A stretch of DNA of 64,000 nucleotides, from contig NZ_JAPMLT010000001.1 of the NCBI RefSeq assembly GCF_026410385.1, positions 620,001 to 684,000 of the forward strand, given 5' to 3'. Shown one piece after another: positions 1 through 64,000 of this stretch. A program made the position numbers and the translations under genes. The first letter of the stretch is position 1. Each line of letters begins with the position of its first letter. A model generated the notes under the pieces. That model was not told the DNA's origin and ran no database searches. It saw nothing but the letters and a program-made list of their open reading frames with translations. This stretch comes from Tumebacillus lacus. GTDB taxonomy: Bacteria > Bacillota > Bacilli > Tumebacillales > Tumebacillaceae.

Positions 1-13
1 TCTCGCGGTCCGC

Positions 14-1351
14 CTACTTATTGTCTTCCGACGTCTTGCGCTTGCGAACGAACAACTTCATCGGCGTGCCTTCAAAACCGAATGCATCGCGCAGTTTGTT
101 CTCCAGATAGCGCTCGTACGAGAAGTGCATCAACTCCGGATCGTTGACAAAGACGGCGAACGACGGCGGGCGCACCGCCACCTGCGTCGAGTAGTACACG
201 CGCATTCTGCGACCCTTGTCGGTCGGCGGCGGCACCATCGTGACGGCGTCCTCGATGATCGTGTTGACCGTGGAGGTCGGAATCCGCATCGAATGATTTT
301 CCGCGACTGTTTTGACCGTTTCGAGGATTTTATGTACACGTTGCTTCGTGACCGCGGAGACAAACAAGATCGGGGCCCAAGGCATGAACGGGAACTCGCT
401 GCGGATCGTCTTTTCAAAGACCACAGCCGTTTTGTCGTCCTTTTCCAGCACGTCCCACTTGTTGACGACGATGATGATCGCACGGCCTGCCTCAAGCGCA
501 TAGCCGACGATCCGCTTGTCCTGCTCGATGATGCCTTCTTCGGCGTTGATGACCAGCACGCAGACGTCGCTGCGCTCGATCGCCGACATCGCCCGCATGA
601 CCGAGTAGCGCTCCGTGTTTTCGTAGACCTTGCCGCGCTTGCGCATGCCGGCGGTGTCGATCAGCACGAAGTCTTGACCTTCGCGGGAGAACGGGGTGTC
701 GACCGCATCGCGGGTGGTGCCGGCGATGTCGGACACCATGACGCGCTCTTCGCCGAGGATGGCGTTGACGAGCGACGATTTGCCGACGTTCGGGCGGCCG
801 ATCAGCGAGACTTTGATCGTGTCTTCCGCGTAGTCCTTGTCGTAGTCCTCCGGGAAGTGTTTGAACACTTCTTCCAGCAGGTCGCCAAGGCCGACGCCGT
901 GCGCGGACGAGATGCCGAAGGGCTCGCCGAATCCGAGTTCATAGAAGTCGTACACAGACTGGAGCATTTTCGGGTTGTCCAGTTTGTTGACGGCGAGGAT
1001 GACCGGTTTGCGCGTCCGGTAGAGGAGTTGCGCGACCTGCTGGTCTTGCGGCGTGACGCCGTCCTGTCCGTCGACGAGGAAGATGATCACGTCCGCCTCC
1101 GCGAGCGCGAGTTCTGCTTGCTCACGGATGCGGAGGACGATCTCGTCCTCTTCCCCGACTTCGATCCCTCCTGTATCAATCATACGAAACTTATGATCCA
1201 ACCATTCCGCGCTGGAGTAAATTCGGTCGCGCGTAATGCCCGGCTTGTCCTCGACGATGGAGATCCGCTCTCCGGCGAGACGGTTAAACAACGTCGATTT
1301 GCCCACATTCGGGCGGCCGACGATGGCGACTAATGGTGTTGGAGCTGGCAT
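14..1351 (-). CDS. der: Ribosome biogenesis GTPase Der (EngA)
   Basis: Der is a cytoplasmic GTPase that binds the 50S subunit during late maturation. Two GTPase domains lie in tandem: the first has the P-loop GRPNVGKST at residues 12-20 and DTGG near 59, the second has GRPNVGKSS at about 185 and DTAGM near 235. A KH-like C-terminal domain with a basic tail follows. The 445-residue length is normal for the family. The ATG start places the first P-loop at residue 12, as in other Der proteins. It is the last gene of a leftward set whose order resembles the B. subtilis yphA-yphB-der region. The family assignment is secure. Confidence 0.97.
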
Positions 1352-1431
1352 AGGTTGACTCCCTGCCTTTCTTCTTACAATCTAGGACTTGCATACCAAT
1401 TGATAATTATCCCTGAACTTGCCTGCTCTTG

Positions 1432-1914
1432 TCAACCGCCGTGTTTGTGCATCATGCGGCGGCTTTCTTCGACCTTGACCCCTTGCACAAACTCGACCAG
1501 TTTGAAATAGTCGCGCCGGATGCCGTACGCGGACAAGGGCCGCCCCCATTTGACCAGCCCGTATCGGCGGGACAGCGCGCCGCCCGCCTTGGCGTAGCGG
1601 TTGATGTGAGGCAGCGCGTGGTTCAAAAATAGATTGCCCGTATCGAGGCCCAAACGATCCAAAAACGAGAGCAGCGCCTGTTTGGCGACCGCTTGCTCGG
1701 GACCGAGCCCGAGCGTGTAGACCGGATTGTCAAACTCGTCGTGCCCTTTAAAAAACAGCGTGCCGATCTGCCACGACTCGACCTGATCAAAGTCGGTCAG
1801 GCGCAGCACTTCCTCCTGTGTCGGGACGCGGTCGCTCGGCAGCCGACCCAGATGGATGGCGGCAGACGCCACCGACGAATGAGCGCTGCCGTAACAGTAG
1901 TAGATCACATGCAT
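1432..1914 (-). CDS. DUF3189 family protein
   Basis: This 160-residue cytoplasmic protein begins MHVIYYCYGSAHSS, the hallmark start of the DUF3189 family of Firmicutes. The family has no established function. A short beta strand followed by a Gly/Ala/Ser-rich turn at the N-terminus resembles a nucleotide or phosphate-binding start, but that is an inference. It lies 80 bases upstream of der and 7 bases downstream of a second, more divergent relative, so the two are very likely co-transcribed. No signal peptide or membrane segment is visible. Confidence 0.8.
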   Translation of the reverse strand: MHVIYYCYGSAHSSVASAAIHLGRLPSDRVPTQEEVLRLTDFDQVESWQIGTLFFKGHDEFDNPVYTLGLGPEQAVAKQALLSFLDRLGLDTGNLFLNHALPHINRYAKAGGALSRRYGLVKWGRPLSAYGIRRDYFKLVEFVQGVKVEESRRMMHKHGG

Positions 1915-1921
1915 CCTCGGC

Positions 1922-2374
1922 TCACCCCTCCTGCCAGTCGGTCATCAGCACCGTCAAAAAGAGCGCGTACTCCTTGACGGCCGCTTCGGCCAGATATTGT
2001 CTGGCCTTCTCCCGCTGCCCCGGCTTGTTCAGCAGACGCTCGCCCCGCTTCCACCGTCTTTTTTTCGGCGACGGCACCTGATAGAAAAAATAGTCCTCTT
2101 GCCGCTCTTCGTAGAGATGCAAAAAATGCCGCCACGTGCGCACCGCGATGGTCGCGGAGCGCCCGAGACCGCACCAGTAGATGCGCTCACCCCGCAGCTC
2201 GCCGAGCAGATGGACGTCGCCTTTGGGACGGACTTTGTCGTGGTCGCGCAGAAAGGCGGCGACCGTTTCGACGGATGGCAGCACGTCGCCGCGCAATTTT
2301 TTCAGGCGGATCGCCGCTGCGAGCAGGGCGGCGACGCCTGTGCCGCTGTCGTAGTACACGCGGTGTTTCATCAA
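1922..2374 (-). CDS. DUF3189-like protein, second copy
   Basis: This 150-residue protein resembles its downstream neighbour in size and in its start (HRVYYDSGTGVAALLAAAI against HVIYYCYGSAHSSVASAAI), and both have a central GLGxx segment. It is therefore best read as a divergent DUF3189 paralogue from tandem duplication. The CYG near the start of the first copy is replaced by DSG here. Its start overlaps the end of the upstream YIEGIA-capping gene by 4 bases, which indicates translational coupling. Function unknown. Confidence 0.65.
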   Translation of the reverse strand: MMKHRVYYDSGTGVAALLAAAIRLKKLRGDVLPSVETVAAFLRDHDKVRPKGDVHLLGELRGERIYWCGLGRSATIAVRTWRHFLHLYEERQEDYFFYQVPSPKKRRWKRGERLLNKPGQREKARQYLAEAAVKEYALFLTVLMTDWQEG

Positions 2375-2565
2375 TGCTTCACCAAAATCATCGTCCCCGG
2401 ACGCAGTTCATGAGCCATCGCGTCGAGGATTTTTTCCAGATAGAGCGAGACTTTCTGCAACTCCTCTTCGTCCTTGCAATAAAAGATCGGGCCGGAGCCG
2501 CCGACGCTGGTTGAGTCGAGGGTGCAGACGGCCAGGATAAAATTGGAGACCGCTTGACTTGGCAT
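2371..2565 (-). CDS. Small protein, capping subunit for YIEGIA type
   Basis: A 64-residue soluble protein encoded directly downstream of the YIEGIA membrane protein. Size, position and the segment TSVGGSGPIFYC fit the family that databases name 'capping complex subunit for YIEGIA'. The name rests on gene pairing, and no biochemistry is implied. It starts at ATG with AAAGGAGG about 12 bases upstream and overlaps the next gene by 4 bases. Functional linkage to the YIEGIA protein is an inference from conserved adjacency. Confidence 0.65.
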   Translation of the reverse strand: MPSQAVSNFILAVCTLDSTSVGGSGPIFYCKDEEELQKVSLYLEKILDAMAHELRPGTMILVKH

Positions 2566-2589
2566 CTCGAGATCACGCCTCCTTTTCCT

Positions 2590-3480
2590 CTAGAGCTGCC
2601 GATCCGGCTTGACCGAACCTTTGAGCGGACGGCGATAGGCATTCTCCAGCAAGGGCACCCGCCGGACGATCTCGATGGCTTTGTCCGGGTCTCGGTCGAG
2701 CGGGAGCAAGAACAGAGCCAGTCGCCCGCTGTTCAGATCGCGCTTGGAGAGCGGCACGAGCGACGGTTCGCCGGAGTCGTGGTAGACGCCGAGAATCGTC
2801 GAGACGTCGTGCAGGATCGCTTGCCGTTGGCCGAGGTTGCCGATGGTGACGGTGGCGTTGGCGTTTTTCGGAACGAGGATCAGTCCGACGCCGTTTTTGA
2901 CCAGTTTCTCCTGGCTGTCTTTCAGGCCGGAGTTGTAGATCAGGATGTCGTCGACAAACAGGTTCGGACCTTGAAAATGCACCTTCGCCTTTTTGATCTC
3001 CACAACCGAGCCGAGCGTGCGCCCGGACATGAAGCGGTGGGCGATGAACAGGCCGATCAAGCCCACGATCAGCCCGCCGATCCATGTGAAAAAGTGCGTG
3101 GCCAGCGCGGAAAAAAAAGCGTTGGCGATCACGAGATAATTGCGCCCTTCAAACGCCATCGCGATCCCTTCTATATAAGTGACACCGCGCGGCACCAGTT
3201 CCATCGAGTCAACGTTGGTCAGCATCTGCCGCTCCATGTTGCGCACATCGCGAAACTGCTGGGCGGCCAATGTCAGGAACGTCACCGCCGTGTAGTTTTT
3301 GTCGAGCAAGGTGGCGACCAGCACCGCCCCGAGTCCAGACGCGATCACGCCGAGCGCCAGATGGACGATGCGCCCGTGCGGATAGGTCGGGTACTGGCGG
3401 TAGTCGGTGCGCAGCAGATTGAGACGGCAGGCGATACCGCAGATCGTGCCGATCAGGATGATCAGCGTCGTGTCATGCAT
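2590..3480 (-). CDS. YIEGIA family membrane protein
   Basis: This 296-residue integral membrane protein contains the family-naming motif YIEGIAMAFEGRNY at about residue 102. Hydrophobic segments are visible near residues 5-20, 40-60, 122-145 and 130-150, followed by a soluble C-terminal half of roughly 140 residues. The family is common in spore-forming Firmicutes and has no proven role. The start overlaps the upstream membrane protein gene by 8 bases and the small capping-type protein follows, so a three-gene membrane complex is plausible. The assignment to the family is firm and the role is unknown. Confidence 0.82.
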   Translation of the reverse strand: MHDTTLIILIGTICGIACRLNLLRTDYRQYPTYPHGRIVHLALGVIASGLGAVLVATLLDKNYTAVTFLTLAAQQFRDVRNMERQMLTNVDSMELVPRGVTYIEGIAMAFEGRNYLVIANAFFSALATHFFTWIGGLIVGLIGLFIAHRFMSGRTLGSVVEIKKAKVHFQGPNLFVDDILIYNSGLKDSQEKLVKNGVGLILVPKNANATVTIGNLGQRQAILHDVSTILGVYHDSGEPSLVPLSKRDLNSGRLALFLLPLDRDPDKAIEIVRRVPLLENAYRRPLKGSVKPDRQL

Positions 3481-4132
3481 GTTCGGGGCCTCCTTCCTGA
3501 TGCCCTGGGCGGAAGATCGCTTTGATCGTCCGCATCACAAATCGCACCGTCGCGTGATACGGACCGTGCGAGACCAGCACGCCGAGCATCGTATAGGCGA
3601 GCAGATCGCGCACCTCGCCGCCGCCAAAGACCGCCTCACCCCACTCCGGCTCCCAGTTGAGCAGCGGGTCGATCGACGCGGCGAGCAGGAGCCCGGTCAC
3701 TGCCGCCGTCAGCGCGTAGAACGGACGGCGCAGTGAGCAGACGGCGAGGATCACGGCCGATGCCGGAAACAGGATCTCGCTGTCGACGAGAAAGAACGCC
3801 GGATCGAGCGGGACCAGTGTCATCAAGATCACCAGCGCCGAAGCCACTGTCAACGTGCCGACCGCCCATTGCAGTCGCACACCGGCGTTGCGGGAGACGA
3901 TGAGCAGCAGCCAGACGCTGGCTCCCAAAGGGATCAGCGTCCCGCCGAGATTGATCTGTACACCGGCCGGGAAGGTCAGCGTCCAGTTCGAGAGGAACAC
4001 GAAGCCGATCAGAAACAGGAGGGCTGTCCGCACCCCCATCTTGGCATCATAGAGCGCTTTTTCGCCCCAGCCGGTGACGATGAGAATGGTCAGCACGATG
4101 GCGATGATGTTCGCTTCCACACCCGGATTCAT
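3473..4132 (-). CDS. Polytopic membrane protein, possibly YphA-like
   Basis: A 219-residue protein with about seven hydrophobic stretches and a hydrophilic C-terminal tail ending GHQEGGPEHA. Its place just ahead of the YIEGIA gene and close to der matches yphA of B. subtilis, but sequence support for that family is weak by eye. The ATG start is preceded by GAGAGGGGGAT, a good ribosome binding site. It is the first protein gene downstream of the structured RNA at 4232-4436. If that RNA's terminator is leaky or conditional, this operon would lie under its control. Function unknown. Confidence 0.6.
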   Translation of the reverse strand: MNPGVEANIIAIVLTILIVTGWGEKALYDAKMGVRTALLFLIGFVFLSNWTLTFPAGVQINLGGTLIPLGASVWLLLIVSRNAGVRLQWAVGTLTVASALVILMTLVPLDPAFFLVDSEILFPASAVILAVCSLRRPFYALTAAVTGLLLAASIDPLLNWEPEWGEAVFGGGEVRDLLAYTMLGVLVSHGPYHATVRFVMRTIKAIFRPGHQEGGPEHA

Positions 4133-4231
4133 CTCAAGATCCCCCTCTCAAGGAAAACAACCACCACATCAGACTGTCTGCTGTCAGTTTTGCCTGTCCT
4201 TGCCGGGGGTATACGCCCAAAAGAAGACGCC

Positions 4232-4280
4232 AAAAAAGCCCCTTGTCCGACGAAGTGGATTCGCTCGGCCAACGGGCTTT
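4232..4280 (-). terminator. Intrinsic terminator after the tRNA-like RNA
   Basis: On the minus strand AAAGCCC (4274-4280) pairs with GGGCTTT, with further TTG/CAA and CCGA/TCGG pairing inside, and six T follow (4232-4237). It lies 100 bases before the start codon of the 3473-4132 gene. CCCCT just upstream could pair with AGGGG of the hairpin, so an alternative fold is possible. Confidence 0.75.
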
Positions 4281-4297
4281 GTCAGGGGAAATCTATA

Positions 4298-4359
4298 TGG
4301 AGCTTCCAACCAGAGTCGAACTGGTATTCCCTTTGCTCTGCCACAGAGCTTTTGGAAGC
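4298..4359 (-). other. tRNA-like domain lacking the anticodon arm, with CCA
   Basis: Acceptor strands are GCTTCCA (4353-4359) and TGGAAGC (4302-4308), seven perfect pairs. A D-like arm GCTC-TGTGGCA-GAGC lies at 4335-4349. The T arm ACCAG-TTCGACT-CTGGT (4309-4325) fits the TTCRANY loop rule. The 3' end is T then CCA (4298-4301). Only nine bases separate the D-like and T arms, where about 27 plus a variable loop would be expected, so the whole anticodon arm is missing and no anticodon exists. It cannot decode. All remaining stems are intact, which argues against simple decay. Confidence 0.75.
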
Positions 4360-4443
4360 GTAGTAGGGAATGTTCTCTCGCAACGTCATATTCTGTCGAA
4401 TCTTGTTGTAAGCTGTCGTATCTGCGATGAGAGAACGATTAGT

Positions 4444-4472
4444 AATATAGCACGGGATGTGCTAGTTTGCAA
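4444..4472 (-). promoter_or_regulatory. Sigma-A promoter of the tRNA-like RNA
   Basis: On the minus strand TTGCAA (4467-4472) and TATATT (4444-4449) are separated by exactly 17 bases. The predicted start, seven to eight bases further, falls on the first base of the GTTCTCTC stem, which supports an independent RNA start. Confidence 0.75.
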
Positions 4473-4521
4473 GAGGTTTGATGAATGAAACAATTTTTCG
4501 AAAAAGGAGAAAAAACGCACA

Positions 4522-4564
4522 GAAAAGAAGCACCCCGTCCCTACTTCCTCAGGGTGCTTTTTTC
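4522..4564 (-). terminator. Terminator of the DUF1028 gene
   Basis: AAGCACCC (4528-4535) and GGGTGCTT (4552-4559) form the stem and T runs flank both sides. The hairpin begins inside the last codons of the DUF1028 gene. Confidence 0.7.
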
Positions 4565-5259
4565 TCATCCGGTTTTGCCATGCCCTCCATCATGACACCG
4601 CGCGAAGTGGTGTCGACCCACTCGTGGTAGGCGGACATCAGGCCGTTTTTGTGGATGTCGTAGAGCCGCCGCAGCTCTTTGAGCGGCTCCGGGTTGTCGT
4701 CGACGCGAATGTCGATGTAGGGCCATTCGTCGATGTCGACGACGAGCAAGGCGGCCGATTGTTTGCCACGCCGGTCCCCGCCGGCCTTTTGGCCGGCTTC
4801 GAGTGCTTGCAGCAGCCGCATTTCAAAGGGGGCGTTCGATCCGACATACGCGGCGGCCGTCGCCTGCACGACCTCTTCACCGACCAGCAGGTTGCCCTGC
4901 ACGGTAAAATTGTCGCCGACGATGTGCCCGCGCCACTCGTTGGCCTCCTCGCCCGTCCAAGCGGCGGCGCGGCCGTACTTGTCCACCACGCCGAGCTGCC
5001 GGTACTGGCGACCGAGGTCGTGGGCGAGCAGTTCCTGCAAGGTCTCCTCCGCCGACAGCCCGTGTTCGAGCAGCCGCAGCCCTTTCGGTCCGAGCGTCGG
5101 GTTGACGCGCGCCTGGGTGGCGATCGCGCCCACACCCGCTTTGGCGAACGGGCAGAGCGAGCCGACGGCAAACGCTTTGGTCGTCACCGCCACGCCGAAC
5201 CGCCCCGTGCGCGGGTCGCGGGCGACGATGGAAAACGTGTTCAGTTCGATCTCTGACAT
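4549..5259 (-). CDS. DUF1028 family protein (Ntn-hydrolase-like)
   Basis: A 236-residue soluble protein with the DUF1028 start MSEIELNTFSIVARDPRTG and the downstream GVGAIATQA segment. DUF1028 proteins belong to the N-terminal nucleophile hydrolase superfamily by fold, and their substrate is unknown. The ATG at 5259 is chosen because AAGGAGGGGG lies 7-8 bases upstream, and a longer open frame to 5361 has no such site and runs into arginine/serine-rich non-family sequence. It lies 28 bases after fni and ends in its own terminator. Confidence 0.85.
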   Translation of the reverse strand: MSEIELNTFSIVARDPRTGRFGVAVTTKAFAVGSLCPFAKAGVGAIATQARVNPTLGPKGLRLLEHGLSAEETLQELLAHDLGRQYRQLGVVDKYGRAAAWTGEEANEWRGHIVGDNFTVQGNLLVGEEVVQATAAAYVGSNAPFEMRLLQALEAGQKAGGDRRGKQSAALLVVDIDEWPYIDIRVDDNPEPLKELRRLYDIHKNGLMSAYHEWVDTTSRGVMMEGMAKPDEKKAP

Positions 5260-5287
5260 CGCCTTCCCCCTCCTTGTGTTCGGTTGC

Positions 5288-6349
5288 TTATCGAGACAGA
5301 CCGCGCCGTGCGACCGACTCGATATCGATGCCGCGCAGACGGCACCACTCCGCCGTCTCACCGCGCACGATCAGCGGCCGCTGTGCCAGATCGGTCACGC
5401 GTGCACAGCCTTGCAAGGTCAGCACGGCCCGCAGTTCGGCGTGCCAATGCTCGACCAGTTCCACCGCCGCCTCCAGCCCGTGCTCCATCAGCGGACGCAG
5501 GATCGCCCCGGCCACGCCGACTGCGCGTGCGCCGAGCGCGAGGCATTTGGCTGCGTCGAGAGCGTTTTGCACGCCGCCGGAGCCGATCAGGTCATAGCGG
5601 TTCAGATACGGCTGCGCTTCGAGCAGGGAGACGGCCGTCGTCTGCCCCCATCCTTCGAGATCCTGAAAATGCAGACCGCTGCGGCGTTGGTTTTCAATCG
5701 AGACGAAGTTGGTCCCGCCGCGTCCCGCCACGTCGACGACCGGCACGCCTAGCTCTGCGAGCTGTTCGTACGTCTCCGCCGCCATGCCGTTGCCGACCTC
5801 TTTGACGATCACCGGCACGGACAGCCCTTCCACGACTTCGCGGATCTGCTGTGCGATGCCTTGGAAGGAACGGTCTCCTTCCGGCATCGTCAGTTCTTGC
5901 GCCACGTTCAGATGCAGATGCATCAGATCGGCGCCGATCATATCGACCGCCCGCTGTGCATCTTTGACGCTCGCTCCCGCTCCCAAGTTTCCGATCACGA
6001 TGCCGTCCGGGTTGAGCTCGCGTACGATGGCATAGGTGCGCACCAACCGCTCGTCCTTCAACGCAGCGCGCTGAGAGCCGACAGCCATCGCCAGCCCCGT
6101 GCGCTGTGCGAGCGCGGCCAGATCGCGGTTGATCCGCTCTGTCTGGTCTGCCCCGCCCGTCATCGCATTAATCAAAATCGGCGAACTGAATGTCAGTCCG
6201 CCGATCTCGGTCGCAAGGGAGACGTCTGCCAAGTCGCACTCAGGCAACGCCCGGTGTACGAAGCTCAGATCGGAAAATCCGGTGTTTCTCGTCACCGGCA
6301 ATTCCAGTGCATAGCGCACGTGGTCGAGCTTGCGTTGTTCAATTGACAC
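5288..6349 (-). CDS. fni: Type 2 isopentenyl-diphosphate delta-isomerase
   Basis: Fni is an FMN- and NADPH-dependent cytoplasmic enzyme that interconverts isopentenyl and dimethylallyl diphosphate for isoprenoid synthesis. The 353-residue length, the N-terminal RKLDHVRYAL region, the INAMTGGAD segment near residue 62, the GRGGTNF motif near 210 and the phosphate-binding GSGGVQNALDAAKCLALGA region near 260 all fit a TIM-barrel Idi-2. It sits beside the S1-like gene, as ypgA/fni does in related Bacillales. No type 1 isomerase is seen in the window. Confidence 0.94.
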   Translation of the reverse strand: MSIEQRKLDHVRYALELPVTRNTGFSDLSFVHRALPECDLADVSLATEIGGLTFSSPILINAMTGGADQTERINRDLAALAQRTGLAMAVGSQRAALKDERLVRTYAIVRELNPDGIVIGNLGAGASVKDAQRAVDMIGADLMHLHLNVAQELTMPEGDRSFQGIAQQIREVVEGLSVPVIVKEVGNGMAAETYEQLAELGVPVVDVAGRGGTNFVSIENQRRSGLHFQDLEGWGQTTAVSLLEAQPYLNRYDLIGSGGVQNALDAAKCLALGARAVGVAGAILRPLMEHGLEAAVELVEHWHAELRAVLTLQGCARVTDLAQRPLIVRGETAEWCRLRGIDIESVARRGLSR

Positions 6350-6391
6350 GGTCCCATTCCCTCACTTCTCTACAGCTGTTGCTTCTCTCTC

Positions 6392-7573
6392 TTACTTTTT
6401 AAACAGATCGCCGAAGACGTCGCCGAGTGTGCCGAGGCCGCCGTCTTCATCGCGGTAGTCGTTGTTTTGCTGCGGTCTGCCCGGGCGGTTGCCGCCCGAA
6501 CGTTCACCGCCGCCGCTGCGGCGTTCGAAGCCTTCCTCAGTCTCGCGGATCGACAGGGAGATGCGCTGTTCGCCTTCGTTGACGTCGAGCACCTTCACCT
6601 TGACTTCCTGACCGACTTCAAGCACCTCATCGGCCGTCGCCACATGGCGGTTGGCGATCTGGGAGATGTGCACCAGACCTTCCACGCCCGGCAGCAGTTC
6701 GACAAATGCGCCGAAGGAAACGAGGCGTTTCACCGTGCCGGTGTAGATCTCTCCCGCTTGGAACTTGTCGCCGATGTTGGTCCAAGGTCCTGGTGCCGCC
6801 GCTTTGATCGACAAGGAGATGCGACCTTTTTCCGGGTCGGTCTTGAGGACTTTGACGGTGACTTGGTCGCCTTCTTTGACTACGTCGGCCGGGGTGTCGA
6901 CGCGATGATGCGCCATCTCGGAGACGTGCACCAGACCGTCGACCCCGCCGAGGTCGACAAACGCGCCGAAGGAGGTCAGTCGCTGCACCGTGCCAGTCAG
7001 CACGTCGCCTGCCTGAATCTCATGGAGGCGCGCTTCTTTTTGCGACTCCGCCTCTTCGTCTTGCACCGCCTTGGCAGACAGGATCACCTTGTTCCCCTCG
7101 CGGTCAAACTCGACGATCTTCACGCGCAGAGTGCGGCCTTTGTAGTCGGAGAAATCTTCAACAAAATGACGCTCCACCAGCGAAGCCGGGATGAAGCCGC
7201 GCACGCCGATGTCCACGACGAGACCGCCTTTGACGACATCGTTTACTTTGACTTCCAGAACGTCGCCGTTGTTGTACTTTTCTTCCAGCACATCCCACGC
7301 TTTCAGGGAGTCGACCTCTTTTTTGGAGAGGATCATTTTGCCTTCGTCGTCGTTGATGCGCATGACTTTCACTTCCACTTCGTCGCCGACGTTGACCGCG
7401 TCTGCCACGTTGTCGATGCGGAGGGCCGAGAGCTCCCCGATCGGAATCACACCTTCATACTTGTACCCTACATCCACAATCGCTTGACCGTCTTCGATCT
7501 TTGAGATCGTGCCCTTGACAACATCGCCTTTTTTCAGAGTGATGACATCCATCTCTTTCATTTCTTCGATCAT
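6392..7573 (-). CDS. rpsA: Ribosomal protein S1 homologue, four S1 domains (YpfD type)
   Basis: A 393-residue RNA-binding protein with four S1/OB repeats. Each is marked by a conserved turn: VDVGYKYEGVIP near residue 33, VDIGVRGFIPAS near 120, VDLGGVDGLVHVS near 208 and VELLPGVEGLVHIS near 292. The C-terminal tail is Gly/Arg/Asn-rich. Firmicute versions have four repeats rather than six and are not core ribosomal proteins, so a role in translation of selected messages is likely. AGGAGGT lies 7 bases before the ATG. Its position next to plsC-cmk is the conserved ypfD arrangement. Confidence 0.94.
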   Translation of the reverse strand: MIEEMKEMDVITLKKGDVVKGTISKIEDGQAIVDVGYKYEGVIPIGELSALRIDNVADAVNVGDEVEVKVMRINDDEGKMILSKKEVDSLKAWDVLEEKYNNGDVLEVKVNDVVKGGLVVDIGVRGFIPASLVERHFVEDFSDYKGRTLRVKIVEFDREGNKVILSAKAVQDEEAESQKEARLHEIQAGDVLTGTVQRLTSFGAFVDLGGVDGLVHVSEMAHHRVDTPADVVKEGDQVTVKVLKTDPEKGRISLSIKAAAPGPWTNIGDKFQAGEIYTGTVKRLVSFGAFVELLPGVEGLVHISQIANRHVATADEVLEVGQEVKVKVLDVNEGEQRISLSIRETEEGFERRSGGGERSGGNRPGRPQQNNDYRDEDGGLGTLGDVFGDLFKK

Positions 7574-7602
7574 AGATTCTACCTCCTATTCGGCAAGCGC
7601 CA

Positions 7603-7632
7603 GAACGTCAGCAGAGCTGACGGATGACGTTC
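7603..7632 (-). promoter_or_regulatory. Alternative hairpins in the S1-like gene leader
   Basis: GAACGTCA (7603-7610) pairs perfectly with TGACGTTC (7625-7632), while GTCAGC (7607-7612) pairs with GCTGAC (7616-7621). The two helices share bases and so exclude each other. The element lies 30 bases before the start codon, where it could modulate translation. Confidence 0.4.
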
Positions 7633-7724
7633 GTTATCCTGTTCCACCTAAAAGAAACAAAAACGGGATTGGTGATCAAAGATAGTATGATACGACAGCC
7701 GTTATTCCATACGAATCCAGCGGT

Positions 7725-8318
7725 TTAACGGTGGCGGTGTTCTTCGATGAGAGTTTCGATGGCGTTCATGATCTCCTCGGTCGCTTCGGCGATGATTTCC
7801 TTGTTCGCCTTGACGCCTTGGAAACGGGAGAGATCGACCGGTTTGCCGTAGACCAATCTCAGCGGTTTGAACAGTTTGACCGGACCGATGATCGCAGCCG
7901 GCACGACGGTCGCCCCGGAACGCAACGCAAACGTGGCGGCACCGGACTGGCCTTCCTCGACCTCGCCCGACTTGCTCCGCGTGCCTTCAGGGAACAAGCC
8001 GAGCACTTGGCCTTCGTCGAGCAGTTTGAACACGGTGCGCAGCGCAGCCCGGTCGCCTGCGCCCCGACGTACCGGAAAGGCGCCAAAATCGCGGATGAGC
8101 CAGCCCAGCACCGGGATCTTGAAGAGCTCTGCCTTGGCCATGAAATTAACTTTGCGCCGGCAACCCGATCCCACCAGCGGCGGATCGAGGTTGGAGATAT
8201 GATTGGCGGCGATAATCACCGCACCATTTTGCGGCACGTTCTCGGCGCCGCTGACCTGCCAGCGGTGAAACACTTGAAAATAACCACGGAACAACGCCCG
8301 GAAAAATCCATACAGCAT
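7725..8318 (-). CDS. plsC: 1-acyl-sn-glycerol-3-phosphate acyltransferase
   Basis: PlsC adds the second acyl chain to lysophosphatidic acid at the inner face of the membrane, giving phosphatidic acid. The catalytic HxxxxD motif is NHISNLD with His40 and Asp45, and the substrate-binding motif FPEGTRS follows near residue 110. At 197 residues it is a compact but normal Firmicute PlsC with an amphipathic N-terminus rather than a clear signal peptide. It lies 14 bases downstream of cmk, and the cmk-plsC-S1 order is widely conserved, so one operon is expected. Confidence 0.94.
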   Translation of the reverse strand: MLYGFFRALFRGYFQVFHRWQVSGAENVPQNGAVIIAANHISNLDPPLVGSGCRRKVNFMAKAELFKIPVLGWLIRDFGAFPVRRGAGDRAALRTVFKLLDEGQVLGLFPEGTRSKSGEVEEGQSGAATFALRSGATVVPAAIIGPVKLFKPLRLVYGKPVDLSRFQGVKANKEIIAEATEEIMNAIETLIEEHRHR

Positions 8319-8332
8319 ACTATAAGTCGCCC

Positions 8333-9016
8333 CTATGATTTCTGTGCTACGATCTGACGGCAGATATGTAAAATTTCTTCGATCACCTGATCGATGTTCA
8401 GCCCGGTGGAATCGACCAGCACGGCGTCTTCCGCCATCTTCATCGGCGAATGCTCGCGCCCGCTGTCATACTCGTCACGGCGCTGAATGTCCAGCTTGAG
8501 CTGTTCAAAATCGACCTCTTGCCCTTTGTCGATCAGCTCCTGATAGCGGCGGGTGGCCCGCTCTTCCACCGATGCGGTCAGCCAGATCTTGACCTCCGCG
8601 TTCGGCAAGACGACGGTGCCGATATCCCGGCCGTCCATCACCACGCCGGTGCGGGCAGCGATGTTGCGCTGCTGCTCGACCATCGCGAGGCGTACGCCCG
8701 CGACAGCAGAAACAGCCGACACTTGGCTGGTCACATCGCGCGTGCGGATGTCCTCCGTGATGTCCTGACCATCGAGGAAGACATCTTGTCCGGCAGCTGT
8801 CGGCTTGAAGTCGATCTGTACTTGGTTCGCGAGTTGGGTGAGCCCTGCTGCGTCTGAGAGGTCGAGTTGGTCGTGGAGTGCTTTCCAAGTGACCGCCCGG
8901 TACATCGCACCGGTGTCGACATAGGTCAGACCCAGAGCTTGGGCGACTCGTTTCGCCACTGTGCTCTTGCCTGCTCCTGCCGGGCCGTCGAGAGCCACGC
9001 GTAATGTATTCATCAA
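8333..9016 (-). CDS. cmk: Cytidylate kinase
   Basis: Cmk phosphorylates CMP and dCMP in the cytoplasm. The P-loop GPAGAGKST is at residues 11-19, YVDTGAMYRAVT follows near residue 34 and DGRDIGTVVLP lies near 128. The 227-residue length is typical. It heads the cmk-plsC set downstream of a promoter and small-RNA-like leader at 9088-9244, so it may be expressed by read-through or from a promoter not recognised here. Confidence 0.96.
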   Translation of the reverse strand: MMNTLRVALDGPAGAGKSTVAKRVAQALGLTYVDTGAMYRAVTWKALHDQLDLSDAAGLTQLANQVQIDFKPTAAGQDVFLDGQDITEDIRTRDVTSQVSAVSAVAGVRLAMVEQQRNIAARTGVVMDGRDIGTVVLPNAEVKIWLTASVEERATRRYQELIDKGQEVDFEQLKLDIQRRDEYDSGREHSPMKMAEDAVLVDSTGLNIDQVIEEILHICRQIVAQKS

Positions 9017-9087
9017 AGCCTATCTGCCTCCTGCTGTAGCACATCAGAATGTAAATCAAACAAACAAATCAAAAACCGGCAGACACG

Positions 9088-9209
9088 AAAAAGCAGGCCA
9101 TCGCCCGCTTCTCATGACCAGATATTCACTTCAGCCATCCTGAAAAGGACGAGTTGACGCGACATTTTCAGTTGTCAGCACTGAGAATAAGTACCAAGAT
9201 CTGCACCTA
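9088..9209 (-). ncRNA. Small RNA or attenuated leader upstream of cmk
   Basis: A promoter at 9216-9244 would start a minus-strand transcript near 9209. About 120 bases later there is a hairpin AAGCGGGC/GCCTGCTT (9103-9110 with 9091-9098) followed by a T run. In between, CTGAAAA and TTTTCAG (9165-9171 with 9140-9146) pair perfectly. No open frame with a start signal is visible. It may be a free-standing small RNA or an attenuator of cmk. No known RNA family was recognised. Confidence 0.5.
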
Positions 9210-9215
9210 CCTCCG

Positions 9216-9244
9216 ATAGTATCACACCTGCCCTATCGGTTCAA
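9216..9244 (-). promoter_or_regulatory. Promoter with embedded inverted repeat
   Basis: On the minus strand TTGAAC (9239-9244) and TACTAT (9216-9221) are 17 bases apart. A perfect 7-bp inverted repeat, CCGATAG (9233-9239) and CTATCGG (9213-9219), spans the spacer and -10, so a repressor site is possible. Confidence 0.6.
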
Positions 9245-9254
9245 GAAAGTCGCG

Positions 9255-9758
9255 TCACTTCGAAAAATGCACAGGGCCGACCTTTGCCTCTTGTCCGTCG
9301 CCCGCCTCGACGAGCGTGCCGGGCACCGGATACGAGATCTGCGGGTCGTCATGGTCGATCTCAAAGCGGAACACGCCGGGCAGACCGGACGTATCGACGG
9401 TGACCACGTCTTTTTCACGCACCGAGACGGTGACCGCTTCTTCTGTAAAGGCGCTGACCGGGATGCCGTTGACCTTGACCCATGCCTTGGGCAGGCCCGC
9501 CCCGCTGTCCACCGAGCGGATCGTCAGTTGCGCCCGCGTGTCTTTGGTCGCTGTCGCCAGCGTCGCGCCGTTTGTCTTGTGCCCCTCCAGCCGGTCCACT
9601 CCGGAGAGGAGTTGCCGTCCGGCCGGCCACATCAGCACGGCCTGTGCCGCGACGATCAACACAAAGCAGGCGATCAGCACCCGCACCAGCGGTTTTTCCC
9701 AGCGCTCATACGCTTTTAAAAAGCGTTCTTCATAGGTTTGTTGCCGCCGTTGTTCCAT
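9255..9758 (-). CDS. Single-pass membrane protein, extracytoplasmic domain
   Basis: A 167-residue protein with a basic N-terminus, one hydrophobic segment near residues 27-46 and an outer domain of about 115 residues rich in beta-type sequence. Position between the PilZ gene and cmk is that of ypfB in B. subtilis, whose product is a short one-TM protein. The first 60 residues could be related and the outer domain would then be extra. The ATG at 9758 has GGGGGTGG 6-7 bases upstream and is preferred over an upstream ATG at 9794. No known domain recognised. Confidence 0.6.
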   Translation of the reverse strand: MEQRRQQTYEERFLKAYERWEKPLVRVLIACFVLIVAAQAVLMWPAGRQLLSGVDRLEGHKTNGATLATATKDTRAQLTIRSVDSGAGLPKAWVKVNGIPVSAFTEEAVTVSVREKDVVTVDTSGLPGVFRFEIDHDDPQISYPVPGTLVEAGDGQEAKVGPVHFSK

Positions 9759-9836
9759 CTTGTACCACCCCCGGTTACGTTCCATCCTATGCAAGTCCGG
9801 GGGCTTTCATACATGTTGTCCTCGCGCGAGGACAGC

Positions 9837-10508
9837 CTAGTCGAGACCTTTGTCGCGGATCTCGATCTGGCGTTTGAAGGAGTACTGGACGATGCGTTGA
9901 CGCTCGGCTTCACGGATCTCGAAGTACTTGAGCGAGACCGATTTGAGCCCTTGCTCGCCGCTCGGCTGACCGACGCGGATCACGCGGGCCTTGCCGACGA
10001 TCTCGGGACCTGCCTCATGCGGGAGCACCACGCGAAAACCGACGATGTCCCCCGCGCGGATGCCGAGGTCTTTCGCGACCCGGAAAGCAAATCCGCCGCC
10101 GGAGATATCCTGTCCGTGCGCCTGCGCGGAGACGATCTCCTTTGTCTCCGAGTTCATAAACACGATATCGAACGGCGAGGAGATCGGCACGCGCAAAAAC
10201 TCGCGCCGCTGCTGACGATGGATCTCCGAAAGACGCGGACGGTGCAAAGCGAGCAGCGGGATCTGCCGAACGTCCCGTCCCAGCACCCGCGTGGTAAAGG
10301 TGCACTGCGCGCCGTCGACCGCCCGATAGCGGACGAGCACAGCGTGCCCTTGCGGAAGCGGTGTAGGCACTTTGGCCCCTTGTCGGAGCGGCATCTCGAT
10401 GAACAGCTTTGTTTTCTCGATGTCCTGCACCCGCGCTGCATAACGCCCCATAAATTCGCCGTCTGCAATTTCCAGTTGCAAACTCTGACCTACGACCGGA
10501 TATGCCAA
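9837..10508 (-). CDS. motI: PilZ-domain flagellar brake protein (YpfA/MotI type)
   Basis: A 223-residue cytoplasmic protein with an N-terminal YcgR-like domain (about 1-90) and a C-terminal PilZ domain. Both cyclic-di-GMP-binding motifs are intact: QRREFLR near residues 100-106 and DISGGG at 134-139. B. subtilis MotI/DgrA binds c-di-GMP and inhibits the flagellar stator. The same role is inferred here, and the chemoreceptor at 44374-46068 is consistent with motility. Position next to the ypeB-sleB locus matches ypfA. Confidence 0.88.
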   Translation of the reverse strand: MAYPVVGQSLQLEIADGEFMGRYAARVQDIEKTKLFIEMPLRQGAKVPTPLPQGHAVLVRYRAVDGAQCTFTTRVLGRDVRQIPLLALHRPRLSEIHRQQRREFLRVPISSPFDIVFMNSETKEIVSAQAHGQDISGGGFAFRVAKDLGIRAGDIVGFRVVLPHEAGPEIVGKARVIRVGQPSGEQGLKSVSLKYFEIREAERQRIVQYSFKRQIEIRDKGLD

Positions 10509-10690
10509 TTTGTTTCACTCTCCAGTGACAGGAAGACCTGTCGAAAAAATGCGATGAATTCCTTATAGGTCAATTTAAAATTAATGGAAAAATTATAGCG
10601 CATTTTTCGCGATCTTACCACCGCTCATATTTGGGACAGCCTCGGAATATCATGCAGTAACCCTTTCTGTGGACGAGGAGGAATTCCTTG

Positions 10691-11368
10691 ATGCGGCGAT
10701 TTTTCTACCCGTTTTTTTTATTGATACTCTTCACGGCTGCGTCGCTCTCGCTCGCGGAACGTCAGGAAAAGACGCTGGCCCCGCCCGGCGCGCCGGTGAT
10801 CGTGCTGGTCGATCCGGGTCACGGCGGCTACGACCCCGGCGTGCTGTCTGGCGGGCTGCGGGAGGCGGACATCACGCTGGCCGTCGGTCAGCATCTGCAG
10901 GCCGCCTTGGAAAAGCGCGGCATCTCCGTGGCGATGACCCGCGAGTCGGATGTCGACTACGCTCCGTCCGGGTCCCGCGGCCTCGATTCGAAGCGGGCCG
11001 ACCTGCGCCGACGGCTCGAGATCGCCGATGAGTTGCAAGCCCAGATGTTCATCTCCCTGCACGCCAACGTCTCCACGCTGGCCACGCGCGGCGGTGCCGA
11101 AGTGTTCTATTCCGACGAAACGCCGGGTGCCAAAGAGCTGGCCGAGTCGGTCCAGACCGCGCTTCACAAGCTCCCCGGCATGTCCAAGCGCGATGCAAAG
11201 GCGGCCAAATACTATCTGCTGCGCTCCCAGCCGATCCCGGCGTTGATCATCGAGTGCGGCTATCTGAACATCGCAGACGACCGCCACCGGCTGACGAGCG
11301 GCGATTCGCAGCGGGCTCTGGCGGAGGCGATTGCCGACGGAGTATCCTCACATTTGCAAAAACAGTAA
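10691..11368 (+). CDS. cwlD: N-acetylmuramoyl-L-alanine amidase, CwlD type
   Basis: This 225-residue exported protein has a signal peptide (about residues 1-22) and a complete Amidase_3 domain. Zinc ligands and catalytic residues are visible in DPGHGGYDPG (His44), SLHANVS and the C-terminal IIECGYL. In spore formers CwlD cleaves cortex peptides so that muramic-delta-lactam can form. Size and lack of extra binding domains fit CwlD better than vegetative amidases. AGGAGG at 10676-10681 is 9 bases before the ATG; a TTG three bases earlier is the alternative start. The gene is divergent from the PilZ gene. Confidence 0.86.
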   Translation: MRRFFYPFFLLILFTAASLSLAERQEKTLAPPGAPVIVLVDPGHGGYDPGVLSGGLREADITLAVGQHLQAALEKRGISVAMTRESDVDYAPSGSRGLDSKRADLRRRLEIADELQAQMFISLHANVSTLATRGGAEVFYSDETPGAKELAESVQTALHKLPGMSKRDAKAAKYYLLRSQPIPALIIECGYLNIADDRHRLTSGDSQRALAEAIADGVSSHLQKQ

Positions 11369-11370
11369 GC

Positions 11371-11400
11371 AAAAGAGAGGTCGCTCGGACCTCTCTTTTT
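11371..11400. terminator. Bidirectional terminator between cwlD and ypeB
   Basis: AAAAGAGAGGTC and GACCTCTCTTTT flank a short loop, with T runs on either strand. It serves both converging genes. Confidence 0.85.
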
Positions 11401-11412
11401 GCCTGCCGGACG

Positions 11413-12735
11413 TTAGCGAACCTTCTCGACGCCGACCTCGTCGCCGTCGAGTGCGCTGATATAGATTTTAAAGGTGTCTTGGTCCATCGTGCCGACAAAC
11501 TCATACGTGAGTTCCTCTTGCTTGGCATCGTTGAGCACCAGCGCGAGGTTCGACTCTTGCACCTGCACTTTGGAGGACACCATCGTCTGCGCCTTTTCCT
11601 TGGAGACTTTCACTTGCGGGACGCTGCGGTTTTGTTTGTGGTGGAACACATAGTCTTGCGCGTTCAGACCGACGACCTCGCCCGTGTCCAACGCCACTTC
11701 CACCGTCACTTCATCCGGGTAGATCCGCACGCCGTTTTTCATGCCGACCACTTCATAGACGCCGACGTTGTCAAACGTCTCCGTCTTGACCACTGCTGAG
11801 GCTTCGATCCCGTGCGCCTGGAGCCAGTTCACCGCGAACGTCTCCCCTTGCGCCAGATCGATCGACTCGTTTGCGACCGGTCGCTCGTTGGCATACCACG
11901 TGATGTTGCCGCCTTTGACGGTCATCGTAAAGAACTCTTTATGCCCGTCCGGCGCGGTGTAGGCAATCGAGTAGGACGGGTAGAGCTCCCCTTTGCCGTT
12001 GCGCTTGACTGCGATGTTTTTCGTGCTGTCCAGCCCGCGCCATCTCTGGATGATCCCGGCCGCCTGCTCCGGAGTCACGTCGTTGCCGGTCAGCGTCTTG
12101 GCATCCAGCTTGGAATTGACTTTCATCCGGTCCATCGTCGGGCCGAAGGAAAGCGGTTTTTGCTGTTCAACCGTCTTTTCCATCGAGCGGAATCCGTCGA
12201 CGATCTGATTGTCCGTCTTTTTATCAGTCTGCGCGAGAGCCGTCTCCGCGTCCATCCAGCGCAGGTTTTTGGTGATGACGGCCGTTTGCAGTTCGGCCAG
12301 TTGATTTTCGATTTCTTTCGAGCGGGTGTAAAGCTTTTGCAGCGTCTGCCACTCCTGCTCGTTCAGCGCCTGCTTGTTCTCGTCGCGCACCGCGACATGG
12401 TAGGAATAGTTGCCGACATCGCTGATGAACTCCATCGTCTTGTTCAGCGGCATCAGTGACAGCGGCAGTTGCCCGATGTCGTTGCGCGCCTCCGACGCCA
12501 TCCGCCACGTCTCGGTGAGGGCGGGGGTCAGTTGCTTTTGCGAATTGACCGCCAGCGATTTGCCCAGTTCGTCTTGGATGCGGTTCATGTGGTCGCTCAG
12601 GTCGTGGAACGCGCGTTGGTATTGGTTTTCCGCCTTGAGCAGCAACGCTTGTTTTTCTTTGTGTTCGCGGTAGCCCCAGAAACCGGCGACCACCAGAGCG
12701 AGCACCAGCACCAAGGATGTGATTCGAGAGAACAT
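11413..12735 (-). CDS. ypeB: Germination protein YpeB
   Basis: YpeB is an inner spore membrane protein needed to stabilise SleB. This 440-residue protein has an N-terminal membrane anchor (about residues 5-20), an alpha-helical middle part up to about 215 and C-terminal PepSY-like repeats, one of them covering the YEVVGMKNGVRIYPDEV region. Length matches the family (about 450). It follows sleB with an 18-base gap, the conserved sleB-ypeB pair. Expression in the forespore is known for the family; no clear sigma-G promoter was identified here. Confidence 0.94.
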   Translation of the reverse strand: MFSRITSLVLVLALVVAGFWGYREHKEKQALLLKAENQYQRAFHDLSDHMNRIQDELGKSLAVNSQKQLTPALTETWRMASEARNDIGQLPLSLMPLNKTMEFISDVGNYSYHVAVRDENKQALNEQEWQTLQKLYTRSKEIENQLAELQTAVITKNLRWMDAETALAQTDKKTDNQIVDGFRSMEKTVEQQKPLSFGPTMDRMKVNSKLDAKTLTGNDVTPEQAAGIIQRWRGLDSTKNIAVKRNGKGELYPSYSIAYTAPDGHKEFFTMTVKGGNITWYANERPVANESIDLAQGETFAVNWLQAHGIEASAVVKTETFDNVGVYEVVGMKNGVRIYPDEVTVEVALDTGEVVGLNAQDYVFHHKQNRSVPQVKVSKEKAQTMVSSKVQVQESNLALVLNDAKQEELTYEFVGTMDQDTFKIYISALDGDEVGVEKVR

Positions 12736-12753
12736 GATCGTTCGACCTCCTTT

Positions 12754-13542
12754 CTAGCGGCAGAAGATGTGCCGCCCGATCCGCTTGATCTGCGGTCTGG
12801 ACCAGATCCATTTCGATGTCGCCGTCGCCGGGTTGAAGTAGTAGATCGCGCCGGTGGACGGGTCGGCGCCATTCAACGCCTCGCGCACAGCTTTTCTCGC
12901 ATTTTCATTCGGGGTCAGCCAGATCTGCCCGTCTGCAACCGCCGTAAACGCGCCCGGCTGGAAGATGACGCCAGGCACGGTGTTCGGGAAGTTGGGGTTG
13001 TCGATCCGGTTCATGATGACGGCCGCGATGGCCACCTGCCCGACGTGCGGCTCCCCGCGCGCTTCGCCGTACACGGCGTTGGCCAGCAGTTTCAGGTCGT
13101 TGGCCGACAGACTCTTGCCGCCGTAGGAGGCGGCTCGCGTCGAATTGCCGCTGTTGCCGCCCGTTTTGCTGCCGCTCCCGCCTGCCGTCTGCTTCGGCGG
13201 GTTGTACGGGTTGTACCCCTTCGTGGCCCGGACCAACCTCGTCCGCGTCTGTGCCCCGACTTTGCCGTCGACTTTCATGCCGAATTTGTTCTGGAAATTA
13301 CGCACGGCCCAATATGTACCGTAACCATAGCTGCCGTCGATCGTACCTTTGTAATAGCCGAGGAACTTGAGACGGCCTTGCAATTCCCGAACGTCGATCC
13401 CCTGGCTGCCTCGGACCAGAGTACGGGTGGTAAAGACCGATGCGTCATGTCCCTGCGGCAGGTCACGAATCGGTTCCGCGTATATGCAGAGAGACGCGAG
13501 CGCCACCGAAAGCGCGGCTGTCCACACTTTCCATCTCTTCAT
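12754..13542 (-). CDS. sleB: Spore cortex-lytic enzyme SleB
   Basis: SleB is a lytic transglycosylase stored in the dormant spore that cuts muramic-lactam-containing cortex at germination. The 262-residue protein has a signal peptide (1-22), a peptidoglycan-binding domain (about 42-105) and a Gly/Ser-rich linker. The C-terminal hydrolase_2 domain carries the catalytic Glu160 in VYGEARGEPHVGQVAIAAV. All family hallmarks are intact. GGAGGGGG lies 8 bases before the ATG. The cwlD product in the same window makes the cortex modification this enzyme recognises. Confidence 0.95.
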   Translation of the reverse strand: MKRWKVWTAALSVALASLCIYAEPIRDLPQGHDASVFTTRTLVRGSQGIDVRELQGRLKFLGYYKGTIDGSYGYGTYWAVRNFQNKFGMKVDGKVGAQTRTRLVRATKGYNPYNPPKQTAGGSGSKTGGNSGNSTRAASYGGKSLSANDLKLLANAVYGEARGEPHVGQVAIAAVIMNRIDNPNFPNTVPGVIFQPGAFTAVADGQIWLTPNENARKAVREALNGADPSTGAIYYFNPATATSKWIWSRPQIKRIGRHIFCR

Positions 13543-13618
13543 CGTGGTACCCCCTCCAGTTCTTGTGAGATTGAGTTCTGGTCTTAGTTTGAAGAAGGGT
13601 CTACCATCCTATCCGAGA

Positions 13619-13660
13619 CAAAAAAAGGGAGTCCTCCGCCGTGGCAGAGGGCTCCCTTTT
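13619..13660 (-). terminator. Terminator of the zinc-ribbon peptide gene
   Basis: AAAAGGGAGTCCTC and GAGGGCTCCCTTTT form a 14-bp stem, with a run of T on the minus strand. It separates the 13681-13845 gene from sleB. Confidence 0.8.
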
Positions 13661-13680
13661 GCATGTTGTCCATGTGGTAC

Positions 13681-13845
13681 TTACGCGAGCGTTTCGATAT
13701 CAAAGCTCTGTTCGTTGTCGCACAGGCATCGTTTAAATCCGGTGTCGATTTGGCCGCGATAATCTTTGATGCCGCGCAGGATAAACGTTTCCCCGCAGTT
13801 GCGGCAACGGATGTGGACTTTGACCCGGTCGGCCTTTTCTGGCAT
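13681..13845 (-). CDS. 54-residue zinc-ribbon-like protein
   Basis: A short open frame not obvious from length alone. It encodes 54 residues starting MPEKADRVKVHIRC, with a CRNCG pair at residues 14-18 and a second CLC pair near residue 41, spaced like a small zinc ribbon. AAGGAGG lies 8 bases before the ATG and a strong terminator follows, so it has its own expression signals. It stands alone between sleB and prsW on the same strand. No named family recognised. A role as a small nucleic-acid-binding or regulatory protein is only a guess. Confidence 0.75.
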   Translation of the reverse strand: MPEKADRVKVHIRCRNCGETFILRGIKDYRGQIDTGFKRCLCDNEQSFDIETLA

Positions 13846-13910
13846 CTTCTCCGCCTCCTTGGTACGAGATCAGGCATTCTAGCACCAATTGTCGACGAAA
13901 CGAAAGAGTT

Positions 13911-14591
13911 TTATACGTCGTGCGAATGTTTTTCCAGCGGTTTGAACGGTGAGCGTTGCTGCGCTTGACGCACTTTGCGCAGACCGTTGACCCACAGCCA
14001 GATCATGAAAGGTACGGTCAGACCGACCAAGAACGTCTGCTCGGAGAGCAGCAGCGAGTCATACGTGCCGTGAATAAACCACGGATACACAAAGGCGAGA
14101 CCGTAGAACATCCACTTTTGCTTTTTGGACACGGCAAATTTGGCCTTGCCGAGGTAAAAACCCATGATCACGCCAAACAGGGCATGACCCGGCACGGTGA
14201 ACAGCGTCCGCAGATACAGAGTGTCCCACCCGTAGCTCAACACTTTCAAGATGTTTTCAATCGTCGCAAACCCAAGCGACGCCGCGACCGCATACACGAT
14301 CCCGTCATACTCCTCGTCAAACTCTCGGTGCCGCACGGCAAACCACCACGTCAGCACCAGTTTGAGCAGTTCCTCGACTACCGCCACCGCCAGAAAAGCG
14401 TGCGCATACGGCGAGGCGATAAACTGATCCAGCCACGACACGGAGTACATCACCGGCACGGCCGAAAGCATCCCGAGCAAAAATAACAAACCGACCAAAC
14501 GCAGAGGTTCGGAGTCGTACAGGTCGCGCAAATAAAAATAAGACATCAGTGCCACTGCGGGCGCGACCGCACAGCCGATCAACAACAGCAT
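13911..14591 (-). CDS. prsW: PrsW family intramembrane protease
   Basis: PrsW cleaves the anti-sigma factor RsiW at site 1 in B. subtilis. This 226-residue version has about seven membrane segments and the conserved pairs EE (residues 73-74) in AVVEELLKL, the FATIEN motif near 115, PGHALFG near 140 and HGTYD near 185, which together form the putative metal site. The ATG at 14591 follows GGAGTG; the longer frame reaching 14741 adds non-family sequence. No sigW or rsiW lies in the window, so the substrate here is unknown. The prsW-sleB proximity is as in Bacillus. Confidence 0.9.
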   Translation of the reverse strand: MLLLIGCAVAPAVALMSYFYLRDLYDSEPLRLVGLLFLLGMLSAVPVMYSVSWLDQFIASPYAHAFLAVAVVEELLKLVLTWWFAVRHREFDEEYDGIVYAVAASLGFATIENILKVLSYGWDTLYLRTLFTVPGHALFGVIMGFYLGKAKFAVSKKQKWMFYGLAFVYPWFIHGTYDSLLLSEQTFLVGLTVPFMIWLWVNGLRKVRQAQQRSPFKPLEKHSHDV

Positions 14592-14660
14592 GTTCACTCC
14601 GATTCCCCCTTCCCACGCTGCTTCCTCTGTAAATTCTTTCCTTCTTATCAAAATCCTGCT

Positions 14661-14690
14661 TTGACACAGGTGTCCTCGCAGGGGCATAAT
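14661..14690 (+). promoter_or_regulatory. Sigma-A promoter of ansA
   Basis: TTGACA (14661-14666) and CATAAT (14685-14690) are 18 bases apart, about 36 bases before the proposed TTG start. Confidence 0.7.
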
Positions 14691-14726
14691 ATCGAGTAGA
14701 GAAAGAATGACATGAGGTGTGAGCAC

Positions 14727-15710
14727 TTGAAACCTAAACATATATTAATCATGACCACCGGCGGCACGATCGCAATGATCGAGGACCCGGCGACCCAAAC
14801 TGTGAAACCTGTGGAAAATGCGGCCGACCTCGTTGGTGCGATCCCGCAACTGAAAGACGTCGCCCGCGTGAGTGTGGAGGCGTTCAGCAACATCCCGAGC
14901 CCCCACCTGACGACCGAGCAACTGACCGATCTCGGCCGTGCCGTCAAGGAGCGACTGTCGCGTCCGGACGTGGACGGCATCGTGATCACGCACGGCACCG
15001 ACACGCTGGAGGAGACCGCCTATTACCTCGACCTGATCCTCCCGCCCGGACTGCCGGTCATCGTCACCGGCGCGATGCGCTCATCGAACGAACTGGGTGC
15101 GGACGGCCCGATCAACCTGCTCAACTCGGTGCGGACAGCAGCGTCCGAAGTGGCGGTCGATCAAGGCGTGCTCGTCGTGTTCAACGACGAGATCCATGCG
15201 GCGCGCTTTGTCACCAAAACGCACACCAGCAACGTCGCCACCTTCCAATCGCCTGCCGTGGGGCCGATCGGCTTTTTGGACAAACGCTCAGTGCAGATCC
15301 GCCACATCCCCAAACCCCACGCGCACATCCCGGTCGACTCCCTCGTCGCCGAGGTCGGTCTCTTGAAAATGGCAGTCGGCATGGATGACAGCCTGATCCG
15401 CTATCTCGTGCAGAGCGGCTCCAAAGGGATCGTCATCGAAGCGCTCGGCCAAGGCAACATCCCGCCGATGGTCGTGCCCGGCATCAAGGATGCGATCCAG
15501 CACAACGTCCCGGTCGTGCTCGTCTCGCGCTGCTACAACGGCATCGTGCAGGACGTCTACGGCTACGAGGGCGGCGGCAAGCATCTGCGCGATCTGGGCG
15601 TGCTGTTTTCCAACGGTCTGAACGGGCAGAAAGCACGGATCAAACTGATGGTCGCCCTGCGTGAAACGGTCGATCTGGAACAGTTAAAAGAATACTTCGA
15701 ACAAGAATGA
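14727..15710 (+). CDS. ansA: L-asparaginase
   Basis: A 327-residue cytoplasmic type I asparaginase converting asparagine to aspartate and ammonia. The first catalytic motif TTGGTIAM is at residues 10-17 and the second, HGTDTLEETAY, near residue 90. The TTG start at 14727 is preferred because GAGGTG lies 7 bases upstream and the threonine motif then falls at the usual place. An in-frame ATG at 14712 would leave no ribosome binding site. It has its own promoter and converges on gudB; together they link asparagine and glutamate breakdown. Confidence 0.93.
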   Translation: MKPKHILIMTTGGTIAMIEDPATQTVKPVENAADLVGAIPQLKDVARVSVEAFSNIPSPHLTTEQLTDLGRAVKERLSRPDVDGIVITHGTDTLEETAYYLDLILPPGLPVIVTGAMRSSNELGADGPINLLNSVRTAASEVAVDQGVLVVFNDEIHAARFVTKTHTSNVATFQSPAVGPIGFLDKRSVQIRHIPKPHAHIPVDSLVAEVGLLKMAVGMDDSLIRYLVQSGSKGIVIEALGQGNIPPMVVPGIKDAIQHNVPVVLVSRCYNGIVQDVYGYEGGGKHLRDLGVLFSNGLNGQKARIKLMVALRETVDLEQLKEYFEQE

Positions 15711-15720
15711 TAGCATAAAA

Positions 15721-15760
15721 AGAAGCCGAATGCCAGTTGCGCGCATTCGGCTTTTCTTTG
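15721..15760. terminator. Bidirectional terminator between ansA and gudB
   Basis: AAGCCGAATGC (15723-15733) pairs perfectly with GCATTCGGCTT (15743-15753), with T runs on both strands. Confidence 0.85.
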
Positions 15761-15766
15761 TGTGTC

Positions 15767-17053
15767 TTAGACCCAACCGCGCAGTTGGCAAGCTTCTGCC
15801 ATCCGGCGGGTGCCCACCATGTAGGCGGCGAGACGCATGTCGATCTTGCGCAGCTTCGCCGTTTCGTAAACGGAGTGGAACGATCCGGACATGATCTTTT
15901 GCAGACGAGCGTCCACCTCTTCCGCGCTCCAGTAGAACCCTTGGTTGTTCTGGACCCACTCGAAGTAGGAGACGATAACGCCGCCTGCGTTTGCCACGAC
16001 GTCCGGCACGAGCAGGATGCCGCGGTCGGAGAGGATCTTCGTCGCTTCATTCGTGGTCGGACCGTTGGCCGCTTCGACGACGATCTTGGCTTTGATATCG
16101 TTGGCGTTGCGAGCGGTGATCTGGTTTTCAATCGCCGCCGGCACGAGGATATCGCAGTCGAGTTCCAGCAGTTCTTGGTTGGTGATCGTGTTTTTGTACA
16201 GCTTGGTGACCGTCCCGAAGGAGTCGCGACGATCCAGCAGATATTCAATATCGAGACCGTTCGGGTCGTGAAGGCCGCCGTATGCGTCCGAGATCCCGAC
16301 GACTTTTGCTCCTGCGTCATGCATGAACTTGGCCAGGTAGCCGCCTGCATTGCCGAAGCCTTGGACGACGACACGAGCGTCTTTGAGCTCGATGCCTTTG
16401 ACTTTCGCTGCTTCTTCAATCGCGATCGCCACACCGCGCGCGGTGGAGGATTCACGACCGTAGGAGCCGCCGAGCACGAGCGGTTTGCCCGTAATAAAGC
16501 CCGGTGCGTCAAATTCGCGGATGCGGGAGTATTCGTCCATCATCCACGCCATCGATTGGGAGTTCGTAAAGACGTCCGGTGCCGGAATGTCTTTGGTCGG
16601 GCCGACGATCTGCGAGATCGCGCGCACATAGCCGCGGCACAGGCGCTCTGTCTCGCGGAACGACATCTCACGCGGGTCGCAGATGATGCCGCCTTTGCCG
16701 CCGCCGTAGGGCAGGTTGGCAATGCCGCACTTGATGCTCATCCAGACTGCCAGCGCTTTGACCTCGTCCTCGGTCACTTCCGGGTGGAAGCGAATCCCGC
16801 CTTTGGTCGGGCCTACCGCGTCGTTGTGCTGCGCACGGTACCCGGTGAACACGCGTACAGTTCCGTCGTCCATGCGGACCGGAATCCGCACGGTCAGGAC
16901 ACGCAGCGGTTCTTTCAGCAGTTCAAACATTTCATCGCCGTATCCGAGCTTATTCAGGGCATCCTTGATGACCAATTGAGTGCTGGTCAGAACGTTTAAA
17001 TTCTCGACCGGCTCATCTTTGGTTGCATTCGATGTAACATCTTGGCTATTCAA
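15767..17053 (-). CDS. gudB: NAD-type glutamate dehydrogenase
   Basis: A 428-residue hexameric enzyme that oxidises glutamate to 2-oxoglutarate and ammonia. The catalytic lysine region PYGGGKGGI is near residue 122 and the nucleotide-binding [10 protein letters not shown] near 240. The active-site segment around [19 protein letters not shown] shows no small duplication of the type that silences B. subtilis gudB, so it should be active. A TTG start at 17053 with AAAGGTGG upstream is used. It converges with ansA and shares its terminator. Confidence 0.93.
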
Positions 17054-17117
17054 GTCGACTCAACCACCTTTGAACAATTGAGAGGTTTGTGAACCCCCAA
17101 CCAATATACACCTAAGC

Positions 17118-17205
17118 GTATTCCTTGGCTAGAGGGGGTAGCACCCGTCTCGCTCGAAAGATCAAGATACGAGTCCATATTTTGGACTGAAGGCCAAGGA
17201 GCACC
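17118..17205 (-). promoter_or_regulatory. Hairpin-rich leader upstream of gudB
   Basis: A perfect hairpin AGTCCA/TGGACT (17172-17188) lies inside a longer arm made by CCTTGGC and GCCAAGG. A -10-like TATATT follows nearer the gene. No riboswitch family was recognised, so this may be a terminator of the preceding small gene or a regulatory leader. Confidence 0.35.
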
Positions 17206-17206
17206 C

Positions 17207-17395
17207 TCAGAGTGTTCCGTTCGCCCTCGGTTCGCCCTCGTCCTCAAAATCATCCGGGGAGTCGACGGCGACCAGTTCTTCCTCGTAGCCCCGTGCTGCT
17301 GCCGGGACGTCTTCCGGCGCATCGTCCGGGTTGTCAAACGCGATCAGATCTTCTTTGCCACCGTCCTTGCGTGTGATTGCGTTAAAGGGTTTCAT
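17207..17395 (-). CDS. Small acidic hypothetical protein
   Basis: A 62-residue protein, strongly acidic (many Asp/Glu), with two similar blocks: KEDLIAFDNPDDAPED and EELVAVDSPDDFEDE. The internal repeat suggests a short duplicated binding segment. AGGGGG is 9 bases before the ATG. The longer frame up to 17512 crosses the metC terminator and is rejected. No membrane segment. It lies upstream of gudB on the same strand, but no function is implied. Confidence 0.6.
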   Translation of the reverse strand: MKPFNAITRKDGGKEDLIAFDNPDDAPEDVPAAARGYEEELVAVDSPDDFEDEGEPRANGTL

Positions 17396-17495
17396 GTTCG
17401 GGTTCCCCCTTTTCTCGTATCGGTTTTCACAGACAGTGTGCCCATTTTCACGTTCTGTCACCCGGCGCACCCTCGCCACGATCCCCTTTCTTCCT

Positions 17496-17535
17496 AAAAA
17501 AGAGCAACCCAAACCTCGGCAGGTTCAGGTTGCTC
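17496..17535 (-). terminator. Terminator of the metI-metC operon
   Basis: GAGCAACC and GGTTGCTC form the outer stem (17502-17535), AACCT/AGGTT pairing extends it, and six T follow on the minus strand. Confidence 0.85.
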
Positions 17536-17543
17536 CACTGTTG

Positions 17544-18701
17544 CTAGCGCAGGCCTTGCTCCAGGTCGGCGATCAGGTCGTCCGGATCTTCCAGTCCGAC
17601 CGACAGACGCAGCAGGCCGTCGGTGATGCCCCGGCGATGACGTTCCGGCTCCGGCATCGCCGCGTGCGACATTGTCCGCGGGTAGGACAAGATCGTCTCC
17701 ACCGCCCCGAGCGACACCGCATAGATCGGCAGCGTCACCCGCGAGGCCAGCCGTTTCGCCCGCTCGCCGCTGCCGACGTCGAACGACAGCACCGCGCCGT
17801 AACCGTCCGCTTGCGCTTTGTGCACCGCATGGCCCGGATGATCGGTCAGACCGGGGTAGTACACGTGCGCGATGTCTTCCCGTCCGCGCAGCCATTTCGC
17901 GATCTTTTCCGCGCCTGCCGACGACGCGTCCAGACGCACCTTCAGCGTCTTCAGCCCGCGCTGAAGCAAGAAGCAGTCTTGCGGTCCGAGGATGCCGCCG
18001 GTCGCATTTTGCAAAAATTTGAGCCGCTTGCCGAGCCCCTCGTCTTTGGTGACGGTGAGACCGGCCACCACATCGGAGTGGCCGCCGAGGAACTTCGTCG
18101 CGCTGTGCACGACGACGTCGATGCCGAGTTCCAGCGGGCGTTGCAGGTACGGCGTCATAAATGTGTTGTCGACGATAGAGATCAGACCATGCTCGCGGGC
18201 GATCTGTGCGGCCGCCTTCAGGTCGATGATGCGGATCGTCGGATTGGACGGCGTCTCAAGGATCAAGCCTTTTGTATTCGGACGAATCGCCGCTCGGATG
18301 CGGTCCGGATCGGTCGCGTCAACAAACGTCGTCTCGATCCCCATCCGATTGAACACCTGCGTCAACGCGCGGTAGGTGCCGCCGTAGATATCATCGCAGG
18401 CGATCAGATGGTCGCCCGCCGAGAAGAGCATCAGCGACGCAGTGATCGCGGCCATGCCCGACGAGAACGCCAGCGCATGCGTACCGCCTTCCAGCGCCGC
18501 CACCTGCCCTTGCAACGCATCGCGCGACGGATTGCCCGAGCGGGCGTAGTCGTACAGCGGCGGGTTTTCCACGTCGTCCTGATGATAGGTCGACGTCTGG
18601 TAGATCGGGATCGCCGCCGCACCGTGCACCGGATCGATCTCATGGCCCGTGTGCAGCAGGCGGGTGGCAAACCGAATGTCTTTCCCTTGGTCCTCGCTCA
18701 T
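17544..18701 (-). CDS. metC: Cystathionine beta-lyase
   Basis: A 385-residue PLP enzyme of the Cys/Met metabolism family that splits cystathionine into homocysteine, pyruvate and ammonia. The PLP lysine is in HSATKFLGGHSD near residue 198, and the C-terminal YAVSLGAVETILSYP and GITDGLLRLSVG segments closely resemble B. subtilis MetC (YjcJ). Its ATG overlaps the metI stop by 4 bases (ATGA), so translation is coupled. The pair lies behind a SAM-I riboswitch, which fits methionine biosynthesis rather than reverse transsulfuration. Confidence 0.88.
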   Translation of the reverse strand: MSEDQGKDIRFATRLLHTGHEIDPVHGAAAIPIYQTSTYHQDDVENPPLYDYARSGNPSRDALQGQVAALEGGTHALAFSSGMAAITASLMLFSAGDHLIACDDIYGGTYRALTQVFNRMGIETTFVDATDPDRIRAAIRPNTKGLILETPSNPTIRIIDLKAAAQIAREHGLISIVDNTFMTPYLQRPLELGIDVVVHSATKFLGGHSDVVAGLTVTKDEGLGKRLKFLQNATGGILGPQDCFLLQRGLKTLKVRLDASSAGAEKIAKWLRGREDIAHVYYPGLTDHPGHAVHKAQADGYGAVLSFDVGSGERAKRLASRVTLPIYAVSLGAVETILSYPRTMSHAAMPEPERHRRGITDGLLRLSVGLEDPDDLIADLEQGLR

Positions 18702-19873
18702 CCTTGCACCTCCTCTGTTGTGCGAACGGCCGCTTCTGCCGCGGTGATCGCGCCTTGCAGATCTTCAATCAAATCTTCATAATGTTCGATCCCCACAGAC
18801 AGGCGTAGCAGCGTGTCGGTCACACCGACGCTCTCCCGGATCTCCTGCGGGATGTCAAAGTGCGTCTGTTTGGACGGATAGGTGATCAGCGACTCCACCC
18901 CGCCGAGCGACTCCGCAAAGGTGATCAGTTGCAGATGCTCGAGGAACGGACCGACCAGTTCCTCCGAACGCAGATCGAACGACAGCATGCCGCCGTATCC
19001 CTTGGCCTGCGCGATCTGGATGTCGCGTCCTTCGTGCCCTTCAAGGCCCGGGTAGTAGACCTTTTTCACCGCCGGATGCGTGGTCAGCCATTTGGCGACC
19101 AACATCGCGTTTTCCTGATGGCGGTCCATGCGCAGGCCGAGCGTCTTCATCCCTCTCATCATCAGCCAGCAGTCATGCGGACCAAGCGTCGCCCCGATGG
19201 AGTTTTGCAGAAAATACACCCGCTCTGCCAACGCTTCTTCACGCGCCACCGCAAGTCCTGCCAGCACGTCGTTGTGCCCGCCGAGATACTTCGTCGCGCT
19301 GTGCACCACGAGGTCCGCCCCGAGGTCGAGCGGTCGTTGCAAGTACGGCGACATGAACGTGTTGTCGATGATCGAGATCAAGCCGTACCGCTCGCAGATC
19401 TCCACGATGCCCCGGATGTCGGTGATTCTCACGGTCGGATTGGTCGGCGTTTCCACAAAGATCGCCTTTGTGTTGGCCTGCACCGCCCGTTCGACCGCTG
19501 CCAGATCGCCGGTGTCCACAAGCGTCGAGGTGATGCCCTGCTTCGGCAGGATCTGTTCAATCAGGCGGTAGGTGCCGCCGTAGAGGTCGTGGGAGAGGAT
19601 CAAGTGATCGCCTTGCTCAAACAGCCCGAACAAGCAAGAGATCGCCGCCATCCCCGATGCAAATGCAAAGCCGCGGAACCCGCCTTCCAGCGCGGCAATC
19701 GCATCCTCCAGCGTCTGACGGGTCGGATTTTTCGTACGGGCGTAGTCAAAGCCGGTGCTCTGACCAAACCCCGGGTGACCAAACGTGGTCGACATATGAA
19801 TCGGGGTGGAAACCGCCCCCGTCTTTACGTCCGTTTTGTTGCCGATCTGGGCCAGTCTGGTGTCGATATGCAT
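18698..19873 (-). CDS. metI: Cystathionine gamma-synthase
   Basis: A 391-residue PLP enzyme that joins an activated homoserine with cysteine to form cystathionine. The start MHIDTRLAQIGNKTD, the TGFDYARTKNPTRQ motif and the PLP lysine in HSATKYLGGHND resemble B. subtilis MetI (YjcI). The ATG at 19873 is preferred since AAGGAG lies about 10 bases upstream. A GTG at 19900 overlaps that site. It is the first gene after the SAM-I riboswitch and is coupled to metC by a 4-base overlap. Confidence 0.9.
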   Translation of the reverse strand: MHIDTRLAQIGNKTDVKTGAVSTPIHMSTTFGHPGFGQSTGFDYARTKNPTRQTLEDAIAALEGGFRGFAFASGMAAISCLFGLFEQGDHLILSHDLYGGTYRLIEQILPKQGITSTLVDTGDLAAVERAVQANTKAIFVETPTNPTVRITDIRGIVEICERYGLISIIDNTFMSPYLQRPLDLGADLVVHSATKYLGGHNDVLAGLAVAREEALAERVYFLQNSIGATLGPHDCWLMMRGMKTLGLRMDRHQENAMLVAKWLTTHPAVKKVYYPGLEGHEGRDIQIAQAKGYGGMLSFDLRSEELVGPFLEHLQLITFAESLGGVESLITYPSKQTHFDIPQEIRESVGVTDTLLRLSVGIEHYEDLIEDLQGAITAAEAAVRTTEEVQG

Positions 19874-19905
19874 GTGTATCGCGCTCCTTTTTTGTGTCAC
19901 CTAGC

Positions 19906-19935
19906 AAAAAGACCTCTCTCCTGAGGAGAAAGGCC
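19906..19935 (-). terminator. Riboswitch-controlled terminator before metI
   Basis: GGCCTTTCTCC and GGAGAGAGGTC pair over 11 positions with two G-T pairs, followed by five T. It is the expression platform of the SAM-I aptamer. Confidence 0.88.
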
Positions 19936-19967
19936 TGTATACGCGTAGACGCAAAAAAGGGCACTTT

Positions 19968-20100
19968 CTCTCATCTCTCAGAGCGCTGCTTGCAGCGCTC
20001 TGCAGGAATTGGCACCGTGCATCTGAAAAAATCAAAAACGTGTCAGATGCCGGTTGCCGGGCTTCATCGGGCCAGTCCCTCCGCCTACTCTGGATAAGAG
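19968..20100 (-). promoter_or_regulatory. SAM-I (S-box) riboswitch
   Basis: Minus-strand sequence shows the S-box signatures in order: P1 strand CTCTTATC (20093-20100), AGAGTAGGCGGAGGGACTGG, CCCGATGAAGCCCGGCAACC, GGTGCCAATTCCTGC and closing GATGAGAG (19968-19975). P1 strands pair over eight positions. S-adenosylmethionine binding is expected to favour the terminator at 19906-19935 and switch off metI-metC. Confidence 0.96.
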
Positions 20101-20270
20101 TGTCTTATTGCTGGTATGTAATTGGTTGGCTTGCTGATGTTTCCACTTTATCTTGACGAACCGAACGTTGTCAAGGGGTAATTTCCCTGACATAGCCCCC
20201 CTGCCGGAACGGAGACAATAGACCTGCAGACAAGTAGGAGATCCTGCCCACGGAGAAAGGACTGAACACG

Positions 20271-21548
20271 ATGGAAGCTGCCAAGTCGAAGATACATTTC
20301 TTGCCTCTGTTTGCATTGGCGACCGTGCCCTTGATCATGGTGCTCGGGAACTCGATGTTGATCCCGATCCTGCCCACGATGCAGGAGGAGATCGGCATTT
20401 CCAAGTTTCAGGCGAGCCTTGTGATCACCCTCTTCTCCGTTCCAGCCGGGATCATCATCCCGCTCGCCGGATTTTTATCGGACCGCTACACACGGAAAGT
20501 CGTCATCGTCCCCGCCCTCTTGCTCTACGGCGCGGGAGGGGTGGTCGCCGGGATCGCCGCTTGGTTGCTCGACAACCCGTACTGGCTGATCATGACCGGC
20601 CGCGTGTTGCAAGGCATCGGCGCTGCCGGCACCGCACCGATTGCGATGGCGCTGGCCGGCGACATCTGGAGCGGCGCATCCCGCGCCAAATCGCTCGGTC
20701 TGATCGAGGCGGCCAACGGATTTGGCAAGGTGGTCTCGCCGATCCTCGGTGTGCTGATCGCCTTCATCGTCTGGTACGCGGCGTTCTTCGCCTTTCCGGT
20801 CATCTGCGTGGTCGCGGCCGCGTTGGTCTACTTTTTTGTTAAAGAGCCGAAAAAGACCGGTCCGAAACAGACGGTCAAAGAGTACCTCTCCGCTTTAAAA
20901 AAGACCTTTAAGAAAGAATACAAATGGCTGCTCACCGCTTATCTTGCCGGTTCGGCTGCCCTCTTTATCCTGTTTGGTGTTCTGTTCTATATCGCGCAGA
21001 TCCTGGAAGAAACCTACAAAGTCGAAGGTCTGATGCGCGGTCTGATCCTCTCGGTGCCGCTGCTGGCGATGTGCACTACCTCCTACATCACCGGTTCGAA
21101 GATCAAGAAAAAGCTCAATCTGATGAAAATTCTGATCATCACCGGGCTCACACTGATCGGTGCACCGCTGATCGCAGCCGCCTTTTTCACCAACCCGTAC
21201 GTCTCGCTCGGCCTGCTCGTGATCTCCGGGATCGGCACCGGTCTCGTGTTGCCGTGTCTGAACACCCTGATCACGTCGGCGGTGGAAAAAGAAGAGCGCG
21301 GCGCGGTCACCTCGCTGTACGGCTCGGTTCGCTTCCTCGGCGTGGCGGCGGGACCGCCGATCTTTGGCGCGCTGATGGACACGCCGAAGATCATGTTCTT
21401 CACGATGGCCGGTCTGTCGATCTTTTGCGCCGTGCTGGCGTTCTTCCTGATCAACCCGGGCAGCGGCAAGAAAAAAGGCGACGGCGACAAATACAAGAAG
21501 ATCGAATGGGATCGCAAGACATTGGCACGGAACAGAGCGCGGGCGTAA
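20271..21548 (+). CDS. MFS transporter
   Basis: A 425-residue protein with 12 predicted membrane segments. The loop 2-3 signature appears as GFLSDRYTRKVV near residue 65 and GRVLQGIGAAGTAPIAMALAG near 110 resembles motif C of drug/H+ antiporters. A charged tail of about 30 residues ends the protein. It is read in the same direction as the phosphosulfolactate synthase 59 bases downstream. In B. subtilis an MFS gene (yitG) also accompanies yitD, so export of a sulfolactate-related compound is possible, but multidrug efflux is the alternative. Confidence 0.82.
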   Translation: MEAAKSKIHFLPLFALATVPLIMVLGNSMLIPILPTMQEEIGISKFQASLVITLFSVPAGIIIPLAGFLSDRYTRKVVIVPALLLYGAGGVVAGIAAWLLDNPYWLIMTGRVLQGIGAAGTAPIAMALAGDIWSGASRAKSLGLIEAANGFGKVVSPILGVLIAFIVWYAAFFAFPVICVVAAALVYFFVKEPKKTGPKQTVKEYLSALKKTFKKEYKWLLTAYLAGSAALFILFGVLFYIAQILEETYKVEGLMRGLILSVPLLAMCTTSYITGSKIKKKLNLMKILIITGLTLIGAPLIAAAFFTNPYVSLGLLVISGIGTGLVLPCLNTLITSAVEKEERGAVTSLYGSVRFLGVAAGPPIFGALMDTPKIMFFTMAGLSIFCAVLAFFLINPGSGKKKGDGDKYKKIEWDRKTLARNRARA

Positions 21549-21607
21549 CCAGTCGCCCGCCTCTTTGCATAGGATGAAGGAGCCTACTACCGAAAGGAGT
21601 CGAAGGT

Positions 21608-22426
21608 ATGCAGCGTTCCTCATCCGAGCGTGACGTCCGCGTCCGAGCGTGGGATGATCTTCTCCACGACCCGATCCCGGGTCGCATCGCCAAACCGCGA
21701 ACGGAACACGGCTTGACCATGCTGATCGACACAGGCCTTGGGTTGCAAGAGACTCGCGACCTGATCGAACTGGCCTCTCCCTATATCGACTACCTCAAGC
21801 TCGGATTCGGCACTTCCAAGCTGTATCCAGCGACCGTGCTCGCCGACAAGATTCGCCTGTTGCATGAGCATCAGATCAACGTCTACCCGGGCGGCACCTT
21901 CCTTGAAACCGCGATTTTGCAGAACAAATGGGAGCCTTTTCTCGACCGGTGTCTGCAACTGGGCATGCGAACGGTCGAAGTTTCGGACGGCACGATCACC
22001 TTGTCGCCGGAACTGCGCCGCCGGATCATCCGCGAGGCCAAACGTCTCGGTTTTCACGTCTTTACCGAAGTGGGCAAAAAGGAAAACGGCGCGATGCTCC
22101 CCGTCGATGTCCAGTTGCAGATGATCGAAGCGGATCTGGAGTCGGGCGCCACCAACGTGATCATCGAAGGCCGTGAATCGGGCAAGGCGGTCGGCCTCTT
22201 CAATGAGGACGGCACGCTGCGCCGCGATGATTTTGACGCGCTGGTCGAGCAGTTGCCTCACCCGTCCCGACTGATCTGGGAAGCCCCGCTCAAAAGCCAG
22301 CAGATCGAGCTGATCCACACGTTCGGACCCAATGTCAATCTGGGCAACATCAACCCGCGCGACACGATCTCTCTGGAAGCGTTGCGCTGCGGGCTGCGCA
22401 GCGACACCCTGCGGAATACGCTGTAG
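21608..22426 (+). CDS. Phosphosulfolactate synthase (ComA/YitD family)
   Basis: A 272-residue TIM-barrel enzyme adding sulfite to phosphoenolpyruvate. Family signatures include [14 protein letters not shown] near residue 60, [12 protein letters not shown] near 88, EVSDGTITL near 120 and the C-terminal [13 protein letters not shown] and NLGNINPRD segments. In bacilli the YitD family makes precursors of 3-sulfolactate, an abundant forespore solute; in archaea it serves coenzyme M. Genes for the phosphatase and dehydrogenase steps are not in the window. AAAGGAGTCGAAGGT precedes the ATG. Confidence 0.92.
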
Positions 22427-22436
22427 AGGGTCTACC

Positions 22437-22481
22437 TGTCCACTCGCGTCCATATACATGGAGTGACTACGCATGTGGACA
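22437..22481 (+). repeat. Nested inverted repeats before DUF441 gene
   Basis: GTCCAC (22437 side) pairs with GTGGAC near 22481, and TCCAT-ATAC-ATGGA forms an inner hairpin. There is no T run. It may be a leader structure or a weak terminator. Confidence 0.35.
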
Positions 22482-22494
22482 GGAGGGCACCTTT

Positions 22495-22950
22495 GTGGCC
22501 GGTGAGATCATCTTGGTGGTGTTGATCATAATTGGGATTGTCGGCAGGGCCAGCATCTTGGCCACCGCCGCCAGTTTTTTGCTCATCTTGAAACTGCTCA
22601 GCCTGCAGCGGTATTTTCCGTCGCTGGAGCGGCGCGGGTTGGAACTGGGCCTGCTCTTTCTGATGATCTCGGTGCTGGTGCCGCTGGTCAACGGCAAGAT
22701 CGGCACCAAAGACCTGCTGACCACGTTCGTCTCCATCGGCGGGATCTGCGCTCTGCTCGGCGGCATCATCGCCACCTATGTGAACGGCCAAGGGCTGTAC
22801 ATGCTGAAAATGGAGCCGGAGCTGATGATGGGTCTGGTGATCGGGTCGGTGCTTGGCATCGTCTTTTTGAAAGGCATCCCGGTCGGCCCTCTGATGGCCG
22901 CTGCGATTGCCGCGATGCTGATGAAACTCGTGTCGATGGTGACGAAATGA
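22495..22950 (+). CDS. DUF441 family membrane protein
   Basis: A 151-residue protein with four or five hydrophobic segments. The pattern of two similar halves with GxxGRASIL near the start and a closing [19 protein letters not shown] segment is that of DUF441 (YtwI-like) proteins, which have no known function. It starts at GTG with GGAGGG about 9 bases upstream. It follows the sulfolactate gene on the same strand and ends before a bidirectional terminator. Confidence 0.85.
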
Positions 22951-22963
22951 AAAACGAACACAG

Positions 22964-22999
22964 AAAAAAACCCTTCTGCCGAGGCAGGAGGGCTTTTTT
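22964..22999. terminator. Bidirectional terminator
   Basis: AAACCCTTCTGCC and GGCAGGAGGGCTTTTTT form a stem with T runs on both strands, between the converging DUF441 and MecA-family genes. Confidence 0.8.
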
Positions 23000-23021
23000 G
23001 ATCACGTATTTAGGTGGGTGA

Positions 23022-23633
23022 CTACTTTTGCAGCGGGAAATGAGCAATGATCGTCGGGATCGCATTCCCGTCCATCACTCGTTTGCCATATTCATCGAGC
23101 ATCGCCTTTGTCGTCGACGACAGCTCGCCATACTCATGCAGGATCGACCAGAACGTGTCGTACATCTCTTCGCCGATCTCTTCTTCATCGAAGAACAGGT
23201 GATAGCGCCCTCTGTAATGATACAGCGTGCCGCCGACACCTTCATACTGAGCGAGCGAATGAGCTGCGCGAATCACATCTTCCAAGTCTTGAAACACGAA
23301 GGTAAACGCGCCAAACGGGTCGGGAGTTTCTGTATCCAGTTCCAGTTCCTCCTCGTCCAGCACCGCCTCTCGCTCCACCGAGTTCGGAAGTCCCGGCAGT
23401 CGGGTGACGACCACCACGACGCCTTCGGTCGGCATTGTGAACGCTTCCACAGCGACCGGGCCGCCGACTTCGAAACCGACTTCGAGGTAGGCGTGTTCCA
23501 TCATGTCCCAGAACAACTCCTGCACCTTGCGACCGTTTTGCCAGATCTCGTCGCGTTCAATGCCACGTTCATCGAGGTCGTCGTACGTGATGAAGATACG
23601 TACCTTGTTGTCTGCGATCCTCTCTACGCGCAT
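23022..23633 (-). CDS. ypbH: ClpC adaptor protein, MecA/YpbH family
   Basis: A 203-residue adaptor that delivers substrates to the ClpC unfoldase. The N-terminal substrate domain reads MRVERIADNKVRIFITYDDL and continues with WQNGRKVQELFWDMM. It resembles YpbH more than MecA of B. subtilis, and an acidic linker near residue 95 leads to the C-terminal ClpC-binding domain. The ATG at 23633 is chosen over one 42 bases upstream because family proteins begin at this MR. An 8-bp inverted repeat lies upstream at 23675-23704. Confidence 0.88.
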   Translation of the reverse strand: MRVERIADNKVRIFITYDDLDERGIERDEIWQNGRKVQELFWDMMEHAYLEVGFEVGGPVAVEAFTMPTEGVVVVVTRLPGLPNSVEREAVLDEEELELDTETPDPFGAFTFVFQDLEDVIRAAHSLAQYEGVGGTLYHYRGRYHLFFDEEEIGEEMYDTFWSILHEYGELSSTTKAMLDEYGKRVMDGNAIPTIIAHFPLQK

Positions 23634-23674
23634 TCTCCTCACTCCTTCGCAGAGAGATTGGTGTTTCATGGACA

Positions 23675-23704
23675 ATCATACTCGAACAATCAAAAAAGTA
23701 TGAT
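23675..23704. promoter_or_regulatory. Inverted repeat upstream of the MecA-family gene
   Basis: ATCATACT (23675-23682) and AGTATGAT (23697-23704) are perfect complements 14 bases apart, in the promoter region of the gene ending leftward. An operator is possible; no regulator is implied. Confidence 0.4.
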
Positions 23705-23787
23705 ACCTATTCATTATGCAATGGAGGGCACCATCGTTCTGTAAGCATGGTCACTTTCGAGAATCGAGGGCGTGCGCGAAGAGCGGT

Positions 23788-25173
23788 TTACTTGGCCAGT
23801 TCGTAGATCGCGTTGGCATAGATCTTCGCACAGCGGATCAAATTTTCGACCGGCCAGTGCTCATCTTTTTGGTGCGCCGTCTCCGTCTCGCCCGGGAACA
23901 GCGCTCCAAACGCCACCGCATTCGGGATTGCCCGGGCATAGGTACCGCCGCCGATGGTCAAAGGTTCAGCACGCTCCCCGACCTCCGCTTCGTAGACGGC
24001 GAGCAATTTTTGCACGATCTCCGAGTCTTTCGGCACATAGAGCGGCTTCATGTTGACGTCCGCCGACAGCTCGACCCGATAGCCGGCCGGAGTGAGCGTT
24101 TCCCGCACGAGATCCATCAGCCCGGTATCGGTCTGATCCACCGGGAAGCGCAGATTGAAGGAAAATACCGCCTGCTCTTCGTCGACTTTTGCGATGCCAA
24201 GGTTGGACGTCAGCGGTCCGGTCACCTCGCAGGTCATCTCCACGCCGATCGTGGCCCCTGCCGGATCGACCTGTCCGAGAAACTGCCACAGGTCCGGCTC
24301 GGCCGTCGGAAGCGCAGCAAGCAATCGCCCCGCGTGCACCACCGCGTTGACTCCGTTGGCCGGCACCATCGAGTGGGCCGCCAGCCCTTCGACCGTCAAG
24401 GTGATGTCCCGGCCGTTCGTCTGAATGTCTGCCAGAATACCCTGTTGCTCCGCCGTCTGTCGCAGCGTGGCCGCGATCTCCGTCGCGTCGCCCGTTTGCA
24501 CCGTCAGTTGCACGAGGCAGTGATCCGGCACCATATTGATCCGCGACCCGCCCGTCAGTTCCCGCACGCGCACGGCTGCCGCATCCTGCGACTGACGCGA
24601 CTTGACCAGGTCAAAGCACAAGATCCCCTTTTCCGCATAAATCAGCGGAAAGTCGGCATCTGGCGTAAATCCGCCGACGGGCAACGGCTCTTTTGCAAAA
24701 TAATGATCCATGCACTGCCAGTTCGTCTCTTCATCGAGGCCGAAGATCATCCGCACCTTGCGCTGCAGCGGCAGTCCGGACTCCAGCACGGCAAACAGCC
24801 CAAACAGCGCCGCCATCGCCGGGCCTTTGTCGTCGATGGCACCGCGCGCATAGATCTTGCCGTCGTGAATCTCCGCCCCGAACGGCGGGTACGTCCAACC
24901 GGAGCCGACAGGAACGACGTCGAGATGTGCCAGGACGGCCACATAGTCGTCGCCTTCGCCCGCTTCGATGTGCCCGGCGTATCCGTCCACATTTTTCACC
25001 GTCAGACCGCGTTCACGACCGAGATCCAACACATAATCCAACGCCTGTGCGCACCCCGGTCCGAACGGTTGCTCCGGCCCGCTCGCCGGGCCCCCCACCG
25101 AGTTGATGCGCAGAATCCCCTGCGTGGCAGCGATGATCTCCTCGCGATGCTGGTCGATCCAGTTTGCAAACAT
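23788..25173 (-). CDS. pepV: Dipeptidase PepV (M20 family)
   Basis: A 461-residue cytoplasmic zinc dipeptidase. Metal-site motifs are clear: VLAHLDVVPVG with the first His near residue 83, RGAIDDKGP near 114, FGLDEETNWQ near 149 and DADFPLIYAEKG near 175. The lid domain follows and a C-terminal GGGTYARAIPNA carries the last ligands. Length matches Lactobacillus and Bacillus PepV. It is the third gene of a leftward ccpA-dehydrogenase-pepV set, 15 bases after its neighbour. Confidence 0.92.
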   Translation of the reverse strand: MFANWIDQHREEIIAATQGILRINSVGGPASGPEQPFGPGCAQALDYVLDLGRERGLTVKNVDGYAGHIEAGEGDDYVAVLAHLDVVPVGSGWTYPPFGAEIHDGKIYARGAIDDKGPAMAALFGLFAVLESGLPLQRKVRMIFGLDEETNWQCMDHYFAKEPLPVGGFTPDADFPLIYAEKGILCFDLVKSRQSQDAAAVRVRELTGGSRINMVPDHCLVQLTVQTGDATEIAATLRQTAEQQGILADIQTNGRDITLTVEGLAAHSMVPANGVNAVVHAGRLLAALPTAEPDLWQFLGQVDPAGATIGVEMTCEVTGPLTSNLGIAKVDEEQAVFSFNLRFPVDQTDTGLMDLVRETLTPAGYRVELSADVNMKPLYVPKDSEIVQKLLAVYEAEVGERAEPLTIGGGTYARAIPNAVAFGALFPGETETAHQKDEHWPVENLIRCAKIYANAIYELAK

Positions 25174-25188
25174 GTCGCCGTGCTCCTT

Positions 25189-26199
25189 TCACATTCCCTG
25201 CTGTTGATTGTGTTTCGTGATGTATGAGTCCCAGACCTCGGGGTTGACCAGAGACAGCGGATGCTCCCCGTGCAGCACGCGCGCCAGATTGACGGCCGCC
25301 ATCTCCGCCATTTTGGTGCGCGTCTCCAGGGTCGCGCTGCCCAGATGAGGTGCGAGCACGACGTTGTCGAGGCCGAGCAAGTCCGGGTGCACCGCCGGTT
25401 CCCTTTCGAACACATCGAGTCCGGCACCGGCGATCCGCCCTTCCTTGAGAGCGGCGGCCAGTGCTGCTTCGTCGACCACAGCTCCCCGAGCGGTGTTGAT
25501 CAGATAGGCGGTCGGCTTCATGCGGTGCAGTTTGTCGCGGTCGATGAGATGATGCGAATCCTGCGCATACGGCAGATGCAGCGACACCACGTCCGACGCG
25601 GCCAATAAATCGTCCAACGCCGCATACTGAAGGCCGTATTCCGTCTCCGTCGCTTCATCGAGTCGGCGGCGGTTGGTGTAAAGCACCTGCATCTCGAACG
25701 CCTTGGCCCGCTTGGCCACCGCGAGTCCGATCCGGCCGCAGCCGACGATGCCGAGCGTCTTGCCGGCCAATTCCATGCCGAGCAGCATCATCGGCGACCA
25801 TCCGGTCCATCTGCCGTCGCGGACATAATGATCCCCTTCGACGATCCGCCGGGTGACTGCCATCATCAACGCCCACGCCATCTCCGCCGTCGCGACGGTC
25901 AGCACCCCCGGTGTATTCGTCACCGGGAGCCCGCGCCGAGTGGCCGCCGACACGTCGATGTTGTCGTAGCCGACCGCGTAGTTGGAGATCGCCTTGAGAT
26001 TTGGTGCGACGGCGATCAGTTCGTCGTCGACTGCGTCCATCAGCGTGCAGAGCAGCCCGTCACAGGACGGCAAGAGCTCCAGCAGTTCCGCCCGCGTCGG
26101 CTGACGTTCCGCGGAGAACACCGTCACGTCGCACCGTTCGCGCAGTTCGCGAAGTCCCGCTTCCGGCAGAGCGCGGGTGACCAACACCCGCGGCTTCAT
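25189..26199 (-). CDS. D-2-hydroxyacid dehydrogenase, glyoxylate reductase type
   Basis: A 336-residue NAD(P)-dependent dehydrogenase. The Rossmann motif GIVGCGRIGLAVAKRAKAF is near residue 150. The catalytic Arg is in INTARGAVVDE near 237, followed by the acidic FEREPAV region and His in LAPHLGSATLE near 285. Closest by eye to glycerate dehydrogenase/glyoxylate reductase (GyaR), but substrate cannot be fixed from sequence alone. The ATG overlaps the ccpA stop by 4 bases, so it should respond to whatever controls ccpA. Confidence 0.88.
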   Translation of the reverse strand: MKPRVLVTRALPEAGLRELRERCDVTVFSAERQPTRAELLELLPSCDGLLCTLMDAVDDELIAVAPNLKAISNYAVGYDNIDVSAATRRGLPVTNTPGVLTVATAEMAWALMMAVTRRIVEGDHYVRDGRWTGWSPMMLLGMELAGKTLGIVGCGRIGLAVAKRAKAFEMQVLYTNRRRLDEATETEYGLQYAALDDLLAASDVVSLHLPYAQDSHHLIDRDKLHRMKPTAYLINTARGAVVDEAALAAALKEGRIAGAGLDVFEREPAVHPDLLGLDNVVLAPHLGSATLETRTKMAEMAAVNLARVLHGEHPLSLVNPEVWDSYITKHNQQQGM

Positions 26200-27227
26200 C
26201 GGTTTGGGTCCTCGGCGGCAGTTTCGTTGCGCTGCGTCGACGTGCGCTCGATGATCGAGTGGGGCAGGCGCACAGTGTATTCGTCGATCTGCTCGTCGTT
26301 GAGCAGTTTGGTCAGCAGCCGCATCGACACCGCGCCGAGGTCATACGTCGGCTGCGCGATCACCGACAGCTCCGGTCGGGTCATCGTCGAGAGGCGCGTG
26401 TTGTCAAAGCCGAGCAACAGCACGTCGTCAGGCGCTTTGCCGCCCCGGTCGCGCACCGCGTTCAGATAGCCGAGCGCCAGTTCATCGCTCGCCGCCACGA
26501 CCGCTTCGGCGGTGTGTCCTTGGTCGAGGAAGCGTTTCGCCTGCGCATAGCCGTCTTCATATTTTAACGTGTCGGCGTGCAGCACCAGTTCCTGATCGAA
26601 CGGAAGCCCCGCCGCTTGGAAGGCGGCGGTATACCCTTTCAGCCGCTCCATCGTCACAGGATGCGCCGTCGGGCCGCCGAGATAGGCGATCCGGCGCACC
26701 CCTTTTTCGAGGAAATAGTCCACCGCGTCCCGTGCGGCCGACTGGTTGTCGATCGACACCGCCGGGATGCGTCCCTCCGGATCATCGGTCGCACAGAGCA
26801 CGACCGGCAACTGTGCCTGTTCAAATGTTCTGACAATGTCAGGAGTGATCTTCTCGGAAATGAAGAGGAGTCCGTCGACCTGTTTTTCCCACATCGTACC
26901 GATCAGATCGATCTCCCGCGCCTCGCGAGCGTCGGAGTTGGCCAGAATGATGTGGTACTGGTACATCGTCGCAATGTCCTCGATCCCGCGCAGGATCTCC
27001 GCATGAAACAGATCGGACACGTCAGGCAGGATGACCCCGATCGACTTGGTCCGCTTGCTCGCCAGACCCCGCGCCACCGCGTTCGGCCGATACCCGAGCA
27101 ACTCGATGGCCGCCAGCACCTTCGCCTTGGTCTCCTCTTTGACCACCGCCGTCCCGTTCAACACGCGAGACACGGTCGCCATCGAGACACCCGCTTCTCT
27201 CGCTACATCATAGATCGTTTTATTCAC
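26196..27227 (-). CDS. ccpA: Catabolite control protein A
   Basis: A 343-residue LacI-type repressor/activator of carbon catabolite control. The helix-turn-helix is IYDVAREAGVSMATVSRVLN at residues 5-24, the hinge helix region YRPNAVARGLASKRT follows, and the core segments RGIEDIATMYQYHIILANSD are characteristic of CcpA rather than sugar-specific relatives. CcpA works with HPr-Ser-P at cre sites. No cre site was identified with confidence in this window. It heads an operon with a hydroxyacid dehydrogenase and pepV. Confidence 0.92.
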   Translation of the reverse strand: MNKTIYDVAREAGVSMATVSRVLNGTAVVKEETKAKVLAAIELLGYRPNAVARGLASKRTKSIGVILPDVSDLFHAEILRGIEDIATMYQYHIILANSDAREAREIDLIGTMWEKQVDGLLFISEKITPDIVRTFEQAQLPVVLCATDDPEGRIPAVSIDNQSAARDAVDYFLEKGVRRIAYLGGPTAHPVTMERLKGYTAAFQAAGLPFDQELVLHADTLKYEDGYAQAKRFLDQGHTAEAVVAASDELALGYLNAVRDRGGKAPDDVLLLGFDNTRLSTMTRPELSVIAQPTYDLGAVSMRLLTKLLNDEQIDEYTVRLPHSIIERTSTQRNETAAEDPNR

Positions 27228-27268
27228 AGGTGTTTTCCACCCCTTTTTTCTTTGTGGTTATTTTGACC

Positions 27269-27274
27269 ATTCTA
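27269..27274 (-). promoter_or_regulatory. Extended -10 element upstream of ccpA
   Basis: TGGTAGAAT on the minus strand has the TGn extension and a good -10 hexamer (TAGAAT), with no strong -35. It lies about 40 bases before the ccpA start. Confidence 0.45.
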
Positions 27275-27332
27275 CCACAGGTTGTATGTGCAAAAAAGCA
27301 CAACCTGCCCTGTCATATGCGAGTGTAACCCC

Positions 27333-27362
27333 TTGACAAATTGTGTGTCTATTCTGTCAAAT
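27333..27362 (+). promoter_or_regulatory. Putative promoter of the DUF418 gene
   Basis: TTGACA (27333-27338) is followed after 18 bases by TCAAAT, a weak -10, 27 bases before the proposed start codon. Confidence 0.45.
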
Positions 27363-27388
27363 AGAGAGAAGACAAGGGGGTTCCCCAA

Positions 27389-28621
27389 TTGAACAAACAC
27401 GTCGATGTCACCCCGATCCAGCTGGAGGACCGCATCGGTTCGCTTGACGTCATTCGCGGTGTTGCGATACTGGGCATCCTCATCGTCAACATGGCGTTCT
27501 TCAACTCCGCTCATTCCTACGACGCTCCGTATCGCGCACAAAACTGGCCCGGTGCGGCCGACAGTTTGGTGCGTTGGCTGATCGAGGTGTTTTTTGCGGG
27601 CAAGTTTTACACGATGTTTTCCTTCCTGTTCGGGATCGGCATGGTGATCTTTCTCGACCGGGCAATGCAAAAAGGCACATCGGCCGTGATGCTGTTTTTG
27701 CGTCGGATGAGCGTTCTGCTTGGCATCGGCTTGATTCACGCCTTTTTGATCTGGTACGGTGACATCTTGGTCGAATACGCGATCCTCGGATTTGTCCTCG
27801 TGCTCTTTCGCAAAGCCTCACAGAAAATCGTGATGGGCAGCGCGCTGTTTCTGCTGGTGGCGAGCCCGATCTTTTACGTGTTGAACTTTTTCCAGTACTC
27901 TCAATGGATCTGGAAGCAAATGAATTGGGGGATGTTCTTCCACGCCCCCGGCATGATCAGGCTCGCCGAGAACGCCTACGCAAAAGGCACCTATCTCGAC
28001 ATGGTGCACCAGCGGTATCTCGATGTGATGTACGGCTATTCGTTCGCTTGGTGGGCTTCGTTTCCGGTGTTGCTGGCGATGTTCCTGTTTGGCGTGTATG
28101 CGGTGCGCAAAGGTGTGTTTCACCAGCCGCACCTCCACCGCGCGTTCCTGTGGGGCGTTTGGATCGGTTCCTTGATCCTCGCGCTGATCGGCGGTTATCT
28201 GGAGCAGCAGCGCGGGTTGCAGTTTCAGAGCATGTGGACGTATTATTTCTACCGCCTCGGCGTGCGCATCAGTGATCCGGCCGGGTGCATGTTCTACGTG
28301 ACGTCGGTGCTCCTGCTCCTTCAGCATGCCGGTTGGCAACGCCTCTTGCGGCCGATCTCGTTCGTCGGGCGTATGGCGTTAAGCAACTACTTGCTTTCGT
28401 CGCTGATCTGCACGACGATCTTCTACCACTACGGCTTCGGTCTGTACAACCAAGTCGGTCCGGCCAAAGGTCTGATCTTGAGCCTTTTGATCTACTCCGC
28501 ACTCGTCGTTTTCAGTGTCTTTTGGCTCAGAACTTTCCGATTCGGCCCGATGGAATGGGTCTGGAGGACGCTGACATACGGCAGACGACCGGAGATGAGG
28601 CGCAACGAAGCGGCGAAATAA
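27389..28621 (+). CDS. DUF418 domain-containing membrane protein (YeiB-like)
   Basis: A 410-residue polytopic protein with about ten membrane segments. The start has LEDRIGSLDVIRGVAILGIL, the acyltransferase-3/YeiB-type first helix, and the C-terminal third contains the DUF418 domain with GRMALSNYLLSSLICTTIFY and a cytoplasmic basic end. Such proteins are probable transporters or acyl-group transferases; none is firmly characterised. TTG start with AAGGGGG upstream. It stands alone, divergent from ccpA. Confidence 0.87.
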   Translation: MNKHVDVTPIQLEDRIGSLDVIRGVAILGILIVNMAFFNSAHSYDAPYRAQNWPGAADSLVRWLIEVFFAGKFYTMFSFLFGIGMVIFLDRAMQKGTSAVMLFLRRMSVLLGIGLIHAFLIWYGDILVEYAILGFVLVLFRKASQKIVMGSALFLLVASPIFYVLNFFQYSQWIWKQMNWGMFFHAPGMIRLAENAYAKGTYLDMVHQRYLDVMYGYSFAWWASFPVLLAMFLFGVYAVRKGVFHQPHLHRAFLWGVWIGSLILALIGGYLEQQRGLQFQSMWTYYFYRLGVRISDPAGCMFYVTSVLLLLQHAGWQRLLRPISFVGRMALSNYLLSSLICTTIFYHYGFGLYNQVGPAKGLILSLLIYSALVVFSVFWLRTFRFGPMEWVWRTLTYGRRPEMRRNEAAK

Positions 28622-28661
28622 AAAAAGGGCAAGGCTTCCTGCTGAGGAGCCTTGCCCTTTT
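28621..28661. terminator. Bidirectional terminator
   Basis: AAAGGGCAAGGCT and AGCCTTGCCCTTT form a perfect stem flanked by A and T runs, between the DUF418 gene and the leftward small genes. Confidence 0.87.
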
Positions 28662-28666
28662 ATGAT

Positions 28667-29059
28667 TTACACCCGTTTGCGCAACAGTTGCAACTCGCGG
28701 TCGAGTTGCTTTTGCAGGTGCGCCACTTGCTGACGGAGCATTTCCAGCCGGTCCATCTGGCGTTGCTTGCCGACCGGCAGCGCCGTCCCTTTCGCCAGCC
28801 AGACCGATCCCGGTTCGGCAAACGTGCGTGCGGGAGAGGTGACCGCCTTTTTCTTGCCTGCTGTACGCCTCGTGTGCTTTTGCAAGCGCGGTCGGTGCTT
28901 TTTCGCCGGTCGCAGCGGCAGATCGGCCGATTCGTCGGACGGCTTTGTCTCTTCGCCGCTCTGCTCCTGCAGACGGCGGTTGGTCTCGTACTCGACTTTC
29001 GCGTCGATATAGGCATTCAAGAGCTTCGGTACCCAGCGCAGTGCCTCCAGTTTGGGCAT
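28667..29059 (-). CDS. Basic hypothetical protein with C-terminal coiled coil
   Basis: A 130-residue protein not recognised. It begins MPKLEALRWVPKLLNAYIDA, continues with a strongly basic Lys/Arg/Pro-rich middle (about residues 55-80) and ends in a heptad-like helix (about 98-130). The ATG at 29059 has AAGGAG 11 bases upstream; the longer frame to 29164 overlaps the next gene. It is the last of three small leftward genes. The basic centre could bind nucleic acid or the acidic surface, but that is only an inference. Confidence 0.6.
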   Translation of the reverse strand: MPKLEALRWVPKLLNAYIDAKVEYETNRRLQEQSGEETKPSDESADLPLRPAKKHRPRLQKHTRRTAGKKKAVTSPARTFAEPGSVWLAKGTALPVGKQRQMDRLEMLRQQVAHLQKQLDRELQLLRKRV

Positions 29060-29099
29060 CCAACTCTCCGCTCCTTTCCCGCACTTCTCTTGCCTTATC

Positions 29100-29408
29100 C
29101 TATGCGGGTGTGTGACGGCGGGTATCAAGGACAACGGTCCAAGAATACCACTCAGGCGGCACATCCACCTGGTAGACGTTCAGCACTTCCTCGCAGGTGA
29201 GCCGATCGACGATCTTTTTCCACTCAGGACCGAGTGTCGCTTGGTCCCAGTACGCGACCCCCATGGGAGAAAGCGAGCTGGCGATCACATCCAGATCATG
29301 GCGGACTTGCGAGAGTTGTACGGCGACATCTTCTCCATCTTTCTGACGGCGTTCCAAACTCGGCAACAGTTGGCTGTACAGGTCGAGCAGTTCGGTCACC
29401 ATGGGCAT
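29100..29408 (-). CDS. Hypothetical protein, helical
   Basis: A 102-residue protein without recognised family. The N-terminal half is amphipathic helix (TELLDLYSQLLPSLERRQ) and the C-terminal half has WY-rich strands. It is sandwiched between two other unrecognised small genes with 3- and 40-base gaps, which suggests one transcript. No signal peptide and no cysteine. Confidence 0.55.
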   Translation of the reverse strand: MPMVTELLDLYSQLLPSLERRQKDGEDVAVQLSQVRHDLDVIASSLSPMGVAYWDQATLGPEWKKIVDRLTCEEVLNVYQVDVPPEWYSWTVVLDTRRHTPA

Positions 29409-29411
29409 TCT

Positions 29412-29672
29412 CTACGTCTCGTGATCCAACTCCACCATCATCCGTTTTGCATCTTGCAAATGAGCGAACGCTATCTGCAGATGCGGCAACTCTTCCCCTT
29501 TGCCCGCCCCGGACCGGATCGCCCGGTCGACTGCTTTTTCGGCTCCACGGACGAACATGACCATTTGATTCCCGATATCCTGCCGATCAGTCTCCTGAAC
29601 CCTCTCGATCTGCCAATACCCGAACACAACCACCGCGATGGCCGCAAGCAACCACAGAATCTTTTTCGTCAA
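29412..29672 (-). CDS. Small membrane-anchored hypothetical protein
   Basis: An 86-residue protein with an N-terminal signal anchor (KKILWLLAAIAVVVFGYW, about residues 3-20) followed by an outer helical region of about 60 residues. It starts at TTG; a GAGG motif lies upstream. First of a three-gene set ending at 28667. No known domain. An extracytoplasmic partner or sensor role is possible but not shown. Confidence 0.55.
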   Translation of the reverse strand: MTKKILWLLAAIAVVVFGYWQIERVQETDRQDIGNQMVMFVRGAEKAVDRAIRSGAGKGEELPHLQIAFAHLQDAKRMMVELDHET

Positions 29673-29689
29673 AAAAGATCACATCCTCA

Positions 29690-29865
29690 CGTGGTTTCTC
29701 CTCACAAACGCCCATCCACCCGACATACGGCACCAGCGCCATCTACTTCGCCGATCCCGTCACCGCATACACCGCGCTGATGATCGCAATGACATAGAAG
29801 ACATCGCCCAGATTGGCGAGCGTCTGACCGATCCATAAAAAACGAAACGAACGCTGTGCGCTCAC
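29690..29865 (-). pseudogene. Truncated MFS transporter gene, 5' remnant
   Basis: A GTG at 29865 with an AGAGGGGAT site opens a frame whose 40 residues include RFLWIGQTLANLGDVFYVIA, typical of the first helix of YfiS-type MFS exporters. It stops at a TAG (29743-29745). In the same frame after the stop, MALVPYVGWM continues the expected transporter sequence for a short distance, then similarity ends. So this is the 5' end of a transporter gene broken by a nonsense mutation and loss of the rest. Confidence 0.65.
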
Positions 29866-29945
29866 AGAGATCCATCCCCTCTAGATGTATTCAGTTTTCG
29901 TCTGGGAAAGGATCGAATCCATCGGTCTTTGCCTCCCGTTGAAAT

Positions 29946-29981
29946 GAAACAGCCCCGATCTCTGCACGGAGACCGGGGCTG
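29946..29981 (-). terminator. Terminator of the GH18-SLH gene
   Basis: CAGCCCCG (29950-29957) and CGGGGCTG (29974-29981) pair perfectly; on the minus strand TTTCATTT follows. Within 29673-29989 only the MFS remnant and this hairpin are seen. Confidence 0.75.
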
Positions 29982-29989
29982 ACACCTGT

Positions 29990-31600
29990 TTATTTCACAC
30001 TCTTTGCTTCGAGTTGCGTCGCGATGCGGGACATCAGCGTCGCCATCTGGGCGCGGGTCGTGTGGTTGAACGGACGGAATGTCGCGTCTTCATAACCGTT
30101 GATCACGCCGTTTTCCTTCATCGCCAGGATCGATGCATACGACCAGCGGTTCGGGTCGACGTCGGCAAACGGCGTCTGCCCGTCGGTCGGCGCGGTCAGG
30201 TCGAGGATGCGGGCCAGCATCGCCGAGATCTCCTCACGGCTGACTTCACGCTCCGGAGCAAACACGTTGTCGCCCGCCCCGTTGATAAAGCCGTATTGCT
30301 TGGCGAGATCGATCTCTTTTCCTGCCCAATGGTTCGCCGGAACGTCCCAGAACTTCGCCGTCTCCGTCGGGGTCACGCCCTGCAGCCCCATCGCCCGCAC
30401 GAGGATCACCGCCGCCTGCGCGCGGGTCAGAGCTGTCTCCGGGGCAAAGGTCGTGCTCGATGTACCGAGCATCCAGCCTTTGTCGACCATCGCCAGGATC
30501 TCGCTGTTCGCCCAGTGCGTTTGCGCGTCGGTGAAATACAGCCCGTTCAGCCACAGGCTGAAATAATTCCACATCGACGCTTCTTCCTGATCGAGCGACC
30601 AGGAACCGGCGCCTTTCAGGTCGTATTTCTGCACGAGACGCAGTTTCGCCTTCAGGGAGCGCTCGTCTTCCCACCAGAGCTCATAGTTGCCCGCCGTCAG
30701 CGTGTTGTAGCCGACCGTGAGCTTTTCATCGCTTTCTTTGACGGTAAAGGTAGCTTTTGGCGATTGCGTCGCCCCGTCAAACACCACGTTCGCACCGTAT
30801 TTGTTTAGAACGGTCGGGACGCGCACGTTCGACACGCCGGCTCCTTTGAAAGTACCGTCCGATTTCCACAGGCGGCCATAGAACGGCAGGCCGAGCACGA
30901 TCTTGGAGTTCGGCACCCCTTGTTTGAGCGCGTACTGGATCGAACGCTCGACAAAGCCGATGCTCGCCACAGGTCCTGCCGTCGGGTCGCCCGCCCATGC
31001 TTCGTCATATGCCATCACCATCAGATAGTCGGCATATTGCGCCAGTTTGCCATAGTCGTACGAGCCGTGCCAGCCCTTCGTCCAGCCGTTCGGATTGGCT
31101 GCGACCGCGACCGACACTTCTTTGCCCGGCATCTTTTCGCGCAGCAGGCGGACGAAATCGGTGTGCGCATCGCGCTCCGTCTCGGTCATGCCTTCGATGT
31201 CGACGTTGATGCCGTCGAGGTTGTATTGGTTGACCGCGTTGGCGATCTCCGTGGAGAGCTTGTCCCGATTGGCCATCGCATTGCGGCCGATGTCGAGTTT
31301 CCAGTGCGAGGTCACGTACGGTACGACTTTGATCCCGCGTTTGTGCATCTCGTCGATAAACGAACGCTCCAGTTTCCACGTGATCTTCAGCGAGCCGTCT
31401 TCATTCAAATCAAAATAATTCGGCGACACGACGTTCAGCGACCCTTTCGTGCGGTCCACCTGCCCGACATACGAGCTCGTCTTGCCGAAGTACAGATACG
31501 ACATGTTAAATTTTTTCGCCGCCGCTTCCGCCGGCGGCGCAGTGAGCGAGGACATAGCAAGAATCCCGCAGATCAATCCCGTCAGCCATCTCTTCCTCAT
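29990..31600 (-). CDS. Secreted GH18 hydrolase with C-terminal SLH domains
   Basis: A 536-residue exported protein: signal peptide (about 1-27), a glycoside hydrolase family 18 domain (about 30-345) and three SLH repeats (about 350-530). The GH18 active site DGINVDIEG is complete, with the acid Glu at residue 136. SLH repeats usually hold proteins to pyruvylated wall polymer. Related spore and wall enzymes such as YaaH and YdhD are muramidase-like N-acetylglucosaminidases, so a cell-wall or spore-coat target is more likely than chitin. Transcription is leftward with its own terminator. Confidence 0.9.
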   Translation of the reverse strand: MRKRWLTGLICGILAMSSLTAPPAEAAAKKFNMSYLYFGKTSSYVGQVDRTKGSLNVVSPNYFDLNEDGSLKITWKLERSFIDEMHKRGIKVVPYVTSHWKLDIGRNAMANRDKLSTEIANAVNQYNLDGINVDIEGMTETERDAHTDFVRLLREKMPGKEVSVAVAANPNGWTKGWHGSYDYGKLAQYADYLMVMAYDEAWAGDPTAGPVASIGFVERSIQYALKQGVPNSKIVLGLPFYGRLWKSDGTFKGAGVSNVRVPTVLNKYGANVVFDGATQSPKATFTVKESDEKLTVGYNTLTAGNYELWWEDERSLKAKLRLVQKYDLKGAGSWSLDQEEASMWNYFSLWLNGLYFTDAQTHWANSEILAMVDKGWMLGTSSTTFAPETALTRAQAAVILVRAMGLQGVTPTETAKFWDVPANHWAGKEIDLAKQYGFINGAGDNVFAPEREVSREEISAMLARILDLTAPTDGQTPFADVDPNRWSYASILAMKENGVINGYEDATFRPFNHTTRAQMATLMSRIATQLEAKSVK

Positions 31601-31717
31601 TCTCCTAGGTCCCCTTCCAAACTGTCAATCAGTCTACCAGCTAGATACTATCATTATGCTAGATTCCTCGCATCGACCTCAAGCCCCAAAATGTGATAGG
31701 TTGCGAGACGACACGAC

Positions 31718-31744
31718 AAAAAACCCCGGCACGTAAAGTGCCGG
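31718..31744 (-). terminator. Leftward terminator in a divergent intergenic region
   Basis: CCGGCAC (31726-31732) and GTGCCGG (31738-31744) pair perfectly and six T follow on the minus strand. No leftward gene lies upstream, so this is either an attenuator of the GH18 gene or the remnant of a lost gene. Confidence 0.55.
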
Positions 31745-31817
31745 AGTCCTGTTCGTCCAAGCTCGTCGTAATTCGTGACAGCCCCGCATACAATGGGACA
31801 AAGGGAGGAATCTGTCC

Positions 31818-32153
31818 ATGAAAAAGTGGATGCTCGCGTGGGCGGTGTTCACCGCGTACCTGATCACCAATCTGTCGGTCTCGCAGACGGCCGAGCAGCC
31901 GCATCTGATCGCGACCTTCGGGCTCGGATTTTTCTTTTTTCTCATCTTCGGCCTGCGCGGGCTGTACGGCGCGGCCTTTGCTGTGTCGGCGATCGTGCTC
32001 CTCGCCCTGCTCGTGCACCTCTTCCGCCACCCCGGCTTCGGCCTCACTCCCATGACCCCCGTCTTGATCCGCCTCGCGCTCGACCTCGTGATGATCCTCG
32101 GCGGCGGCGGCCTTGCCTTTTGGGCGCAACGATTGATAAAAGTGGCGAAATAA
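31818..32153 (+). CDS. Small polytopic membrane protein
   Basis: A 111-residue hydrophobic protein with four likely membrane segments and a basic C-terminus (WAQRLIKVAK). No family was recognised. GGGAGGAATCTGTCC precedes the ATG, giving a good ribosome binding site. It is transcribed alone, divergently from the GH18-SLH gene and followed by a hairpin. Confidence 0.65.
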   Translation: MKKWMLAWAVFTAYLITNLSVSQTAEQPHLIATFGLGFFFFLIFGLRGLYGAAFAVSAIVLLALLVHLFRHPGFGLTPMTPVLIRLALDLVMILGGGGLAFWAQRLIKVAK

Positions 32154-32195
32154 AAGTACGCCCTACCGCAGTCGATTCTGCAGTAAGGCGTACTT
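32154..32195 (+). terminator. Hairpin after the small membrane protein gene
   Basis: AAGTACGCC (32154-32162) pairs with GGCGTACTT (32187-32195), with an inner GCAG/CTGC helix. The downstream T run is poor, so termination may be inefficient. Confidence 0.6.
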
Positions 32196-32272
32196 GGTAT
32201 GTACTTGCCGCTCAAATCTAGATGTAGAACGAGATAAGATCTAAGACTAATTTGAGAGCAAAAGTGGTGGAC

Positions 32273-32294
32273 ATGTCGAATGTATGTCGAATGT
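32273..32294 (+). repeat. Perfect 11-bp tandem direct repeat
   Basis: ATGTCGAATGT occurs twice head to tail (32273-32283 and 32284-32294), and TGTCG follows. It lies about 230 bases before the efflux operon and may be a regulator binding site. In the rest of 32197-32525 only weak promoter-like AT-rich stretches were seen. Confidence 0.5.
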
Positions 32295-32525
32295 TGTCGT
32301 TCGTTAAGGAAAATATATCATGCCTTTATCCGCCATTCAACGCCTTTTTCCCCCGTTTACCGCCATCACCTCCCCCCTCCTCTTATTTTTTCACGATTCC
32401 TGCACAATTCTTATCTTATTATGATTCTGAGCTAGACACTTGTCCTCCCACGGCGCTCATAAAAAATTGGCGGTGCGCCCACACTAATTCCACCATTGGA
32501 AAATGTTTCGTGAGGAGGCGAGCCG

Positions 32526-33755
32526 ATGCGACAAAGACTGATTGGCCGGCTGCTGCTCTGTCTCGTCCTGACCGGTTGCGCAAATGCCGCGCCAAACGGC
32601 GGCGGCGAGACGGCCGGTGTGCCGGTGACCGCCTATCAGATTCGCGCGCAAGATCTGCCGGAGACGCTGCTCTTGCCCGGCCGCGTCGTGGCGGCGGAAG
32701 AAGCGCAGGTCAGCGCGACCCTGCCCGGCAAGGTCGGCCAAGTATACGTGCACACCGGCGACTCCGTGCAGAAAGGACAACTCCTCGCCACGCTGGAGAC
32801 CGGGCAAGGCGAGGAGCAATTGCAACAGGCCCGCCAAGCGTTGCAAGCGATGGAAGCCCAATATCGCCAAATGACCGCCCTGCCGTCAGACCCGGCAGAC
32901 AAGGACCGGATCGCGGGTCTGGAGCGGGAGATCAAGCGGCAGACCGACCAACTGAGCCGGTACGCGACCGGCAAATCGCTTCCCGATCCCGCCGCTCTGC
33001 TGACTTCGTTGCGCCAACTCACCGAGTTGCAGACCCAATTGGCCCGCCTGCAGAGCGAGCAAGCGATCTCCGGCGGACTCGCCGCCTTGCGCGCTCCCCT
33101 GCTCCAGAGCATGCAGGGCCAGATCGCCCAGGCCCGCCAAGCGGTGCAACTCGCCGAAGCGCAGGTGCGCGCCGGCCGTCTCACCTCGCCCCTCGACGGC
33201 GTCGTGCTGGCGGCAAACGCCGCGCCCGGCTCACCTGCCGCGCCGGGTCTGCCCCTGTACAGCGTCGGCAACCTGCCGCAGGTCGAGTTTGAGATCTACG
33301 TCGATCCCAACCAACAAGCACGGCTCGCACCGGGACAAGCGGCCGCCGTGTCGGTCGGCCGGGAAGCTGCGGTCGAAGCCCGCTTGCTCGAAGTCTCGCC
33401 CGCCCTGCAACCGCAGACCCATTCCTTCACCGCCCGCACCGACCTGCCCAATCCGGACAAACGCTTCAAACCGGGCATGATCGGCGAGGCGACCGTCACG
33501 CTCGATCCGCACAAAAACGTGCTCGTCCTCCCGAAAGCGGCGATCCTGCACGATGAGAAAGGTGCGTTCGTTCTGCGGATCAAAGACGGCACCGCCGAAT
33601 CGGCGCGCGTCACCACCGGCTATGACAACGGCCACCTCGCCGAGATCAAGTCCGGGCTGGCTGCCGGAGACCTCGTCGTCCTCGAAGGCGCAGACCGCGT
33701 GCAGGCGGGCGCCGCCTTGAATGTGACCAAAACCGAGGGGGAGCCCGTCTCATGA
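32526..33755 (+). CDS. RND efflux adaptor (membrane fusion protein family)
   Basis: A 409-residue lipoprotein: LVLTGC is a lipobox with Cys at about residue 19. The barrel-sandwich hybrid halves flank a helical hairpin (about 75-205) with many Gln/Leu heptads, then a beta-barrel and membrane-proximal domain follow. In a Gram-positive cell it would sit on the outer face of the membrane beside the pump. GAGGAGGCG precedes the ATG. Its stop overlaps the pump's ATG by 4 bases, so the two are coupled. Confidence 0.92.
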   Translation: MRQRLIGRLLLCLVLTGCANAAPNGGGETAGVPVTAYQIRAQDLPETLLLPGRVVAAEEAQVSATLPGKVGQVYVHTGDSVQKGQLLATLETGQGEEQLQQARQALQAMEAQYRQMTALPSDPADKDRIAGLEREIKRQTDQLSRYATGKSLPDPAALLTSLRQLTELQTQLARLQSEQAISGGLAALRAPLLQSMQGQIAQARQAVQLAEAQVRAGRLTSPLDGVVLAANAAPGSPAAPGLPLYSVGNLPQVEFEIYVDPNQQARLAPGQAAAVSVGREAAVEARLLEVSPALQPQTHSFTARTDLPNPDKRFKPGMIGEATVTLDPHKNVLVLPKAAILHDEKGAFVLRIKDGTAESARVTTGYDNGHLAEIKSGLAAGDLVVLEGADRVQAGAALNVTKTEGEPVS

Positions 33756-36700
33756 GGCTGTCCGAGCTGTCTGTCAAACGCCCGGTCGCCGCGGCGATGA
33801 TCATCGTCGCCCTCGTCATCCTCGGCGGCGTCTCCCTGTTTAAACTGCCGGTCGAACTGTTTCCCCGCATGACCTTCCCGATCGCCGCCGTCACCTTGCA
33901 AAGCCCCGGCAGCGGCCCGGAAGTGCTGGAAAACATGATCACCCGTCCGCTGGAGGAGATCCTCGGCACCGCCAACAACGTCAAAAACATCTCCTCCGTC
34001 ACCCGCAGCGGCGGCGTCTTGATCCTCGTCGAGTTTGACTGGGGCACCGACATGGACTTTGCCACCTTGCAGATGCGGGAAAAAGTAGACTACATCCGGC
34101 CGCTGCTTCCCGCCGGCACGCAAGCGCCGACCGTGCTGCGCTTCGATCCCAATTTGCTGCCGGTCGTACAGCTCGGCATGACGGGCGGCCGCGACCTGAA
34201 CGAGCTCGACCTGCTCGCCGACGAGACGATCAAGCGCCGTCTGGAGCGGGTCGAAGGCGTCGCTGCCGTTCAGGTCACCGGCGGCAGCACCCAGGTCATC
34301 GAGATCACCGTCAACCCGCTGGCCCTGCAATCGCGCGGCTTGACGCTCGATCAACTGAGCAAACTGCTCGCCGCTGAAAATCTCACCCTCTCCGGCGGCT
34401 CCGTGCGCGAGGCTGGCCGCGACATGGCGATCCTGATCCAAGGCCACTATCCTGATCTGGAGACGATCCGGACCCTGCCCTTGGCCTCGCCGCAGGGGAA
34501 CCGCTTCCACCTGCGCGACGTCGCCACCGTGGCAGAGGTGACCGACAACGCCGGTCACCTCTCGCGAATGAACGGTCATCCCGGCGTGTCGCTCTCGATT
34601 CAAAAACTGTCGGACGCCAACACCGTCCAAGTCTCCCGAGGTGTCGAACAGGCGTTGGACGACTTAAAAAAAGATCTGCCGGACAACGTGCAGATCACGC
34701 CGCTGTTTGACCAAGCCGACTTTATCATCATGTCGGTGCGCACCCTCACCCGCGACATGCTGCTCGGCGGCCTGTTTGCGGTGCTGATCCTGCGCCTGTT
34801 CTTGAAAAGCTGGCGAAGCACGCTCGTCATCTCCTTGGCAATCCCGATCTCGATCATCGCCACGTTCATCATGGTGTACTTTGCCGGGATGACGGTGAAC
34901 ATGCTGACGATGGGCGGTCTCGCCCTCGGCGTCGGGGCGATGGTCGACACCGCCGTCGTCATCTTGGAAAATATTTTCCGCCATCGCCAGCTCGGACGTC
35001 CGTTGCGGGAGGCGGTGCTCGACGGCTCCAGCGAAGTCTCGCTCGCCGTCACAGCGGCCGCGTTTGCATCGGTCGTCGTCTTTTCGCCGATCATCTTCGT
35101 CTCCGGGCTCGCTGCGCAACTGTTCAAACCGTTGGCGCTCACCGTCACGTTTTCCCATCTGGCGTCGCTGTTCAGCGCCTTGCTGCTCGTGCCGATGTTC
35201 GCCTACTATTTTCTGCGCGGGGACAAGCAGATGAAAACGGACCAGACGGAACTGGCGAAGGAAGAGACCGCCAAGGAGGAGACGCTCGGTCGCCTCGGCC
35301 GTCTCTACGCCCGCCTCCTCCACCGGGCGGTGAACCGTCGCAAAACGGTCTACTTCACCACCTTGCTCCTGCTCGCGCTGTCTGCGGCCGCCTATCCGTT
35401 TCTCGGCAAAGAATTCATGCCCAAAGGCGACCAAGGGGCGATCCAGATCAACCTCGACCTGCCGCCGGGCACGCCGCTTTTGCACACCTCGCAGCGCGTC
35501 GCCGATGCGGAAGCGCGGCTTGGGCAGGTGCCGGAGATCGAAACCACGTTTGTCACCATCGGCGGCGGCAATTTATTCAACCCGACAGCGGGCATCCAAA
35601 CGCAAAAAGCGGTGCTGAACGTCCAACTGCGCACCGCCCGCGACCGCACCACCGCTGCGGTCGCCGATGACATTCGGGCTCGCCTGCGCGACATCCCGGC
35701 CGCCCGCATCGCCGTGCAAGTCTCCGGCGACCAGTTCGGCGGCGGAGCAGGACGCCCGATCCAGATCCGGCTGCGCGGCGACGACCCGGAGCTTCTGCGT
35801 ACGCTCGCCCGGCAGACCGAGCAGGAGATCTCCGCTGTCGAAGGCGTGCGCGAAGCATCGGCCGCCCGCGAAGCTCTCACCCAAGAACTGCGCGTCACCG
35901 TCGACCGGGAAAAGGCACTCTCCTACGGGCTCTCCCACGCGCAGATCGCCGCTCAGATCCACCAGTTGGTGCAGGGGCAGACCGTCACCCGCTACCGCAG
36001 CAAAGGCCGGGAGCTCGACGTGCGCGTCACCATTCCGCCCGACATGCGCAGCTCCGTCGAGCGACTGCGCCACCTGCAGCTCCTCTCGCCGCTGGGCGGC
36101 AACGTCGCCCTCGACACGGTCGCCCGGTTGAACATGGCAACCGGACCGGCTCAGATCTCCCGCTACAACAACCTGCGCGAGATGACCGTCGAAGCCGACT
36201 ACCAAGGCAGAAGCCTCGGCCACGTCATGGATGACATCCGCCAGCGGCTCGGACAAAACGTGACGCTGCCCGCCGGCTATTCCATCGAGTACGGCGGCGA
36301 GTCGGAGCAGATGTCCGACGCCTTTACCAAATTGCAAGGTGCGCTCGTCCTCGCCGTCATCCTCGTCTACATGGTGATGGCGGCACAGTTCGAGTCATTT
36401 TTCCACCCGCTCGTGATCATGTTCTCCGTCCCGGTCACCGTGATCGGTGTCGTGTTCGGCCTGCTGGTGACGGGGCGGTCGCTCGGTGTCGGCGCGTTTA
36501 TCGGCCTGATCGTGCTGGTCGGCATCGTCGTCAACAACGCGATCATCCTCGTCGACTACATCAACCGCCTGCGCCGCCGGGGACTGGACCGCGTCGAGGC
36601 GGTGCTGGAGGCAGGTCCCGTCCGTCTGCGCCCGATCCTGATGACAGCCGGCGCGACCGTGCTCGGACTCCTGCCCGCGTCGCTCGGCTACGGCGAAGGA

Positions 36701-36835
36701 GCGGAGATCCAAGCCCCGCTCGCCACCGTCGTGCTGTTTGGCCTGACCTTCTCGACGTTGATCACGCTGGTGCTCGTCCCTGTCGTCTATCTCTCGCTCG
36801 ATGAATGGTTTTCGAGACTCAAAGCCCGGAGGTGA
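33752..36835 (+). CDS. RND family efflux pump (HAE1/SwrC-like)
   Basis: A 1027-residue proton-driven exporter with the two-fold RND layout: helix 1, large outer loop (about 35-330), helices 2-6, helix 7 near 545, second outer loop and helices 8-12. The helix-4 motif reads [14 protein letters not shown] near residue 400: only one Asp of the usual DD pair is present, as in metal-type pumps, although the rest is HAE1-like. SwrC/YerP of B. subtilis exports surfactin and fatty-acid-like compounds. Substrate here is unknown. Confidence 0.9.
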
Positions 36836-36841
36836 TGCGAA

Positions 36842-37915
36842 GTGTTCGTTCGCGCTCTGCTCCTCTGCCTGTGCCTGCTGCTCGCAGGACTCAGTCCGGC
36901 GCACGCGCACATGGGCAGCGTCCTGCCTGAACACGTGACCTACGTCGCCATCGGTGACTCCGTCTCCGCCGGATGGGGATCGCCGCCCGTCAACGGGTCG
37001 CGGCTGAACGGCTACGTCTCGCACCTGCATCGCCAACTGCTGTTGCGCGGCAGTTCCGACCTGCACAACCTCGGCATCCCGGGACTTACCTCCGGTCAGT
37101 TTCTCTTTTTGCTCGAACACTGGCCTGAGTTGAGCCAGACGATCAAAAAAGCCGACCTGATCACGCTCTCCGTCGGCGGCAACGACATCATCTGGACCGA
37201 CCACCAAAGCCCGGGCGACGTCGCGAAAATGCGCGAGGCGCTGACCAAGTATGAAGAGAACATCGAAAAGATCCTGACAGACGTCCGCCAATTGAACGAA
37301 GACGCCCGCCTGTTCGTCCTCGAAGTCTACAATCCGTTTCCCGTCGACGACGCCCGCCACGCGCAGCTCGCCGAATGGGTGATCTGGGTCAACGAATCGC
37401 TCGCGGCCGCCGCCAACCAGCATGACGCCAGCGTCGTGCCGACCGCGTCGCTGTTTTTAAAGCACGAAAACGAATACGTCAACCTGAAACAAAACGACAT
37501 TCACCCGAACAATGAAGGCCACACCCGCATCGCCGAACAGATCTCGCACGCCCTGTTTGGCAAATTCATCCCGCTGCTCGTACAAGGAGACATGAACCCC
37601 ACCCTGCTCCTCGACGGCAAGCCCAAGCAACTGCACGCCGGGCTCCTCTACGAAAACGGAACCGTCTATGTCGCTGCCGATCAACTCCGACAGCTCTACG
37701 GCCCGGAGACAATCCGCCAGCTGCGCACCCGCATCGGCGCCCTGTGGTTGCGGATGAACGGCAAATTTGTCAAACTGCCCTCCCCGGTGCTTCTGTACGG
37801 GAGCGAACCGTATCTGCCGATCCGAGCGGTCTCCGAGTCGCTCGGGGCGAAAGTGTACTGGGTCGAGGACAGCCGGACGATCAACATCGTCACCCGCAAA
37901 GACCCGGCGAAATAA
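36842..37915 (+). CDS. SGNH/GDSL esterase with copper-amine-oxidase N-like domain
   Basis: A 357-residue secreted protein: signal peptide (about 1-22), SGNH hydrolase (about 30-240) and a copper amine oxidase N-terminal-like domain (about 250-355), a fold common in Bacillales surface proteins. Catalytic blocks are GDSVSAGWG, SVGGND and DIHPNNEGH. It starts at GTG (36842), 6 bases after the pump stop, so it belongs to the efflux operon. It might act on an exported ester or on wall acyl groups; this is inferred from position only. Confidence 0.85.
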   Translation: MFVRALLLCLCLLLAGLSPAHAHMGSVLPEHVTYVAIGDSVSAGWGSPPVNGSRLNGYVSHLHRQLLLRGSSDLHNLGIPGLTSGQFLFLLEHWPELSQTIKKADLITLSVGGNDIIWTDHQSPGDVAKMREALTKYEENIEKILTDVRQLNEDARLFVLEVYNPFPVDDARHAQLAEWVIWVNESLAAAANQHDASVVPTASLFLKHENEYVNLKQNDIHPNNEGHTRIAEQISHALFGKFIPLLVQGDMNPTLLLDGKPKQLHAGLLYENGTVYVAADQLRQLYGPETIRQLRTRIGALWLRMNGKFVKLPSPVLLYGSEPYLPIRAVSESLGAKVYWVEDSRTINIVTRKDPAK

Positions 37916-37939
37916 GCAACGAGGAAGAAGGAACTGCCC

Positions 37940-38623
37940 ATGCACAACATGCCCGCCCTGTTGATTCGCTCCACCGTCTCTCTGATCTTGCTCTTTGCCG
38001 TGACCCGGCTGATCGGCAAACGCCAACTGTCACAGATGACGTTCTTCGAATACACAGTCGGCATCACCATCGGCAGCATCGCCGCCGCGCTGGCTTATGA
38101 TTTGGAAAGCCACTATGTAAACGGGTTGGTCGCCATCGGCGTCTATGCGGCCATCCCCTACTCGGTTTCGTGGCTGTCAATGAAGAGCAAGTGGTTTCGT
38201 AACTTCGTCGAAGGCAAAAACACTGTGCTGATCCAGGATGGCAAAGTGCTGGAGCAAAATTTGGCAAAGGAGCACTTGACCACCGATGAACTGCTCGAAC
38301 ATCTGCGGCTGAAAAACGCCTTCCAGATCGGCGACGTCGACTTCGCGATCATGGAATCGAACGGTCGGATCAGCGTCCGTCTCAAACCGCAACTCATGCC
38401 GCTCACCCCAAAGGACATCCACCTGAATGTCCGTCCGCACAACGAACCGACCACCGTCATCATGGACGGCACCCTGTTGCCGAAAGCGCTCGCCCGCATC
38501 GGCCTCGACCGGACGTGGGTCGAGCGGGAATTGGAGAACAAGCGGCTCACCGTCGACGACGTTTTTTTGGGGCAGATCAACGCAGACAAGTCCCTGTATG
38601 TGGATTTGTACAGGGACAAATGA
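37940..38623 (+). CDS. DUF421 membrane protein (YetF family)
   Basis: A 227-residue protein with three N-terminal membrane helices, including RLIGKRQLSQMTFFEYTVGI, and a cytoplasmic DUF421/YetF domain from about residue 85 with the VQ-type GKVLEQNLAKE segment. YetF-family proteins occur in spores and membranes of bacilli. It follows the SGNH gene by 24 bases and may be in the same transcript, which ends at a strong terminator. Confidence 0.9.
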   Translation: MHNMPALLIRSTVSLILLFAVTRLIGKRQLSQMTFFEYTVGITIGSIAAALAYDLESHYVNGLVAIGVYAAIPYSVSWLSMKSKWFRNFVEGKNTVLIQDGKVLEQNLAKEHLTTDELLEHLRLKNAFQIGDVDFAIMESNGRISVRLKPQLMPLTPKDIHLNVRPHNEPTTVIMDGTLLPKALARIGLDRTWVERELENKRLTVDDVFLGQINADKSLYVDLYRDK

Positions 38624-38664
38624 AAAGACCAACGGACGAGGTTCATCTCCGTTGGTCTTCTTTG
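38623..38664. terminator. Bidirectional terminator
   Basis: AAGACCAACGGA (38625-38636) and TCCGTTGGTCTT (38648-38659) form a perfect 12-bp stem between the converging DUF421 and ArsB-like genes. Confidence 0.87.
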
Positions 38665-38665
38665 T

Positions 38666-39952
<1,287 letters not shown>

Positions 39953-40041
39953 AGGTGATTCACACCCTCTCTGTCCAACACGTCAGAAAACACACGCATA
40001 GAATACCCATTTCAAAGAAAAACTGTTCCCGCCAACATAGT

Positions 40042-40072
40042 CATATAAACATATCGTTATATGGCTTGTCAA
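40042..40072 (-). promoter_or_regulatory. Promoter and operator of the ArsB-like gene
   Basis: TTGACA on the minus strand (40067-40072) is followed by a perfect 7-bp inverted repeat CATATAA (40042-40048) and TTATATG (40057-40063) that covers the spacer and -10 region. The AT-rich palindrome is of the ArsR/SmtB style. Confidence 0.55.
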
Positions 40073-40113
40073 ATAAAAAGACCAACGAACACAAAAGTGT
40101 GTCGCTGGTCTTT
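40073..40113 (-). terminator. Terminator of the helicase operon
   Basis: AAAGACCA (40077-40084) and TGGTCTTT (40106-40113), plus an inner ACAC/GTGT helix, are followed by a T run on the minus strand. Confidence 0.8.
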
Positions 40114-40166
40114 GGAGATTTGTCAAGAACGAGCGGTCTGCTGTCGGTCGCTCCGTGAAATGATCT

Positions 40167-42413
40167 TTATTGCGTCAGTTCAACAGGTTTTGAAGCTTCC
40201 AGCAACCCCAGATACAGACACAATTCCAGATGCAGGTCGCTGATCTTCTCCACGCCCGCGAACTTGATCAGCACCCGCCGTCCGCCGTTTCCCGACAGCG
40301 GGATGATCTCCTCGACGATGCCCGGTCCCATGTCCTTGTGATGCAGCGTGTCCCCTTTGGAGATCTCCAGCGACCCGTAGCGATCCAGTGCCGCCTTCAT
40401 CCGCTCATTCGCAGGCACAGCGGCGGCTGCGGCCGTTTTGCTTTTCGCTTTGCCGGTGCCGCTGCTGTCGGTGGAGACGGTGACGCGGACGGGACGGGGT
40501 ACCAGCCCGGTCTCGTACAGGAACGGCGAGACCTCCGCCCGATGACCGTGGTAGTTCATCGGCGCGGACAAGGTCAAGTACTCTTTGGCCCGGGTCATGC
40601 CGACGTACAGGAGGCGACGCTCCTCTTCCAACGCCGCGTCCCGCTTTTCCCCCTCCGCAGCCAGTGCTTTCGGGTGGGGGAGCATATCGGCGACGAGGCC
40701 GATGCAATACACGTGGCCGAACTCCAGACCCTTCGCCCGGTGCATCGTCATCAACTGCACGCCCTCACCCTTGTGCCGCGACTTGCGAATCGTCTCGGCG
40801 ACCTCGGCGATGTGCGCGAGAAAGTCGGGGATCGTCCGATGCCCGATCACCGCTTCTTCCAGCTCCTCCAGCGGATCTTTGACCTGTTTGAGATCGTTGC
40901 CCGTCTTGATCGAGTATTCTTCCAAATATTTATCATACCCGATCACCTGCCGGATCGTGCGCAGAGCCTGTCCGGGCGTTTGCAGGCGCAGCGACCGGAT
41001 GTCCTGCATCAACTGCTCCAGCTTTGCCGTCTGGTACGGCTCCAGACCGGACAGGTGCGGCAGTGCCTCCAGATACGTCACGTTTTTCTCCCGCCGGATC
41101 GTGTGCGCTTCCTCGACCCAGCGGTCGGCCGACATGTACCGCTTCGGCCGGTTGATGATCTGCACCAGCCCGTCCAGATCGTCCGGGTCGAGCGCGAGAC
41201 GCATATAGGTCAGCACATCGCGCACCTGCCAACGGCGGTAAAAATCGCCCTCGGCATCATGCAGCGTAAACGGCAGATTGCGTTTGACGAGTCCGTCGAT
41301 GATCGCCCGGACCTGAATGTTGGTCCGGTACAGCACCGCGATGTCTTCGAGCACCGTGCCGTCCGCGACCTTTTTCTCCATCTCCGTCAAGATCTGCTCC
41401 GCCTCCGACCGCTCGCCTTCCGGACGGATCACCGTCGGCTGCACCCCGGCGCGGCCCGTGCCGCGAATCTTTTTGCTCTGCCGCTTTTTGTTGTGCAGGA
41501 TCAGCCGCGACGCCGTCTCGATCACCGGATCGGTCGAGCGGTAGTTGGTCGCGAGGATCACCTTGCCGCTGCCCGGGAACAGCGTGTCAAAGCCGAGCAG
41601 ATACTCGACCTGCGAGCCCCGAAACCGGTAGATCGACTGGTCATCATCGCCGACGATGCACACGTTGCCGTGCGCGCCGAGCAGCCGGATCACTTCGTAC
41701 TGGGCGAGGTTGGTGTCTTGAAACTCATCGACCAAAATGTACTGGAAACGACGGCGATAGTGCTCCAGCACGGTCGGGTTGCTCTTCAACAACGCATGGC
41801 AATGCACGAGGATATCGTCATAGTCCCAGCGCTCCTGCCGCTTTTTCTGCGCTTCGTACCCGGCGAACAGCTCTTTGAACTGCTGGTTCTCCGGCTTCGT
41901 CGCTTTGATCCGCTCAGGCATGATCAAATTGTTTTTGCACAGCCCGATCTTTTGCAGCGCTTCCGCCACCTCTTCGTCGTCGCCGTCCTTGCCTTGACCG
42001 CGCAAAAGAGTGCGGATGATCTGCCGCTGCTCCTGCTCTTCCAGCAGTTGCGGCACGCGGCCGCCCGACTGCTGAAGCAGGATGCGCATGAAGATCGAGT
42101 GAAACGTCCCGATCTCCGCCGACCGCACCATCTGCGGTCCAAGCCCTGGCATCGCCGCCAGCCGCGTCTTCATCTCTTCCGCCGCCGCACGTGTAAACGT
42201 CACGACGAGCATGCTGTGCGCCGGTATCCCGGCCACCTGCATCATATAGGAGGCCCGGCAGGTCAAGACGGTCGTCTTGCCGCTGCCCGGCCCCGCAAAC
42301 ACGACGAGAGGCCCCGTCACATGACGGACCGCCTCTCGCTGTTCTTCATTCAATCGAATGCCAAATGTGTTCAATCGTTCAAAAAAAACGGTCTCCAGGG
42401 AGTTGTTGCTCAT
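40167..42413 (-). CDS. UvrD/PcrA-like DNA helicase
   Basis: A 748-residue superfamily 1A helicase. Motif I is GPGSGKTT near residue 38, motif II is VDEFQDTN near 230, followed by QSIYRFRG, and motif VI reads EERRLLYVGMTRAK near 605. The C-terminus (GDTLHHKDMGPGIVEE and on) looks like the Tudor-type RNA polymerase contact domain of PcrA. It is shorter and more divergent than housekeeping PcrA and is not next to ligA, so it may be a second helicase. It is the third gene of an operon with two proteins sharing a helical tail (42419-43725). Confidence 0.88.
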   Translation of the reverse strand: MSNNSLETVFFERLNTFGIRLNEEQREAVRHVTGPLVVFAGPGSGKTTVLTCRASYMMQVAGIPAHSMLVVTFTRAAAEEMKTRLAAMPGLGPQMVRSAEIGTFHSIFMRILLQQSGGRVPQLLEEQEQRQIIRTLLRGQGKDGDDEEVAEALQKIGLCKNNLIMPERIKATKPENQQFKELFAGYEAQKKRQERWDYDDILVHCHALLKSNPTVLEHYRRRFQYILVDEFQDTNLAQYEVIRLLGAHGNVCIVGDDDQSIYRFRGSQVEYLLGFDTLFPGSGKVILATNYRSTDPVIETASRLILHNKKRQSKKIRGTGRAGVQPTVIRPEGERSEAEQILTEMEKKVADGTVLEDIAVLYRTNIQVRAIIDGLVKRNLPFTLHDAEGDFYRRWQVRDVLTYMRLALDPDDLDGLVQIINRPKRYMSADRWVEEAHTIRREKNVTYLEALPHLSGLEPYQTAKLEQLMQDIRSLRLQTPGQALRTIRQVIGYDKYLEEYSIKTGNDLKQVKDPLEELEEAVIGHRTIPDFLAHIAEVAETIRKSRHKGEGVQLMTMHRAKGLEFGHVYCIGLVADMLPHPKALAAEGEKRDAALEEERRLLYVGMTRAKEYLTLSAPMNYHGHRAEVSPFLYETGLVPRPVRVTVSTDSSGTGKAKSKTAAAAAVPANERMKAALDRYGSLEISKGDTLHHKDMGPGIVEEIIPLSGNGGRRVLIKFAGVEKISDLHLELCLYLGLLEASKPVELTQ

Positions 42414-42418
42414 GGCTC

Positions 42419-42694
42419 TCAATCCTCATCGCCGCCGACACCGGAGCGGATCGCCGCCCGGGAATCCAGTCCGGAAGGGACGTCTTCCCAGCGGCGGATA
42501 AACTCATTCAAATCACGAATCAGCCGCTCCAGCTCGCGTTTCTCGACCAACAGTTTGGCGATCGAGTCCAGATCGGATTCGTCAAACCGCGAAACGACTT
42601 GGTCAGGCAATTGATTATACCGAAACTGCCACGTCGAGACAACGGCGCGCAACCGCTGAAAACGGCGCTCCAGTCCTTTGCCCGGCATCTGCAT
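42419..42694 (-). CDS. Helical-tail protein upstream of the helicase
   Basis: A 91-residue protein without known family. Residues 29-70 (from LPDQVVSRFDESDLDSI to RRW at 67-69) closely resemble the C-terminus of the next protein, with 14 identities over 43 aligned positions including P, F, DL, I, KL, L, L, DL, I and W. The rest is charged. It lies 5 bases from the helicase ATG and 20 bases from the preceding gene, so all three are one operon. A shared docking or oligomerisation module is inferred. Confidence 0.65.
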   Translation of the reverse strand: MQMPGKGLERRFQRLRAVVSTWQFRYNQLPDQVVSRFDESDLDSIAKLLVEKRELERLIRDLNEFIRRWEDVPSGLDSRAAIRSGVGGDED

Positions 42695-42714
42695 CGCCTG
42701 CGCTCAGCCTCCTG

Positions 42715-43725
42715 TTACTCGGCGCGGTCCGCAGCCGACCACTTGGCGATGACCGCCTGCAGGTCTTCTGCCAGCTCAGCCAGACGCTTGCGTTGGTTCA
42801 TCAGCTTTTCGATCCCTTGCAGGTCTTCGAGGTTGAACAGGTTGAGCACCTCGTTCGGGATCTCCTGATTGCGCTCCGTCAGGGTCGTGCTCGCAGACGC
42901 CAGTTGCGCCAATACAGTGGTGACCAATTGATCGGTGGAGACGTTCTCCATTTTTTCTTCCGTGATCACCATATCCATCATCATCGTCTCGCTCATCTGA
43001 GAATCCTCCTTGCGCTCCGTCGGCTTGTCCAATGTGTGTGTTTCTATCGTCTCTGGTTCAATAATAGGTTCCACCGGCATCCCCACCGCCGCAGCCGCCT
43101 CCGGTTCCACCAGCAGGCAGTCGACCGTTTCCCCCGACGCCGCAAAGCGCGGGTCGAGCTCCGGATAGAAGATCAAGGTCTTGCCCTGCAACGTCTCTTC
43201 CTCGGCGAGCAGTCCGAGCAGATCGGTACGATCGGCGCGGCGCTGGCCAAACTCGGTCATCAGCGCGGCGACCGCGTCGTTGACCAGTTCCCATTCGGTC
43301 AACAGCCACTCGCCATTCTCAAGGCGTGCAAAGCGGGGGTCGCGGTCCAAATCGACGCGCGACATCAATTCGCCGCGTCCGCGACGGGTCGCATCCTGTA
43401 AGTGGCGCAGGATGGCGCCGTGCTTTTGCGGGCTCCCCTTCTCTTGCAAAAAACGGTAGCTCAGGTCGTTCAGCTCGTCCGCGATCGATGCCCGCAGAAC
43501 GTGCCGCTCCTCCTCCGTCTTCACAAACGCGCCGTGCGCCGCATTCAAGGCTGCACGCACGCGGGCGGGGATTGATTCGAGGGACTTTTCATCTCCCGCA
43601 GCATAGCCGCTCAGGACTTCTTGCACCAGCTCAGACTCCGTCCGGCCGGTCTCGCTCCCTTGCAGCAACCGCTTCAAGAAGCCCTCAAGGCTGTATCGAA
43701 ACGTCCATGCACTCTGTTGCAACAT
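42715..43725 (-). CDS. HARE-HTH-like protein with helical tail
   Basis: A 336-residue protein. Residues about 27-146 end in DPRFARLENGEWLLTEW (129-145), the signature of a HARE-HTH winged helix like that of the RNA polymerase delta subunit. A conserved alpha/beta stretch follows (about 165-220), then a low-complexity acidic linker and a C-terminal helical module (289-330) shared with the 91-residue neighbour. The combination suggests a transcription- or DNA-linked factor working with the downstream helicase. No named family recognised; function unknown. Confidence 0.65.
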   Translation of the reverse strand: MLQQSAWTFRYSLEGFLKRLLQGSETGRTESELVQEVLSGYAAGDEKSLESIPARVRAALNAAHGAFVKTEEERHVLRASIADELNDLSYRFLQEKGSPQKHGAILRHLQDATRRGRGELMSRVDLDRDPRFARLENGEWLLTEWELVNDAVAALMTEFGQRRADRTDLLGLLAEEETLQGKTLIFYPELDPRFAASGETVDCLLVEPEAAAAVGMPVEPIIEPETIETHTLDKPTERKEDSQMSETMMMDMVITEEKMENVSTDQLVTTVLAQLASASTTLTERNQEIPNEVLNLFNLEDLQGIEKLMNQRKRLAELAEDLQAVIAKWSAADRAE

Positions 43726-43805
43726 GTTGCTGTCATCCCCTTTATTTCAAAAAACTGCCGCCACTCCCATACATTTCGACGACAGGTGGTGAATTCCTGT
43801 CGGTA

Positions 43806-44264
43806 CTAGGAAGAAGAAGTTTGTAAAATCAACTTGCCCCGGCAGCGGCCGCAGCCGTATTTTTTCGTGTCGATCTTGCGTTTGCGAGGGTAGGTCTGTC
43901 CGCAAGCGGCGCAGGCGTAGAGATACTGCGTCTTCACTTCTCGGCGCAGTCCCGTGTCCGCACAGTAGCGAGAACCGCCGACCTTCGCCAGCATCTCTTT
44001 AAAATCGCGGTCCTGATGCCGGTAGCCGCGCCTTTGCAGATGCAGGTGATAATGGCACAGTTCGTGCTTGATCGTGCCGACCATCGCGTCGAGCCCGTGC
44101 AGGCGATAATGATGCGGATTGATCTCGATGTCATGAGTGCGCAACAGGTAGCGGCCGCCGGTCGTGCGCAGGCGGCCGTTAAACGTCGCCTTGTGCCGAA
44201 ACGGCCACCCGAACGACTCCTCCGACACACGCTCGACGAGCGTCTGCAACTCGTGGTCCTCCAT
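43806..44264 (-). CDS. SprT-like zinc metalloprotein
   Basis: A 152-residue protein of the SprT family. The metal site HELCHYH is near residue 67 and a C-terminal zinc ribbon has CAACGQ and CGRCRG pairs. Related SprT/Spartan domains are metalloproteases; bacterial short forms like B. subtilis YdcK have no proven substrate. It stands alone on the minus strand, downstream of the chemoreceptor's terminator. Confidence 0.9.
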   Translation of the reverse strand: MEDHELQTLVERVSEESFGWPFRHKATFNGRLRTTGGRYLLRTHDIEINPHHYRLHGLDAMVGTIKHELCHYHLHLQRRGYRHQDRDFKEMLAKVGGSRYCADTGLRREVKTQYLYACAACGQTYPRKRKIDTKKYGCGRCRGKLILQTSSS

Positions 44265-44314
44265 CTGTTCACCTCGCAGTCTCTTCCTTGTGAAACACTA
44301 CTCCTAACCCTAAC

Positions 44315-44353
44315 GAAAAACCCCCTGCTTTGACAAGGTCAAAACAAGGGGTT
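44315..44353 (-). terminator. Terminator of the chemoreceptor gene
   Basis: AACCCCTTG and a matching CAGGGGGTT arm with an inner TTTGAC/GTCAAA helix are followed by a T run on the minus strand. Confidence 0.78.
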
Positions 44354-44373
44354 CGCAAACTTTTTGAAAAGAC

Positions 44374-46068
44374 TCAGACTCGGAATCGTCCGACGCTCTC
44401 CTGCAACTCCTGCGCCATCGAAGACAAAGCGGTCATCGAGAAGGAGATCTCCTGCATCAGCGCCAGTTGCTCCTCGGTGGAAGCGGCGACGTTGTGCGCG
44501 TTGTCGGCCGAGTCGCGCGCGATCTCAGTCAGCTGCCCGACGCCTGCCGTCACCTGTTCGGAGCCGGCCGACATCTCTTCGGACGCAGACGAGATCTCCT
44601 CGACCTGCGCCGCGACCTCTTGCGCCGCGTCGACGATGCGACGGAATGCCTCGCCCGCTTCGTCAACCAGCTGAATGCCCGCCTGCACCTCGGTCGCGCC
44701 GCTCGCCATCGCTTCGACAGCGGCAGACGTCTCGCGCTGGATCTCCAGGACAAGCGTCGAGATCTGCCCGGCCGACGTTTCCGACTGCTCGGCCAGCTTG
44801 CGCACCTCATCGGCGACAACGGCAAATCCGCGTCCCGCTTCTCCTGCTCTTGCCGCCTCGATGGCAGCGTTCAGGGCGAGCAGGTTGGTCTGCGCCGCGA
44901 TGCCGGTGATCACTTCGACGATCTGGCCGATCTCCTTCGAGCGATTGTCGAGCATCTCGATCACCGACGACATCTCCTGCGACGTGCGGGCGATCTCGTC
45001 CATCTGCCCGACCGCCTTTTGCACGGTGAGATTGCCATATTCGGCATCCTGCGCGGTGATCCGCGACGCAGCCGCCACGTTGGCCGACGTCTCGGCGACC
45101 CGCTGGATGCCGCCGTTCATCTCGTTCATCGCCAGCAGGCTCTCCTCGGCACTGTGCACCTGCATCTCCGCACCGCCCGCCATCTCTTGCACGGTCGACG
45201 CGATCTGCTCGTTGGCCATCGCCGTCTGTTCCGCGCCGGCCAGCAGCTCTTCAGACATCGCCGCCACCTGCTCCGCCGTCTCGTTGACGTTGGCGATCAG
45301 ACCACGCAGGTTGTCGACCATCGTGTTGACCGCTTCGCTCAGATCCGCGACCTCGTCTTGGGTGCGTACCTCGATGCGCTCGACAGTCAGGTCGCCGTCC
45401 GCCACGCGGTTTGCCGTCTTGGTCAAAGAAGCCAGCGGTTTGTTAATGCGGAGGTACAGCAGCCGGAACGCCACGATCACAGACGCCAGCATCAGGAATC
45501 CGAGCACGCGAAGCACGACGGTGACGGTATTCTTCGCCTTTTCAGCATTCGTCACTTCCAACTCCGTGCGCTCTTTCATCTTTTGCTGAAACTCGGCGAT
45601 CGGACGGGCGATCCGCTGTTGATGCGCTTCGTACTCCGCGTCAAAGATCAAAGAGCGCGCCGCGTCAAAATCTTTGCGGTCGGCCGCTTTCATCGCCATC
45701 TGCTGCAACGATTCCAGCGTCTCCGAATTTTGCTTGGCAAACTCGATCAGGTCGAGCTCCTCCTGCGGGGCTCCCAGTTCTTTCAGCCGAGTGACAACTC
45801 GGTCACGGGTCTTCGTCTCCTTGACTTCCCGCCAGTAGTTGTCAGCGTGAACTTTCTCACCAAATTGCGCATATTCGCGCGCTTCCCATGTCAACGTGTT
45901 GGCCGCGTTCTCCAAATCCAAGCCCAGTTGTTTAAACTCAGCCTGGCGACTCAGCGCCTCCACCTGCTTGTCCGAAGCATCGCTTAAAACGAACAAACCG
46001 CCTGCCATCAGCGCGGCAACAAACACAACGATCCCACCGGTCGTGACCAGCAATTTTGATAATCTCAT
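44374..46068 (-). CDS. Methyl-accepting chemotaxis protein
   Basis: A 564-residue two-helix membrane receptor: first membrane segment at about 9-30, a four-helix-bundle sensor (about 31-175), second segment near 180-200, a HAMP domain (about 200-255) and a long signalling coiled coil whose tip reads [20 protein letters not shown]. The ATG at 46068 is chosen over one 69 bases upstream, since [12 protein letters not shown] starts the first helix directly. The sensor ligand is unknown. Together with the PilZ protein it indicates a motile cell. Confidence 0.93.
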
Positions 46069-46214
46069 CTCACCCTGTACTCCCCTCAACTGCACATGTT
46101 GTTTGTGATCAAAGATGAATATTATCCCCAAAACCATGATAATAGAATAGAATTATTTAATCAATACGCAAATATACTTAAGAGGCATACACGTGTCACA
46201 CGGAAATCTTTAAA

Positions 46215-46240
46215 TAAAAAAAGCCTCCGAAGAGGCTTTT
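46215..46240 (-). terminator. Terminator of the rhomboid gene
   Basis: AAAAGCCTC and GAGGCTTTT flank a four-base loop (TTCG on the minus strand), followed by a T run. Confidence 0.87.
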
Positions 46241-46251
46241 GATTCACAACC

Positions 46252-47493
46252 CTATCTCATGCCGACGCCAAACGTCAGCACGGCAAACGCCGCATATCCC
46301 AGCGCATACATCGCGCGCCGCTTGGCCGCCCGGCCTTGCAATCCGAGCATCATCGCCGTCAGATAGCCGCCGATCAGCCCGCCGATATGGCCCCAATTGT
46401 CTACGTTCGGCATCAGGAAGCCGAAGATCAGGTTCATGATCAACAATCCATAGACCGACGCTCCGATAGTCATCGCAAAGGCGCGGCGGTCGTACTGTCC
46501 GAAGGCGAGCAACGCCCCGAACAGGCCGAAGACCGCGCCGGATGCGCCCAGCGACGGCTGGTCATTCAGCGCGAACGACAGCAGACACCCGGCGATCCCG
46601 GCCAAGAGATAGATGACGGCAAACCGCCCCGAGCCGTAGATCCGCTCGACGAAACGGCCAAAGACATACAAGCTCAACATATTAAACGCGAGATGCGCAA
46701 ACTCATAATGCAAAAACATCGGCGTGATCAACCGCCAAAACTCGCCCATCTGAATGCGGCCCGGAATCATCAAGCCGTAGCCGAGCACGAGATTGGGATA
46801 CGCGGTCGCCAGCAGCCAGATCATCACCGTCAGCGCGAGCACGGCCGTGACGATCCGGGTCTTGCCTTCCGGGCGCATCACTTGCTCGACGCGTTCCTGA
46901 CGCCGGTGCGACAGCTCGCCGAGTTGCGCCTCCCACTGTTGCGGCGTGCGCTCCAACACTTCAGCGGGAAATTCTTCGTTCGGAAATCTGGCGACGATCT
47001 CCGCCAATCGGTCGAAGGAGATCTCTTTGCCCGCGTCTTCTCCGGGTACCGGTCCGAGCACGCCGCGAGCGGCGTCGACCGCAACGGCCAGCGCGCCCCG
47101 GTTGCGGGTCAATCCGGCATACACGCCCGCCTGCGAGACGGCGCGGATGTTTTCGTCGGATCGCCAATGGGGGAAGATGAAAAAGGTCAAGACATACATT
47201 CTGCCCACCGCATTTTCCCGCCGCGCTGCGTCCAGACGCCGCACTTCCTCTTGCATCAAACGCTCGATGTAGCCGAGATCATGCCGGTCGGCGCGGATCA
47301 GGCGGACCACCTGCATCGTATTGAACTGACGGCGGTACAGCACAGCCTGCGAGACGCCGTCCTCCCCTTCGTCTTGCCCCGCACGGGGGTCCTGTGGCAG
47401 AATAGTAAAATCATCATGTGCGATCAATGATTGGGCCATTTGGTACATCAAGGCGGTTACCCGCTGTTGTTCGGATGATTGATTTGCAAACAA
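46252..47493 (-). CDS. Rhomboid intramembrane serine protease (GluP/YqgP-like)
   Basis: A 413-residue protein: a cytosolic N-terminal region of about 200 residues, then six membrane segments. The catalytic Ser is in GASGAVFGLFGALL and the His in NWGHIGGLIGG. The N-terminal domain plus rhomboid core resembles B. subtilis YqgP (GluP), which also has extra domains. The TTG start at 47493 is preferred because AAGGAG lies 7 bases upstream; the open frame continues 67 codons further into non-family sequence. It is divergent from the phosphoesterase gene. Confidence 0.9.
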   Translation of the reverse strand: MFANQSSEQQRVTALMYQMAQSLIAHDDFTILPQDPRAGQDEGEDGVSQAVLYRRQFNTMQVVRLIRADRHDLGYIERLMQEEVRRLDAARRENAVGRMYVLTFFIFPHWRSDENIRAVSQAGVYAGLTRNRGALAVAVDAARGVLGPVPGEDAGKEISFDRLAEIVARFPNEEFPAEVLERTPQQWEAQLGELSHRRQERVEQVMRPEGKTRIVTAVLALTVMIWLLATAYPNLVLGYGLMIPGRIQMGEFWRLITPMFLHYEFAHLAFNMLSLYVFGRFVERIYGSGRFAVIYLLAGIAGCLLSFALNDQPSLGASGAVFGLFGALLAFGQYDRRAFAMTIGASVYGLLIMNLIFGFLMPNVDNWGHIGGLIGGYLTAMMLGLQGRAAKRRAMYALGYAAFAVLTFGVGMR

Positions 47494-47536
47494 GGGACTG
47501 CTCCTTCCTGCCCTGTGAAAGGATGTGTGACGATAG

Positions 47537-48232
47537 ATGAACATCTTCGCCATCGGCGATCTGCATCTCTCTTTCGCCAATCCAAAGCCGATGGACATCT
47601 TCGGCGACAACTGGACCGACCACCCGGAAAAAATTCGCCGGGCGTGGCTCGAATCGATCACCGAGGAAGACCTCGTCTTGATCCCGGGCGACATCTCGTG
47701 GGCGATGAATCTGGAGGAGGCTCGGCCTGACCTCGACTACATCGCCGAACTGCCGGGCAAAAAAGTGATGATCCGCGGCAACCACGACTACTGGTGGTCG
47801 ACCGTCAGCAAAGTGCGCAAGGCGCTCGATCCTTCGATCTCCGTCCTGCAAAACGACTCGCTGAAAGTCACCGACGATCTGGTGATCGCCGCTGCACGCG
47901 GCTGGGACTCTCCCGGCTCTTTCCATTTTGACGAGCACGACCGGACGATCTACGAACGCGAGGTCGGACGTTTGAAACTGTCGCTCGATCACGCGGTCAA
48001 GCAGGGCGCGACCCGCATCTGGGTGATGCTCCACTACCCGCCGACCAACGAGAAACACCAGAGCTCCGGCTTTCTCGACGTGCTGCGCCAGTATCCGGTC
48101 GAGAAGGTGATCTACGGTCACCTGCACGGCAAGGAAGGCCATCGCGGCGCACTGGAAGGCGTACACGACGGCATCTCCTATCACCTGGTCGCCTGCGACT
48201 ATCTCGATTTTACCCCGCTGAAGCTCACCTGA
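47537..48232 (+). CDS. Metallophosphoesterase
   Basis: A 231-residue calcineurin-like phosphoesterase. Metal-site motifs are in order: GDLHLS near residue 7, GDISW near 51, GNHDY near 79, HYPP near 166 and GHLHG near 195. The family acts on phosphomono- or diesters and the substrate cannot be predicted. It faces away from the rhomboid gene with a 43-base gap, and its terminator stem begins inside the last codons. Confidence 0.9.
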   Translation: MNIFAIGDLHLSFANPKPMDIFGDNWTDHPEKIRRAWLESITEEDLVLIPGDISWAMNLEEARPDLDYIAELPGKKVMIRGNHDYWWSTVSKVRKALDPSISVLQNDSLKVTDDLVIAAARGWDSPGSFHFDEHDRTIYEREVGRLKLSLDHAVKQGATRIWVMLHYPPTNEKHQSSGFLDVLRQYPVEKVIYGHLHGKEGHRGALEGVHDGISYHLVACDYLDFTPLKLT

Positions 48233-48253
48233 GCCGCAGCGGGGTGTTTTTTT
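48212..48253 (+). terminator. Terminator of the phosphoesterase gene
   Basis: ACCCCGCTG and CAGCGGGGT form the stem, with seven T immediately after. The 5' arm lies inside the coding region. Confidence 0.85.
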
Positions 48254-48277
48254 CTGCCCATGCCTCTATCTATACGA

Positions 48278-49237
48278 TCAAAACGCCGGAAGGTTGCGCA
48301 TCACGGCACGCGCTTCTTCGACCATGAGGCGGATCACGTCGTCCACAGGCGGGATCGACTCGATCAGACCGCACCCCTGCCCGCTGTAGGCAAAGCCGTG
48401 TGCCAGATCGCCTTCCACCGCACCGACGCGGTTTTTCTCGCCCTTGATGTACGGGTACAGTTCGTCGACCGACGGCTGCGTCCGCTCAAACTCCAGCACT
48501 TCGCTCACATACGGGCTTTTCAGCACGCGTGTGACGCGGCCGATGCTGCGCTCGATCATCGCCGTGTCTTCGCCTTTTGCCTGCAGGATCGCCTGTTTGT
48601 AAGCGTCGTGCGCCGGAGACTCCACCGTTGCGACCAGCCTCGTGCCCAGTTGCACCCCGGCAGCACCCAGCGCGAGGGCAGCCGCCAATCCCCGGCCGTC
48701 GGCCACGCCGCCCGCCGCCAGCACCGGCACGCGGACCGCGCGGGTCACCTGCGGGATCAGGGCAAACGTCGTCAGTTCAGCCGGGCCGTTGTGTCCGCCC
48801 GCTTCCGTACCCTCAGCGATCAGGATGTCCGCACCCGACTGCTCCGCCTTCGCCGCATGCATCGCCGTCGACACGACGACCATCACCGGGAGACCCGCCT
48901 CTTGGAACACCGGGATAAACGGACGCGGATTACCTGCCGAGATCGAGACGGCGCGCAGATGGTCTTTGTATTTCAAGATCAACTCCACCCGCTCTCTCGG
49001 GTCGCTGTGCTCGCCGATGGGCAGGTTGACGCCAAACGGTCTGTTCGTCGATTCGATGGCGATCTGGATCTGCTTTTCAAAGTCGGCCAGCGACCGCCCC
49101 GCCGAGCCGACCTGGCCAAACGCGCCCGCTTGGGAGACCGCCGCGGCGAGTCTGCCGTCGCCGATGTACGCCATGCCCCCCTCGACGATCGGCACCTCGA
49201 TGCCGAGCAGGTTGAGCAATTTTTCTGTTGTGGACAT
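48278..49237 (-). CDS. Nitronate monooxygenase / FabK-like flavoprotein
   Basis: A 319-residue FMN TIM-barrel protein of the NMO/2-nitropropane dioxygenase family. The EGGMAYIGDGRLAAAVSQAG start, the EGTEAGGHNG segment with the conserved catalytic His near residue 149, and the phosphate-binding GGVADGRGLAAALALGA region are all intact. The family includes enoyl-ACP reductase II (FabK) and nitronate monooxygenase, which cannot be separated reliably by eye. It lies just downstream of folE but beyond folE's terminator. Confidence 0.87.
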   Translation of the reverse strand: MSTTEKLLNLLGIEVPIVEGGMAYIGDGRLAAAVSQAGAFGQVGSAGRSLADFEKQIQIAIESTNRPFGVNLPIGEHSDPRERVELILKYKDHLRAVSISAGNPRPFIPVFQEAGLPVMVVVSTAMHAAKAEQSGADILIAEGTEAGGHNGPAELTTFALIPQVTRAVRVPVLAAGGVADGRGLAAALALGAAGVQLGTRLVATVESPAHDAYKQAILQAKGEDTAMIERSIGRVTRVLKSPYVSEVLEFERTQPSVDELYPYIKGEKNRVGAVEGDLAHGFAYSGQGCGLIESIPPVDDVIRLMVEEARAVMRNLPAF

Positions 49238-49254
49238 ATTAGACTCCTCCTAGC

Positions 49255-49282
49255 AAAAAAGGGCGCCGTGACGGCACCCTGT
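49255..49282 (-). terminator. Terminator of folE
   Basis: AGGGTGCCGT and ACGGCGCCCT pair, followed by six T on the minus strand. Confidence 0.85.
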
Positions 49283-49293
49283 TTTTGATGAAA

Positions 49294-49857
49294 TTAGCCC
49301 CGCATCAGCGCGAACACTTCCGCGCGCGCTGCCGTGTCTTCTTGATACAGGCCGCGCACCGACGTGGTGATCGTGCTCGCGCCCGGTTTCTTCACACCGC
49401 GCATCGTCATGCACATATGCTCGGCTTCGACGATAACGGCGACGCCTTTCGGTTCGAGCTTGTTGACCAGCGTGTCGGCGACGGTCGACGTGATGCGCTC
49501 TTGCAGTTGCGGCTGGCGAGCGACCGTTTCGACGATGCGCGCCAGTTTCGACAGGCCGGTCACACGGCCGTTGGTCGGGATATAGGCGACGTGCGCCTTG
49601 CCGTAGAACGGGACGAGATGATGTTCGCACATCGAGAAGAACGGAATGTCTTTGACGATGACGACCTCTTCATGCATCTCATTGAAGATCGCGCTCAGCT
49701 CTTCCTCCGGGTTTTTCCCGAGGCCGCTGAACACCTCTGCATACATCTTTGCCACGCGCTTCGGCGTGTCGAGCAACCCTTCGCGATCCGGGTCTTCCCC
49801 AACCGCTTCCAAGATCATCCGTACAGCCTCTTCTATTTTATTGTGATCGACGTTCAT
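49294..49857 (-). CDS. folE: GTP cyclohydrolase I
   Basis: FolE opens GTP to dihydroneopterin triphosphate, the first step of folate synthesis. The 187-residue protein has the zinc motif [10 protein letters not shown] near residue 75, the conserved [18 protein letters not shown] segment and [13 protein letters not shown] near the end. All catalytic residues seen. A promoter lies about 90 bases upstream (49946-49973). No other folate gene is adjacent, so it is a single-gene unit. Confidence 0.96.
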
Positions 49858-49945
49858 AGCTATGACCTCCTAGTATGTAAGAAAGCCTGTACACATGCGC
49901 GTTGAGGCTCTGCAAGTACTCGGTTTTGACAGAAAAACTACCAAT

Positions 49946-49973
49946 ACTATAGCACAATTTGGATTGATTTCAA
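49946..49973 (-). promoter_or_regulatory. Sigma-A promoter of folE
   Basis: TTGAAA (49968-49973) and TATAGT (49946-49951) are 16 bases apart on the minus strand. Confidence 0.6.
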
Positions 49974-50016
49974 ACCTGCAATCCCCATTGGAAAACATCC
50001 CCGCGTTCCTCCTGCA

Positions 50017-50054
50017 AAAAAGGACCTCCACCCGCACGGGCAGAGGTCCTTTTC
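50017..50054 (-). terminator. Terminator of the PBP1a gene
   Basis: AAAAGGACCTC and GAGGTCCTTTT form the stem, with T runs on both strands. Confidence 0.85.
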
Positions 50055-50079
50055 ATCTGCGAGCAGGCGCTCGACCGCC

Positions 50080-52554
50080 TTAGTTGCCGTTTTGATTCGG
50101 CGGCGTGGTGCTACCGCCTCCGCCATCGCCCGTTCCGGTGCCCGGTTGAGTCGGAGTGGTCGGGTCCGGGATCGGCGGTATGGTCGGCTTCGTGCCGTCT
50201 CCCGGTTTGTTCGGGTCGGTGGTCGGCGGTGTCGTGCCTGTGCCGTCTCCCGGTTTGTTCGGATCGGTCGGCGTCGTGCCCGTGCCGTTACCCGGTTTGG
50301 CCGGATCGGTCGTTCCCGGTTTGTTCGGGTCGGTCGGCTTGGTGTTGCCGCCCGGCACGGTCAGTCGCGGAATGTTCGATTTGGCCAGTTCCTTGTCTTT
50401 CCAGACGACGACCCAGTAGAGATACGTTTTGCCCGCTTCGAGCTTCGAATCGGTGTAGCCAGGCTTTGAGAAGTCGCCGATCGCCACGGAACCGCTGGCC
50501 GAGCCGTCTGCCGACAGCTCTGCGCGGTAGAGGAAGTACTTGACGCCCTCGATGTCGACCGGGCTCCACGTGACCTTCGCCTTGTTGCCTTCGAGCGTCG
50601 CGGCGAGGTCTTTGATGATCGCCTTCTCCGCCTCTTCGTCCTCTTCCTTTTCCTTGGTCGGCTTTTCGCTGACGTTGGTGTCAAATCTGACTGCCTTCGT
50701 GTTGGCGAGGCCTTTTGCCATCACCTTGGAGAACATGGCGGCCGGGACTTCGGAGCCTTTGGTCAGATAGTGCGACGTGTCCGACTGGTCAAAGCCCATC
50801 CATGTCACCATCACCATCTTCTCGCCCGTGTACCCGGCAAACCACGCGTCTCGGTTGCCGTTCTTGATGCCTTCGATCTCGGTGGTGCCCGTCTTGCCCG
50901 CCACATCGCGGCCGCCGATACGCGCCGGACCTGCGGTTCCGTCCGGATGCTCGACCGAGGTCTTGAGCAGTTTGGTCATCACTTTCGCCGTCTCCGGCTT
51001 GATCGCTTGCGTCGTCTCGACGCCTTGCGAGCCGATCACTTGACCTTTGGAGTTTTGAATCTCCTTGATCGCGTGCGGCACGGTGCGAACGCCGTTGTTG
51101 GCAAACGCCGTATACGCGCCCGCCAGTTCCAGCGGCGAGATCTCCACGTCGCCAAGGGCAATGCCGAGCTTGCCTTTATCCTCCGACGGCAGCGGAATGC
51201 CGAAGTTTTTCGTCGCGTACTGGTAGCCTGTGCCGATGCCGATGTCAAACAGCACTTCGGCTGCCGGCACGTTCAGCGACTGGTAGATCGCTTGCGGCAT
51301 CGAGACCTTGTCGGAGTATTTTCCGTTCCAGTTGCGCGGTTGGTAGCCGCCCGGGAACTGTTTGAGCTGGTTCGGGAGCATCGTCGTCGACGTATATGCT
51401 CCGGTGTCGATCGCCGGTGCGTAGACCACGACCGGTTTGAATGTCGAGCCCGGGCGCACCTTTGCCATGCTCGCCCGGTTGAAGCCTTGCTGCATGTGCT
51501 CTTGGCCGTTGTCACGGCCGCCGATCAGCGCGACGATGCCGCCCGTCTCCGCCTCCAGCACGACCGATGCCGCCTGCGGGATCGTGCCGTCCTTGGCGTT
51601 CGGCGGGAAGTTGCGCGGATCGTTGTATACCGCTTCCAGCGCCTCTTGATAGGCCGGGTCGAGGTGGGTGTAGACCTTCACCCCGCCGCGCAGGATCGTC
51701 TCCGGCGGAACGTCCATGTTTTTCTCCGCTTCTTCCAGGATGTAATCGAGGTAGTACGGATACTTGCCGCCTTGATCCAGACCTTTGATGTCATCGCCGC
51801 TTTGCAGTTTGATCGGCTCATTTTGTGCCGCCTGCGACTGTTCCGCCGTGATGTAGCCTTGCGACTCCATCGCGCGCAGCACGATGTTGCGGCGCTGCAT
51901 CGCCAGTTCCCGGTTTTGCTCCACCCACGGGTTGTAGGCGGACGGCGCGTTCGGCAGACCCGCCAGCAGGGCGCTCTCCGCGAGCGTCAGATCCTGCATG
52001 TGGTCGCCTTTGTCAAAATAGGTCTCGGCCGCCGCCTTGATGCCGGTCGCGCCGTTGCCAAAGTAGATGTGGTTGAAATACAGTTCGAGAATTTCTTCCT
52101 TCGAGAAGTTGCGTTCGATCTGTGCGGCCAGCGCGATCTCCGACACCTTCCGCTTCAGCGTCTTATCGTGTGTCAGATAGACGTTTTTCGCGAGCTGCTG
52201 CGTGAGCGTCGAGCCGCCCTCCGCCGCCGAGCGGGTGATGATATCGCGATAGACCGCGCGGCCGATCGCTTTGAAATCGATCCCGTTATGGCTGTAGAAA
52301 CGGCTGTCCTCCACCGCCACCATCGCGTCTTGCACGTATTTGGGTATCTCATTCAGTTTGGCAGGCTCACCCGGCACCGCCTGATACTCCATAATCTTGC
52401 CGCCATTGCGGTCAAAAATTTCAGTGGTATTATACTCAATGTTCAGCTTCGACGCATCGAGCGTCGGCAGGACCATCGTACACCCGATCAAAATCACGGA
52501 GATCCCGGTGATCAAGACCGCAATCAAAAGACTGCGAATGATTTTTTTCCCCAA
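50080..52554 (-). CDS. ponA: Class A penicillin-binding protein 1A
   Basis: An 824-residue bifunctional peptidoglycan synthase anchored by one N-terminal helix (about 7-28). The glycosyltransferase domain has VEDSRFYSHNGID (Glu82) and the transpeptidase has SxxK in PGSTFKP near residue 375, SLN near 430 and KTGTTE near 555. Beyond it are a fibronectin III-like domain (about 640-725) and a Pro/Thr/Gly-rich tail with DPNKPG-type repeats that probably spans the wall. It starts at TTG after AGAGGTGAT. Confidence 0.94.
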   Translation of the reverse strand: MGKKIIRSLLIAVLITGISVILIGCTMVLPTLDASKLNIEYNTTEIFDRNGGKIMEYQAVPGEPAKLNEIPKYVQDAMVAVEDSRFYSHNGIDFKAIGRAVYRDIITRSAAEGGSTLTQQLAKNVYLTHDKTLKRKVSEIALAAQIERNFSKEEILELYFNHIYFGNGATGIKAAAETYFDKGDHMQDLTLAESALLAGLPNAPSAYNPWVEQNRELAMQRRNIVLRAMESQGYITAEQSQAAQNEPIKLQSGDDIKGLDQGGKYPYYLDYILEEAEKNMDVPPETILRGGVKVYTHLDPAYQEALEAVYNDPRNFPPNAKDGTIPQAASVVLEAETGGIVALIGGRDNGQEHMQQGFNRASMAKVRPGSTFKPVVVYAPAIDTGAYTSTTMLPNQLKQFPGGYQPRNWNGKYSDKVSMPQAIYQSLNVPAAEVLFDIGIGTGYQYATKNFGIPLPSEDKGKLGIALGDVEISPLELAGAYTAFANNGVRTVPHAIKEIQNSKGQVIGSQGVETTQAIKPETAKVMTKLLKTSVEHPDGTAGPARIGGRDVAGKTGTTEIEGIKNGNRDAWFAGYTGEKMVMVTWMGFDQSDTSHYLTKGSEVPAAMFSKVMAKGLANTKAVRFDTNVSEKPTKEKEEDEEAEKAIIKDLAATLEGNKAKVTWSPVDIEGVKYFLYRAELSADGSASGSVAIGDFSKPGYTDSKLEAGKTYLYWVVVWKDKELAKSNIPRLTVPGGNTKPTDPNKPGTTDPAKPGNGTGTTPTDPNKPGDGTGTTPPTTDPNKPGDGTKPTIPPIPDPTTPTQPGTGTGDGGGGSTTPPNQNGN
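50100..50345 (-). repeat. Low-complexity DPNKPG repeat tract in PBP1a
   Basis: The 3' end of the PBP1a gene codes for repeated units such as TDPNKPGDGTG and TTDPAKPGNGTG. DNA units of about 36-45 bases recur imperfectly. Length variation between strains would be expected. Confidence 0.75.
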
Positions 52555-52671
52555 AGTCTATCACCTCTTCTGGACATTCTATCTCCCTTTGCACAGGCTG
52601 ACAACCGAACTCAGGCACTCTCCTACTCCATTTCGTAAAGAGAGAACGTTTTCTGACGCACAGACACAAAA

Positions 52672-52722
52672 GAAAAACCCTTTCCCTATGAACTTAGACG
52701 CTCATTTCCGAAAAGGGTTTCA
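52672..52722 (-). terminator. Terminator of the DMT-like gene
   Basis: AAACCCTTT (52675-52683) and AAAGGGTTT (52712-52720) pair, with T-rich flanks on both strands. Confidence 0.7.
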
Positions 52723-52735
52723 TCTTTTTTTGAAA

Positions 52736-53197
52736 TCAGGCGCTCAAAATATAGCTGCCGATCATGATAATCGCGCTGCCGACGGCGATCCTCGTCAGGT
52801 CCGCCCCGTTCGCCAGCTCGCGAAAGACAACCAGTCCGCCGAGCACCGCGACGACCGTGTTGGCATTGACCAACGGGATCAACTGCGCCACATTTGTCGC
52901 CGGATCGCGAAACGCCGCCGTCACCGTCAGCGTCCCGATCAACCAGATCGCCCCTGCAGCCGCGCCGATCAACAGGCCCGGCCAAAGCTTCGGCTCGGCG
53001 AGCACCGCATGTCCGCCTTTGATCCAAGCAAACACACCGCCTGTCACGACCACCCCGAGCGCGAGTCCCAGTGCGATCACTTCCAGCGGCGCCTTCATGT
53101 ACTTGTCGGAACTGAGATACTTGAGCGGCAGCGAGTACAGCCCGTATGCAAACGCCGCGACGATCCCGGCGATCACCCACGTCTTCAACAGCCTCAC
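52736..53197 (-). CDS. Half-size drug/metabolite-transporter-like membrane protein
   Basis: A 153-residue protein with five membrane segments. The end (LVNANTVVAVLGGLVVFREL then IAVGSAIIMIGSYIL) resembles the last helices of EamA/GRP-type transporters, but the protein is half the usual size, as in dual-topology members that pair up. Substrate unknown. It starts 12 bases after the next gene upstream and ends at a terminator. Confidence 0.65.
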   Translation of the reverse strand: MRLLKTWVIAGIVAAFAYGLYSLPLKYLSSDKYMKAPLEVIALGLALGVVVTGGVFAWIKGGHAVLAEPKLWPGLLIGAAAGAIWLIGTLTVTAAFRDPATNVAQLIPLVNANTVVAVLGGLVVFRELANGADLTRIAVGSAIIMIGSYILSA

Positions 53198-53209
53198 CTC
53201 ATCAATGGA

Positions 53210-53815
53210 TCAGGATGTCCCTTCCTGTTCCATATCTATGACAAGCCTCGGCTCGACTTGACCGTAGCGGCGAAAAAGTTCGTCTTTCAGCAAAATCACC
53301 CGCTTGAGCACCAGCGCCTCACGACGCCTCATCAGCCTCTTGCTCCCGTCCGGATGACAAAAGGAGAGAATCCGCAGCATGTACCAATTGCGAAACCGAT
53401 ACCACCACGTATCAGGCACCGACCCGACGTGAAAGCCGAGCGGTTCCACGCCGCGGTTGAGCAGCGTCACGCCGATCAACGCCTTGACCCGTTGCCCGCG
53501 CGGATGCTCGCGGACAAACTCGGCCAACTCCGGCAGCGACCGCTTCGCCTCGCGGATCATCAACAGCGAGCGTCGATTTTCCGACGAGATGCCGTTCATC
53601 AACTGTTGCAACCTGACGTTGTACAGATGCAAGATCCCGACCCACTCGCCGCGCCGCAACTCCTCGCCGTTCGGCAATCGAAAGTCGGGACCCTTAAACC
53701 GCCGCACCCTGATCCGAAATACATTCGTGCCGCCCATGTCCTCATAATCAAAGCGCCGGACCGCGCGATAGACCGGATCGCAACACTTCCACAACAACAG
53801 TCCCAGTCGATTCAT
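53210..53815 (-). CDS. YkoP-like domain protein
   Basis: A 201-residue cytoplasmic protein with many Arg. The pattern ending NGEELRRGEWVGILHLYNVRLQ near residue 65 and the WYRFRNWYMLRILSFCHPDG segment near 150 resemble the YkoP-like domain found alone or fused to polysaccharide deacetylases in bacilli. That assignment is by eye and moderate. It is transcribed together with the DMT-like gene (12-base gap), so a lipid or envelope role is possible. Confidence 0.55.
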   Translation of the reverse strand: MNRLGLLLWKCCDPVYRAVRRFDYEDMGGTNVFRIRVRRFKGPDFRLPNGEELRRGEWVGILHLYNVRLQQLMNGISSENRRSLLMIREAKRSLPELAEFVREHPRGQRVKALIGVTLLNRGVEPLGFHVGSVPDTWWYRFRNWYMLRILSFCHPDGSKRLMRRREALVLKRVILLKDELFRRYGQVEPRLVIDMEQEGTS

Positions 53816-53876
53816 GCGTTCGCTCCCCCCTCGCCGTTAGATTTTGCCTTTCCCCCCTCGTGTATGCGAAGATAGG

Positions 53877-53908
53877 AAAAAGCCCCGGGAGAGAGATCTC
53901 CCAGGGCT
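53877..53908 (-). terminator. Terminator of the cold-shock gene
   Basis: AGCCCTGGGAGA and TCTCCCGGGGCT arms pair with one mismatch, and a T run follows on the minus strand. Confidence 0.82.
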
Positions 53909-53943
53909 ATATCAGCGAGATTTATGAAAATATCGCTTACCGA

Positions 53944-54141
53944 TTACAGCTTGATGACGTTAGCCGCTTGCGGACCACGTGCGCCGTCGACGATGTCAAA
54001 CTCAACGGTTTGACCTTCTTCGAGGGTTTTGAAGCCATCGGTCTGGATTGCGGAGAAGTGTACGAATACGTCGCCACCGTCTTCACGCTCGATGAAACCG
54101 TAACCTTTTTCTGCGTTGAACCATTTCACTTTACCTTGCAT
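53944..54141 (-). CDS. csp: Cold-shock protein, CspA/CspB family
   Basis: A 65-residue single-domain RNA chaperone. Both RNA-binding motifs are intact: KGYGFIER (residues 12-19) and VFVHFSAI (25-32). Size and sequence match CspB/CspD of bacilli. The gene is alone, with AGGAGG before the ATG and a leader of up to about 100 bases upstream, as usual for cold-shock messages. Confidence 0.96.
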
Positions 54142-54271
54142 GGGAATCCTCCTAACGGTACATTAAAGGTAGATAAGAGATGGAACGTTGCCACAACTTA
54201 CCTTTTATTCATTTTAACCCACCTGCTGTCTGGAAGTCAATCTATCACTTGGAAATAGGAGCCATAGTCGA

Positions 54272-54637
54272 ATGCGAAAACCTGTCATCAAGCTAGCCAA
54301 AGTTTATGTTGTAAACGTCGAAGATCCGGGCGACTACTACTTTCGACCGGAAGGCGTGCTGTTCGTCGATGAAAAAGGCAATCACACCCTGTACGCCCAC
54401 GACTCCCGCCACAACTTTTTGAAGGCGGCCGTGCAGAAATTTCCGTGGGAAGAACTTACGGAAGGCGTGTCATTTCGCGAGCACACCGTGCGGCTGATCG
54501 ACCTGACCTCACAGATGGACGAGCTGTTTTTCCTGCTCGTGGACGAGATGCCCGATATGCTGCAACGCCTCTACGACGGCTCGCCGCGCCAGTATTTCTT
54601 TTTGGAAAAATACCTCGAGCAAAACCGGCAACACTAA
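54272..54637 (+). CDS. Hypothetical protein
   Basis: A 121-residue soluble protein, not recognised. It has alternating strands with many aromatic residues in its first half (YVVNVEDPGDYYFRPEGVLF) and an acidic helical C-terminal half. No cysteine or membrane segment. AGGAG upstream of the ATG supports translation. It is divergent from the csp gene and shares a terminator with the SDR gene. Confidence 0.6.
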   Translation: MRKPVIKLAKVYVVNVEDPGDYYFRPEGVLFVDEKGNHTLYAHDSRHNFLKAAVQKFPWEELTEGVSFREHTVRLIDLTSQMDELFFLLVDEMPDMLQRLYDGSPRQYFFLEKYLEQNRQH

Positions 54638-54676
54638 AAAAACGCTCCCTCAACTACTTCGAGGGAGCGTTTTTCT
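54636..54676. terminator. Bidirectional terminator
   Basis: AACGCTCCCTC and GAGGGAGCGTT form a stem with A and T runs on both sides, between two converging genes. Confidence 0.87.
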
Positions 54677-55457
54677 TTTCTGTGAAGCGAATCCCGGCGA
54701 GCGTCAATCGTTTGTACAGAGCCGGGAACAGATAGCGCAGTTTGACGCCGAGCGACAGCGGGCGCGGAATGATGTATAAAGACTTTTTCTCGCGAGTCGC
54801 CCGCAAGATCGTCGCCGCCACCTGATCGGACGTAAGCGACGGGACAAAGTCCGGGATCGCACTGCGGTCGGCATGATCAAAGAAAGGGGTCTCGACGGGA
54901 CCCGGATTGATCGTGGTCACTTGCACCCCCGTGCCGTCCAACTCATAGCTCAACGCCTCGGAAAAGCCCATCACGGCAAATTTGGACGCGGCATAGCCGC
55001 TGTGCCTTGGACCGGCCACAAATCCTGCCAAGGACGAGATCTGGATGATGTGGCCCTGATCGCGCTGCAACATCCCCGGCAGCACCGCTTTTGTCACGCG
55101 GACCACGCCGAGGTAGTTGACATCGATCATGCCTTCATAGTCCCGCATCGCCATCGTGGCGACCGGGTCGAACACGCCGTATCCGGAGCAGTTGATCAGG
55201 ATATCCACCCGTCCGTACCGCTCGATGACCTCGGCGACCGCACGAAGGACTTCCTGCTCGGACTGCACGTCCATACGCAGGACGTGCGCCTCGATGCCGG
55301 TCTGCTCGCGAATCTCGGCAGCCACCTCTTGCAGTTTATCCACCGAGCGAGCGGCCAGTACCGGGATTGCCCCTTCGCGCGCGAGATGCAGCGCCGTCTC
55401 ACGGCCGATACCGCTCGACGCACCGGTGATCAACACGATCTGATCACGAAGCCGCAT
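54654..55457 (-). CDS. Short-chain dehydrogenase/reductase
   Basis: A 267-residue classical SDR. The cofactor motif ITGASSGIGRETA is at residues 10-22, NCSGYG near 91, Ser in QISSLAG near 141 and the catalytic GYAASKF pair near 154. The C-terminal extension ends in a basic, hydrophobic region, as in YqjQ/DltE-like membrane-associated SDRs. Substrate unknown. It abuts the rhodanese gene (next base after its stop), so the two are co-transcribed. Confidence 0.9.
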   Translation of the reverse strand: MRLRDQIVLITGASSGIGRETALHLAREGAIPVLAARSVDKLQEVAAEIREQTGIEAHVLRMDVQSEQEVLRAVAEVIERYGRVDILINCSGYGVFDPVATMAMRDYEGMIDVNYLGVVRVTKAVLPGMLQRDQGHIIQISSLAGFVAGPRHSGYAASKFAVMGFSEALSYELDGTGVQVTTINPGPVETPFFDHADRSAIPDFVPSLTSDQVAATILRATREKKSLYIIPRPLSLGVKLRYLFPALYKRLTLAGIRFTEKKNAPSK

Positions 55458-55796
55458 TTACTCCTCCATGCCTTGCTTCACGTCGCCGCGCCAAGAGAGC
55501 ATGCCGCCGTTAAAATTGGTCACTTTTTCGAAGCCCTGTTGCTTGAGGAAGCGAGAGACCATGTGGCTTCTGTTGCCGCTGCGGCAGATGAAGACATACT
55601 CCTCGTCCTTGTCGAGCTCGTCCAGACGCTGCGGAATCGAGTTCATCGGGATCAGCGGCACGTTCGGGATATGACCGGCGTTGTATTCTTCCGGCTCGCG
55701 AACGTCGATAAATTTGATCTTGCCCTCTTTTTCTTTGAGCAGTTGTTGCAGTTCTTCTTGGTCGATCTGCTGGATGCCATCGATTTCGTGCGGCAT
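55458..55796 (-). CDS. Rhodanese-like domain protein
   Basis: A 112-residue single rhodanese domain with active-site loop ICRSGNRSHMV (Cys near residue 71). Such proteins carry persulfide sulfur or act as sulfurtransferases. It sits between cysK and an SDR gene; the link to cysK suggests a role in sulfur delivery from cysteine metabolism, inferred from position. Start and length match the family. Confidence 0.92.
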   Translation of the reverse strand: MPHEIDGIQQIDQEELQQLLKEKEGKIKFIDVREPEEYNAGHIPNVPLIPMNSIPQRLDELDKDEEYVFICRSGNRSHMVSRFLKQQGFEKVTNFNGGMLSWRGDVKQGMEE

Positions 55797-55811
55797 GCTA
55801 CCACCTCATTC

Positions 55812-56732
55812 TCAGCTTTGAAATAGTTCGGACGTCAAATAGCGCTCGCCCGTGTCAGGCGCGATGGCCAGAACGCGCTTGCCGGGGCCGAGCTCGCGGG
55901 CGACCTGAAGCGCCGTCAGCGCAGCCGCGCCGCTCGACGTACCGACGAGGATGCCTTCCTCGCGGGCGAGGCGGCGGGTCATCGAGATCGCGTCCATGCA
56001 CACCACCAGTTGGATCTGATCATAGATCTGCCGGTTCAGCACGTTCGGCACAAAGCCGGGGCTCGTCCCGACGATCTTGTGCGAACCGGCCGGCTGCCCG
56101 GACAGCACGGCGGACGACTCCGGCTCGCAGACGTAGATCTTCAGATCGGGGATCAGCTTCTTCAGCTCTTCACCCGTGCCTGTGATCGTGCCGCCGGTGC
56201 CGGCCGTCGCGACAAAAGCGTCGAGACGCCCTTCCATCTGTTCATAGATCTCTTGTGCAGTGGTGCCGCGATGGGCGTTCGGGTTGTGCTGATTGTCGAA
56301 TTGCATCGGCACAAAAGAGAGCGGGATCTCCGCCGCCAACTCCTGCGCTTTGCGAACCGCCCCGTTCATGCGCTCGGCTCCCGGCGTGAGGATCACCTCC
56401 GCGCCGTACGCCTTGAGGATGCGCACGCGCTCCTCCGTCGCGGTGTCCGGCATGATCAGGATGACGCGGTAGCCTTTCGCCGCCCCGTTCATCGCCAGTC
56501 CAATGCCGGTGTTGCCGCTGGTCGGTTCGATGATCGTGCTCCCTTTGCGCAACAGCCCGTCCTCTTCGGCCTGCCGAATCATGTTGTAGGCCGCGCGGTC
56601 TTTGACGCTGCGGCTCGGATTGAACATCTCCAGTTTGAGATAGACGTCCGCCATGCCCTCAGTCACGACACGGGACAATTTGACGACCGGAGTGTTCCCG
56701 ATCAATTCAGTGATGTTGTTGACGACTTTCAT
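55812..56732 (-). CDS. cysK: Cysteine synthase (O-acetylserine sulfhydrylase)
   Basis: A 306-residue PLP enzyme forming cysteine from O-acetylserine and sulfide. The PLP lysine is in SVKDRAAYNMI near residue 42, the substrate loop is PTSGNTGIGLA near 67, and the phosphate-binding GTGGTITGTG lies near 175. The ATG at 56732 (MKVVNNITELIGNTP) matches the family; a longer frame to 56798 does not. It lies 15 bases before the rhodanese gene in one operon. Confidence 0.94.
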   Translation of the reverse strand: MKVVNNITELIGNTPVVKLSRVVTEGMADVYLKLEMFNPSRSVKDRAAYNMIRQAEEDGLLRKGSTIIEPTSGNTGIGLAMNGAAKGYRVILIMPDTATEERVRILKAYGAEVILTPGAERMNGAVRKAQELAAEIPLSFVPMQFDNQHNPNAHRGTTAQEIYEQMEGRLDAFVATAGTGGTITGTGEELKKLIPDLKIYVCEPESSAVLSGQPAGSHKIVGTSPGFVPNVLNRQIYDQIQLVVCMDAISMTRRLAREEGILVGTSSGAAALTALQVARELGPGKRVLAIAPDTGERYLTSELFQS

Positions 56733-56807
56733 CTTCCTCACTCCACTCAACGGTTCGGAATCTGAGATCATCGTGGCATGTTTTACGTGCGTTGTCAAAT
56801 CAAAGCA

Positions 56808-57542
56808 TCACAGCACCCGCTTGCCTCCGAGAAAGCGGTCGCGATAATAGTCGGCGTCCAGCGCGGACGTGATCACGCCCGTGTCCTGATTGAGCGCGTG
56901 AACAAATTTTCCTTCCCCGATGTAGATGCCAAGGTGCGACGGACCCGGCGCATAGGTAGAGAAAAACACGAGGTCGCCCGGCTGCAATTCCGTTTTGTTC
57001 ACCGTCTTGCCGACCTGATATTGATCGTAAGAGTTGCGCGGCACCTGCACGCCAAACTGCGAATAGACGTACTGGGTAAATCCGGAGCAGTCAAATCCGT
57101 TTGGATTCGTGCCGCCCCACACGTAAGGCTTGCCAAGAAAATGCTGCGCCTTTTGCGCGATGAGATGACCGCGGCGGGCCTTTTCAAATTTGGCGTATTC
57201 GGCCAGATGTATCGAACGGGAAGCGAGCAGGTACTGTTGCGGCGACTTCTGGGCGGCCGCCAGCTCCCGCGCTTCCTTTTTCATCTCAGCGATCTGCTCC
57301 GCCTCAAGGCGCAGCTCTTCCATCGTCGCCCCTCTGTCCGGGCGGTAGTTATCGAGCATGATCGAGCCGCTCGGGAACACGTCTCTCGCAGGAGAAGCGG
57401 GTGAGAGATGATCGGCCAGAGCGGATGCGGCAAAAACAGGTGTCGGTCGCAAATAGTTCGTTTCCCCTCCGGCGAACAGCACGAGCAGGGTCAAGCACAA
57501 GCAAAGCCATGCAGAGGTCCATTGTTGACGCGTACTCATCAT
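56808..57542 (-). CDS. NlpC/P60 peptidoglycan endopeptidase
   Basis: A 244-residue secreted protein: signal peptide-like segment (about 8-26), a linker with a helical coiled region (about 70-125) and a C-terminal NlpC/P60 domain. The catalytic triad is visible in GFDCSGFTQYVY (Cys), SHLGIYIG (His) and VHALN (His). It hydrolyses D-Glu to diamino-acid bonds in the wall. It precedes cysK but with a 75-base gap. Confidence 0.92.
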   Translation of the reverse strand: MMSTRQQWTSAWLCLCLTLLVLFAGGETNYLRPTPVFAASALADHLSPASPARDVFPSGSIMLDNYRPDRGATMEELRLEAEQIAEMKKEARELAAAQKSPQQYLLASRSIHLAEYAKFEKARRGHLIAQKAQHFLGKPYVWGGTNPNGFDCSGFTQYVYSQFGVQVPRNSYDQYQVGKTVNKTELQPGDLVFFSTYAPGPSHLGIYIGEGKFVHALNQDTGVITSALDADYYRDRFLGGKRVL

Positions 57543-57557
57543 CTGTCTCCTTTCACC

Positions 57558-57593
57558 GAAAAAAGGAAGATCACCCTGTAAACAGAGTGATCT
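57558..57593 (-). terminator. Terminator of the Lin0512 gene
   Basis: AGATCAC and GTGATCT with inner CTGT/ACAG pairing form a hairpin, then TTTTTT on the minus strand. Confidence 0.7.
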
Positions 57594-57637
57594 ACCATGT
57601 TTGTACTATATGGGCTTATCCACCTTTTTAGTCTTGC

Positions 57638-58000
57638 TTATTCTTCGTATCCCACTTCGACAGCCGCATTGACCACGATCACTTCATCATTGGCATCTCC
57701 TTTATCGGGCAGCACGACGCCGCTGGAGCAGATCAAACCGCCCGGAACGATCTCGACGGAGACCTGGCCGTAAGGAAATGTTGCTTTTACTTTTTCAATG
57801 TCCACGCGATCGGCCGGCACAGGCACGCCGAGTTTGACGCGGACTCGCATGTTTTGGATGTCCTGCCCCGGCAGGATCGCGCGCAGACCCGGCATCGAGT
57901 TGGTCTGAATCGCATCACGGCATGCCCGCGTTGCGGCGACCGTCGCATCTTGTCCATGCAAATCCACACCCATACCGATCTCAATAAAAATCACCTTCAT
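57638..58000 (-). CDS. Lin0512 family conserved protein
   Basis: A 120-residue protein matching the Lin0512 family by its start (FIEIGMGVDLHGQDATVAATRA split over residues 5-26) and its conserved VNAAVEVGY end. The function is unknown, though the family is widespread in Firmicutes. Single-gene unit with its own terminator, divergent from the methyltransferase gene. Confidence 0.87.
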   Translation of the reverse strand: MKVIFIEIGMGVDLHGQDATVAATRACRDAIQTNSMPGLRAILPGQDIQNMRVRVKLGVPVPADRVDIEKVKATFPYGQVSVEIVPGGLICSSGVVLPDKGDANDEVIVVNAAVEVGYEE

Positions 58001-58154
58001 AACAATTCCCCTTTCTTGGTGAGCTTATCCAATTCAAATCTTAGAGAACCGGAGGCAAAAAAACAAACAGAACATACGTTCTTGTCAAATCCATGATTTC
58101 CTAGTACAATCAAAATATAACCACGCGTCACGAGATTGAAAGGAGCGAACACTC

Positions 58155-58922
58155 ATGGCCATTCCCGTACTTTCGTCCCGATCTACCCATCAGGACCCTT
58201 TTGGAGGCAGACAGCTCGATCTGCTGTCCCCCGCATACGGTTCTCCCCATTTCCCCGATGAGGTGCCTGGCGCGTTCGGCCTTTCTTTCTCGCCCGCGCT
58301 GGTTCGCCACCTGATCCACACGCACTCGCGTCCGGGAGACACAGTGCTCGACTGCTTTCTCGGCGGCGGCACCACCGTCTATGAAGCCCTGATGATGGGG
58401 CGGCAGGCGGTCGGCGTCGACTGCAACGAACGCTATGTGGAGGAGGTGCGCTCCAGACTGCTGTCCGGAGTCGGTCCGTCTCTTTACACGGCAGACGCCC
58501 GTTCGCTGCCTTCCTTGCTCGAACCGGAGTCGGTCGACCTCGTCATCACGCAGCCCCCCTATGGCAACACGCACCCTTTCTCCCGCCACCTGAGCGATGA
58601 TCTGTCCCGGCTCGCCTCCCGCGAGTTTCTGCTCGCCATCGAAGAGGTGGCCGACAGCCTCTGGCAGGTGCTCAAACCAGGCGGTCTCTGCGCCCTGCAG
58701 ATCGGCGACATCAAGGACCGAGGCCGCATGATGCCGCTCGGCTTCCAGTTCGTCCATCGCTTCCTCTCCCGCGGCTTCTCCGTCAAGGTGATGTACGATC
58801 ACCGCACACCGCTCTCCCCCCTTCCGCTCACCCTTCATCCCCACGAATATCTGATACTCTTCCAAAAGAAAGAGTCTGACAAAAAACAAAAAACGACGAA
58901 GTCTGCACGCTGGATCTCGTAA
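58155..58922 (+). CDS. Orphan N-methyltransferase
   Basis: A 255-residue SAM-dependent methyltransferase. The SAM-binding motif DCFLGGGTT is near residue 66 and precedes the catalytic motif TQPPYG near 135. That order is opposite to that of most beta-class DNA N4/N6 methyltransferases. The domain closes with LKPGGLCALQIGD near 175. No restriction enzyme gene is adjacent. It may methylate DNA or RNA; sequence alone does not decide. Confidence 0.8.
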   Translation: MAIPVLSSRSTHQDPFGGRQLDLLSPAYGSPHFPDEVPGAFGLSFSPALVRHLIHTHSRPGDTVLDCFLGGGTTVYEALMMGRQAVGVDCNERYVEEVRSRLLSGVGPSLYTADARSLPSLLEPESVDLVITQPPYGNTHPFSRHLSDDLSRLASREFLLAIEEVADSLWQVLKPGGLCALQIGDIKDRGRMMPLGFQFVHRFLSRGFSVKVMYDHRTPLSPLPLTLHPHEYLILFQKKESDKKQKTTKSARWIS

Positions 58923-58949
58923 CATCCAGCGTGATTTGACTTCGCCGCC
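58899..58949 (+). terminator. Long hairpin after the methyltransferase gene
   Basis: CGAAGTC pairs with GACTTCG and inside them ACGCTGGAT with ATCCAGCGT. It overlaps the stop codon and lacks a good T run, so it may protect the message end rather than terminate. Confidence 0.45.
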
Positions 58950-58952
58950 GCG

Positions 58953-59057
58953 TTAAAACTGCATCAAAAACAGAACCGACAGACCAAACGACCAGAGTGC
59001 GCCGATACAGCAGGTGAGTGGTTCTTTATGCTGCCGTATCCAGTCAGGTACTTCCAT
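58953..59057 (-). CDS. 34-residue membrane peptide
   Basis: A very short gene: ATG at 59057 with GAGGTG 7 bases upstream. The peptide starts MEVPDWIRQHKEPLTCC and ends in one hydrophobic helix (about residues 15-34). It is too short for length-based gene finding, but the start signal is clear. Function unknown. Confidence 0.5.
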   Translation of the reverse strand: MEVPDWIRQHKEPLTCCIGALWSFGLSVLFLMQF

Positions 59058-59151
59058 CACGGACACCTCTTTTGTTCTCTCTTCTTTTATCGTATGAACG
59101 GCACCTCCCGTGGAAACGGCACCTGTCTGTCCCGCCCCGTCATGCGCCCGC

Positions 59152-59186
59152 AAAAAAGGGCCCCCGCAACTTGGCAGGGAGCCCTC
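59152..59186 (-). terminator. Terminator of gltB
   Basis: AGGGCTCCC and a GGGGGCCCT arm pair, and six T follow on the minus strand. Confidence 0.75.
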
Positions 59187-59219
59187 TCTGCACGCCTGTT
59201 TCAGCGTGTCTCTTCTATA

Positions 59220-62200
59220 TTATTCAGTCGCAATGTCCTGGTCGGTCTGTTGCTCGCCCGGCTTGATCATCAGGAAGTGATGCTGCGGGGCATGCAGCAG
59301 TTGTTCGATCACCGACGCCTCCTCCTCTTGACCGCTCTTTTGCAGTTCAGCCCGGTAAGTGGTCAGCAGTTCTTCGACGTCGCGAACGCCTTGACGGTCC
59401 AGGCGCATCAACGACACTTTCGCGCCTTTTGCGATGCGGCGACGCAACGCTTTCTCATCGAGACCCAGTTCCGGTTGCAGACGGAGGAACACCGTGCCGC
59501 CGGTCATCCCCGAGCAGATCCACGGCCCCGGATCGCCGAGCACCAGCACCCGGCCGTTCGTCATGTACTCAAACGCGAATCCTTTGATCTGCGAGCGAGC
59601 CCCGATCATCCCGAGGTGGTCTTGCAACGGTTCAGTCAGCCGCTGACCAAAGATCATGTCAGCCCCGGAGAGGCGGATGCCCGCCCGGGAGTCGGCCATG
59701 CCTTGAATGATAAACAATCCGCGCTGTGCCCCGTAGCCAAGACTCTTGCCCGCCGAACCGTTTACGCGCACGCCGTGCTTATTCACGCCTTTGAGCAAGA
59801 TCACTTTGCCGCCGTAGGACGTTTTGCCGAGACCGTCCTGCGCGCCGCCTTGCACCCGCAGATGAACGCCGGTGACATTGTACGCGGCAAACCCATTACC
59901 GGCGATCGAACCGTCATCGAGGCGCAGCGACGCCTTTTGGAAGTTGCCGTGCTCGCCTTTGAGGCGGGATCGGGTCACTGTGCCGGCAAAGTGGCTGCCG
60001 AGCACGCGGTCGCGACTCATCGTGCGCTGGACTTGGTGCGTGACGTGGGAGTTGCCGGACGCCATCTCGACGACCGCCTCCGACGAGATGCGCTCCGTCA
60101 GCGAGTTTACGCCGACGCTGGACATGCGCACCGCCGGCACACCGTGTTGCGTCTCGACAACGCACGGCGTGGTCAGCGCGGTCAGGTCGATGCGGGCGTG
60201 CAGATCGATCTGCTCCAGCAGATCGGCGCGGCCGACGAGATCTTGAGTGCGGGTGACGCCCAGTTTCGCCGTCCACTCGCGCAGCTCTTCTCCCATGCCG
60301 GCAAAGAAATTCATCAGACGGGAAATCGAACGATCCAACTCGCGGGGCACAAACATCTTCAGCCCCTTCTCTTCCGCCTCTTCCATCGATTCGATCTGCG
60401 TCGCGATGCCAACGTGACAGGTATCCTTGTGACAGCCTCGGCACGCCGTGCAACCGACCGCCATCATCGCCAGCGTGCCAAACCCGACGCGGTTTGCACC
60501 GAGCAAGATCATCTTCAGCACGTCGATGCCGTTTTTCAGACCGCCGTCCGCCCACAGCTCGACAAGGTGGCGCAGGCCCGACTCCACCAGAGCTTCGTGC
60601 GCTTCCTTGACACCGATCTCGGTCGGCAGGCCGACGTTGCGCAGCGCATGAGCGCGTGCCGCTCCGGTGCCGCCGTCGTAGCCGCTGACGGTGATGATGT
60701 CAGCGCCCGCCTTGGCGACACCGACGGCGATCGTGCCGATGCCCGGCACGATCGGCACTTTGACGGAGACGCGGGCATTCGGGTTGGCCGTCTTCATCTC
60801 ATCGATCATCTGTGCCAGATCCTCGATGGAATAGATGTCATGGTTGTTCGACGGCGAGATCAGGTCGACGCCGACAGACGCATTTCTTGCGGCCGCGACT
60901 TTGACGCTGACTTTGCTGCCCGGCAGATGACCGCCCTCGCCCGGCTTGGCACCTTGGCCGATCTTGATCTCGACCAGATTAGAGGAGTTGAGCAGTTCGT
61001 TGTTGACGCCAAATCGACCGGAAGCGATCTGCATGCCGCGATGGTTCGGGTATTTGCCGATCATGTCTTTGATCTCGCCGCCTTCGCCGTTGAACGAGAT
61101 CATGTTCATCCGGTACGCCGCCTCCGCATAGGCGCGGAACGCCGTCTCATTTTGCGAGCCGAACGACATCGAGGAGATCAAGAACGGCAGCGAATGCATG
61201 CCGACGGAGATGTCGACCTGTTCCATCGGCGGACGCTTCGCCTCGTCGACCACTTTCGGAGCAAGCAGATGACGGACGGAGATCGGGTTTTTCTTCTCGA
61301 GCTCCTGCACCTTTTCCGTGTAGGCCGAGTACGGTTTAACCCCTTCGCCCACATCGGTGACCAGTTTCCACAGGCGCGGGAACACTTGATAGCCGCGAGC
61401 CACGCGAGCCTTTTCGCCTTCGGTGAACAGTTTCATTCTCCCGGCCGCATCTTGCTCCAGATCGGCAAACGACACGCCGCCCTTTTGCGACCCGTAGAAA
61501 TTCACGATGCCAAAGTGTGCGGCCACCTCCGGGTGCAGGCCGATCGACGAGAACAGCCGGTCATAGCCGCGCAGTTCGAAGATCCCGATGGTGGAGATGA
61601 CTTTTTCCAGACCTTTTTGCAGAGCCGAGTAGAGGTTTTTGATCATCGCCAGCGGCTCCGTGTGCGAGGCCAGCTCCCACATCAGATACGGGTTGACCGC
61701 ATCGGCGCCGAGTCCGATGGCGACGACGATGTCGTGGAGATTGCGCAGGCCCCCGCTGCGCAGCACCAGCGAGACGCGACGGCGCAGGTTTTCAGCTTTT
61801 TTCGCCACCGGGTATTCCTTCAGGGCGAAATGGATCGCCGAGGTGGCGAGATGCGGGTCGAGATAGCCAAAGTCATCGCGGAACGTAAACCGGTCGTCGA
61901 GCACCAGCACGTGCGCGCCGCTGACCACCGCTTCCACCGCTTCTTGCGAGAGACGTGCCAGCGCCTGCTGCATCGACTCGCCTTCGAGGGAGTTGATGTG
62001 CAGCACCGATACGCCGTACTTCACATCTTCAAACTCGCGGAGCAGGTCTTCGAACAGATACGTGCCGAGCTGATGCGCGAGCGGGCGGTACAGATCGCGA
62101 GACAGCGGCGCCGTGCGGCGATGTCCGCCCAGCAGCAACGGCGTTTGCAGTTCGACGCGGCGGTGCACCAGCCCCTGATGACCGAGCAGCGACGGACGCG

Positions 62201-63806
62201 GTCCGATCACGACGCGAGTGGAGAAGTGTTCGATCTCGCGCTCCCGGTCGATGGCCGGATTGGTGACGACCGCAACGCTCTCTTTGAAATAATCGGCCAG
62301 ATTGCGACGCTCTTGGCTGAGCACAGCCAACGGTCCGTCAAAGCCAAGAGACCGGATCGGCTCAAGGCCCGTGTTCGCCTGATGATCGACCAGCGTCAGA
62401 TCCTCCGACTCCCAGCCCAGCGCTGCCAGCAGTCGTTCGCGATCTTCCGCCGATTCCTGCTTCGCCGTCTCGACGAGCAACTCACCGTCTGCAAACTCCG
62501 CGCGCGGTGCCCCGAAGGCAATCGAACGGCGATAGTTGGCAAATTTGAAACGGGTGCTCGCCCGTTGCAACACCTCTCGTTGCAACTCCGGGTAGTTCAG
62601 CTCCTTGACTCCTTCCGGCGACAAGAGCAGACCGATCTTTTCACCCGGAGCCATCGGACGAGGTTCGCAAATCATCTCACGCAGCGGCACCACGCCTTGT
62701 TCCGACGAAAACCAGATCGACGTCTCCGTCTGCACCCGCCACAGAGGACGCAGGCCGAGCGCGTCGACGCTGAACACGCACTCGTTCCCATAACGGGACA
62801 CGATGCCAGCCGGACCTTGTGCAAACGGCCCCCACGCCGAACGGAAGTACATGTACAGATCTTGCAGATCCTTCTGGAAGTGCTTGATCTCGTTGACAAT
62901 CGGCGGGAACACCATCTCCATCGCTTCAAAGAACGACAGACCGTACTCGTTGATCAGGCCTTCCACCGCCCGGTTCAAGTCCTGCGAGTCGGACCCGCCG
63001 ACCACCGTCGGAATGCCGAGCATCTCTGCCTCTTCGCGCAGCCGCTTGATCGTGTTTAACTCGCCGTTGTGTCCGAGCAGCGAGAACGGCTGGACTCGCT
63101 CAAACACAGTGGTCGTGTTCGTCGAATAGCGGTTGTGACCGACCGTCACCGACGAGCGCAATTCCGGATTTTGCAATTCGGGGTAGTACCCGCGCAGGCA
63201 CTCCGCCGATCCGCGCACCTTGTACACCACGCTGTAGCGGCTGAGCGAAACGACGTGAATCGGCGTTTCTGCCTCGATCTCGCAGGTCAGATGGTACAGA
63301 CGCGCATCGTAGTCCTTCAGCTCAACCGCCTCAGCGCCCTCTTCCTGCACGCCGAACGCGATCTGCCAAAACAGCGGCTCTTCCTTGGTCCCTTGCGGAC
63401 CGAGCACGCTCGGGTCGACCTCGCCCGCTTGATCGAGCAGGATCGTCAGCCCTTTTGTTGCAAACAAATCGCGCACCGTCTTTTTCCAGTCGGCCACCGT
63501 CGCGCTGTCCGTCTTCGGCACAAACAGATGCGCCACACCAAAATGCTCATCTTCCACAAACGCGCCCGGCAAACCGTTCTTCATCAACCGTTTCATCCAG
63601 ATCTTGCGAGGAATGTCGACCAAGATACCGGTCCCGTCCCCTTCACCATCCACAAAGCCGGCCCGATGATTCATTTGGTCCAGTGCATCGATGATCCGCG
63701 ACACATTTTCGTGTGTCGGCTGACCACTCGTTTCCACAGCGGCGACAATGCCGCATGCATCATGTTCTTCCGGCAATTCTTTGTTCCAATTTCTTTGTTT
63801 TTCCAT
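59220..63806 (-). CDS. gltB: Glutamate synthase, large subunit
   Basis: A 1528-residue flavoprotein that transfers the glutamine amide to 2-oxoglutarate. The N-terminal glutaminase domain begins after a short propeptide at Cys18 (HDACGIVAAVE). The FMN/synthase barrel contains PGEGGHLPGSKVS near residue 955, the 3Fe-4S cluster ligands are in CRGCHKDTC near 1125, and the GXGXG beta-helix ends the protein. No gltD lies downstream inside the window, so the small subunit must be elsewhere. It is preceded by a clear promoter. Confidence 0.96.
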   Translation of the reverse strand: MEKQRNWNKELPEEHDACGIVAAVETSGQPTHENVSRIIDALDQMNHRAGFVDGEGDGTGILVDIPRKIWMKRLMKNGLPGAFVEDEHFGVAHLFVPKTDSATVADWKKTVRDLFATKGLTILLDQAGEVDPSVLGPQGTKEEPLFWQIAFGVQEEGAEAVELKDYDARLYHLTCEIEAETPIHVVSLSRYSVVYKVRGSAECLRGYYPELQNPELRSSVTVGHNRYSTNTTTVFERVQPFSLLGHNGELNTIKRLREEAEMLGIPTVVGGSDSQDLNRAVEGLINEYGLSFFEAMEMVFPPIVNEIKHFQKDLQDLYMYFRSAWGPFAQGPAGIVSRYGNECVFSVDALGLRPLWRVQTETSIWFSSEQGVVPLREMICEPRPMAPGEKIGLLLSPEGVKELNYPELQREVLQRASTRFKFANYRRSIAFGAPRAEFADGELLVETAKQESAEDRERLLAALGWESEDLTLVDHQANTGLEPIRSLGFDGPLAVLSQERRNLADYFKESVAVVTNPAIDREREIEHFSTRVVIGPRPSLLGHQGLVHRRVELQTPLLLGGHRRTAPLSRDLYRPLAHQLGTYLFEDLLREFEDVKYGVSVLHINSLEGESMQQALARLSQEAVEAVVSGAHVLVLDDRFTFRDDFGYLDPHLATSAIHFALKEYPVAKKAENLRRRVSLVLRSGGLRNLHDIVVAIGLGADAVNPYLMWELASHTEPLAMIKNLYSALQKGLEKVISTIGIFELRGYDRLFSSIGLHPEVAAHFGIVNFYGSQKGGVSFADLEQDAAGRMKLFTEGEKARVARGYQVFPRLWKLVTDVGEGVKPYSAYTEKVQELEKKNPISVRHLLAPKVVDEAKRPPMEQVDISVGMHSLPFLISSMSFGSQNETAFRAYAEAAYRMNMISFNGEGGEIKDMIGKYPNHRGMQIASGRFGVNNELLNSSNLVEIKIGQGAKPGEGGHLPGSKVSVKVAAARNASVGVDLISPSNNHDIYSIEDLAQMIDEMKTANPNARVSVKVPIVPGIGTIAVGVAKAGADIITVSGYDGGTGAARAHALRNVGLPTEIGVKEAHEALVESGLRHLVELWADGGLKNGIDVLKMILLGANRVGFGTLAMMAVGCTACRGCHKDTCHVGIATQIESMEEAEEKGLKMFVPRELDRSISRLMNFFAGMGEELREWTAKLGVTRTQDLVGRADLLEQIDLHARIDLTALTTPCVVETQHGVPAVRMSSVGVNSLTERISSEAVVEMASGNSHVTHQVQRTMSRDRVLGSHFAGTVTRSRLKGEHGNFQKASLRLDDGSIAGNGFAAYNVTGVHLRVQGGAQDGLGKTSYGGKVILLKGVNKHGVRVNGSAGKSLGYGAQRGLFIIQGMADSRAGIRLSGADMIFGQRLTEPLQDHLGMIGARSQIKGFAFEYMTNGRVLVLGDPGPWICSGMTGGTVFLRLQPELGLDEKALRRRIAKGAKVSLMRLDRQGVRDVEELLTTYRAELQKSGQEEEASVIEQLLHAPQHHFLMIKPGEQQTDQDIATE

Positions 63807-63851
63807 CTCCCTTGAACACCTCCGATTATTCCGTTTTTCTCGATAATTTAG

Positions 63852-63880
63852 ATTATAAGGTCTCGTGGATATAAATACAA
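63852..63880 (-). promoter_or_regulatory. Sigma-A promoter of gltB
   Basis: TATAAT (63852-63857) has a TTGTAT -35 (63875-63880) 17 bases away on the minus strand. The weak -35 suggests activation, as GltC does in Bacillus. The remaining 63881-64000 shows only AT-rich sequence. Confidence 0.65.
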
Positions 63881-64000
63881 AGGGAAAATTCTTGATGACA
63901 CAGAATATTCAAAGCCACAATGCGCAGTGAAAGCTATGAAAGCCCTTTCATAAGGTGATCCCACTCGATCAAAAGTCTAAATTGGCTCTTTTTTATCTAG

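Follow-up and report, generated by a model that had tools for sequence, protein, structure and literature searches.

A predicted small RNA of one bacterial family that bears, in a single genome, a tRNA-Thr-derived body without an anticodon arm

In tmRNA, a tRNA-like acceptor, T arm, and CCA end are combined with another helix in place of the anticodon stem, and bacterial Y RNAs with a tRNA-like module, viral tRNA-like ends, and T-box leaders also mimic or bind tRNA; the T-box and Y RNA families are both included in Rfam. C-rich small RNAs (sRNAs) of Bacillota such as RoxS/RsaE and FsrA present an unpaired C-rich motif near the terminator. The pseudo-tRNA tRNA-Other of Bacillus cereus is, as that report outlines it, a tRNA-like element that does not decode and forms part of a larger regulatory RNA; it occurs in close relatives only, retains its anticodon (Trp), has mapped transcripts, and is proposed to act together with flanking sequence complementary to mRNAs (PMC3399842).

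In the window, that is, the whole 64,000-nucleotide stretch of DNA analyzed here, reading and folding of the sequence reveal a predicted sRNA of about 205 nt on the minus strand (4436 to 4232), with homologues in six other genomes. Like tRNA-Other in the outline of that report, it is a longer, here predicted, Bacillota RNA containing a non-decoding tRNA-like element; unlike tRNA-Other as so outlined, its tRNA-like body has no anticodon arm and lies in a short promoter-to-terminator unit, and its relatives keep the RNA without the body. With tmRNA it shares the acceptor, T arm, and CCA, but it differs in the absence of Rfam and ARAGORN matches, in the retention of a D arm, and in the replacing helix, one strand of which would come from upstream of the acceptor. 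As in RoxS/RsaE and FsrA, its mostly unpaired C-rich motif lies near the terminator, whereas the window copy has no Rfam match and two homologues have none above the cut-off. The reading we prefer, to which we give about an even chance, is that of an sRNA restricted to the family, which probably originated from a tRNA-Thr transcription unit and acts via the C-rich motif.

The RNA is preceded by a sigma-A type promoter (minus strand, 4444..4472), TTGCAA (4472–4467) and TATATT (4449–4444), with the 17-nt spacing that an earlier sequence-only reading of this DNA had described; a TG precedes the −10 box, and a scan of 4140–4560 found this site as the only promoter-like one (mean in shuffles, 0.2). 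The predicted start at 4436 is the first base of an 8-bp stem, GTTCTCTC/GAGAGAAC (4436–4429 with 4379–4372), just as that reading had placed it. This stem closes a 5' hairpin domain (4372..4436, minus strand) with a CGACAGCTTACAACAAGATTCGACA segment (4394..4418, minus strand) that was aligned to CGTCA...TTCGAC of the sister-genus RNAs described below. On the 3' side, the C-rich motif CATATAGATTTCCCC (4299–4285, minus strand), whose first CA is shared with the encoded CCA of the tRNA-like body, is followed by an intrinsic terminator (about 4280–4232, minus strand; final TTTTTT at 4237–4232). The terminator, also claimed by the sequence-only reading, is visible in the RNAfold fold but was not flagged by a simple terminator scan, presumably owing to its long, imperfect stem. 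The folding energy of the RNA corresponds to z = −2.88, with 2 of 200 shuffles equally stable. Its own promoter and terminator, intergenic position, and lack of a conserved ORF are traits of trans-acting sRNAs. The sequence supports a separate RNA gene that carries both a promoter and a terminator and has a predicted transcript, and it constitutes strong evidence for a family-specific RNA gene.

Downstream of the RNA lies its syntenic neighbor, a yphA-like membrane protein gene (3473..4132, minus strand; Pfam YphA, E 8.9e-4, 19.4 bits, short of the cut-off of 28), and upstream lies a DUF1028 gene (4549..5361, minus strand); in three genomes of the sister genus (g2), the upstream gene reads, by eye, like one for a HAD hydrolase. 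Outside the RNA, the downstream gene has a sigma-F-like promoter, GTATA-N15-GGCAAAACTG (4185..4214, minus strand), and such a promoter stands ahead of the yphA-like gene in all seven genomes of the family examined. A promoter of this kind suggests that the forespore expresses the pair yphA/YIEGIA. In the three relatives from the window's genus, a micropeptide of 26–33 aa made of W-I-x-V-E repeats is encoded a short way downstream of the RNA (L241, minus strand; L242, 2964; L243, 3094). A SAM riboswitch is also present elsewhere in the window (19968–20100, minus strand, 82.7 bits).

The central part of the window copy is a tRNA-Thr(GGU)-derived body without an anticodon arm (4298..4359, minus strand), consisting of an acceptor stem, GCTTCCA (4359–4353) with TGGAAGC (4308–4302), a D arm, AGCTCTGTGGCAGAGC (4350–4335), a T arm with the loop TTCGACT (4325–4309), and, at its 3' end, U73-CCA (T-CCA, 4301–4298), all on the minus strand. 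The T arm with a TTCRANY loop and the encoded CCA had been recognized in the sequence-only reading; the D arm had not been named there, and its presence strengthens the tRNA reading. The acceptor, D, and T stems all still pair. Because the anticodon arm is absent, decoding by this body is impossible. A similarity search with the RNA in 61 genomes, its own included, gave matches outside the own genome for the 3' part only, with 27 of 28 bases (96%) identical to tRNA-Thr genes of G007 and G011, which belong to another family in the order, and 94% identity over 32 bases in a third genome; all six matching places lie inside tRNA-Thr(ggt) genes. A Bacillus-type tRNA-Thr matches the same 28 bases in full. 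In a comparison with 202 distinct tRNA strings, some of which are runs fused by parsing, the best score was 59, obtained with tRNA-Thr(ggt), against a maximum of 25 in 60 shuffles. Alignment to tRNA-Thr shows that the acceptor, D arm, and T arm are kept and that the losses fall in the anticodon arm, of which AAGG..AT from the 3' strand remains. Collectively, these comparisons are strong evidence for descent of the body from a tRNA-Thr(GGU) gene.

An ordinary tRNA or tmRNA was rejected because ARAGORN called neither in the whole window, the Rfam search proposed with the sequence-only reading returned no family at E ≤ 10 over 4150–4560, T-box riboswitch and Y RNA models included, and the 66-nt core scored 10.6 bits with the Rfam tRNA model (RF00005), below its cut-off of 29. 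The description of a tRNA mimic without an anticodon arm is in keeping with this result, since no Rfam model covers the element at cut-off. On the other strand, a Plastid-ycf2 match that stayed under its cut-off (E 0.002) was taken as an echo of the tRNA complement, and a known phage or plasmid source was rejected on the grounds that there was no phage match and that two Vibrio plasmid matches covered only 32 nt. The host's own tRNA-Thr(GGU) genes that were found have a different acceptor, GCCTTTT or GCCCTTT. In other genomes of the family with matches, the best alignments to the body begin after the acceptor 5' strand, which aligns fully in two other families; G003 gave no match in this acceptor alignment search. 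Owing to this acceptor mismatch with the host's family, the source of the body would be either an old family gene or a foreign gene.

The two interlocking 7-bp pairings of the sequence-only reading are both present in the sequence, one being the acceptor stem and the other a putative pseudoknot helix of ATTCCCT (4371–4365) with AGGGAAT (4332–4326), both strands read directly on the minus strand. In the alignment to tRNA-Thr, AGGGAAT falls on the 3' strand of what was the anticodon stem, and its pairing with ATTCCCT, which precedes the acceptor, would recreate a stem like that of an anticodon arm. The evidence for this helix is weak, with p values from shuffling of 0.01 (12-nt linker) to 0.03 (whole 5' part) and with the body and the pseudoknot known from a single copy among the seven members. 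Thus, the earlier statement that every helix is far from chance is too strong for the pseudoknot helix.

The distribution of the RNA was analyzed in seven genomes of the family, comprising the window's genus (the window genome, G001, G002, and G003) and the three g2 genomes. A homologous RNA is found near yphA, and on its strand, in all seven, directly upstream in four and at a distance of about 3.8 kb in three; in the three sister-genus genomes, an alignable RNA lies upstream of the yphA-like gene. A covariance model built from the window and these three sister-genus RNAs (R1) found in a class search a fifth member, G002, weakly (E 0.42), and missed G001 and G003, whereas on 10-kb stretches around yphA (42.6 kb) it detected the three window-genus relatives with E values of 1.6e-5, 4.7e-5, and 0.0038. 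A second model (R2), built from the six non-window members and hence finding those six by construction, recovered the window copy left out of it with E 1.8e-4, over its 3' part. All seven members have in common TATATT, ATAGAT followed by CCC, and a terminator ending in GGGCTTTTT. Because the yphA-like proteins of the relatives are only 44–50% identical to that of the window, such shared non-coding sequence points to selection. The folds of the six homologues are also more stable than those of shuffles (z −2.3 to −5.3).

The covariance search in relatives, likewise suggested earlier, yielded the homologous RNA in six other genomes and the tRNA mimic in none of them. At the site of the mimic, the six homologues have a simple hairpin, at variance with the view that the mimic is the core of the RNA, and by reading the D arm, the T loop, and the pseudoknot strands are each missing from all of them. 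In the three sister-genus RNAs, the place of the body is occupied by GCTTC, a short hairpin, and GAAGCTGCATATAGAT, and the central stems in the window's genus are CTTCCC...GGGAAG in G003, ACTTCCC...GGGAGGT in G001, and CCTTCCC...GGGAGGA in G002. All central-stem pairs listed, which were placed by eye, are standard in six of the seven members, and some differ on both sides; the exceptions are the outermost pair, C.A, in G002 and an outermost G.A in G003 that was left out. Taken singly, the six relatives show no tRNA similarity above that of shuffles, so that a family-wide tRNA origin rests on the GCTTC...GAAGCTnCATATAGAT frame, seen in the window copy and the three g2 genomes, together with the promoter type.

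Beyond the family, R2 gave matches in 32 of 398 phylum genomes (own included) at E ≤ 0.05. In all seven genomes of the order outside the family, the matches were weak (E 0.0378 or worse), and extra weak matches were also obtained within the family, from E 0.003. Judging from the scores and the covered positions, we regard the weak matches as chance, many of them spanning the terminator only, and accept no member outside the family. A motif search of the contig collection gave 22 matches, against about 30 expected by chance in our own estimate, and only Tumebacillus avium (L184) among them has the RNA in context; the exact pattern of the motif was absent from the viral contigs. A literature search, covering titles and abstract openings, retrieved nothing on the RNA or on anticodon-armless phage tRNAs. 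The sRNA family appears to be undescribed and, as far as the genomes examined show, is confined to the family containing Tumebacillus avium.

As to the origin, the promoters of the RNA resemble the rRNA/tRNA operon promoters of the family (for example, TTGCACTCTAGCAATACACGTGATATATTATCTCTTGTCGCC beside such genes), and the operon start is GTCGC, with six members of the RNA family starting with GTCG. The presence of a stable-RNA-like promoter together with a tRNA body suggests that the RNA originated as a transcription unit for tRNA-Thr. At the 3' junction, the window has GAAGCT-CCA followed by TATAGAT, and the sister genus has GAAGCT-GCA followed by TATAGAT; an old origin is supported by the sharing of both sides of the tRNA end. 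Alternatively, the body could have been gained in the window's lineage alone, by recombination at a similar hairpin.

According to the preferred reading of a tRNA-Thr-born sRNA acting via its C-rich motif, the stable-RNA-type promoter would drive the RNA and the intrinsic terminator would end it, as judged from sequence and conservation. The gene would probably have arisen from a tRNA-Thr(GGU) transcription unit; in the window genome, the tRNA body would survive minus the 5' half of the anticodon arm, and the surviving 3' anticodon strand could pair with a new upstream strand to form the pseudoknot. Most likely, the body serves structurally, as a stable element, or in processing, for example as a handle for RNase P; the six relatives have only a hairpin in its place. 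The function of the RNA probably resides in the conserved AUAGAUUUCCCC segment, which is mostly unpaired, lies between the central hairpin and the terminator, and may pair with G-rich ribosome-binding sites of mRNAs.

In the predicted folds, the motif has fewer paired bases than the RNA on average in six of the seven members, the exception being G002, in which it is mostly paired. In all seven genomes, the motif complement resembles a ribosome-binding site followed by a start codon, as would suit an sRNA that masks sites of translation initiation. When the seven genomes were searched for the motif complement with one mismatch allowed and with the reversed pattern as a control, at least 276 matches were obtained in total against 100 for the reversed controls, that is, at least 175 versus 79 in four genomes and 101 versus 21 in the other three, where part of the matches are 16S copies. 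Motifs that are frequent in coding sequence may account for the excess. Sixty of the at least 276 near-matches were read in context, and none besides the RNA locus was a convincing gene start. In a duplex ranking against 54 genes of the window, yphA came fourth. Copies of GGGAAGGTCTAT in the g2 genomes were rejected as repeated targets because they proved to be the antisense of 16S rRNA in the five loci read.

Anticodon-armless elements also occur elsewhere. In viral contigs, there are 84 stretches (L070–L153) in which no more than 5–18 nt separate a D arm from a T arm, as detected with a pattern set for ordinary D loops that would miss the shorter loop of the window. All seven acceptor pairs (G–T allowed) are formed in 54 of the 84, many of which are near-duplicates; a single stretch overlaps an ARAGORN call, 19 have a normal tRNA within 500 nt, and about six, by our own count, encode CCA. 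When 11 of the viral loci were scanned with Rfam, six elements scored above the tRNA cut-off. The window body resembles the phage elements in having the acceptor, D arm, and T arm, with a D-to-T spacing within the range of 5–18 nt, and differs from these six of 11 in lying below that cut-off. No consistent pseudoknot was found in the phage elements, and most of their best helices fell within the range of 50 shuffles, with a few, such as that of L137, exceeding it. The viral stretches may represent a class of anticodon-armless phage tRNAs. The armless elements at about 6684–6740 of L082 and 1907–1965 of L102 are placed as if they were mRNA processing sites, among genes that we take to be podovirus scaffold, capsid, or tail genes; in L102, an Rfam abiF RNA lies just upstream of the element. 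Among 398 class genomes, the pattern of D arm, short gap, and T arm was present in four, the window's included; of the other three stretches, one fails to fold as a tRNA, and a pair from one family have an odd tandem arrangement. These two (L341 and L342, near 1501–1542, in G049 and G203) carry T, D, and T arms in tandem, lack a complete anticodon arm, and gave no Rfam match at cut-off. A looser armless pattern matched in 14 of 14 order genomes, as did its reversed control.

Several other explanations ascribe a different part to the body. It might itself be active, as a decoder-less tRNA serving as substrate, handle, or decoy for putative partners such as RNase P, the CCA enzyme, ThrRS, EF-Tu, or another tRNA-binding partner; the intact acceptor, T arm, and CCA, the identity of the acceptor/T half with tRNA-Thr genes at 27 of 28 bases, the different acceptor of the host tRNA-Thr(GGU), which suggests selection or recent acquisition, and the many phage contigs with tRNA-like elements devoid of an anticodon arm are all in line with this idea. 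Nevertheless, we consider it somewhat unlikely, in view of the absence of the mimic from six of the seven family members, which leaves the window copy alone and no covariation, and of an Rfam tRNA score (10.6 bits) under the cut-off. In known cases, moreover, threonyl-tRNA synthetase needs the anticodon, which counts against the body as the active part. At the other extreme, a decaying tRNA-Thr operon would have left the body as a functionless fossil, the RNA being perhaps non-functional in the window genome. The loss of the anticodon arm from a tRNA-Thr body behind a stable-RNA-type promoter would be expected in that case, and the hairpins of the relatives do differ in sequence; yet the −10 box, motif, and terminator have been kept across seven genomes in which neutral DNA is saturated, and the window copy still pairs in its acceptor, D, and T stems. 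Decay of the whole is accordingly an unlikely account; the body may be a plain fossil, whereas the RNA is less likely to be one. We regard as rather improbable a further proposal, built on the pseudoknot, that the body is a tRNA-Thr made blind to the ribosome, in which the rebuilt anticodon stem would leave processing and elbow contacts intact and RNase P would deliver the C-rich segment.

Two further alternatives concern the locus rather than the body. If the RNA were a leader or attenuator that acts in cis on the yphA/YIEGIA genes downstream, its position on the same strand, directly upstream, in four of the seven genomes would fit. Such a role is very unlikely because yphA has its own sigma-F-like promoter in all seven, past the terminator where the RNA adjoins, and because the RNA lies about 3.8 kb away in three; in G001 and G002, the two with ORFs listed, opposite-strand ORFs intervene as well. 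The complement of the motif has, in all seven genomes, the appearance of a ribosome-binding site with a start codon, and AGGGGAAATCTATATG might thus begin a small protein on the opposite strand, with its RBS-like box and ATG kept in seven of seven. However, the frame that follows runs for 63, 47, 22, 18, 6, 371, and 44 codons, and its translations have no common sequence by eye, so that coding there is extremely improbable.

The preferred reading, an sRNA with a C-rich working part that was probably born from a tRNA-Thr transcription unit, makes the birth of an sRNA from a tRNA testable within one family, in which one genome has the body and six have the bare hairpin, and the alternative, that an sRNA captured a tRNA, can be tested in the same family. 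If the body is indeed a tRNA-Thr hidden from the ribosome, it would form, together with the armless elements of phages, a class of decoder-less tRNAs used as handles or punctuation in RNA. As a natural body without an anticodon arm, it could also help to tell which tRNA enzymes make do with the acceptor/T half.
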